DNA of 32,459 nucleotides from the NCBI GenBank assembly GCA_025937835.1, contig JAICQO010000077.1, forward strand, positions 1-32,459, read 5' to 3'. Shown here piece after piece: positions 1 to 32,459 of this stretch. The notes under the pieces are model-generated. The model saw only the letters and a list, made by a program, of their open reading frames with translations. It searched no databases and was not told the origin of the DNA. Source of the stretch: Polyangiaceae bacterium. Lineage in GTDB: Bacteria; Myxococcota_A; Polyangia; Polyangiales; Polyangiaceae. A program made the position numbers and the translations under genes. Position 1 is the stretch's first letter. Each line of letters begins with the position of its first letter.

Positions 1-531
1 GTCTGGGCCAACTTGGTGGCGCTCGAGGCCGAAGGCGATCTACTGCTCCGCCAGGGTGAGCTCGAGGCGGCTCGCGCCGTCTACGGCAAGCTCGCCGAGT
101 CGCTGACGGACGCGGATCGCTTGCGCACGCTCGACATCAAGCGCCGCGTGAGTCACGGGATCGGCCGCGAAGCGATCGTGATGTTGCTGATCGGCGACGA
201 GCTCGGCCCGTCCTGGGACGTCGCCGCGGGCAAGCTCGGCGAGTGGGCGGCGCTCGAACCGAGCTCGGGTCTGGCCGACTACCTGTTCGGCCGCAACCTG
301 ATCTTGCGCGGCCGCCACAAGAACGGGCTCTTTTACCTCGAGCGCGCGCTGTCCCGCGGCCTCGCCGACGGAAGCGTCCTCGACGAAACCCTGCGCCTGC
401 GCCTGGTCGCCGCCTGCGCGATCGGCGACCTCGCCGGTGCCAAAGCCGTCCGCGACCAACTCGCGTCGCGGCTTCGAGCAACGGCCAGGAAAGAGTCGTT
501 GGGACGCTTTGCAGAGCGCTGCGGGCTGTGA
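1..531 (+). CDS. C-terminal part of a TPR-like protein (5' end cut by the window)
   Basis: The frame is open from the first base and stops at 529-531, so the true start lies upstream; 176 residues are visible. The visible part is all helical in character, with Ala/Leu/Arg-rich pairs of helices typical of tetratricopeptide-type repeats. An example is the segment around residues 5-30, where EAEGDLLLRQGELEAARAVY fits a TPR helix pair. No catalytic motif and no membrane segment are visible. It is convergent with the desaturase gene, with 19 nt between stop codons. The full domain architecture cannot be judged from this fragment; it could be the tail of a larger peptidase or chaperone-like protein. 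Confidence 0.75.
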   Translation, partial: VWANLVALEAEGDLLLRQGELEAARAVYGKLAESLTDADRLRTLDIKRRVSHGIGREAIVMLLIGDELGPSWDVAAGKLGEWAALEPSSGLADYLFGRNLILRGRHKNGLFYLERALSRGLADGSVLDETLRLRLVAACAIGDLAGAKAVRDQLASRLRATARKESLGRFAERCGL

Positions 532-550
532 GTGCAAGGGGAGAGCCCCT

Positions 551-1531
551 CTAAGAACGCCGTCGCTTCACGCGACTGTACCCACCCAAGCTCGGGCGCA
601 TCACGTAGTGCCAGAGCGTCGCGGTCCACGACTCGTGATGCAGCAAATGGTCGTAAAATTCGGGGGCGGCGGCGCGGAGCTGCGCCAGGCGAGAGCCGGG
701 GATGTACGGGAAATCGTGGTGCTCGTTGTGGTAGCCGACGTTGAACGTGAGGCGGTTCAGCCAGCCGTAATACGAGTACGTCTCCTGGCCCTCGCGGAAC
801 ACGTAGTGCTCGGAGATGTAGTGGCCGGCGATCGGGTGCAGGCCCATCACGATCAGCGAGCTGATCGGCAAGTACGCGAGCGCTTTGCCGCCCCAGAAGT
901 AGAAGATCGCGGCGTTGAAGGCGAGCTGGAGGGCGAGGTTCGCGAGCTCGGGGGCGCTCGGGCGCTTGGGATGCACGAACAGCGGCCGCAGGGCGTAGGC
1001 GAAGCCTTGCACGGACAGCCACAGCGCCTTGCGCAGCGCGCCCTGAGCGAACCGACCTTCGGCCTCGGTCGGTAGATCGGTGTCGAGGCGCTCGTCGCCT
1101 TGATGCACGTGGTGCAGCAAGTGGTAGTAGCGGAAGGTCTCGGCGACCGGCACACCGACGGGCAGGTTGATGAACACCGCGAACACGCGGTTGTGCCACG
1201 GCTTCTTGAACGCGAGGTTGTGGCTGAGCTCGTGGATCGCCAAGAGCAGCGCCTGGTTCACGAGGCCTCCGAACAGGTAAGCGACGCCGAGGATCCACCA
1301 CCACGAGGCGTCTCGCAGGAGATACGCGAGCGTGAGCTGGAGGGCGACCAGCGCCGTGCACACGTACTTGGTGCGCGGACACGGCCCGTACAGCCGCTCG
1401 ATCTCGGGATGGGCGCGCAGCATGCTGCGGCGGCGTTCGGCGTGCGGTTCGCGCTCGTCGGACCAGCGGAAGCCCGCGCTCCGCGAGCGGTCGGGGGGAT
1501 TTGTCCCGGTCTCCGGGGTCGGGAGAGCCAC
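551..1531 (-). CDS. Sphingolipid (dihydroceramide) delta-4 desaturase, DEGS1-like
   Basis: A 326-residue di-iron membrane desaturase that very likely puts the trans-4 double bond into a dihydroceramide or related sphingoid lipid. All three histidine boxes are present: H100ELSH104, H137LLHH141 and H268NEHH272. The extra conserved HPIAGHYISEH segment is at 232-242. The match to animal DEGS1 runs the whole length. It covers the N-terminal block EPHAERR at 28-34, the ETYSYYG segment near 250, NVGYHNEHHDFP near 264-275 and the SRVKR tail. Hydrophobic segments lie near 57-72, 77-97 and 205-230. The GTG start is chosen because the conserved N-terminal block lies upstream of the first internal ATG. 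No good ribosome-binding site is visible. It is divergent from the Pro/Ala-rich gene at 1624. Substrate specificity (ceramide versus free sphingoid base) is inferred from similarity. Confidence 0.9.
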   Translation of the reverse strand: MALPTPETGTNPPDRSRSAGFRWSDEREPHAERRRSMLRAHPEIERLYGPCPRTKYVCTALVALQLTLAYLLRDASWWWILGVAYLFGGLVNQALLLAIHELSHNLAFKKPWHNRVFAVFINLPVGVPVAETFRYYHLLHHVHQGDERLDTDLPTEAEGRFAQGALRKALWLSVQGFAYALRPLFVHPKRPSAPELANLALQLAFNAAIFYFWGGKALAYLPISSLIVMGLHPIAGHYISEHYVFREGQETYSYYGWLNRLTFNVGYHNEHHDFPYIPGSRLAQLRAAAPEFYDHLLHHESWTATLWHYVMRPSLGGYSRVKRRRS

Positions 1532-1623
1532 GGCGGCATGCTGAAACCGCCGCGGTCCGGTGTCGAGAGGCGACGTTGGGGGCTTCAGCTCGGCTCGAAT
1601 CGGCCGTTACCCCGCGCACGCCG

Positions 1624-2625
1624 ATGAAGATCCGGCCCGACGATGCCAACCTGAGCGACCTGTTGCGGCGGTTCAATCTGCCGCTGCCCACGGGTCCGCA
1701 GCGCGCTGGCGCCGGCATCGTCGCCGGTGGCAGGCCCGCCACGCCTCAGCCAGCGGGCGCGAAGGGGACGCCCGCGACACCCGCCACGCCCGGCGCACCG
1801 GCCGTGCCCGAAAACCCGACCGCGCCCCGACCGGCCGCGGCCGCGCCATTGCCGCCAGCGGGACCGGAGCTCGGGACGCTTCTGGACGCCGCAGGCGGTT
1901 TCGACGTCGCAGGCGCTACGCGAGAGGCCGTGGCGCAGCTCGGTACGCCCGCGCCGCGCAGCGACGCACGCGCGGGCGAGCGCCCGGCGCCCTCCTCGAA
2001 CGGTAGCGCCGCGACGCGCCCGGAAGCCGAAGCGGAGCCGGAGTCTCGGTTCGTCAGCCGCGTTTCCCCACAAGTGATCGCGCGCCCTGGGCTGCTCGTG
2101 CCGTCGGCGCCGAAGGGTGCTCCCGACGACCCGCGTGCGCCCGTGCTGCTGGACGCGCGCATCGAAGCGCGCCCGGATGCCGCGCCCGCCGCCCGCCCCG
2201 AAGCGCGCCTCGAGCAGGCCGCACCGCGACCCGAGCCTCAGGCTGCGCTGGCGCAAGCCGAGGCCCGCGCCACCACCGAGGTCCCGCGTCACGACCTGCG
2301 AGTGCGCGTCGAGGCCGCCGAGATCCAGAGCGAGCTGGCACACCCCTCCGCGCTTTCCCCGCGCGCCCCCACGCTCGAAATGGCCACCATGCAACACTGG
2401 GCCGCCGTCGAAGTCAGCGCGCGCACGCTGCCGCGCAACGTGCGCGGTGAGGTCGCGGCGACGCCTTCGGATCCGCCGAAGAAGGGCGGAAACCGTCGTG
2501 GGGGTGGCCCCACCGAGGTGGACTGGTTCGGCCCGCGCATGGCGCGCTCGAACGCTTATGCGCTGGTGTTCACCTTGCTCGGGCTGCTCACGCTGTTCGT
2601 GATGGCCCGCGCCTGCTCGGGTTGA
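1624..2625 (+). CDS. Pro/Ala-rich protein with a C-terminal transmembrane anchor, unknown function
   Basis: I do not recognise a family. The 333-residue protein has a short ordered-looking N-terminus (LSDLLRRFNLPLPTGPQ, about residues 10-26). A long Pro/Ala/Arg/Glu-rich stretch of low complexity follows to about residue 285, then a short Gly/Lys/Arg basic patch. One hydrophobic segment ends the protein (about 308-327, ALVFTLLGLLTLFVMA). No signal peptide is visible, so it may be a tail-anchored protein facing the cytoplasm. The ATG at 1624 is chosen over upstream in-frame starts because it lies at the beginning of the plausible protein sequence and leaves a divergent promoter gap to the desaturase. 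It converges on the zinc-ribbon gene with only 4 nt between stops. Confidence 0.7.
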   Translation: MKIRPDDANLSDLLRRFNLPLPTGPQRAGAGIVAGGRPATPQPAGAKGTPATPATPGAPAVPENPTAPRPAAAAPLPPAGPELGTLLDAAGGFDVAGATREAVAQLGTPAPRSDARAGERPAPSSNGSAATRPEAEAEPESRFVSRVSPQVIARPGLLVPSAPKGAPDDPRAPVLLDARIEARPDAAPAARPEARLEQAAPRPEPQAALAQAEARATTEVPRHDLRVRVEAAEIQSELAHPSALSPRAPTLEMATMQHWAAVEVSARTLPRNVRGEVAATPSDPPKKGGNRRGGGPTEVDWFGPRMARSNAYALVFTLLGLLTLFVMARACSG

Positions 2626-2629
2626 GCCG

Positions 2630-3214
2630 TCAGGTGCAGCCGCTGAACTCGAGGGTGGCGCTCAAGCTGCCGCCCTCGGGGAACCGGCACTCGAGCTTGG
2701 CGTGGCCCTTGCGGCCGCGGATGTCGTTGACCATAGCGCCGGTGTTCCTCACCTCGACGTCGAACACCGAGCAGTGCTTTCTGTCGAGCTCGACGAGCTC
2801 GCAGCGACCGGGCTCGCAGCCGAGCGGGCGTTCGACGTAGACGACCCACTGGTCGGCGGCATTCTTCAGGATCTTGATCCCGCCCGCAGTGTCCGGGCTT
2901 GCGCTTTCGGGCTTCAGCGCCACGCCGAAGTATCTGAACCGATCGCCCGAGTAGCACGCGGTGAGCTCGAGCTCGCGATCGCCGAACGGCTGACCGCGCG
3001 AGCGCAGCGTGCCCTCGACGCTACCCGGCCACAGTCCGAACACGACCGACCCCGGGATCAAGAGCCACAGAAAGCGCCAGCGACTCTTCTCGCGTCGCTT
3101 CGGGCCCGAGCCCGTGGAGTCGGGGAGCTTGGCGCCGCAGTCGGGGCAGCTGCGGGTGCCGGCCGGGCTGTATTTCCCGCACCGCAGGCACTTTTCATCG
3201 GTGAACCCGCTCAT
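2630..3214 (-). CDS. Zinc-ribbon, single-span membrane protein of unknown function
   Basis: A 194-residue protein with an N-terminal zinc ribbon (Cys9-x2-Cys12 and Cys23-x2-Cys26). A basic linker (about 38-46) and one membrane span (about 47-63, WRFLWLLIPGSVVFGLW) follow. The C-terminal domain of about 130 residues has further cysteines and should lie outside the cytoplasm. Its ATG overlaps the TGA of the upstream esterase in an ATGA, so the two are translationally coupled and this is the last gene of the sugar-transport operon. The zinc ribbon suggests a protein or nucleic-acid contact on the cytoplasmic side. Nothing in the sequence names a ligand. A longer upstream reading exists in the same frame but overlaps the esterase heavily and adds Arg-rich shadow sequence. 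Confidence 0.75.
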   Translation of the reverse strand: MSGFTDEKCLRCGKYSPAGTRSCPDCGAKLPDSTGSGPKRREKSRWRFLWLLIPGSVVFGLWPGSVEGTLRSRGQPFGDRELELTACYSGDRFRYFGVALKPESASPDTAGGIKILKNAADQWVVYVERPLGCEPGRCELVELDRKHCSVFDVEVRNTGAMVNDIRGRKGHAKLECRFPEGGSLSATLEFSGCT

Positions 3215-4182
3215 GCGCCGTCGCACAACGGCGCGAAGAAGGCCCACTCGCGGTCGGCCCAGCCGGGCAGATTCTCGTGGGCGAAGTCCGGGTAGACGAC
3301 GCGCGACTTCTTGGCGGTGATGCGGTTGTAGGCGGCGAATTGAGACGACGGGGGGCACACCGTGTCCATCAGCCCGATCGCCATCAGCACCTCGCCACGG
3401 ATCCGCGGCGCCAGGTGCTGCACGTCGATGTAGCCGAGCTTGTTGAAGAGCTCCGCTTCGCGTTCGTGGGTCGGATCGTGGTGGCGGAAGAAGGTCTGAA
3501 GCTCGCGGTAGGAGTCCTTGGCGAGATCCATCTCCCAGACCCGCTGATAGTCCGAGAGAAATGGATACACGGGTGCGAGCCGCTTCACGCGCGGCTCGAG
3601 CGCGGCGCAGGCTAGCGTCAGCGCGCCACCCTGCGAGGCGCCGTGGGCGGCCAGGCGCTCGGGATCGACCTCCGGCAGGTCGAGCACGACGCGCGCGAGC
3701 TCCGCGGTGTCGAGGAAAATTTGCCGAAAAAGCAGCTGGTCTGGCTCGTCGAGCAGGCCGCGCACGATGTGCCCGTTCTGCGTCGTGCCGCGCACGCCGC
3801 CGACGTCCTCACTGAGCCCGCCCTGGCCGCGGCAATCGAGCGACGCCACCACGAAGCCCGCGGCGACCCAGCTCAACTTGGTCGCGAAGTCGCCGCTGTC
3901 GTTGGTGTAGCCGTGGAACTCGAGCAACGCCGGGTGACGGCCGCGCCGCACGCGCGGGCGCAATAGCTTGGCGTGGACGCGCGCGCCGCGCACGCCCGTG
4001 AAATACAGGTGAAAGCACTCGGCGAACGGCGCCTGGAACCTCGCCGGCACGAGCTCCACGCGCGGGTCGGTGTTCCGCATCTCCGTGAGCGCGCGCTCCC
4101 AGTAAGCGTCGAAGTCCGCGGGCTTGGGGTTGCGGCCGGAGTAACGTTCGAGCTCGGCGAGCGGCAGATCCACGAGCGGCAT
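3211..4182 (-). CDS. Acetyl-xylan esterase / cephalosporin-C deacetylase family (CE7) hydrolase
   Basis: A 323-residue alpha/beta hydrolase of carbohydrate esterase family 7, close to the usual family length. It has the RGQGG motif (118-122), the nucleophile elbow GASQGG with Ser183, the acid Asp273 in LMDTVCPP, and His302 in AHEN. These positions almost match the triad of the Thermotoga CE7 enzyme (Ser188/Asp274/His303, from memory). The family removes acetyl groups from short xylo-oligosaccharides and other small acetyl esters. No signal peptide is seen, so it should act in the cytoplasm on imported sugars. The ATG at 4182 is preferred over a TTG three codons upstream because family members begin at the equivalent of MPLVDLPL. 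It lies 18 nt after the permease stop and overlaps the next gene by 4 nt. Confidence 0.9.
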   Translation of the reverse strand: MPLVDLPLAELERYSGRNPKPADFDAYWERALTEMRNTDPRVELVPARFQAPFAECFHLYFTGVRGARVHAKLLRPRVRRGRHPALLEFHGYTNDSGDFATKLSWVAAGFVVASLDCRGQGGLSEDVGGVRGTTQNGHIVRGLLDEPDQLLFRQIFLDTAELARVVLDLPEVDPERLAAHGASQGGALTLACAALEPRVKRLAPVYPFLSDYQRVWEMDLAKDSYRELQTFFRHHDPTHEREAELFNKLGYIDVQHLAPRIRGEVLMAIGLMDTVCPPSSQFAAYNRITAKKSRVVYPDFAHENLPGWADREWAFFAPLCDGA

Positions 4183-4200
4183 GGCGGGCAATCTTAGTCG

Positions 4201-5013
4201 TCAGGACGTCGAGGCCGCCACCGCATTCAGTAGCTGCTTCTGCGCCAGCGCGAACAGCGCGAGCACCGGTGCGCTGAGCAAGACATTGCCGGCCATCACG
4301 ATGTGCCAGCGCACTCCCGTGCCCTGCTCCCGGAGCAGCGCGACGCCGAGCGGCAGCGTCCGCACCGAGTCGTCGGTGGTCATCACCAGCGGCCAGAAGT
4401 AGTCGTTCCAGTGAAAAACGAAGCTGAACAGGAACAGCGACACCAGGGTCGGCACCAAGAGCGGCGGTAAGATCGAGTACACGATGCGCAGCTCGCTCGC
4501 GCCGTCGATGCGCGCCGCTTCCAGGATCGAATCCGGCAAGCTGAGCAGCGCCTGGCGCACCAGGAACGTGCCGAGCGCGCTGACGCCGAACGGCAAGATC
4601 AACGCCGAGAGCGTGTTGGTGAGCCCGACGTCCGCCAGCAACGTGAACACCGGCACGAAGCGCACCTGGGCGGGCACGAGCAGCGTCGCGAGCACCAGCC
4701 CGAACGCGAGCGCGCGACCCTTGAACTCGAGCTTGGCGAGCGCGTAGCCGGCCGGCACGGCGAGCGCGATCTGCAGCGCCGCGATGCCGAGCGCGACCAG
4801 CGTGGTGTTCCAGAAGTAGCGCGCGACCGGCATGCTCTCGAAGACCTCGCGGTAAGCGCCGAGCTCGAGCCCGGCGGGCAGGGGAGCGGTCGGCGCCGCG
4901 ACGATTTCGGGCAGCGTCTTGACGCTGGTGACGACCATCCAGGCGTACGGAACCAGCCAGATCAGGCTGACCAGCACCAATCCGACGCGCAGCGGGATGC
5001 CGATGCGGTTCAT
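4201..5013 (-). CDS. Carbohydrate ABC transporter permease, MalG/UgpE type
   Basis: A 270-residue inner-membrane permease with six predicted membrane segments. The EAA loop that docks the ATPase is present (EAARIDGASELRIVYSILPP, about residues 167-186). The C-terminal FHWNDYFWPLV region is typical of sugar CUT1 permeases. The ATG at 5011-5013 shares one base with the stop of the first permease gene (TGATG), so the pair is coupled. It should form a heterodimer with its neighbour and import a mono- or oligosaccharide, or possibly glycerol-3-phosphate. The adjacent acetyl esterase favours an acetylated oligosaccharide. A much longer reading upstream in this frame is an overlap shadow of the first permease. 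Confidence 0.93.
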   Translation of the reverse strand: MNRIGIPLRVGLVLVSLIWLVPYAWMVVTSVKTLPEIVAAPTAPLPAGLELGAYREVFESMPVARYFWNTTLVALGIAALQIALAVPAGYALAKLEFKGRALAFGLVLATLLVPAQVRFVPVFTLLADVGLTNTLSALILPFGVSALGTFLVRQALLSLPDSILEAARIDGASELRIVYSILPPLLVPTLVSLFLFSFVFHWNDYFWPLVMTTDDSVRTLPLGVALLREQGTGVRWHIVMAGNVLLSAPVLALFALAQKQLLNAVAASTS

Positions 5014-5879
5014 CACAGCGCCTGCCTCCGCTGGTGGAAGACGAGCTCGAGGCCCGTGAGCACGAGCAGCACCGCGAAGAACACGAGCGCCTCGGCGCTG
5101 GCGCGACCGACCCGCAAGCCCACGAACATCTGCTCGTAGATCGAGTACACGAACACGGTCGTCGACCGCACGGGCCCGCCTTGAGTCATGATCCGCACCA
5201 CGTCGAACGCCTGAAAGGTCAAGATCAGGCTGGTCGTGCCGACGAAGGCGCTGGTCGGGCCGAGCAGCGGTAACACGACGCGCCGCAAGCGCTGCCAGGC
5301 ACCCGCGCCGTCCAGGGCGGCCGCTTCGAGCACGCTGGTCGGGATGCTCTGTAAGCCGCTCAGGAACAGCACCATCGAATAGCCGGCGATCTTCCAGACC
5401 ACGACGCCCGCGATCGCGAACGGCGCCGTGTGCGGGCTTGCCAAGAGCCCCGCGCGCTCGAAGCCGAGAGCGCGGCCGAACGCCGAGACGAGGCCTGCGT
5501 CGGCGTCGAGCAGCCAGAGCCAGAGCAGCGCCACGCTCACCCAAGAAACCACGTAAGCGCTGAAGATGCTGGTGCGCGCGAAGGCCGCGAGGCGGCCCGG
5601 TCGATTGACCGCGAGCGCCAGAGCCAGGCCGATCAGCATCGAAAAGGCCACTGCCGTCAGACTCACGCTCAGCGTGCTCTGAAGTATCGTACAGAAGTCG
5701 CCGCTCTCGAACAGCGCGCGATAGTTTTCGAGCCCGACGTAACGCTCGGGGGTGAGCAGATCCCAGTCGTACAGGCTGAGCCGCAGCGCGTGGCCGAGCG
5801 GATACACCACGAACACGAACAAGAACAGAAGGCTCGGTCCGAGCAACCACAGCGGATCGGTGCGGCGTGCGGGGCGCAT
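5013..5879 (-). CDS. Carbohydrate ABC transporter permease, MalF/UgpA type
   Basis: A 288-residue permease. The first membrane segment (about 10-30, LWLLGPSLLFLFVFVVYPL) is followed by the usual periplasmic loop containing GLENYRALF. Five further spans and an EAA loop (EAAALDGAGAWQRLRRVVLP, about 184-203) follow. The TQGGP segment near the C-terminus is also typical of MalF-type subunits. The ATG at 5877-5879 lies 11 nt after the stop of the binding-protein gene, so the three transporter genes form one unit. No nucleotide-binding subunit is encoded in the window. Many CUT1 systems share a distant MsmK/UgpC-type ATPase, and that is the likely explanation. Confidence 0.93.
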   Translation of the reverse strand: MRPARRTDPLWLLGPSLLFLFVFVVYPLGHALRLSLYDWDLLTPERYVGLENYRALFESGDFCTILQSTLSVSLTAVAFSMLIGLALALAVNRPGRLAAFARTSIFSAYVVSWVSVALLWLWLLDADAGLVSAFGRALGFERAGLLASPHTAPFAIAGVVVWKIAGYSMVLFLSGLQSIPTSVLEAAALDGAGAWQRLRRVVLPLLGPTSAFVGTTSLILTFQAFDVVRIMTQGGPVRSTTVFVYSIYEQMFVGLRVGRASAEALVFFAVLLVLTGLELVFHQRRQAL

Positions 5880-5890
5880 CCCGGCTCCGG

Positions 5891-7174
5891 TCAGATCCGC
5901 CGCGAAAGCTCGACGCCTTCGCGGATCATCTCGCGCGCGCTGCCGTCGGCGAGCACGGCGCGCTCGAGCCGCGGCTGCACGACCTCGCGCTGGACTCGGA
6001 ACAGCCGCGGCGACCAGGGCCAGGGCCGCGCCGCGCCGAGCTGGTCGATCGCGACCCGTTCGTTCGGGTGTGTGTCGTAGTGCCCGCGCCGCTCGAGCGA
6101 GCGGAGCGCGCCCTTCGTGACCGGGATGTAGCCGGTGCGCGTGGCCCATTCGACGGCCTGGCGCTCGAGCTGCATGAACTCGAGGAACCGAAAAGCAGCG
6201 CGCTTTTGCGAAGCTTCCGCGCTCTTCAAGATCACCCAGTGCGTGCCCCCGGTCGGCACCGCGCTCCGCACACCGCTCGGCAGCGGCGCCGCGAGCACCC
6301 GGAACTTGGCGTTGTCTTCCAGGTATTTGAGGAATGCGGTCGAGGTCCAGATCATCGCGGCGCGTCCCGCGAGAAAATCCTGGTTGGTCTGCTCCCAGGC
6401 GTTGTAGTCGCGCCCCGGTGGCGGCTTCATGCTGCGGTCGCGGCGCACCAGGGTTTGCCAGAGCTCGAGCGCGCGCACACCCGCTTCTCCGCCGAGGCTG
6501 ACGCGTCCGTCGGGCTCGACCACGTCGCCGCCCGCCTGCCCGACCAGCGCCACCCAAAACCACCAATCGACGGGGCAGCCGAAGCCGTAACGCTCGATGC
6601 GAGAGCCGCGTCGCAGCGTGAGCGCGCTGGCGACGGCGCGCAGCTCCTCCCAGGTGCGCGGCGCACCGAGCCCGGCGCGCTCGAACAGCTCCGCGTTCAA
6701 ATAGGCAATCGGCGTCGAGCGGTTGAACGGCAGGGTCACGAGCTCGCGCTCGCCGCCGCCGATCCAGGTCCCGCTCTGGCCGAGCGCGGGGACCAGCTCG
6801 AAATCCTCGCGGGGAGCGTAGCCGTCGAGCGCCTCGAGCACGCCGGCTTCCGCGAGGTACGGCACCACCTCGCCGACGACGTGGCTGAGGGCGGGCGCAG
6901 CTCGAGCGGCGAGCGCAATCCGCAGCTTGGCGAGTCCCTCGAAGTAGTCGCCCTGGTAGATCGGGCGCACCGGGACGCGCGACGGGTCCTGATTGAAGCG
7001 CGCGACGAGCGCCTCGAGCACCTCGCGGTTGCGCCCGCCGTAGGTGAACCAGAGCGGGACTTCCCGGCGCGAGCGAGCGCTCGAGCCGCAGCCGGCGAGG
7101 CCGAGGCCAGCGAGCCCCGCGAGGCCCAACCCCGCGAGGGCCGCGCGGCGACTCCAGCCGAAACCAGGGCGCAT
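5891..7174 (-). CDS. Sugar-binding lipoprotein of an ABC transporter (family 1 solute-binding protein)
   Basis: A 427-residue solute-binding lipoprotein. The N-terminus carries twin arginines (SRRAALAG, residues 8-15), then a long Gly/Ala/Leu stretch and the lipobox LAGC with Cys29. It could therefore use Tat as well as Sec. The mature part has the family-1 binding fold. A segment near residues 310-340 (VPTGGTHWVILKSAEASQKR) resembles the same region of UgpB, so glycerol-3-phosphate-like or oligosaccharide ligands are both possible. It is the first gene of the minus-strand operon and is divergent from the FGE-like gene. No Shine-Dalgarno sequence is visible. An inverted repeat (7177-7192) sits just ahead of the ATG and may control the operon. 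Confidence 0.9.
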   Translation of the reverse strand: MRPGFGWSRRAALAGLGLAGLAGLGLAGCGSSARSRREVPLWFTYGGRNREVLEALVARFNQDPSRVPVRPIYQGDYFEGLAKLRIALAARAAPALSHVVGEVVPYLAEAGVLEALDGYAPREDFELVPALGQSGTWIGGGERELVTLPFNRSTPIAYLNAELFERAGLGAPRTWEELRAVASALTLRRGSRIERYGFGCPVDWWFWVALVGQAGGDVVEPDGRVSLGGEAGVRALELWQTLVRRDRSMKPPPGRDYNAWEQTNQDFLAGRAAMIWTSTAFLKYLEDNAKFRVLAAPLPSGVRSAVPTGGTHWVILKSAEASQKRAAFRFLEFMQLERQAVEWATRTGYIPVTKGALRSLERRGHYDTHPNERVAIDQLGAARPWPWSPRLFRVQREVVQPRLERAVLADGSAREMIREGVELSRRI

Positions 7175-7176
7175 GG

Positions 7177-7192
7177 CGAGAGACTACTCTCG
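7177..7192. promoter_or_regulatory. Inverted repeat just upstream of the sugar-transporter operon, candidate operator
   Basis: CGAGAG-ACTA-CTCTCG is a perfect 6-bp inverted repeat with a 4-nt spacer, ending 2 nt from the start codon of the binding-protein gene. It lies in the short divergent gap shared with the FGE-like gene. It could be a repressor operator, or a hairpin that hides the ribosome-binding region of the minus-strand transcript. The structure is seen directly; the role is inference. Confidence 0.45.
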
Positions 7193-7238
7193 AATCGGCG
7201 AGCCCCCGCAAAAGAGTGTTAGAACGCGGCGACGCTCG

Positions 7239-8492
7239 GTGACCGGAAGCGCGCGATTCAAGACCCTGGGTGGCTGGATGAGCCTTTGGGCCGCAGTCTG
7301 CGGGTTGGGCTGCGACCGCGAGCACCAGGAAGCACCCGTGACCGGCGCGGCCTCCGCGGCGCGCGCCGGCTCGGTACCGGAAGCCACGGCGGCGGTCGCG
7401 ATTCAGACAGTGGGCGACGTGGCCCCGACGCTGACCTGTCCGGAGCGGATGGCGCTCGTACCCGGCGGTGAAGCCTGGATCGGCGCGGATCCCGAAGAGC
7501 GCTTCAGCGAGGACGAGAGCCCGCGCTTCCTCACGCGCCTGGCCTCCTTTTGCCTGGATCGGACCGAGGTCACGGCTGCGGCCTACTCGGCGTGTGTCGA
7601 GGGCAAGCGTTGCACGCCCGCGGCCGTCAACTCGCCGAACTGCACGGGCTCGAACCCCGAGCGCTTCGACCACCCGATCAACTGCGTCGATTTCGAGCAG
7701 GCCGAGGCCTTCTGCAAGGCGCGCGGCGCGCGGCTACCGACCGAGGTCGAGTGGGAGTACGCGGCGCGCGGCGGGGGCGCTGCCTTGCGCTACCCCTGGG
7801 GCAGCGAGCCGCCCGACGGACACACCTGCTGGAAGGAGCCGCACACCTGCCGCGTCGGCCGTTTCCCGGCGGATTCGCTGGGGATCTTCGACCTTTCCGG
7901 CAACGTCTGGGAGTGGACCTCGACGTACTACGGCCCGTATCCGTGGCCCCCGCTCGAATCACCCTCGAGGGTGTATCGCGGCGGCAGCTGGAGCCGCCGC
8001 TTCGAGAAATGGATGCACACTCGGCTGCGCAACCGGTCGGCGCCGTTTCGCAGCGGCTCGCACCTGGGGTTCCGCTGCGCCCTCACACCCGCCGGCGCCG
8101 TGTGTCCGTTCGGTGCGCTGCCAGACGGGCAGTGCCGGCACGGCGTCATCACCCGGACGTGTGGTCCGGGGTACGAGTGGAATGGGCTGCGCTGCGCGTC
8201 GCCCGGAGCGCCGCCTTGCGCGGAAGGCCGCCATGAAGAGCCGGGGTTCGGCTGCGTTCTCGACAGCGCGCGCCCCGCCGCCACCCGCGCAGACCTCCGG
8301 GCCGAGGTCCGGAATGTGTCTCGGGCACGCTCACCCGAGTACGATTCCGATTGTATGAAAAGCCAGCGTGACCGCCCGCACGCTTTCCGCTATTCAGGCG
8401 GTACTCACGACGCCCGGAACCAGGTGGGTCGGAGCCAAGGATGCAAGAATCGCGACGTCGGCGTAGGTTGGAATTCTGCTTGCTGTCCCTGA
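7239..8492 (+). CDS. Formylglycine-generating-enzyme-fold lipoprotein, probably not a true FGE
   Basis: About 417 residues from the GTG at 7239. This start gives a charged N-region and lipobox GLGC (Cys25); an ATG at 7278 is the alternative but leaves no positive charge. Residues about 65-285 are an FGE-sulfatase/SUMF1 domain. Its motifs are ALVPGGEAWIGAD, the LPTEVEWEYAARGG block, DLSGNVWEWTS and RGGSW near the end. The cysteines that true formylglycine-generating enzymes carry right after RGGSW are absent (the sequence runs RGGSWSRRFEKW). It is therefore more likely a non-catalytic or differently acting relative. A Cys-rich tail follows (about 290-350). The last 60-odd codons lose the GC bias at third positions and overlap the next gene by 52 nt, so the true C-terminus may be earlier or altered by a frameshift. 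Confidence 0.8.
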   Translation: MTGSARFKTLGGWMSLWAAVCGLGCDREHQEAPVTGAASAARAGSVPEATAAVAIQTVGDVAPTLTCPERMALVPGGEAWIGADPEERFSEDESPRFLTRLASFCLDRTEVTAAAYSACVEGKRCTPAAVNSPNCTGSNPERFDHPINCVDFEQAEAFCKARGARLPTEVEWEYAARGGGAALRYPWGSEPPDGHTCWKEPHTCRVGRFPADSLGIFDLSGNVWEWTSTYYGPYPWPPLESPSRVYRGGSWSRRFEKWMHTRLRNRSAPFRSGSHLGFRCALTPAGAVCPFGALPDGQCRHGVITRTCGPGYEWNGLRCASPGAPPCAEGRHEEPGFGCVLDSARPAATRADLRAEVRNVSRARSPEYDSDCMKSQRDRPHAFRYSGGTHDARNQVGRSQGCKNRDVGVGWNSACCP

Positions 8493-9451
8493 CGGGAACG
8501 CTGGCCGGTTGCATCCATCTGCCTTCCTCGAGCTCGGCGCCTGCGCCGGTCCAGGCCGAGCCGTCGCAGGTTCCGGTCGCGAGCAGCACCCCGGTTTACG
8601 TGAGCTCGAGCGCGAGCGAGCGCGGCCTTTCGGCGTTCTCGCTCGGCCTCGGGAACGCGTTCCCCGTGCGGGCGCAGTCGGTGCGCGCGTTGCCCGAGCT
8701 CAAGCCGCCGCGGCTCGAGCCGTGGGCCACGCTGTTACCCCCCGCGGGTGATTCAGACGCGGAAATTGCCGCGGAAGAGCCGCCGCCGAGCGAGGCGCTC
8801 GAGCCACCCGCGTCCACCCAGCCCGACGGGGAAGAGGCGCATCCCGAGCTCGCGTCGTTGCCGCGGGGCACCATGGTGCTGCACGTCGGTGATTCGTTTG
8901 CCGGGGCGCTCGGGGTTCCGCTCGGCAAGCGCTTGCGCGCCGCCGGCCTCCGCAGCGTGCTCCAATTCAAGAAGGCGAGCTACATCCCGACCTGGGCGTT
9001 CGGCGACGAGCTCCGGATCTACGTCGCGCGTCACAAGCCCGATCTCGTGCTGGTGAGCCTGGGTGCCAACGAGATCGAGCTCCGCCAGCCGCTGCAGCGC
9101 GTGTACGCCATCAAGCGGCTGGTGAAGACCGTGAGCTCCCAGCCGTGCGTCTGGGTTTCGCCCCCCACCTGGAAACCCGACGCCGGGCTGCTCGCCGTCA
9201 TTCGTGAAAATATCGCGCCATGCCGTTATCTCGATAGCGACGCCCTGGTGCCGTATCTGCCGCGCGGTCCCGACAGCATCCACCCGTCGCTGAAAGGCCG
9301 AGAAATCTGGGCGGACGCGGTGTTGGATTGGCTGTCTCGCCAGCGCGACCCCGACGGCCAGGCGCCCTGGCAATTCAAGTCGAGCGACGCGCTGCACCCG
9401 TCCGCCCGCTACGACGTCGGGATTCCTGCGCGCCGCGCGGCGCAGCCCTAA
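8441..9451 (+). CDS. SGNH/GDSL-type hydrolase lipoprotein
   Basis: A 336-residue lipoprotein with a strongly basic start (RRRRR at 5-9) and lipobox LAGC (Cys24). A Pro/Ser/Glu-rich spacer runs to about residue 140, and a compact SGNH hydrolase domain follows. Block I is HVGDSFAG with Ser152. The block III-like SLGANE has Asn210. Block V is DSIH with Asp278 and His281. The fold typically removes acyl or acetyl groups from carbohydrates or lipids; the substrate here is unknown. A GGAG lies 8-11 nt before the ATG. The start overlaps the doubtful 3' end of the FGE-like gene. Its position among carbohydrate genes makes a polysaccharide or cell-wall acetyl esterase reasonable but unproven. Confidence 0.85.
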   Translation: MQESRRRRRLEFCLLSLTGTLAGCIHLPSSSSAPAPVQAEPSQVPVASSTPVYVSSSASERGLSAFSLGLGNAFPVRAQSVRALPELKPPRLEPWATLLPPAGDSDAEIAAEEPPPSEALEPPASTQPDGEEAHPELASLPRGTMVLHVGDSFAGALGVPLGKRLRAAGLRSVLQFKKASYIPTWAFGDELRIYVARHKPDLVLVSLGANEIELRQPLQRVYAIKRLVKTVSSQPCVWVSPPTWKPDAGLLAVIRENIAPCRYLDSDALVPYLPRGPDSIHPSLKGREIWADAVLDWLSRQRDPDGQAPWQFKSSDALHPSARYDVGIPARRAAQP

Positions 9452-9493
9452 CGCGGGCTAGCGCTCGTCCGGGGATGAGTAGACTAGGGCACG

Positions 9494-11272
9494 ATGAAGG
9501 CGCCCCTCGCGGTCTGCTTGGTCGCGTGGGTCGCCCTCGCGGCGTCCTGCAGTGACGATCTGAAGAGCAACGCCGAGCCGCACACGGTGGTGCTCGGCCC
9601 TGGCGCGAGCTCGGGAGGCGGCGTTGCAAGCAACGGCGGCGGGTCAGCGACGGGCGGCAACGCCGGCGGCTCGACGCCCGCGCCGTCGGGCGGCAAGAGC
9701 GCAAGCGCGGGCACGGGCGCCGCGAATACCGGCGGCGCTCCCGCGCCCAGCGCCGGAAGCGCCGGGAGCAGCGCGCCGCCGGCGGGCGGAATGACCGGCA
9801 GCGGCGGCGCTGCGCCGTCGGGCGGCAAGGCGGACGCCGGCGGAGCCGTGGCCACCGGCGGCAAGAGCGCCGGCAACGCCGGAGCGCCGCCCTCGGGCGC
9901 GGACGTGATCGCGACCATCAGCAACGGCGGCTACTGGAACGACGTCGACGGCAAGCGCATCGAGGCGCACGGCGGCGGGTTCTTGAACGTGGACGGCACC
10001 TGGTACTGGGTGGGCGAAGACAAATCGCACAACTCCGGCAACTTCAGAGCCGTGAATCTGTACTCGTCTCCGGATCTGCAGCACTGGACCTTCCGCAACG
10101 CGATCATCACGCGCGACACGGCGCCGGAGCTCGCGGCGGCCGATCGCATCATCGAGCGACCGAAGCTCACCTACAACGAGAGCACGAAGCGCTTCGTGAT
10201 GTGGTTGCACTGGGAGGGCGAAAACTACGCCGAGGCCGAGGCCGGCGTTTTCTCGTGCGCCACGATCGACGGCGACTACGAGTACGAGAGCTCGTTTCGC
10301 CCGAACGACAACATGTCGCGCGACGACACGCTGTTCAAGGACGACGACGGCAAGGCCTATTTCATCTCCGCCGCCAACGAGAACGCCGATCTCGTGGTCT
10401 ACGAGCTCACGGACGATTACCTGGACATCGAGCGCCAGCTGACCGTGCTCTGGCCTGGCAGCAAGCGCGAGGCGCCGGCAATGTTCAAGGTCGGCGAGCG
10501 CTACTTCCTGATCACGTCCGGTGCGACGGGCTGGGATCCGAACCAGGCGAAGTATTCGACGGCGACTGCGATCGCGGGGCCCTGGTCCGCGCTCGAGAAC
10601 CTGGGGGACGGCACCACCTTCGACACGCAGTCCACCTTCGTGATCCCGGTCGTCGGCAGCGAAGCCACGACTTACGTCTACGCCGGCGATCGCTGGCAAG
10701 ATCCGGATCTGGCGAGCTCGAAGTACATCTGGTTGCCGCTCGAGGTCACGGGCCAGTCGCTTTCACTCTCTTTCTACGCGGAGTGGTCGCTCAACGTGAC
10801 GCGCGGCACCTGGAGCATCGACGACGGCTACCTCCCGCAGCGCGGCTGGAAGGTGGTGAGCGTCTCGAGCCAGGAGACGGTCGACGAGGACGGCTCCGCC
10901 ACCAACGCCTTCGACGACTCGGCCTCCAGCAAGTGGCACACGGAATACGGGGACGCCGGAACACCCGAGCACCCGCACGAGCTCGTGATCGATCTCGGCG
11001 CGAGCTACGCGCTCACGGCCTTCCGCTACACCCCGCGCCAGGACAAGGACGAGAACGGCATGATCGCGGACTACGAGTTTTACGTGAGCGACAGCTCGAC
11101 GAATTTCGGCGAGCCCGTCGCGGAGGGCACGTTCGGCGCGACCCGCGAAGCCACGAAGGTCACGTTCCCCGAAAAGAACGGGCGCTACATCCGGCTGGTC
11201 GCGCTGAGCGAGATCAACGGGCAGAAGTTCACGAGCGTGGCCGAGCTCGACGTCCAGGGAGCCCCCCTGTGA
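9494..11272 (+). CDS. Exo-beta-1,3-galactanase-like GH43 (subfamily 24 type) lipoprotein with F5/8C domain
   Basis: A 592-residue lipoprotein with a short signal and lipidation site at Cys19 (AASC), followed by Ser-Asp-Asp. A Gly/Ser/Ala stalk runs to about residue 135. The five-bladed propeller (about 140-440) carries hallmarks of exo-beta-1,3-galactanases: AHGGG, GEDKSHNSGNF, ERPK with Glu221, SRDDTLFKDDDG, EAPAMF with Glu326 and DTQSTF with Gln379. Spacing of these three residues (105 and 53) is nearly that of the fungal Phanerochaete enzyme. There, as I recall, the Glu is the acid and a Gln replaces the usual base. Residues about 450-592 form an F5/8 type C (CBM32-like) domain. It should trim beta-1,3-galactan backbones of arabinogalactan at the cell surface. 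Confidence 0.9.
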   Translation: MKAPLAVCLVAWVALAASCSDDLKSNAEPHTVVLGPGASSGGGVASNGGGSATGGNAGGSTPAPSGGKSASAGTGAANTGGAPAPSAGSAGSSAPPAGGMTGSGGAAPSGGKADAGGAVATGGKSAGNAGAPPSGADVIATISNGGYWNDVDGKRIEAHGGGFLNVDGTWYWVGEDKSHNSGNFRAVNLYSSPDLQHWTFRNAIITRDTAPELAAADRIIERPKLTYNESTKRFVMWLHWEGENYAEAEAGVFSCATIDGDYEYESSFRPNDNMSRDDTLFKDDDGKAYFISAANENADLVVYELTDDYLDIERQLTVLWPGSKREAPAMFKVGERYFLITSGATGWDPNQAKYSTATAIAGPWSALENLGDGTTFDTQSTFVIPVVGSEATTYVYAGDRWQDPDLASSKYIWLPLEVTGQSLSLSFYAEWSLNVTRGTWSIDDGYLPQRGWKVVSVSSQETVDEDGSATNAFDDSASSKWHTEYGDAGTPEHPHELVIDLGASYALTAFRYTPRQDKDENGMIADYEFYVSDSSTNFGEPVAEGTFGATREATKVTFPEKNGRYIRLVALSEINGQKFTSVAELDVQGAPL

Positions 11273-11299
11273 TTTCCGCAACAAAATAACTAAAAATCC

Positions 11300-11323
11300 G
11301 GCGCGGCTCGGATCCGCCGCGCC
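11300..11323. terminator. GC-rich hairpin downstream of the galactanase gene
   Basis: A perfect 8-bp stem (GGCGCGGC / GCCGCGCC) with an 8-nt loop lies 27 nt after the stop codon. No T-tract follows on the plus strand. The A-rich run before it would give a T-tract only for minus-strand transcription. It may act as a U-less terminator or an mRNA 3' end stabiliser. The rest of the gap to the kinase (11324-11449) shows nothing clear. Confidence 0.4.
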
Positions 11324-11449
11324 CGAGCGCCCCGAAAAACCGGACAAAAGCCGGGCCCGGGACCTCGCGCCGAAACGCAGCATGGAGCCCGTCCGTACTG
11401 CCGAAATGCTCAGGCCAGAACCCAATTCTGCTAGGCTCCCGTAACCCCC

Positions 11450-12973
11450 ATGGCCGCGTGTCCCGTCAGCGTCGGCGACTCGATCGCCGGCAAATACATC
11501 GTCGAAAGTGTGATCGGCGAAGGGGGAATGGGCGTCGTCGTGGCCGCTCGGCACGTCGAGCTCGATCAGCGCGTGGCCATCAAGTTCTTGCTCCCGGCGA
11601 TCGCCGAGCAAGAGCTCGCCGCGCAGCGCTTCCGGCGTGAGGCCCGCGCCGCCGCGAAGATCCGCGGCGAGCACGTGTGCCGGGTGCTGGACGTCGGCTC
11701 GCTGGAGCAGGGCGTGCCGTACATGGTGATGGAGTACCTCGACGGCTGCGACCTCGCCCAGGAGCTGACGAAGCGCCAGCGCCTGCCGATCGACGAGGTG
11801 GTGGACTACGTGCTTCAGGCCTGCGAGGCGCTGGCCGAAGCGCACTCCGCCGGGATCGTGCACCGCGATCTCAAACCCGGGAATCTGTTCCTGGCGACGG
11901 CGGCCGACGGCACGCGCCGGATCAAGGTGCTCGACTTCGGGGTCTCGAAGTTCCTGATCGAGGCGGGCTCGGGCTCGCCCGCGCTGACGAAGACCTCGTC
12001 GCTGGTCGGCTCTCCGATCTACATGGCGCCCGAACAGTTCGACGGCTCGAAGCGCGTAGACGAGCGCACCGACATCTGGGCGCTCGGGATCGTGCTGTAC
12101 GAGCTCGTGACCGGCACCACCCCGTTCGAAGCGGAGACGATCGCGCAGCTCATCAGCGCCGTGCTGCACGCGAAGCCAATGCCGCTCGCCGAACGCGGGG
12201 TGCACGCGCCGGAGGGCTTCGAGGCGATCATCGAACGGGCGCTCAGCAAGCAATCGGCCGAGCGCTTCAGCTCGGTGTCCGAGCTCGCCACAGCGCTCGT
12301 GCCGTACGGTCCGACGCACGCCAGCTTGCGCGCCTCGCGCGTTTCGCGGCTGCTCCCGGCGTCGAGCGGTCGCTTGTCCCGGCCGTCGCTGCCCGCCACG
12401 AGCCGCCCGGCAAGCCTCGGTCCCTCGGCTACGACGGTGTTCGACACCGATCCCAACAAGCCGCGCTCCAATCCCCGGGCGCCCACGCCGAACGGCTGGG
12501 AGATGACGCAGAAGCCCGCGCGTTCGCGCGCCGCGCGCGCCGGCCTCGCCGCGCTCGCGCTGCTCGTGCCGGCCGGCGCGGCGCTCTGGTACCAAAAAGC
12601 GCGCACGGAGGAGCCCGCCCCGCCGAGCCTCCACGCGGCTGAGCAGCCGGCGCCCCCCGCCGTCAGTGAGCCCGTCGAGCCGGTCGAGGCAGCGAAGCCG
12701 AGCGTGGCGCCAGAGGGTTCCGCGCCCGTCGCGCCGGCCGAGAGCGAAGCCGCCGCGCCGGTCGCGGCCAGCGCCGCCGCGACCGCGACGACCGCGACGA
12801 CCGCGACGACCGCGAGCAGCGTTGCGGCACCCGTAGCCGCCGCGGCGCCCGCAGCCAGGCCGCCGGTGTGGCGCGGGCCCGCCGCGCGCCCCGCGACGCC
12901 GAAAGCGAGCGAGAGCGCTCGGCCCGCCACGCAACAGCCCCCCGGTATCTCGGACTTCGGCGGCCGTCGCTAG
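11450..12973 (+). CDS. Membrane-anchored Ser/Thr protein kinase (Hanks type)
   Basis: A 507-residue kinase. The catalytic domain spans about residues 15-285. It has a Gly-rich loop (GEGGMGVV, 23-30), Lys45 in VAIK, Glu64, the catalytic loop HRDLKPGN with Asp140, DFG at 162-164, the activation segment and APE (193-195). All key residues are present, so it should be active. A Ser/Pro-rich juxtamembrane stretch (about 290-360) leads to one membrane span (about 362-381). A Pro/Ala/Glu/Thr-rich outer tail contains an in-frame 9-bp tandem repeat. No PASTA domain or other sensor fold is visible. It is a single gene between the polysaccharide lipoproteins and the sigma-factor operon, and could regulate either; the target is unknown. 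Confidence 0.93.
   Translation: MAACPVSVGDSIAGKYIVESVIGEGGMGVVVAARHVELDQRVAIKFLLPAIAEQELAAQRFRREARAAAKIRGEHVCRVLDVGSLEQGVPYMVMEYLDGCDLAQELTKRQRLPIDEVVDYVLQACEALAEAHSAGIVHRDLKPGNLFLATAADGTRRIKVLDFGVSKFLIEAGSGSPALTKTSSLVGSPIYMAPEQFDGSKRVDERTDIWALGIVLYELVTGTTPFEAETIAQLISAVLHAKPMPLAERGVHAPEGFEAIIERALSKQSAERFSSVSELATALVPYGPTHASLRASRVSRLLPASSGRLSRPSLPATSRPASLGPSATTVFDTDPNKPRSNPRAPTPNGWEMTQKPARSRAARAGLAALALLVPAGAALWYQKARTEEPAPPSLHAAEQPAPPAVSEPVEPVEAAKPSVAPEGSAPVAPAESEAAAPVAASAAATATTATTATTASSVAAPVAAAAPAARPPVWRGPAARPATPKASESARPATQQPPGISDFGGRR
12781..12816 (+). repeat. Four-copy 9-bp tandem repeat in the kinase tail
   Basis: The unit GACCGCGAC occurs four times head to tail (the last ends in G). It encodes the Thr/Ala-rich part of the extracytoplasmic tail. 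Because the unit is 9 bp, copy-number changes keep the reading frame and would only alter tail length. Confidence 0.85.
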
Positions 12974-13026
12974 CGCGCGTCGTTTCATCGAGAGCGTGAC
13001 GGCGTCGCTCGGAAACTCGACGCGCG
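12974..13026. repeat. Long imperfect inverted repeat right after the kinase gene
   Basis: The 13-base arm at 12974-12986 pairs with 13012-13026 apart from a 2-nt bulge. A second stem, GAGCG/CGCTC, forms inside. It begins on the base after the kinase stop codon and lies ahead of the next gene at 13079. No T-tract follows. It may end or slow kinase transcription or process the mRNA; the function is not shown. Confidence 0.5.
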
Positions 13027-13078
13027 ACGCGAAACGAATGGACGAAGTGCTCGGGTCTTCGGGTTATGCTCGCCGCCA

Positions 13079-14104
13079 ATGTCACGGTTGGTTCGCGTCG
13101 CTGGGATCGGCGCCATTGCCCTGTTCGGTTGGACCGGTGCGCCCGCGCAAGCGTTCGCGCAGGCCAGCGCGAGCGACAAGGCTGCCGCCGAGTCGCTGTT
13201 CGATCGCGGCCTCGCGCTGATGCGCGACGGTAAGTTCCAGGAGGCGTGCCACGCCCTCGAGCAGAGCCAGTCCATCGAGCGCGGCATCGGCACCATGCTC
13301 TACCTCGCCGAGTGTTACGAGAAGCTCGGGCGCACCGCGAGCGCCTGGGCGCTGTTCCGCGAGGCGGCGTCGCAAGCGCGCGCCGGCGGGCAGGGCTCGC
13401 GTGCCGAAGCCGGCGCCGCCCGAGCCGCCGCGCTCGAGCCCAAGTTGTCGAGGCTGACGGTGCAGGTCGATCCCAAGAACGCGATGCCGGGGTTCGAGCT
13501 CTTGCGCGACGGACAGATCGTGAGCCGCGGCATGTTCGGCGTCGGGGTCCCGGTGGATCCGGGCGAGCACACGCTCGAGGCGCGCGCCCCGGGGTACTTG
13601 CCCTGGACCGGCAGCGCTCGCGTGGGGCTCGAGCACGACTCGGCCAGCGTCTACGTGCCGGAGCTGAAGCTCGACCCGAGCCAGCCAGCCGAGCCTGCGC
13701 CCGAGCCCGCCGCGGCCGCGGTCGCGCCGCCCGTCACGTCTCTAAACACACCCGAGCGCGACGCATCGCGAGGATCACCCCAGCGCACCGCCGGGCTCGT
13801 GATCGGCGGTGTCGGCGTCGTGGCCCTCGGCGTCGGCAGCTACTTCGGTTTGAGCGCCATGGGAAAGAACAGCGACGCCGAGGACAAGTGCCCGAGCGAT
13901 CCGTGCGGGGACAAGGACGGCGTCGAGCTCAACGACGATGCGAAATCCGCGGCCACGCTGTCGAACGTGTTCATGTTCGGCGGCGCAGCGCTGGCGGCCA
14001 CCGGCGTCGTCCTCTACTTCACGGCGCCGTCGCCGAGCACGCCGACGGCGTCGGTCTCGAGTGACGGGCGCAGCCTGAAGCTCAACGTCGGAGGTGCGTT
14101 TTGA
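13079..14104 (+). CDS. Exported TPR/PEGA-like protein, first gene of the sigma-factor operon
   Basis: A 341-residue protein with a signal peptide (cleavage near AFAQA, about residue 28). A TPR-like helical region follows (about 33-110, SLFDRGLALMRDGKFQEACH then AECYEKLGRTASAW). Next is a PEGA-like beta domain (about 125-205), recognised by VDPGEHTLEARAPGY. After an Ala/Pro linker come two hydrophobic segments (about 238-258 and 290-313) with a short Cys-pair loop between them. This layout recurs in myxobacterial envelope proteins, but no biochemical role is established as far as I know. The stop overlaps the TTG start of the next gene (TTGA), so the pair is probably co-translated. Confidence 0.8.
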   Translation: MSRLVRVAGIGAIALFGWTGAPAQAFAQASASDKAAAESLFDRGLALMRDGKFQEACHALEQSQSIERGIGTMLYLAECYEKLGRTASAWALFREAASQARAGGQGSRAEAGAARAAALEPKLSRLTVQVDPKNAMPGFELLRDGQIVSRGMFGVGVPVDPGEHTLEARAPGYLPWTGSARVGLEHDSASVYVPELKLDPSQPAEPAPEPAAAAVAPPVTSLNTPERDASRGSPQRTAGLVIGGVGVVALGVGSYFGLSAMGKNSDAEDKCPSDPCGDKDGVELNDDAKSAATLSNVFMFGGAALAATGVVLYFTAPSPSTPTASVSSDGRSLKLNVGGAF

Positions 14105-15366
14105 AGCGCTTATTGCTTGGTTTTCCCGCAGCGCTCGCGTTGTTCACGCTGCTCGGCAGCGGTTGTCAGTCGATCATCGGTATCGAGGATCGAACCTACG
14201 ACAAGAGCCTCGACGGCGAGACCGGAGGGCGCAGCAACGGCTCGACCGGTGGCGCCGGCAACTCGACCGGTGGCGGCGGCTCCCAGGTCCCGAGCGACGT
14301 CTCACCCGCGTGCCGGGAGTATTGCGAGCTGACCAAGCAGAATTGCACGAACGAGTGCAACGGCGTGGAGGACGGCCGCTGCGCCAAGGACTACAAGCTG
14401 TATCCGAGCGACGTGGTCTGCTGGAACGTGTGCAAGACCATCGAAGAGCTCGAGCTCGACGATCCGGACAACACCGTCGCTTGCCGGATCAACGAGGCCA
14501 GAAACGCCGGGGTGACCGGCGAGGTCTGGACGCATTGCCCAGCGGCGGGGCCGGGCGGTGCCGGCGTGTGCGGTGACAACTGCGAGAGCTACTGCTCGCT
14601 GATGGACAGCTTCTGCGCGGGGGACGATTTCAAGAACTTGAGGGATCCGGATTGCGTCGCGAAGTGTCGCGGCTTGCGCGACGCCGATACGGACGAGATC
14701 CCCGACGCCACCGCCAGCGCCTTCGGCGAAAAGCGCCACCACGACGGGGATTCCGTGCAGTGCCGGCTCGTGCACGCCAGCAACGCCTCGGCCTCGCCGA
14801 GCACGCATTGCTGGCATGCGGCGCTAGCGCCGAAGCCCGACGTGAAGACCGAAGCGCACAACCCGTGCGCCGACGAACCCGGCGTCGAGCCGCGCTGCAG
14901 GGACTACTGCAAGCTGATCGCCGTGGCCTGCCAGGGCGAGCTCGCGGTCTACGAGCCGGGCAACCAGTGCGAGAAGGCCTGCGAAGCGCTCGAGCCGGGC
15001 GACAGCACCGAGCAGGTCGGCGTCAACTCGATCGGCTGCCGCCGCAACCACGCCTACAACGCGATGCTCGGCGGAGCCGATAAACATTGCACGCACGCGG
15101 GGCCGGCGGGCGAGGGGGTGTGCGGCAACAACTGTGACTCGTATTGCACGCTGCTCGAAGCCGCTTGCGAGGACGACTTCACGAGCAGCGAAGAGTGCCT
15201 CGAGGAGTGCGAGGCCCTCGACGGCTCCGAGCCGATGTCGCCCTACGCCGTCAATGCGATCGAAGAGGGCAACAACTTCCAGTGCCGGATGCGCGCCGTG
15301 GTGCGCGCCTTCGTCGATCCGGACCAGTGCGAGAGCGCGATCGGCTCCGGGGACTGCCAGGACTGA
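14101..15366 (+). CDS. Cys-rich lipoprotein with four tandem modules, unknown function
   Basis: A 421-residue protein from a TTG start that overlaps the previous stop. It has a hydrophobic signal with probable lipidation at Cys22 (LLGSGC) and a short Gly/Ser/Thr stalk (about 40-62). Four modules of roughly 80-105 residues follow. Each has the pattern C-x3-Y-C-x6-C, then C-x3-C, then C-R with nearby Ala/His/Asn, then a closing Cys. Module junctions carry GVCGDNCESYC or GVCGNNCDSYC. No CxxCH haem motif was found. I do not recognise a named family. Position directly before the TonB-dependent receptor suggests a surface partner, in the way SusD-like lipoproteins sit with SusC. That is inference; the fold is clearly not SusD-like at sequence level. 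Confidence 0.8.
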   Translation: MKRLLLGFPAALALFTLLGSGCQSIIGIEDRTYDKSLDGETGGRSNGSTGGAGNSTGGGGSQVPSDVSPACREYCELTKQNCTNECNGVEDGRCAKDYKLYPSDVVCWNVCKTIEELELDDPDNTVACRINEARNAGVTGEVWTHCPAAGPGGAGVCGDNCESYCSLMDSFCAGDDFKNLRDPDCVAKCRGLRDADTDEIPDATASAFGEKRHHDGDSVQCRLVHASNASASPSTHCWHAALAPKPDVKTEAHNPCADEPGVEPRCRDYCKLIAVACQGELAVYEPGNQCEKACEALEPGDSTEQVGVNSIGCRRNHAYNAMLGGADKHCTHAGPAGEGVCGNNCDSYCTLLEAACEDDFTSSEECLEECEALDGSEPMSPYAVNAIEEGNNFQCRMRAVVRAFVDPDQCESAIGSGDCQD

Positions 15367-15436
15367 GCCCTCGCACGCTGCCCCCGGATTCGCACCCGTG
15401 AAATGAAGGGAACTCGGCCGTCGCGCGAACACGGGC

Positions 15437-17455
15437 GTGACGGCATCCCGACTCTGGTGGTTCGCAGCCTTTTTTTCGCTCTCCGCGACGGCCCAGGCTC
15501 AGGTCACGGTCCGCGGGGAGCGGCGAGAAATTGGCCAGACGACGCTCGCGGCCGACGAGGTGCGCGAGCTGCCGGGTGCTTTCGGCGACGCGTTCCGCGC
15601 GGTCGAGGTGCTGCCGAGCGTCACGCCCGCGCTCAGCGGCTTCCCGTATTTCTTCGTGCGGGGAGCGCCTCCCAACAACAATGGCTACTTCGTCGATGGC
15701 GTTCGCGTGCCGCTGCTGTTCCACGTGGCGCTCGGGCCGTCGGTGATCCATCCGGGGCTGCTCGAACGCGTCGATTTCTACCCCGGCGCACCCCCGGCGC
15801 GCTTCGGCGGAGTCGCCGGGGCCGTGATCTCGGGGACCACGCGCGAGCCTGCGACCGAGCCGCGCGGCGAAGCCAATTTGCGACTGGTCGACGCCGGCAC
15901 GCTGCTCGAGGCGCCGTTTGCCGATGGCACCGCCAGCGCGCTCGTCGCCGGCCGCTATGGCTACCCGGGGCCGATTCTGAGCGCCATTTCGGACGTGACG
16001 CTCGGCTACTGGGACTATCAGTCGCGCGTCGCCTGGCGCGTCGGAGCCCGCGACACGCTGAGCGTGTTTGCGTTCGGTAGCCACGACCTGCTCGCCCACG
16101 AGGATCCGCGCACGGGGCGCAACGTGGAAGACCTGGTCAGCGACTTTCACCGCGTCGATCTGCGCTACGACCGCGCGCTCGACGACGGCCAGATCCGCCT
16201 GGCGGCGACCCTCGGTTACGACTCGCAGGGTGCCGATGGCACGTACCTCCGCGATCACTCCGCCGCGATCCGCGCTCACTACGAGCAGCAGCTCGGGAGC
16301 GCGGTCCGGCTGCGGGCCGGGCTCGACGGCTCGCTCGATAAGTACAGCGTCCGCCACTCCGAGGCGATTGACCCGGAGGTCGGCGGTGCCCCCTCGAACG
16401 CCGAGCCACCTCGGACGAATCTGACCGCGGGGGCCAGCGTCGACCTGATCCTGCGGCCGACGCGCCGAGTCGAGCTCGTACCGGGTGCCCGCGTCACGGT
16501 CTTCGACTCCGCGCACGCGCGAGCAGCGGGCGATCCGAGCCGCGTTCGCGACACGGTGGTGGCGATCGATCCCCGTTTCTCGGCTCGCACCTTGCTCGCT
16601 CGCGGTGTCGCCGCGGTCTCGAGCCTGGGGCTCGCCCATCAGTATCCGGCGCTTCGCGTCGGTCCCTTGCCGGCTCCGGTGGTCACGGCGCCCGGGTTCC
16701 CCGACGACGGCCGCAAGCTCCAGCGCGTTTTCCAGGCAAGCCAGGGGCTCGAGGTCGCCTTACCCTGGGAGTTGATGGTGAGTGGCACGGGGTTCTTGAG
16801 TCGCTCGAGCGGGCTCACGGATCTGACCGCGCCCTGCGAGCAGATCGAGCCTCCGATGGCCGAGCCCGGGGCTGGCCCGCGGCCGGAAGATCCCTACTAC
16901 TGCCCGGCCAACTCACCCGTGGACGGACACGCCTACGGCTTCGAGCTCTCGATCCGCAGGCCGCTGACGGAGAGCGTGAGCGGCCTGCTCTCGTACACGC
17001 TGTCGCGCTCTGTCCGCGAGACTCACTTTCTGCGCCTCGACGGGACGACCGCCACCGAGACCGTGCCGAACGATTTCGATCGCACGCACTTGCTGAACGC
17101 GGTGCTCGCGTTCGATCTCGGTCGAAACTGGCGCGCGGGAACTCGCTTCGTGTTCTACACGGGGACTCCGTATTCGGAGCTGGTCGGCAACCTGCCGGCG
17201 CCGCCGTACAATAGCCGCCGCCACCCGTCCTTCTATCGGGTCGATGTGCGGCTCGAGAAGCGCTGGCGTTTCGGGGAGGGTCGCTCGATCGCTTTCGTGC
17301 TCGAGGGCCAGAACGTCACCCTCAGCAAAGAGGCGAACTCTCTGGCAATGGACTGTCGGGGGGACATGACCCCGGATGGCTACACCACGCAATGCGAGTA
17401 CGGCGAGGTCGGTCCCATCACGCTACCGAGCATCGGAGTGGAGGCTTTTTTCTGA
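15437..17455 (+). CDS. TonB-dependent outer-membrane receptor without an N-terminal signalling domain
   Basis: A 672-residue receptor from a GTG start, with a signal peptide ending near AQAQ (about residue 22). The plug domain (about 23-135) has the typical run FFVRGAPPNNNGYFVDG, then LLERVDFYPG and RFGG. The rest is a barrel with alternating hydrophobic strands and a C-terminal Phe, the outer-membrane insertion signature. No STN domain precedes the plug, so it cannot contact the neighbouring anti-sigma factor the way FecA does. The ligand is unknown. The gene lies between the four-module lipoprotein and a barrel-like protein in one co-directional run. A short gap of 70 nt precedes it and 60 nt follows it. 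Confidence 0.9.
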   Translation: MTASRLWWFAAFFSLSATAQAQVTVRGERREIGQTTLAADEVRELPGAFGDAFRAVEVLPSVTPALSGFPYFFVRGAPPNNNGYFVDGVRVPLLFHVALGPSVIHPGLLERVDFYPGAPPARFGGVAGAVISGTTREPATEPRGEANLRLVDAGTLLEAPFADGTASALVAGRYGYPGPILSAISDVTLGYWDYQSRVAWRVGARDTLSVFAFGSHDLLAHEDPRTGRNVEDLVSDFHRVDLRYDRALDDGQIRLAATLGYDSQGADGTYLRDHSAAIRAHYEQQLGSAVRLRAGLDGSLDKYSVRHSEAIDPEVGGAPSNAEPPRTNLTAGASVDLILRPTRRVELVPGARVTVFDSAHARAAGDPSRVRDTVVAIDPRFSARTLLARGVAAVSSLGLAHQYPALRVGPLPAPVVTAPGFPDDGRKLQRVFQASQGLEVALPWELMVSGTGFLSRSSGLTDLTAPCEQIEPPMAEPGAGPRPEDPYYCPANSPVDGHAYGFELSIRRPLTESVSGLLSYTLSRSVRETHFLRLDGTTATETVPNDFDRTHLLNAVLAFDLGRNWRAGTRFVFYTGTPYSELVGNLPAPPYNSRRHPSFYRVDVRLEKRWRFGEGRSIAFVLEGQNVTLSKEANSLAMDCRGDMTPDGYTTQCEYGEVGPITLPSIGVEAFF

Positions 17456-17515
17456 AAAGCAGCGCGCCGTATGAAGGATCCCGTGGCATCGAGCGAAGAA
17501 GTGCGAGAACACCGC

Positions 17516-18505
17516 ATGACGTCCGGCCGCGTCCTCGCTTGCCCCGCGCTCTTGGGCAGCCTTCTGGGCATGGCCTGGGCCGTGCCAGCGCGCGGGGAGC
17601 CAGCTCCGTGTCGAGCGGGCGCCGTCGAGGTCGAGCCGCGACTGGACGCGGCCTATCCCGGTTTGGGTGACGAGGTGCGAGCTTCACTCGCTACCCATCA
17701 GGGGCTCGAGCCTTGCGCTCGCGTCGAGCTCGGCTTCGTGCGCTCCGCGATCGCGGTGGGGGTGAGCCTCGCGGACGGTCGCTCCGCGACACGGGTGATC
17801 GCCGACGCTCGCGACGTCGTGCCGGTCGTGGAAGCGCTGCTGCTCGTGCCGGAGCCGGAGCCCGAGTCCGAGTCGGAGCCCGAGTCCAAGACGGAGCCCG
17901 AACGCGATGCGACGCCAGCGCCGAAACCCGTAGAGCGCCCGCGCCCGGTTCGCCGCCTGCTCGTGCCCGAGCTCGCCGAGCAGCCGCCGCCGGAAGGCGA
18001 ATCGCGCACGGGTATCGAGATCTCGCTCGCCGCCGGGGCACGGCTCGGCGACGGACAATCGAGCGTGGGGCTCGGCGCTATCACGTTTCTCGAGCTCTCG
18101 AGCTGGCTGCTCGGCCTTGGTTTGCGCGCGGATCACTACGACGCGGGGAATGAGTACGCGTACACCGCGACCGGGCTCTCTGCGCTGGCCGGGCATCGGT
18201 TTCGAGCTGGGCGCGCGGCAGTGGATCTGGTCGCCGGACCCGTGTTGATGCTGCAAGCCGACGCCTCGGTGGTGGACGAGGCGGGGCCCCCCGAGCGCCG
18301 CCGGGAGACGCGCACGGAGCGGATGCCGCGGTTTGCGGGGGCAGGATACGTCCATTTCGGACCCGCCTCGGGACTGCATCCCTTCATCGGCGTCGAAGGC
18401 GAAGTGGGCCTTTCAACGCCAGCGTCCGAACCGGGTCCGAGCGCGCCGGAGCTCCCGGCGTGGACGGTCGGGGTCGCCTTCGGGGGGAGCGTGGGCACGC
18501 GATGA
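17516..18505 (+). CDS. Barrel-like outer-membrane protein with periplasmic domain and acidic linker
   Basis: 329 residues from the ATG at 17516, which gives a normal signal peptide cut near ARGEP (about residue 27). An in-frame ATG at 17471 would add a charged leader. The small N-terminal domain (about 28-106) has two cysteines, one near the mature start and one in LEPCARVEL, perhaps disulfide-linked. A Glu/Pro/Ser repeat linker (about 107-150) follows. The C-terminal half (about 157-329) alternates aromatic and hydrophobic residues like a small beta-barrel. No family name can be given with certainty. It overlaps the sigma-factor start by 4 nt (ATGA), so its translation is tied to regulation of the operon. 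It could be the envelope sensor that the STN-less receptor lacks. Confidence 0.75.
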   Translation: MTSGRVLACPALLGSLLGMAWAVPARGEPAPCRAGAVEVEPRLDAAYPGLGDEVRASLATHQGLEPCARVELGFVRSAIAVGVSLADGRSATRVIADARDVVPVVEALLLVPEPEPESESEPESKTEPERDATPAPKPVERPRPVRRLLVPELAEQPPPEGESRTGIEISLAAGARLGDGQSSVGLGAITFLELSSWLLGLGLRADHYDAGNEYAYTATGLSALAGHRFRAGRAAVDLVAGPVLMLQADASVVDEAGPPERRRETRTERMPRFAGAGYVHFGPASGLHPFIGVEGEVGLSTPASEPGPSAPELPAWTVGVAFGGSVGTR

Positions 18506-19065
18506 TCCGGCGTGGCGTGCAACCGCAGCTACCGGCGAGCGATGCCGAGCTGATGCAGCGGCTCGCGGCGGGCGACATCGGCGCGCTCGGCGAGCTCTAC
18601 GATCGCCACCAACACGCCGTGCGGCGCTTCCTGAGCCGCGCCACCGCCGACGCCGAAGACGTGGACGACCTCGTGCACGGCGCGTTTCTCACGGCCGTGA
18701 AGAGCGCCGGTCGCTACGACGGCCGCGAGAGCGCTCGCCCGTGGTTGATCGGTGTGGCCGTGCAGTTGCTGCGCCGCCGCCGCCGCTCGCTCGGCCGCTG
18801 GCTCGAGATCCTCGGGTCGTTGAAGAGCCTGCGACCGAACAGCGCGGATCCGCGCGCGGCCTTGCCGGAGCGCGGAGAGCTCGAGCGCGCTTTGAGCCGC
18901 CTCTCCGAAGCCAAGCGCCTCACGATCTTGCTGGCTGAAGTCGAAGGCTGGAGTTGCCAGGAGCTCGCCAGTTTCTTCGAGGTTCCGATTGGCACGGTCT
19001 GGACACGGCTGCACGCGGCGCGCCGCGAGCTCCGCAAGGCGCTCGAACCCGGAGAGCTGCCGTGA
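18502..19065 (+). CDS. ECF-type RNA polymerase sigma factor
   Basis: A 187-residue sigma-70 family factor with only regions 2 and 4. Region 2 (about 18-85) contains ALGELYDRHQHAVRRF and the core-binding DAEDVDDLVHGAFL. Region 4 (about 120-180) has the helix-turn-helix GWSCQELASFFEVPIGTVWTRLHAARREL. The ATG at 18502 is chosen because it forms an ATGA overlap with the preceding stop; an upstream in-frame start would lie inside the previous gene. The stop overlaps the GTG of the anti-sigma gene (GTGA). It probably transcribes this operon or related surface-protein genes. No promoter motif for it could be picked with confidence. Confidence 0.95.
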   Translation: MIRRGVQPQLPASDAELMQRLAAGDIGALGELYDRHQHAVRRFLSRATADAEDVDDLVHGAFLTAVKSAGRYDGRESARPWLIGVAVQLLRRRRRSLGRWLEILGSLKSLRPNSADPRAALPERGELERALSRLSEAKRLTILLAEVEGWSCQELASFFEVPIGTVWTRLHAARRELRKALEPGELP

Positions 19066-20159
19066 GCGCCTGTCCGCGAACGTTCGAGGTCGAAGCGCTG
19101 CGCGACGGCCGTCTCGGCGGCAGCGAGCGCGCTGGCTTCGAACGCCACCTGAGCACCTGCAGCGCCTGCGCGCGAGAGCTGGCGGCGCTCGAGCGGTTGG
19201 GCGCCGCGCTCTGCGACAGCCACCCGACGAGCACCGACGAGCTCGAGGTGCGGCGAGCGCGGACGCGCTTGCTGGTCGCGTTCAATCAGTCGCTGATCGG
19301 GCGCGCAGGGGAGGCAGAAGATCCGCTATCCGCCGTCGGATCTCGGGTTTCGCGGCGGGCGCTGGGGGCCCTCGCTGCGGGCGTAGCCGTCGCTGCGGGT
19401 GCGCTGTGGTTCGGTGCGCGAGCAGACGAAAAGCCGGCGCTGCCCGCGAGCGCCGTCACGGTGCGCGCCGACGCGGGTGCCCGCTGGACGCGCCAGATCA
19501 GCGAACGACGCGAGCTGATCCTGCTCGACGAGGGCCGGCTGTGGATCCAGGTGCGGCGCACCGGGAGCGGGAACGAGCCGCCGCTGCTCGTGGGCTTGCC
19601 CGACGGAGAGCTCGAGGATCTGGGAACGACCTTCACCGTCAGCGCGGAGTCCGGACGCACCACGCTCGTCGCGGTGGAGGAGGGGAGCGTGCTGCTCAGG
19701 CTGCGCGGTCAAGCGCCGCGCACGATCGGCGCGCGCGGCTCCTGGGCCGCTCCGCCCGAAGAGCCGGCGCCGCGCGAGCAACCGTTCGAGCCGAGCGCGA
19801 GCGCTCCGAGCGCGCCGGTGCCTGCCGTGAAGCCACCCGCCCCGGCGGTCATGACCGCGCCGCGCCCGGTTGGATCCGGAGAGCTGCCTGCGCCAGGCGG
19901 CGCATCGGAGCGCTTCAAGGCCGCGATGCAGGCGTTGAACCGCGGCGATGGCCGTGACGCCGCCGCGCGGTTTTCGCGCTTCCTCGAGCAGTACCCGCGT
20001 GATCCGCGCGCCGAAGACGCGGCTTATTTGCGCGTGCTCGCCCACCAGCGCAGCGGGGATAGCAGCGAGCTGCAGCGAGCTGCGCGGTACTACCTGAGGG
20101 CCTACCCGGCGGGCTTCCGGCGGCGTGAAGTGGCCGCGTTGCTGCCGTCGGTACCCTGA
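19062..20159 (+). CDS. Membrane anti-sigma factor with zinc-finger, FecR and TPR parts
   Basis: A 365-residue protein beginning with the GTG that overlaps the sigma-factor stop. The N-terminal anti-sigma zinc finger has His29-x3-Cys33-x2-Cys36. One membrane span lies at about 100-119. The periplasmic FecR-like beta domain (about 128-245) includes LPDGELEDLGTTFTVSAESG and AVEEGSVLLR. A Pro-rich linker (about 250-300) leads to a C-terminal TPR-like segment (about 302-365). A FecR domain normally receives a signal from the STN domain of a TonB receptor. Here the neighbouring receptor lacks STN, so another envelope protein probably supplies the signal. The TPR tail could make that contact. Confidence 0.9.
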   Translation: MSACPRTFEVEALRDGRLGGSERAGFERHLSTCSACARELAALERLGAALCDSHPTSTDELEVRRARTRLLVAFNQSLIGRAGEAEDPLSAVGSRVSRRALGALAAGVAVAAGALWFGARADEKPALPASAVTVRADAGARWTRQISERRELILLDEGRLWIQVRRTGSGNEPPLLVGLPDGELEDLGTTFTVSAESGRTTLVAVEEGSVLLRLRGQAPRTIGARGSWAAPPEEPAPREQPFEPSASAPSAPVPAVKPPAPAVMTAPRPVGSGELPAPGGASERFKAAMQALNRGDGRDAAARFSRFLEQYPRDPRAEDAAYLRVLAHQRSGDSSELQRAARYYLRAYPAGFRRREVAALLPSVP

Positions 20160-20178
20160 GCTCCGCGGATGTCCTAGC

Positions 20179-21363
20179 GTGGACGCGGTGTCCCGCCGCT
20201 CTTCGACGCTGCTCCTGATCCTCGCGTACGCCGCGTTCGTATCGCTCGGCTTGCCGGACACGGTGTTCGGGGTGGCGTGGCCGTCGCTCCGCCGGGAGTT
20301 CGGGCTCTCCCAGTCCTCGATGGGCGCCGTGCTCGCGACCGGCGTCTGCGGCTATTTTCTGTCGGGCCTGCTCGCGGGCGTGATGATGCGCAAGCTCGGC
20401 GTCGGCGGCCTCCTGGCGCTGAGCAGCGCCGCGGTGGCGCTCGCGCTCGCCGGCTACTCGCTGGCTCCGAGCTGGACGGCTTTCGTTCCGATCGGCTTCG
20501 TGATGGGCCTCGGCTCCGGAGCGATCGATTCGGGACTGAACGGCTACGCGGCCCGACACTTCTCGGTGCGTCACGTGAACTGGCTGCACGCTTGCTGGGG
20601 TGTCGGCGCCAGCATCGGGCCGCTGATCATGACCGCCGCGATCGCTACCGGACACCAGTACCGCGGAGGTTACGGCGCTCTCGCCCTGCTGCTCGGCGCG
20701 ATGGCGACGGCATTTCTGCTCACGGCTCGCGCCTGGGCCACGCCATCCTTCGAGCCAGCGCCTGCCGCCGGGGAAGCTCGGCCGGAAGATGCAAGCTTCG
20801 GAACGGCGCTGGCCTCTAGCCGCGTGTGGCTGCAAATGCTCGCATTCTTCGTCTACACGGGGCTCGAAGCCTCGGTGGGCCAGTGGTGCTTCAGCTTGAT
20901 GCGCGAAGCGCGCGGGGTCGGCGTCGAGGCGGCCGGGTCCTGGACCTCGGCCTATTGGGCGAGCCTCACGCTCGGCCGGATATTGCTCGGCTTCGTGGTC
21001 GATCGCTTCGGGCCGGATCGGCTGCTGCGCGCCGCGACCTTCGGCGCTGCCCTGGGCGCGACACTCTTCGCAGTGAGCTCGGGCGTGCTCGGTCGCGCAG
21101 GGCTGCTGCTGCTCGGCATGAGCCTGGCCCCGATGTACCCGACGCTGATGGCGCGTACCCCCGGGCGCGTCGGACAGCAGCTCGTGCACCACGCGGTCGG
21201 GTTTCAGGTGAGCGCGGCGACGCTGGGATCCTCGCTGTTGCCCGCGCTGCTGGGCCTGCTCGTAGCCGAGACGGGCTACACGGCGATCGGCGCGCTGGCG
21301 GTGGGCCTCTCGCTGATCCTGATCGCGGCTCACGAAGCGTTGCTTCGACTGAAACCCACGTGA
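20179..21363 (+). CDS. Major facilitator superfamily transporter
   Basis: A roughly 394-residue, 12-span transporter. The first helix follows SRRSSTLLLILAYAAFVSLG, and DTVFGVAWPSLRREF lies in the first loop. A second half begins near residue 213 (SSRVWLQMLAFFVYTGLE). GRILLGFVVDRFGP is the MFS loop signature between spans 8 and 9. The pattern resembles sugar/fucose-type and related efflux MFS members; the substrate is unknown. The start could be the GTG at 20179 or the one at 20188; neither has a strong ribosome-binding site. It lies 19 nt after the anti-sigma gene and may be the last gene of that run. Confidence 0.85.
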   Translation: MDAVSRRSSTLLLILAYAAFVSLGLPDTVFGVAWPSLRREFGLSQSSMGAVLATGVCGYFLSGLLAGVMMRKLGVGGLLALSSAAVALALAGYSLAPSWTAFVPIGFVMGLGSGAIDSGLNGYAARHFSVRHVNWLHACWGVGASIGPLIMTAAIATGHQYRGGYGALALLLGAMATAFLLTARAWATPSFEPAPAAGEARPEDASFGTALASSRVWLQMLAFFVYTGLEASVGQWCFSLMREARGVGVEAAGSWTSAYWASLTLGRILLGFVVDRFGPDRLLRAATFGAALGATLFAVSSGVLGRAGLLLLGMSLAPMYPTLMARTPGRVGQQLVHHAVGFQVSAATLGSSLLPALLGLLVAETGYTAIGALAVGLSLILIAAHEALLRLKPT

Positions 21364-21401
21364 CACTCGTGTTGCGGGCTGAGTATGCTCCTCGGTCGAT
21401 C

Positions 21402-21860
21402 ATGACCCCGCTGACCCTTCGCACGCTCCGCTTCGCGCTCCCGCTGCTCGCCGCCGCTTCACTGCCCGTCGCTGGTTGCGGCGGCGCGGACGAAGACGAG
21501 GTGCCGATCGATCAGATCCAACCCGACAAGGGCGTCGTCAGCCTCAGCGACGCCGAGCAACGCGGCCTCTGTTCTTGGGCCACCGAGGTCGCGAAGTCCG
21601 AGCTCCCCCCGCCGGGGACCCAGGTTCAATGCGGCGGGCTCACCATTTCGCTCCAGCCCCTCGGCTGCGTCAATCCGACGTCGCCGAGCTGCACGGCCAC
21701 CGTCGCCGAGTGGCGAGGTTGCTTTCCCGCGTTCGCCGCTCGTATCGGCGATGACCCGTGCTTGATCTTGTCCCTGCAGGCTCCGGGCGCGCTCAGCGAG
21801 TTCCTCGAGGAAACCCCCGGCTGCGAAGGCATGGGTCCCTGTGGCACCACGATGCCGTGA
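21402..21860 (+). CDS. Small Cys-containing lipoprotein, unknown function
   Basis: A 152-residue lipoprotein with signal peptide and lipobox VAGC (Cys26), followed by an acidic stretch (GGADEDEV). The mature part has about eight further cysteines, in segments such as LCSWATEV, VQCGG, LGCVNP, SCTATV, GCFPAF and DPCLIL. It is likely a small disulfide-bonded envelope protein. Unlike the larger stalked lipoproteins nearby it has no Gly-rich spacer. I cannot assign a family. The preceding MFS gene ends 38 nt upstream, so co-transcription is possible. Confidence 0.75.
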   Translation: MTPLTLRTLRFALPLLAAASLPVAGCGGADEDEVPIDQIQPDKGVVSLSDAEQRGLCSWATEVAKSELPPPGTQVQCGGLTISLQPLGCVNPTSPSCTATVAEWRGCFPAFAARIGDDPCLILSLQAPGALSEFLEETPGCEGMGPCGTTMP

Positions 21861-21866
21861 CACTCT

Positions 21867-21881
21867 GGTGCGTAACGCACC
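21867..21881. terminator. Short perfect hairpin just after the small lipoprotein gene
   Basis: GGTGCG-TAA-CGCACC forms a 6-bp stem with a 3-nt loop, starting 6 nt after the stop codon. There is no T-tract. It could mark the end of the upstream transcript ahead of the promoter candidate for the giant repeat gene. Confidence 0.4.
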
Positions 21882-21907
21882 GACATCGCGCCCCCTGAAT
21901 TTGCCTG

Positions 21908-21937
21908 TTGAATCCATGAACTCCGCCCGCCTATAGC
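21908..21937 (+). promoter_or_regulatory. Sigma-70-like promoter candidate for the giant repeat lipoprotein
   Basis: TTGAAT and TATAGC are separated by 18 nt, giving four of six matches to each standard hexamer. The region is clearly more AT-rich than the surrounding coding DNA. It lies 59 nt ahead of the ATG at 21997. Confidence 0.4.
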
Positions 21938-21948
21938 TCTTGAGGCGC

Positions 21949-21964
21949 TGAGCGACGTCGCTCA
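21949..21964. promoter_or_regulatory. 16-bp perfect palindrome, candidate operator in the leader of the giant repeat gene
   Basis: TGAGCGACGTCGCTCA is its own reverse complement. It starts 11 nt after the -10 candidate, where an operator could block early transcription. Having no loop bases, it looks more like a site for a dimeric DNA-binding protein than an RNA hairpin. The sequence is certain; the role is inference. Confidence 0.5.
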
Positions 21965-21996
21965 CCCGCCGGTCTCGCCGAGCAGGAGGACGGAGA

Positions 21997-24900
21997 ATGG
22001 GAACACACAGGGCCTGGGTCCGGCACCTCTTTGCAGCGTGTTTCGTGGCCCTGTTGGCCTGGGGCTGCGGCGACGACGACGGCGGCGACGGTGGCGGCGC
22101 CCCGCTCGACGGCGGAGCCGGCGGTGAAGCCGGAGGGGACGACGCGGGCAGCGGCGGTGACGCGGGAAGCGGAGGCGCGGCCGGTGCCGGCGGAGCGTCC
22201 AGCTGCGGTTCGGGGAAGGAGCTCTGCGGCGGCGAATGCGTGGAGCTCGCGAGCGATCCGAACCACTGCGGCCGCTGTAGACAAAAGTGTGATTCCGAAG
22301 AGCTCTGCTCGAACGGGCACTGCCGGGCGGGCTGCACGGCGAGCCTCACCGAGTGCGACGAGGAGTGCATCGACACCGATCTGGACATGCGGCACTGCGG
22401 GGAGTGCGGCGCGGCGTGTGGCCGCGGCGAGGTCTGCTCCGCCGGAGAGTGCGGCCCTGGATGCGTGCAGGGGCTGTTGGAGTGCGGAACGACGAGTGGC
22501 GGTAGCCGCTGCGTGAATCCGCTGCGTGATCGCTGGAACTGCGGCGGTTGCGGCGTGGTCTGCGGTGACGGCTATCTGTGCAGCGCCGGGACCTGCGCGC
22601 TGTCGTGCCAGGTCGAGCTCGTCGAGTGCGACGGGCTGTGTGTCTATCCTCAAAAAGACCGGGACTACTGCGGCGCCGTCACCGGTTGCGCGACCGGCAA
22701 CGAGAACGCGGGTGAAATCTGCGGGGAGGGCAGCGTGTGCAGCGCGGGTGCCTGCTCGGTCACGTGCGCCGAAGGGCTGATCCAGTGCGGCGACAGCTGC
22801 GTGGACCCGGCGCGAGACCTGGTGTTTTGCGGCGCGAGCGGCGATTGCAGCGGGGAGAACTCGGGCACCGCCTGCGGGAGCGGCGAGCGCTGCGTCGAGG
22901 GCATGTGCGAGCTCGCGTGCCCGGCCGGGCAGCTCATCTGTGGCGACCGTTGCGTCGATCGCTTGAAAGATCGCGAATATTGCGGCGCGACCTTCGGCTG
23001 CGGCGAAGACGACGTGGGCAGCGACGGGAACCGCTGCAGCAGCGGTTCCCTTTGCAGCAACGGCACCTGTGCGCCTTCCTGCCAGGACGGCCTCGTCGAG
23101 TGCGACAGCCAATGCGTCGATCCACTGCGCGATCGCCTCCACTGCGGGGTGGACTCGCAATGCCGACCGAACCCGAACGCCGCGCCCAACTGCGCCGCCG
23201 GTTACGTGTGCAACGCTGGCGAGTGTTCGCTGTCCTGCCCGATCGGGGGCGTGAAATGCGGCAGCGAGTGCGTCGATCCGACCAAGGACATCGAGCATTG
23301 CGGGGCCGTCGCCGGCTGCGGCGAGAACGGCATCGGGAGCGCCGGCACGAAGTGCGCTCCGGGGCACGTTTGCAGCTCCGGAGCCTGTTTGCCCTCGTGC
23401 CAGGACGGGCTCGTCGAGTGCAACGGCACCTGCATCGTCCCCGAACGCGACCGCGAATTCTGCGGCGCGACGCCGGGCTGCGGGGTCGGGGGTGGCGACG
23501 ACGGCGACACCTGCCCGTCCGGCTATGTCTGCAATGGCGGCGACTGCTCGCTGTCGTGCCCCAACAATCTGGTGAACTGCGGTGGGGAATGCGTCGATCC
23601 GCAGGCCGACCGAAACCACTGCGGCGCCACTGCCGGCTGCGGCTTCGGTCAGGGCTCCGCGGGCAACTCCTGCGCCCCGGGTTATGTCTGCAACGCAGGT
23701 CAGTGCTCGCTGTCGTGCTCCGGCACGCTGGTGAACTGCGCCGGAGAGTGCGTCGACCCCCACGTGGATCCGAACCACTGCGGCGCGACGCCGGGTTGCG
23801 GCATCCAGGGCCAAGGCAGCGCGGGTACGATCTGCGCCGATGGCCACGTCTGCAACGACGGAGCCTGCACGCTGTCGTGCCCGACCGGGCTCATCCGTTG
23901 CGGCGCGACCTGCGTCGATCCGAACCAGGATCGCAACCACTGCGGCGCGACGCTCGGCTGCGGCGCGAGCGGCGGCAGCGCCGGGGCCGTGTGCGGAGCC
24001 GGGCTCGTCTGCAACGCCGGCACCTGCGACGTGTCGTGTCCCAGTGAGCTCGTGCGCTGCGGCGACGTGTGCATCGACCCCGATCAAGACCGCGTCCACT
24101 GCGGGGCAACTCCCGGCTGCGGCACGAGCGGAGGCAGCTCGGGCGTCGCGTGCCAGGCCGGCTACGTCTGCAATCAGGGCGCGTGCTCGCTGTCTTGCCC
24201 GGACGGGCTGGTGAACTGCTCGGGGACGTGCATCGACCCCGCGTTCGATCGGCTGCGCTGCGGCGCGACCGCGGGCTGCGGCACTCAGGGCGGTTCGATC
24301 GGGCAGGCTTGCCAGCCCGGCTACGTGTGCGCGGGCGGGAGCTGCTCGCTTTCGTGTCCGACCGGGCTCGTCAACTGCGCGGGTGTTTGCATCGATCCGC
24401 GGATCGACCGCAACTACTGCGGCGCCACCGGCTGCGGGATGGGCGAGGACGAGGGGAGCGTGTGCGGAGACGGACAGGTCTGCAGCGCGGGCGAATGCGC
24501 CGCCAACTGCGCGCACGGCCTGATCGCTTGCGGAGGCGCCTGCGTCGATCCGTTCACGAGCCGTGACTATTGCGGCGCGAGCGAGGGCTGCGGTGAGGAC
24601 GGCGGGAGCGCGGGCACCGACTGCGCTCCGGGGTCGGTGTGCAGGAACGGCAGCTGTGTGCCTTCGTGTCTGGCAGGCTACGTGCTTTGCGGCGGCACCT
24701 GCATCGACCCCAAGATCGACCGCGACTATTGCGGCGCGACCTCGGGTTGCGGCGAAAGCGGCGGCAGCCCCGGCGAGCCCTGCGCGGCCGGCGAGGTCTG
24801 CAACCTCGGACAGTGCGCGCTCTCCTGCCAGAGTGATCTGGTCGAGTGCGACGACACCTGCATCGATCCGGCGAGCAGCCGCGCGCATTGCGGCGCCACG

Positions 24901-25674
24901 TTGGGCTGTGGCGAGGACGGCGGCGACGCTGGAGAGGCCTGCCCGGCGGGTTACGTTTGCTCCGGCGGCGACTGTTCGCTTTCGTGCGCCGCGAACTTGG
25001 TCAACTGCGGCGGCGCTTGCGTGGATCCCCTGAGTAACCCGAGCCACTGCGGCGCGAGCGGAAATTGCGGCACTGCGGGCGTGGGCAGCGGGGGCGACCA
25101 GTGCATCGCGGGCCAGATCTGCGACGGCGGCGTGTGCACGCTGAGCTGCCAGAGCGGGCTCTTGACTTGTGGCGGCACCTGCGTCGATCCGACCTCGAAC
25201 CCCGGCTATTGCGGCGCGAGCGCTGACTGCGCCGGTGAAAACGCGGGGGTCGTGTGCACGGGTGACGAGGCGTGCGTCGGTGGGCAATGCACGTTGCTCG
25301 CGTCGTTGCTCGACCCCGATTGCCGCGTCGTGAACGGCGTGATCTGGTGCATGTACGACATCGACTCCGGTACCGGCATCGGTGAGACGAACCGAACCTG
25401 CACCGAAACCTGCGCGCAGGCCGGCCTGGCCGTGGTGGCGGACAACGCCGCCTTCATCGCGCAGAACACCCAGAGCGAGTGCGAGAACATCTTCAATGCT
25501 TTCGGCGCGAACGCTTCGGCCGTGTTCGTCCTCGACCAGCCCTACTGCGTCGCCTACGACACCGGAGGCAATTCCTTCGGCTGCTCGGTGGATTCGCTGT
25601 GCCAGGGGTACGCGGTCATGACCCCGACGCCTGGCTCCGCCTACGTTTGCGGCTGCCGGGAGGTCGAACCGTGA
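21997..25674 (+). CDS. Giant Stig1-like Cys-repeat lipoprotein (20 units) with unique C-terminal domain
   Basis: A 1225-residue lipoprotein with a strong ribosome-binding site (GGAGGA, 21985-21990). Lipidation is likely at Cys24, followed by Gly-Asp-Asp-Asp. A Gly/Ala/Asp stalk (about 30-68) leads to 20 tandem units of about 51 residues. Each unit has eight cysteines in the pattern C-x3-C-(V/I)-D-P-x2-D-R-x2-C-G-A-T-x-G-C, then C, V-C, C and S-C. The first three units are shorter and close to the Stig1-type repeat. A C-terminal domain of about 120 residues with eight or so cysteines differs from the repeats. Myxobacterial proteins of this kind are often misannotated, for instance as tryptophan synthase. 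A surface adhesin or matrix protein is plausible; no enzyme motif is seen. Confidence 0.88.
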   Translation: MGTHRAWVRHLFAACFVALLAWGCGDDDGGDGGGAPLDGGAGGEAGGDDAGSGGDAGSGGAAGAGGASSCGSGKELCGGECVELASDPNHCGRCRQKCDSEELCSNGHCRAGCTASLTECDEECIDTDLDMRHCGECGAACGRGEVCSAGECGPGCVQGLLECGTTSGGSRCVNPLRDRWNCGGCGVVCGDGYLCSAGTCALSCQVELVECDGLCVYPQKDRDYCGAVTGCATGNENAGEICGEGSVCSAGACSVTCAEGLIQCGDSCVDPARDLVFCGASGDCSGENSGTACGSGERCVEGMCELACPAGQLICGDRCVDRLKDREYCGATFGCGEDDVGSDGNRCSSGSLCSNGTCAPSCQDGLVECDSQCVDPLRDRLHCGVDSQCRPNPNAAPNCAAGYVCNAGECSLSCPIGGVKCGSECVDPTKDIEHCGAVAGCGENGIGSAGTKCAPGHVCSSGACLPSCQDGLVECNGTCIVPERDREFCGATPGCGVGGGDDGDTCPSGYVCNGGDCSLSCPNNLVNCGGECVDPQADRNHCGATAGCGFGQGSAGNSCAPGYVCNAGQCSLSCSGTLVNCAGECVDPHVDPNHCGATPGCGIQGQGSAGTICADGHVCNDGACTLSCPTGLIRCGATCVDPNQDRNHCGATLGCGASGGSAGAVCGAGLVCNAGTCDVSCPSELVRCGDVCIDPDQDRVHCGATPGCGTSGGSSGVACQAGYVCNQGACSLSCPDGLVNCSGTCIDPAFDRLRCGATAGCGTQGGSIGQACQPGYVCAGGSCSLSCPTGLVNCAGVCIDPRIDRNYCGATGCGMGEDEGSVCGDGQVCSAGECAANCAHGLIACGGACVDPFTSRDYCGASEGCGEDGGSAGTDCAPGSVCRNGSCVPSCLAGYVLCGGTCIDPKIDRDYCGATSGCGESGGSPGEPCAAGEVCNLGQCALSCQSDLVECDDTCIDPASSRAHCGATLGCGEDGGDAGEACPAGYVCSGGDCSLSCAANLVNCGGACVDPLSNPSHCGASGNCGTAGVGSGGDQCIAGQICDGGVCTLSCQSGLLTCGGTCVDPTSNPGYCGASADCAGENAGVVCTGDEACVGGQCTLLASLLDPDCRVVNGVIWCMYDIDSGTGIGETNRTCTETCAQAGLAVVADNAAFIAQNTQSECENIFNAFGANASAVFVLDQPYCVAYDTGGNSFGCSVDSLCQGYAVMTPTPGSAYVCGCREVEP
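22204..25290 (+). repeat. 20 tandem 8-Cys units (about 154 bp each) in the first giant gene
   Basis: Units were counted by hand from the C-(V/I)-D-P...C-G-A motif. Units 1-3 have a short HCGxC form. Units from 4 onward carry an extra Gly/Ser-rich loop between the third and fifth cysteines. Units 10-15 are the most alike, which suggests recent internal duplication there. Confidence 0.85.
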
Positions 25675-25709
25675 CGCTTCCCCGAGCCATCCGAAGAGGA
25701 GTACCGACC

Positions 25710-28700
25710 ATGAGGCTAGGGCAAACGATTCGGCTCCTTGCCGTCGCCGGCGTGATCGCGGCGCTCTTCGCGGGCTGCTCCGACGACTCGGACGGGTCGA
25801 ACGGGTCCGCCTTCGACGGCGGCGCCGCGGGAGAAGCCGGCGCGGGTGGTGGTAACGAGGGTGGTGCTTCGGGCGCGGGCGGCTTCGGCGAGTCAGGAAG
25901 CGGGGGAGCCGGAGGCGCCGGCGGGAGTGCCGAGGCTGGAGACTGCGCACAGGGCCTGATCGAGTGCGAGGGCACCGCGCTCGGGGAGTGCGTCGATCCG
26001 CTGCTGGATCCCGAGCACTGCGGCGAATGCGGGAACGCCTGCGGGGCTGGCTTCGTTTGCAGCGCCGGCACCTGCGCCCTGTCGTGTCAGGCGGGACTCA
26101 TCGAGTGCGACGGGCTGTGCATCAACCCGAAGAAGAGCCTCGAGCACTGCGGCGCGGGCGCGGACTGCGCCGGTGGCCTCGCTTGCCGAACGGGCGAAGT
26201 GTGCAGCCTCGGCAACTGTGCCCGCTCCTGCCAGGTGGGGCTGCTCAAGTGTGGCGGCACCTGCATCGATCCCGATCGCGATCCGGTCTACTGCGGCGCG
26301 ATCGCCGACTGCTCGGGGCGCGGCGCGGGCACGGCCTGCGCGGTGGGCTCGGTTTGCATCGGCGGTGTGTGTCAGGTCTCGTGCGCCGCGGATCAAATCG
26401 CCTGCGACGCCACCTGCGTCTCGCCGCTCAAGGATCTGCGTTTCTGCGGTGCCACGCTCGGCTGCGGCAACGGCAAGGGCAACCCCGGTGACGACTGCGC
26501 CGACGGCGAGGTCTGCTCGAACGGCAAGTGCGCGCTGTCTTGTCAGCCTTCGCTCGTGGAATGCGAAGGCACCTGCGTGGACCCGCTCACGGATCGCGAC
26601 TTCTGCGGCGCCAGGAGCGGTTGCGGCGTGGAGGGCAAGGGTAGCGCCGGCATGGCCTGCCAGCCCGGCTTCGTGTGCAACAACGGCGTGTGTTCGCGCT
26701 CCTGCCCGAACGGGACCGTGAAGTGCGACGGTAGCTGCTTCGATCCCAAGAAAGATCGCGTCCACTGCGGCGCCACCTTCGGCTGCGGCGTGAACGAAGG
26801 CGGCTCCCCCGGCCAGACCTGCGACGACGGTGAGGTCTGCAGCTCCGGAAGCTGCCTGCTCTCGTGCCAGCCCGGGCTCGTCGAGTGCGACTCGACCTGC
26901 GTCAACCCCAAGACGGATCGGGCCTATTGCGGCGCGACCGCGGGCTGCGGCGAGAGCGGCGGCAGCGCGGGGGTCCTCTGCGATCCGGGCTACGTGTGCA
27001 ACGCGGGCGAGTGCTCGCTGTCCTGCGCGGACGGCCTCGTGAACTGCGGCGGCTTCTGCGTCGACCCAGCGGAAGATCGCGCCTTTTGCGGCGCCACCCC
27101 GGGCTGCGGCAGCAACGGCGAGGGCGACGACGGCGAGATTTGCGAGGCCGGCTTCGTCTGCAACGCGGGCGAATGCGCGCTCTCGTGCCCCGCCGGTCTC
27201 GTGAACTGCAACGGCGCCTGCGTCGACCCGATGGTCGATCGCTCGTTCTGCGGGGCGACCAACGGCTGCGGGCAGGCAGGCGGCAGTGACGGGGACGTCT
27301 GCGCGCCGGGCTACGTGTGCAGCGAAGGGGACTGCGCGCTGTCCTGCGCCGCCGGCCTCGTCGATTGCAGCGGTGCGTGCGTCGATCCGGACGTCGATCG
27401 CAGCCACTGCGGTGCGACCCCTGGCTGCGGGCTCGGCGGCGGCAGCGCCGGCGACGTGTGCGAGCCGGGCTTCGTGTGCAACGAAGGGACCTGCGATCGC
27501 TCGTGCCAGACCGGCCTCGTCAACTGCGACAGCGCCTGCATCGATCCCGCCGTCGATCGCACGCACTGCGGCGCGACCGCCGGCTGCGGCGTGGGCGGTG
27601 AAGGCGCCGCCGGCGAGGTCTGCGCTCCGGGCTACGTCTGCAACGCGGGCGCCTGCTCGCTCTCGTGCCCGACCGGCCTCGTGAATTGCAACGGCCGCTG
27701 CGTCGATCCGAACCAGGACCGCACGCACTGCGGGGCGAGCGGGGCCTGCGGCACGCCGAGCGGCAACCCGGGCGACGTCTGCGATCCCGGTGAGGTCTGC
27801 AACGCCGGGACCTGCAGCGTCTCGTGCGCCGGCGCGCTCGTGAACTGCGACGGCACCTGCATCGATGCCACGAGCAATCGCCGCTTCTGCGGCGCGACCC
27901 CGGGCTGCGGTGTATCCGGCGGCAGCGCCGGAGAGCGCTGCGACGGCGGCGAAATCTGCAACGCGGGGCACTGCGCGCTGTCGTGTCCGAGCGGCTACCT
28001 CAACTGCCAGGCATCCTGCATCGATCCGCTGATCGACCGCGATTTCTGCGGCGCCACCCCCGGTTGCGGCCGGGGAGGGCTCGGCAGCCCAGGTGAGGAG
28101 TGCGACCGCGTCGAGGTGTGCAACGCCGGCAGCTGCGGTCTCTCGTGCCAGGCCGGCAGGATCGACTGCGGCGGTGGCTGCGTCGCGCCGACAACCAACC
28201 GCAGCTTCTGCGGTGCCACCGAGGGTTGCGGCGCCGACGGCGGCAGCAGCGGCGACGTCTGCCTGAGCGGCCAGGTCTGCGTCGAGGGGGCCTGCCAGCT
28301 GTCGTGTCAGAGCGGCTTCGTCAATTGCAACGACGTGTGCATCGATCCGAACAGCAGCCAGGCATTCTGCGGAGCCTCTGCGGGCTGCAGCATGGACGCA
28401 GGCACGGCCGGCGAGACCTGCGAGCCCGGACACGTTTGCATCGACGGCCAGTGCGAGCTCTCCTGCCCGATTGGCCTGGTGGACTGCGGGGGCTCCTGCA
28501 TCGATCCAGACACCAATCGCCTGTTCTGCGGTGCAACGCCGGGCTGCGGCGCCGGCGCGTCGAGCGAGGGCAGCGTTTGTGACCCGGGGTTCCTGTGCGT
28601 CGCGGGCGCCTGCACGCTGACCTGCCCGACCGGTCTCGTCCAGTGCGGCCAGGGCTGCATCGACCCGCTGTCGAACCCCGAGTTTTGCGGGGCTTCCGGC

Positions 28701-28787
28701 GATTGCACGGGCGAGGCCGCCGGGGAGAAGTGCGCTCAAGACTTCGCCTGCGTCGCCGGAGCCTGCCTGGGCGTGCAACCGCCGTGA
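25710..28787 (+). CDS. Second giant Stig1-like Cys-repeat lipoprotein (18 units)
   Basis: 1025 residues from the ATG at 25710, with an AAGAGGA ribosome-binding site at 25694-25700. The longer in-frame reading upstream overlaps the first giant gene and is rejected. Lipidation is likely at Cys23 (LFAGC), followed by Ser-Asp-Asp-Ser. A Gly/Ala/Glu stalk spans about 30-76. Then come 18 units of the same 8-Cys type; the first is the short form and the rest are long. The protein ends within a few residues of the last unit and has no extra C-terminal domain, unlike its neighbour. The two genes are 35 nt apart, co-directional, and clearly a tandem duplication that then diverged in repeat number. Confidence 0.88.
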   Translation: MRLGQTIRLLAVAGVIAALFAGCSDDSDGSNGSAFDGGAAGEAGAGGGNEGGASGAGGFGESGSGGAGGAGGSAEAGDCAQGLIECEGTALGECVDPLLDPEHCGECGNACGAGFVCSAGTCALSCQAGLIECDGLCINPKKSLEHCGAGADCAGGLACRTGEVCSLGNCARSCQVGLLKCGGTCIDPDRDPVYCGAIADCSGRGAGTACAVGSVCIGGVCQVSCAADQIACDATCVSPLKDLRFCGATLGCGNGKGNPGDDCADGEVCSNGKCALSCQPSLVECEGTCVDPLTDRDFCGARSGCGVEGKGSAGMACQPGFVCNNGVCSRSCPNGTVKCDGSCFDPKKDRVHCGATFGCGVNEGGSPGQTCDDGEVCSSGSCLLSCQPGLVECDSTCVNPKTDRAYCGATAGCGESGGSAGVLCDPGYVCNAGECSLSCADGLVNCGGFCVDPAEDRAFCGATPGCGSNGEGDDGEICEAGFVCNAGECALSCPAGLVNCNGACVDPMVDRSFCGATNGCGQAGGSDGDVCAPGYVCSEGDCALSCAAGLVDCSGACVDPDVDRSHCGATPGCGLGGGSAGDVCEPGFVCNEGTCDRSCQTGLVNCDSACIDPAVDRTHCGATAGCGVGGEGAAGEVCAPGYVCNAGACSLSCPTGLVNCNGRCVDPNQDRTHCGASGACGTPSGNPGDVCDPGEVCNAGTCSVSCAGALVNCDGTCIDATSNRRFCGATPGCGVSGGSAGERCDGGEICNAGHCALSCPSGYLNCQASCIDPLIDRDFCGATPGCGRGGLGSPGEECDRVEVCNAGSCGLSCQAGRIDCGGGCVAPTTNRSFCGATEGCGADGGSSGDVCLSGQVCVEGACQLSCQSGFVNCNDVCIDPNSSQAFCGASAGCSMDAGTAGETCEPGHVCIDGQCELSCPIGLVDCGGSCIDPDTNRLFCGATPGCGAGASSEGSVCDPGFLCVAGACTLTCPTGLVQCGQGCIDPLSNPEFCGASGDCTGEAAGEKCAQDFACVAGACLGVQPP
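25944..28766 (+). repeat. 18 tandem 8-Cys units (about 157 bp each) in the second giant gene
   Basis: Same unit as in the neighbour gene. The first unit is the short Stig1-like form (HCGECGNAC). The others have the long loop, with GATPGCG or a close variant in most. Recombination between the two arrays is possible because they lie in direct orientation. Confidence 0.85.
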
Positions 28788-28789
28788 GA

Positions 28790-28806
28790 CTCGCCACAAT
28801 GGCGAG
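28790..28806. promoter_or_regulatory. Perfect hairpin filling the gap between the second giant gene and the next start
   Basis: CTCGCC-ACAAT-GGCGAG is a 6-bp stem with a 5-nt loop. It starts 2 nt after the giant-gene stop and ends on the base before the GTG at 28807. If transcribed, the stem would cover the ribosome-binding region of the small gene. It could also be a weak terminator. Confidence 0.45.
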
Positions 28807-29136
28807 GTGTCCGAGCGTTCCAATCACCACTTCGTCGAGAGTCAGGTCCGGTTCGAGGCCACGGACGAGGAGCGCTTCTCCCGTCTCGACTTCGCGATGC
28901 GCGTGCTCGACATCCTGAATCCCGAGGTCCACGTCACGCTGTATTCTGCGTTACGGCATCTGCAGATCCACCGCGGGCGCGACTTCGCGCGAGGCCCGGA
29001 CGCGAGCTGGGCCCTGGTCGCCATCCCCCCCAAGGCGAGCCGCTATCACATTGCGTTTGCGCTGGCCGAGCTCGCGGGCAAGGCCAATCACCCTTACGTC
29101 GTGGATCTGGTCGGCGCCGCGAGCGCCGTTTCGTGA
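28807..29136 (+). CDS. Small soluble protein of unknown function
   Basis: A 109-residue protein from a GTG start with no signal peptide or membrane segment. It looks mixed alpha/beta, with a helical start (ERFSRLDFAMRVLDIL, about 22-37) and a histidine-containing middle (ALRHLQIHRGRDF). It has normal codon use for the window. I do not recognise the family. It converges on the DNA-binding gene with a single base between stop codons, so read-through would create overlapping transcripts. Confidence 0.6.
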   Translation: MSERSNHHFVESQVRFEATDEERFSRLDFAMRVLDILNPEVHVTLYSALRHLQIHRGRDFARGPDASWALVAIPPKASRYHIAFALAELAGKANHPYVVDLVGAASAVS

Positions 29137-29137
29137 A

Positions 29138-29536
29138 TCAGCGAGAGCCGGTGACGAAATACTTCGTCGCGCGGCGTTGGCCCTTGGTGCTGATCGCCTT
29201 GTCCGCGATCAGCTTGCGCACCGGCAGCGCCAGCTCCTTGCTCGACACGCCGAGCGCCTTGCCGATGTGCTCGATGCGCTCTCCCGGGTGCTTGGCGATG
29301 TAGCTGCGCAGCTTGGCGGCCAGCGCCTCGAGCTCGTCCGCCGTGCGCTTGCCGCTGCGACCCCGCGCGCTCGACGCAGGCGGGCGCCCGACCCTGCCGC
29401 TCCCACGCCCCGAACGCCGCCCCCGGATCGCTTCGGAGCCGAAGGCGCCGCTCAACGCCGACTGGACCTGGGCTTGAATGGTCTCGGTGATTTCTCGGAC
29501 GAATCGATCGACGATGGCACGCAGGTCGGTACTCAT
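29138..29536 (-). CDS. DNA-binding protein with AT-hook-like linker and C-terminal winged helix
   Basis: A 132-residue protein. The N-terminal helix (about 3-30, LRAIVDRFVREITETIQAQV) is likely a dimerisation element. A basic Arg/Gly-rich linker (about 38-63) contains VGRPP, close to the AT-hook core. The C-terminal part (about 66-130) looks like a small winged-helix domain, with HIGKALGVSSKELALPVRKL as the helix-turn-helix and KYFVTGSR as the wing end. The combination fits a nucleoid-associated or regulatory protein. It lies 80 nt downstream of the pectate-lyase gene on the same strand, so it could share its transcript. Specific targets are unknown. Confidence 0.8.
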   Translation of the reverse strand: MSTDLRAIVDRFVREITETIQAQVQSALSGAFGSEAIRGRRSGRGSGRVGRPPASSARGRSGKRTADELEALAAKLRSYIAKHPGERIEHIGKALGVSSKELALPVRKLIADKAISTKGQRRATKYFVTGSR

Positions 29537-29616
29537 GGGGCCGACCTATACTCGGTTATTGCCGGGTTGTATCCCAGAAACTCGCAATTTCGAGTGCGAG
29601 ACACACTAACGTGTTG

Positions 29617-31323
29617 TTATTTGCGACGCGGATGTCGCCTCCAGAACAGCGTGATTGCGAGCATCGCGAAGGCCAGATTCGACCCGGGACCGCGCCGCGC
29701 AGGCAGCTCGCAGCCGCAGCCCTCGGTCTCGGGGGAACCAGCGGGATCCGCAGCGCCGCCAGTCACTGACAGGGAGCCGCCCTGGACAGCGACTCGTCCC
29801 CCGCTGCTCGGCGCTCCACCCGGCGCCGTCGCCCCGCCCGCGCTGCGCCCGCCCGCGCTGCTCGCTTCACCGCCCCGGGCTGCGAGCGCTCCGCCGGTGC
29901 TCGTCGCGCCGCCACTGCCTGGCGCGCCTCCACTCGGGCTCCCGCCAGCACTTTGCGGCGTGCCGCCGCCCGCAATCCGGCCGCCAGTGCTCACGGGCGC
30001 GCCACCGCTGCTGACCGCGCCGCCACCGGCAGCGCGACCGCCGCTGCTCGTCCCGCCACCAGCAGGCGCTGGCGCCCCGTACTCGAACGCTCCCAGATCG
30101 GGCGCCGAGCCTTCGAAGGGAAACTCCACGTCGGTCCCGCGATCGATGAGATCGCTGCCCTCCGCGAGCCGCGCGAACTTCGCCGGAAGGCTTCCGTCCG
30201 CCTGTCGCGGCAAGAGCGCATCCGACTCAGCGGTGCTCTCGAAATCAGCGGCGCTCACGCTGATCTCGAGATCCCAGCTATTGAACTCGTTCGTGCCGCC
30301 GGTGAACCGCGAAATCGGAGTGCCGGGGGCCATCGCGACGTTGTTGTGGAGCACGTGAGTCGACGTCCCACCCTCGACGAGCATGTCGAAATTGGTCCCG
30401 TTGCGAAAAGCCGTGTTGTTGATGAAGTCGAGACCGCCCGGGTGGTGATTGGCGTAAAACCCCTGAGAGCGGTTGCCGAACGCAACGTTGAAGCGGATCA
30501 CGTGGCGAGGCACTCCCGTGCTCGGAACGTTCGGGGGGCTTCCGAAACCGCCGGCCTTGAAACCCGCGCCGTTGCCCGCCGCCCGGTTCGTCTCGGGCAC
30601 GAACCCGTTATTGAACGCCCAGGAGCTCTCGACCGTGCACGCGCCGGGCGCGTTGATGAAATCGAACCCGTCGTCGCTGTTCCAATAGCCGCGGCAGCCG
30701 CGGATCACGTTACCCGCGCCGCTCGAGTGGCAGCCGAAGCCATCGCCGTTCCCCCCGTCCTCGAGCGGATCGTAGTTGTGGTGGGCATCGCAGTTCAGCA
30801 CCAGATTGTTCGAGGCGGAACCGGCGATGAAGATCCCCGGAGCCTCGCCGTCGTGAACGTCCAGCCGTTCCAGGATGTTATTGTTGCCTCGCACGCGAAC
30901 ACCCCAGGAATCCCCGACGATCTCCTGCTGGACGCCGCGCACTTCGAGGCCACGCAGGTGGATGAAGCTCGCGGTCACGTCGAACCCCGTCACCCGTTGC
31001 TGCGGCGTGAGCTCGAACAGATCGAAGATCGGCTGCTCGCCGGGATAGGCAAAGTAGTTGATACGTCGATCCGCGCTGCCGCTCTTCGAGAAGGCAACGC
31101 CCACCGTGCGGCTCGTTCCGCTGAACTCGTACACTCCGCCGCGAATGAACACGGTGTCACCCGCGCTCGCTGCCATCTGCGCGCGCTCGACGCTCGCGAA
31201 CGGCGCGGCTTCCGAACCGTCCGCAGCGTCGCTGCCCGTCGTCGCGACGTAGTATTCGGCGGCGTTGACCGGAGCGGCGGCGAGCAGCGCGGCCGAGAAC
31301 AGGAGGCGAGGGGAGCGAGTCAC
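29617..31323 (-). CDS. PL9-family pectate lyase with MYXO-CTERM surface anchor
   Basis: 568 residues from a GTG start, with a signal peptide cut near VNAAE (about residue 22). The right-handed beta-helix (about 23-410) matches polysaccharide lyase family 9. Asp194, Asp217, Asp218 and Asp221 (GNGDGFG and WNSDDGFD) fit the calcium ligands of the Dickeya Pel9A enzyme. Lys256 in NGAGFKAGG fits its catalytic base. It should cleave polygalacturonate outside the cell. A Gly/Ser/Ala stalk (about 415-528) leads to Gly-Cys-Gly-Cys (535-538), a hydrophobic stretch and an Arg/Lys end. This is the MYXO-CTERM layout processed by myxosortases for surface display. The next gene on the same strand is the DNA-binding protein. 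The start faces the EGF lipoprotein gene divergently. Confidence 0.93.
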   Translation of the reverse strand: MTRSPRLLFSAALLAAAPVNAAEYYVATTGSDAADGSEAAPFASVERAQMAASAGDTVFIRGGVYEFSGTSRTVGVAFSKSGSADRRINYFAYPGEQPIFDLFELTPQQRVTGFDVTASFIHLRGLEVRGVQQEIVGDSWGVRVRGNNNILERLDVHDGEAPGIFIAGSASNNLVLNCDAHHNYDPLEDGGNGDGFGCHSSGAGNVIRGCRGYWNSDDGFDFINAPGACTVESSWAFNNGFVPETNRAAGNGAGFKAGGFGSPPNVPSTGVPRHVIRFNVAFGNRSQGFYANHHPGGLDFINNTAFRNGTNFDMLVEGGTSTHVLHNNVAMAPGTPISRFTGGTNEFNSWDLEISVSAADFESTAESDALLPRQADGSLPAKFARLAEGSDLIDRGTDVEFPFEGSAPDLGAFEYGAPAPAGGGTSSGGRAAGGGAVSSGGAPVSTGGRIAGGGTPQSAGGSPSGGAPGSGGATSTGGALAARGGEASSAGGRSAGGATAPGGAPSSGGRVAVQGGSLSVTGGAADPAGSPETEGCGCELPARRGPGSNLAFAMLAITLFWRRHPRRK

Positions 31324-31509
31324 AGCCCGTAAGAATGCCCGAGCTCGCCGGAGCGATCACGAAACTGCGTCATTTAGCAGGCGGCCGTGTCGTTTCACGC
31401 AAGCGGCGCGTTGGGGAAAGCACCAATTGCTGGGCTCGGCAGGGTGGCGCAACGTGAACCACTGCCGCGCCCGTCGCTCCGGCAAGCGCCGCAACTAGAG
31501 AGGGATGCC

Positions 31510-32459
31510 ATGCGTGTCAGCTTCGCGCTCATGAGTTGTTTGTTCGCCTCGGTCACCGCTCCCGTGTTCACGGCCTGCGGCGATGACGATGTAGTCTTCC
31601 CGGACGCTGGCCAGGCGGGCAGCGGCCCGAGCAACACCGGCGGTCGGGTCACCACGGGTGGTCGTGGCGGCGGCGGTGGGGCCTCCGACGGCGGCAGCGC
31701 GGCGGGCGGTGAACCCACCGAGCTCGGAGGCACCACGGGAGGCACGCTCGGTCCGGGCCCCTTTGCGGGCGGCGCGGGTGAGGGAGGGGAAGCTGGCTTC
31801 GGCGTCGGAAACGGAGGCGGAGGCGGTCGAGGTGGCGCACCACCCGCGACGAACCCGTGCATTCCGAGCCCCTGCGAGAACGGCGCGAGCTGCGCGGTGC
31901 AGGACGACCTCGCGGTGTGTGGCTGCCGCGACGGCTACGAGGGAAACCTGTGCGAGCTCGACGTGGACGAATGCCTGGTGGACAACGGTGGCTGTGGCGA
32001 AGCCGAGTGCTTGAATCTGGAAGGCACCTTCCAGTGTGGCGGCTGCGACGAGGGTTACACCCCGGACGAGGCCGGCGTTTGCGTCGATGTCGACGAATGC
32101 GAAGCGCTGACCGCGCCGTGCGACCCGCGCACCGACTGCACGAACACGCCGGGTGGCTACGAGTGCAGCTACTGCCCAGTGGGCTTTCAAGGCGACCCCA
32201 AGGAAGGGTGCCGCGACCTCGATGAGTGCCTGCGACAGCCGTGCGACGAGCTCTCGAACTGCACCAACCTCTCCGGAAGCTACCTGTGCAGCGCGTGTCC
32301 GTCCGGCTACGACGGCGACGGCAAGAGCTGCACCGACATCGACGAATGCCTGTTCGAGAACGGCGGCTGCGAGGTCCCGCTGCGGACCTGCATCAACACC
32401 CCGGGTTCCTTCAAGTGTGGCGCGTGCCCTGCCGGCTACATCGCGAGCGGTGCGTTCGA
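31510..32459 (+). CDS. EGF-repeat lipoprotein with calcium-binding EGF-like modules (3' end cut)
   Basis: 316 residues are visible and the frame is open at the window end. An AGAGAGGG lies 6-13 nt ahead of the ATG. Lipidation is likely at Cys23 (FTAC), followed by Gly-Asp-Asp-Asp, then a Gly-rich stalk (about 35-110). A standard EGF-like module (about 117-149) precedes four modules that each begin with Asp-(Val/Ile/Leu)-Asp-Glu-Cys, at residues about 151, 193, 236 and 276. These have the calcium-binding consensus, including CxNxxGSY-like middles. In all four the fourth and fifth cysteines are spaced CxxC instead of the common CxC. Likely a rigid, calcium-stiffened surface rod for adhesion or matrix contact. 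The full length cannot be judged. Confidence 0.88.
   Translation, partial: MRVSFALMSCLFASVTAPVFTACGDDDVVFPDAGQAGSGPSNTGGRVTTGGRGGGGGASDGGSAAGGEPTELGGTTGGTLGPGPFAGGAGEGGEAGFGVGNGGGGGRGGAPPATNPCIPSPCENGASCAVQDDLAVCGCRDGYEGNLCELDVDECLVDNGGCGEAECLNLEGTFQCGGCDEGYTPDEAGVCVDVDECEALTAPCDPRTDCTNTPGGYECSYCPVGFQGDPKEGCRDLDECLRQPCDELSNCTNLSGSYLCSACPSGYDGDGKSCTDIDECLFENGGCEVPLRTCINTPGSFKCGACPAGYIASGAF

Follow-up and report, generated by a model that had tools for sequence, protein, structure and literature searches.

The window analyzed here, a stretch of 32,459 nt from a Polyangiaceae bacterium, contains six co-directional genes (A–F; positions 13079–20159), which were confirmed as real (Table 1). The locus raises two questions: do these genes form one unit, and which of their products could convey a signal from the outer membrane to the encoded sigma factor? 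Both were addressed computationally, by comparison with related loci, domain searches and structural models.

Table 1. Genes and promoter-like motifs of the analyzed region
Feature	Position	Strand	Assignment	Basis or location
K	11450..12973	+	Ser/Thr protein kinase (Pkinase)	PF00069 E 3e-47
A	13079..14104	+	exported TPR protein, PEGA-like region sub-threshold	TPR_2 E 9e-7
B	14101..15366	+	four-module Cys-rich lipoprotein, TTG start	C..YC.L modules
P1	15404-15432	+	TGAAGG-N17-GAACAC, putative autoregulated ECF promoter	B-C gap
C	15437..17455	+	TonB-dependent receptor (plug + barrel), GTG start	PF07715
P2	17472-17500	+	TGAAGG-N17-GAAGAA, second motif copy	C-D gap
D	17516..18505	+	signal peptide, alpha/beta N-domain, Pro-rich linker, OmpA-type barrel	AF2 model; core gene
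E	18502..19065	+	ECF sigma factor	Sigma70_r2 E 6e-13, r4_2 E 5e-11, TIGR02937 above cutoff
F	19062..20159	+	membrane anti-sigma, GTG start	zf-HC2, FecR, YfiO/TPR matches

Two cassettes in a tightly packed region

The first-pass annotation of this DNA described six co-directional genes with three 4-nt overlaps, and these proved exact: A/B (TTGA, 14101–14104), D/E (ATGA, 18502–18505) and E/F (GTGA, 19062–19065). It also joined the genes into one compact operon, a reading that did not survive comparison with relatives. Homologs of C–F adjoin none of the 14 A-B loci (13 of the relatives' 29 B loci, with A adjoining, plus G045:C1005), and the A-B pair adjoins E at none of 20 sigma loci. At the other 16 of the 29 B loci no A match was found, and a C–F match was present at none of the 29. 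The six-gene order is not conserved, an outcome that the first-pass annotation had itself set as refuting its reading; relatives split these genes into K-A-B and C-D-E-F. Our best explanation of the locus, held with moderate confidence, is that the region is the junction of two unrelated, independent myxobacterial cassettes: K-A-B and, beside it, C-D-E-F, an autoregulated envelope sigma unit with D-E-F as its core.

It is highly improbable that A–F work together as one surface-sensing machine in which the barrel or the Cys-module lipoprotein is the sensor. Common orientation, short gaps and the three overlaps would suit such a machine, and transcription may read through from B into C, with no terminator-like site (and no sigma-70-type promoter) found within positions 15250–15600; against it stand the separation of the two gene sets in relatives and the putative promoter P1 in the 70-nt gap between B and C.

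The kinase gene K is the first gene of the K-A-B cassette, outside the sigma unit, and its homolog precedes A on the same strand at 10 of the 14 A-B loci. The earlier description of A as a PEGA/TPR protein holds for its TPR part (TPR_2 match); no PEGA match was obtained by Pfam search of the window's copy at E ≤ 1, while three of four tested relatives gave matches under the cutoff (E 8e-4 to 6e-3), so the PEGA label is plausible. Protein B is, as first described, a four-module Cys-rich lipoprotein: its modules open with C..YC.L at residues 71, 161, 266 and 345, and the stretch ending at C22 is one that we take to be lipobox-like. B matches no Pfam or NCBIfam family, and its own matches are present in 32 of 59 genomes (the window's genome counted). 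The suggestion that this lipoprotein carries the signal is not supported, as B belongs to the kinase cassette, which C–F never adjoin at the 14 A-B loci.

Recurrence of D-E-F and its promoter-like motif

The complete C-D-E-F set is present in five other genomes, and a shorter set recurs more widely. D adjoins E-F at 32 of 36 named F loci, E and F lie together on the same strand at 34 of the 36, and a sigma gene on the same strand adjoins D at 28 of 30 D loci (window counted; the F-locus and D-locus sets overlap). For 22 D-E-F loci the upstream sequence extends to 2.4 kb or more; four of them have C upstream and 18 lack it there, while the window and L064 are two further loci with C. The core of the second cassette is D-E-F, and this sigma/anti-sigma pair is usually partnered by a small barrel and not by an iron-type receptor. 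In the sigma tree, the C-bearing factors are placed on one side of a branch, versus 19 checked C-less rows; the support of this branch is 90/84, under the strict 95/80 mark (93/90 when loci with short upstream sequences are counted as C-less), and none of 500 label shuffles was as low. The trio is not described in the titles and abstract openings of the partly covered open literature, which is weak evidence of absence.

The arrangement varies: D follows F at L101 and L103, G035 carries a D gene without an adjoining sigma gene (L231) as well as a close sigma homolog without a D match (L078), and no D is seen at four of the 36 F loci (L124, at a contig edge, L125, L126 and L128). These four loci, and the domain make-up of F, would fit a scheme in which D-E-F are coexpressed without sensing through D; here the FecR/TPR part of F would respond directly to a cue from the periplasm or the inner membrane, with D as an effector barrel. 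We consider this improbable: the adjacency of D is kept across a divergent set, in which identity to the window's D falls to 16% (the D and F alignments took in 25 and 27 of the relatives, respectively), and this exceeds the expectation for a replaceable target.

Two motif copies, P1 and P2, bracket C, and the P1 hexamer ends four bases before the C start codon. TGAAGG occurs in all six C-D gaps, and TGAAGG followed after 17 nt by a GA-hexamer precedes both C and D at all six C-D-E-F loci (12 of 12 sites; GAAnA in nine). A motif of the form TGAAGG-N17-GA(A/T) is thus found before C and before D in the window and five relatives, so that C–F is probably an autoregulated unit apart from A-B.

Over a broader sample, 15 of 23 regions have TGAAGG upstream (versus a mean of 1.3 and a maximum of 6 in 300 shuffles), and the hexamer 17 nt beyond it carries 4.23 bits versus a random maximum of 1.86 (2000 draws; 18 of 23 regions, with TGAAGG at most 300 bases upstream or 30 bases downstream of the picked start); these figures come from the sequences in which the motif had been spotted by eye, some of them close relatives, and hexamer information at offsets 15 and 16 equals or slightly exceeds that at offset 17. 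A start was picked for 29 D genes, 18 of which entered the motif count; the four C-bearing loci were tested at C instead, three within the count and L097 separately. Outside this count, L110 and L117 have the motif and L101 a variant. One-base variants occur at L127 and L102; the hexamer is poor at L118 and L116, and the motif overlaps the picked start at L100 and L129. No convincing upstream motif was found at eight D-E-F loci (L120, L115, L122 and L103, all four outside the main count, and L119, L108, L109 and L113).

In the window's genome, a strict pattern derived from P1 and P2 themselves has three matches, namely these two and a single further site that lies under long open frames. In five genomes it gives 24 matches, seven of them in cassettes, versus four for the reversed control, and it misses the motif copies of G007. 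A looser pattern (one mismatch) gives 46 matches in the window's own genome versus 12 for the reversed control, coding and intergenic sites pooled. We infer that E recognizes the TGAAGG-N17-GA(A/T) motif.

Domain architecture of the receptor, the barrel and the anti-sigma factor

In the window's C the TonB plug (PF07715) scores above the cutoff, while the barrel model (PF00593) fails on this copy and recognizes its relatives. The receptor had been reported as lacking STN, rightly for the window's copy: no STN was found in this protein at E ≤ 1, nor in four relatives (E ≤ 0.1) or L097 (E ≤ 0.5), and in the alignment the window's C passes from its signal peptide directly into the plug linker. 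A missed upstream start concealing an STN domain, which would have overturned the first-pass reading, is ruled out by these scans and by the stop codon at 15404–15406, which closes the frame and is followed by GTG 15437 as the first common start.

All five C-D-E-F relatives carry an N-terminal TonB_C domain on C, and the window's C has none; the 70-nt B-C gap leaves no room for a surviving TonB_C, and B's relatives match B to near its end. Might TonB_C replace STN in most C-bearing members and talk to the FecR/TPR tail, making C the transducer, with a degenerate or signal-blind copy in the window? Its presence in all five relatives, the P1-type motif before C at 6/6 loci, and VreA of P. aeruginosa, which joins STN-like and TonB-like domains in a sigma system (PMC2729926), speak for this. 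Yet in the window D-E-F is intact and both motifs are kept without TonB_C, and 18 of 22 judgeable D-E-F loci have no C upstream. Moreover, the C model finds matching receptors in every one of 144 genomes of the order, and the TonB_C part is spanned by many of the best matches listed; TonB_C is therefore not special to sigma-linked receptors. We regard a transducing C as quite unlikely. The most likely role of C is that of a regulated transporter, with D as the envelope partner of the sigma system.

The start of D is most likely ATG 17516; the alternative ATG 17471 overlaps the promoter-like motif. In the AF2 model (mean pLDDT 81.6), an alpha/beta N-domain (residues 36–109) and a Pro-rich linker precede an eight-stranded barrel (163–329; strands spanning 165–327), which is modeled with high confidence. 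The fold-match list, which covers residues 161–329 only (i.e., the barrel without the N-domain), includes OmpA, OprF, NspA and OmpW (best VIA Z 16.6–17.6), but also designed barrels (6x9z, Z 17.1). D is thus an OmpA-type, eight-stranded outer-membrane barrel by predicted fold only, with no sequence homology implied. It matches no Pfam family: across a 26-member scan at E ≤ 1 no OmpA-domain match was found, and OMP_b-brl matched two members weakly (best E 0.065). The protein ends with its barrel, with no C-terminal OmpA-like peptidoglycan-binding domain, and represents an unnamed family. Sequence searches with the N-domain gave no credible solved relative (three weak matches, E 1.3–8.6); among the 26 members, C32, G88 and R93 are invariant, and W47, D87 and P112 are 90%-conserved.

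The pairing of an ECF sigma factor with a zinc-finger/FecR/TPR anti-sigma factor was confirmed by sigma region 2 and 4 matches in E and by zf-HC2, FecR and YfiO/TPR matches in F. The model of F comprises (i) N-terminal helices (8–83) with an Hx3Cx2C anti-sigma domain, (ii) a TM-like helix (98–118), (iii) a FecR beta-solenoid (131–229), and, after a linker, (iv) a TPR tail (281–358). H29, C33 and C36 are invariant in 28 members, zf-HC2 is matched in the window's F and in 13 of the 28, and the FecR domain, whose retention had been noted, is matched in the window copy and in 28/28; no STN was found in Pfam scans of the window copy and the 28 members. F has the N-terminal helical Hx3Cx2C domain and the following TM-like helix of class I (ASDI) zinc-type anti-sigma factors, defined by such a domain, often followed by a TM helix (PMC7406223). 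For the FecR solenoid the top fold match is PupR (6ovk); the tail of F matches the TPR structures of BamD and YbgF, and the match of F to the RseA model is sub-threshold (18.5 bits, cutoff 165). Because some relatives have a shortened tail, a full-length one cannot be indispensable for docking in every system.

A putative barrel-gated sigma switch

We propose that the zinc-type anti-sigma domain of F keeps E at the inner membrane, while the periplasmic FecR solenoid and TPR tail of F would monitor D in the outer membrane, probably by contact with D's periplasmic N-domain and/or Pro-rich linker. A change in D (a ligand, the envelope state or D's own assembly) would release E, plausibly by proteolysis of F, as for FecR. 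Freed E would then transcribe from TGAAGG-N17-GA(A/T) promoters, P2 before D and P1 before C, making the D-E-F switch apparently self-activating; C would be a transporter joined to the regulon in one lineage, not a transducer. We infer the inhibition of E by F, a contact of F with D, and what the signal is and which way it runs.

The first-pass annotation had named the barrel, whose gene is joined to that of the sigma factor by ATGA, as a candidate signal carrier. The coupling is exact, and the persistent adjacency of D to E-F, the lack of a detected STN and the TPR tail on F give partial support to such a putative role. Tentatively, D may be a TonB-independent transducer that binds the FecR/TPR tail of F through its N-domain or linker and thereby gates the release of E; across a broad myxobacterial set, a small barrel would then stand in for the TonB transducer and its STN domain, the receptor having been recruited later as a target between two promoter copies.

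Conserved adjacency and coexpression fit just as well with D being no more than a target or stress client. F would then sense unfolded or unassembled barrels generally, as RseA does, and D would be one repair product. The resemblance of the F tail to BamD and YbgF, the position of D behind its own motif copy, and the response of E. coli sigma-E to barrel misassembly (PMC8103513) favor this option. However, a separate conserved N-domain (C32, G88, R93) would be superfluous in a barrel that is only a client, and the strict pattern points to no further plausible promoter elsewhere in this genome, which argues weakly against a broad repair regulon. We judge this option rather unlikely.

The proposed C-D-E-F system is ECF/FecR-like signaling without an STN transducer, a variant on the known FecR-type scheme. 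Like Fec, Fox and Pup cell-surface signaling, it combines an ECF sigma factor with a single-TM anti-sigma factor bearing a periplasmic FecR solenoid and, in one lineage, an upstream TonB receptor; unlike them, it has no STN detected in receptor or anti-sigma factor, and the sigma/anti-sigma pair is usually accompanied by a small OmpA-type barrel. PupR-type regulators carry an STN-like subdomain, in place of which F ends in its TPR helices.

Membrane anti-sigma F may monitor outer-membrane barrels, as in the sigma-E/RseA system, in which DegS and RseP proteolyze RseA upon a misfolded-barrel signal; here, however, F is of the FecR/TPR type and a dedicated barrel gene lies in the operon. SigX-OprF of Pseudomonas likewise links an ECF sigma factor to an OprF/OmpA-type barrel (the OprF barrel, 4rlc, matches D with VIA Z 16.7). 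OprF has its OmpA-like peptidoglycan-binding domain C-terminal to the barrel, whereas the extra domain of D is N-terminal and not of this type, and the D-E-F trio includes a FecR/TPR anti-sigma factor. SigX is involved in transcription of the OprF gene (PMC3832394). In PUMA3 (VreA-VreI-VreR), the TonB-like C-terminal domain of VreA (PMC2729926) recalls TonB_C of the C relatives, but VreA lacks a barrel and retains an STN-like domain, while the window's C combines a plug with a barrel and carries neither of the two accessory domains.

Overlaps and tight packing alone can mimic an operon, and comparison with relatives splits genes A–F. Outer-membrane-to-sigma signaling is understood mainly for STN-bearing TonB transducers and sigma-E stress. 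If our reading is true, the recurring D-E-F trio would mean that a FecR solenoid can be coupled to further kinds of outer-membrane input, and the TGAAGG-N17-GA(A/T) motif provides a concrete promoter candidate for this system.

Two adjoining cassettes

The first-pass annotation had proposed a six-gene envelope-signalling operon (13079-20159) encoding a PEGA/TPR protein (A), a four-module Cys-rich lipoprotein (B), a TonB receptor (C), a barrel-like protein (D), an ECF sigma factor (E) and a zinc-finger/FecR/TPR anti-sigma factor (F). All six genes are present at these coordinates and the three 4-nt overlaps are exact; the gene order is not conserved in relatives, where A-B and C-F homologues lie apart (14 A-B loci and 20 E loci), an outcome that the annotation had itself named as refuting its proposal. 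In the Pfam analysis, A matched TPR and C a TonB plug. E matched sigma r2/r4, and the matches of F were zf-HC2, FecR and YfiO/TPR, in agreement with the annotation of E as a sigma factor and of F as a zinc-finger/FecR/TPR protein. B, representing the Cys-module family, had no match in Pfam or NCBIfam, and D had no convincing family in the Pfam scan. The start codon of D is most likely ATG 17516 rather than 17471.

Features flanking and separating the six genes
Feature	Position	Location
K (Ser/Thr protein kinase gene)	11450-12973	upstream of the six genes
P1 (promoter-like motif)	15404-15432	B-C gap
P2 (promoter-like motif)	17472-17500	C-D gap
MFS gene		downstream of the six genes

F and B were each searched in 59 genomes (source genome counted), and longer stretches were then retrieved. 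A adjoins B in 13 of the 29 B loci of relatives, and none of these 29 contains a C-F homologue. These 13 and one additional A-B locus were examined at length: 10 of the 14 have a same-strand K upstream, an eleventh has a weaker kinase match, and no homologue of C, D, E or F was found in any. The A-B pair is absent from all 20 loci holding E, one of which has a weak A-like match approximately 4 kb 3' of F, and C-D-E-F occur together in five genomes (L061-L064 and L097). The window therefore contains K-A-B adjoining C-D-E-F. The genes of the kinase, the TPR protein and the four-module Cys lipoprotein (11450-15366) constitute a conserved cassette of their own.

The barrel, sigma and anti-sigma trio

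Scanning the F alignment against titled genome contigs yielded 36 loci, all in records titled myxobacterial, deltaproteobacterial or proteobacterial. E and F are on the same strand in 34 of them, and D adjoins E-F in 32, which makes D the usual outer-membrane protein of the sigma/anti-sigma pair. At least 2.4 kb is available upstream of the first gene in 22 of these 32 loci (the other 10 being too short for judging C); C is located upstream in 4 of the 22 and absent from 18. The D profile matches 38/144 genomes of the order, and a same-strand sigma gene adjoins D in 28 of 30 D loci among the matches listed (window counted; the F-based and D-based locus sets overlap). In one exceptional genome, G035, the D gene (L231) has no adjoining sigma gene, and no D match was found at the close sigma homologue (L078). 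Upstream of the latter lies a hybrid GAF/PAS histidine kinase with a receiver domain (L078:1626-4418), with one opposite-strand gene predicted in between. Two other exceptions (L101:7324-10074 and L103:955-3791) retain the trio with the barrel gene placed after the anti-sigma gene rather than ahead of the sigma gene.

The model of D (26-sequence alignment, mean pLDDT 81.6) comprises an N-domain (36-109), predicted as beta-alpha-alpha-beta-beta-beta-alpha, and an 8-stranded barrel (165-327), joined by a Pro/Glu-rich linker of low confidence. The barrel resembles OmpA, NspA, OprF and OmpW, with Foldseek E values as low as 2e-6 and best VIA Z scores of 16.6-17.6; a designed barrel also matches, at Z 17.1. 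None of the Pfam families fits D. The model of F (28 sequences, mean pLDDT 82.4) shows helices (8-83), a TM-like helix (98-118), a beta-solenoid (131-229), a disordered linker and TPR helices (281-358). Among its fold matches the periplasmic domain of PupR (6ovk, 108 columns) ranks first, the tail resembles the TPRs of YbgF and BamD, and the Hx3Cx2C residues are invariant in 28/28 sequences. In the anti-sigma L065:8651-9631 the TPR tail is shortened at the C-terminus, with the last hairpin (AED.AYLR ... YL.R.P..FRR.E) retained.

Receptor C and the promoter-like motif

On the sigma tree, the six C-bearing loci fall on one side of a branch (support 90/84) vs 19 checked C-less rows, a grouping as low as which was obtained in 0/500 label shuffles; this fits, short of proof, a single recruitment of C. 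The window is the first branch within the C-bearing group (93/79). The C profile matches 144/144 genomes of the order, its threshold admitting TonB receptors broadly. In each of the five C-D-E-F relatives, C has a TonB_C domain (above the Pfam cutoff) between signal peptide and plug. The C of the window lacks this domain, its signal peptide leading directly to the plug linker in the alignment. Since TonB_C also occurs in L070 and L072, which are more distant homologues, and the source genome has two further receptors that match the C family model from near its start, loss in the lineage of the window is the simpler reading, with the caveat that this lineage branches first. Receptors with TonB_C before the plug recur in the order (L061:5300-7696, L070:11247-13853, L072:11975-14317); a receptor bearing the C-terminal domain of its own energiser is a puzzle.

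TGAAGG was first noticed before C and D by reading upstream regions, and was then counted in 15 of 23 (C 5/5, D 10/18; dinucleotide shuffles, mean 1.3, maximum 6, n=300). Over 18 sites, the hexamer 17 nt downstream scores 4.23 bits, a level well above the maximum of 1.86 among 2000 random draws; the score is 4.55 bits at offset 15 and 4.56 at offset 16, so the conserved block is broad. Two copies, in the window P1 and P2, occur in all six C-D-E-F loci, with GA 17 nt after TGAAGG at 12/12 sites, 9 of which fit GAAnA. No convincing copy was found upstream in eight D-E-F loci. A strict pattern, derived from P1 and P2 themselves, matches the 6.9-Mb source genome three times, at P1, at P2 and at a site that lies under long open frames (reversed control, 0). 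Over five genomes it has 24 matches, 7 of them within cassettes (reversed control, 4); it misses the copies of G007. Judging by where the motif lies, how it is spaced and that it is conserved along with the sigma gene, we infer that E probably recognises this TGAAGG-type sequence. Only four bases separate the putative -10 hexamer of P1 from the GTG of C (15432-15437), so the C mRNA may be leaderless or nearly so; leaders before C are longer in relatives.

Relation to cell-surface signalling

In known cell-surface signalling, as outlined in PMC11637429, the STN-type signalling domain of the receptor binds an STN-like subdomain ending the periplasmic part of the anti-sigma, shielding it against proteolysis; RseP is described as cleaving FecR within its membrane segment (PMC8144685). 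No STN was detected in C or F, consistent with its absence from the receptor as first annotated. The trio would work like ECF/FecR-type surface signalling, but two defining STN features of Fec-type systems are missing, and C-D-E-F is thus not classed among them. The nearest precedents found are VreA of P. aeruginosa, which brings a TonB-like domain into a sigma system of this kind (PMC2729926), and SigX-OprF, in which an ECF sigma is linked with an OmpA-type barrel (PMC3832394); among the titles and abstract openings listed from an open-licence library, none describes the trio.

The most economical model is that the periplasmic N-domain or linker of D would contact the FecR/TPR tail of F, and that a change in D, the putative signal, would release E. 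A role of D as a stress client fits almost as well. Under the model of D-F contact, E would amplify expression of D-E-F and, in one lineage, of C.
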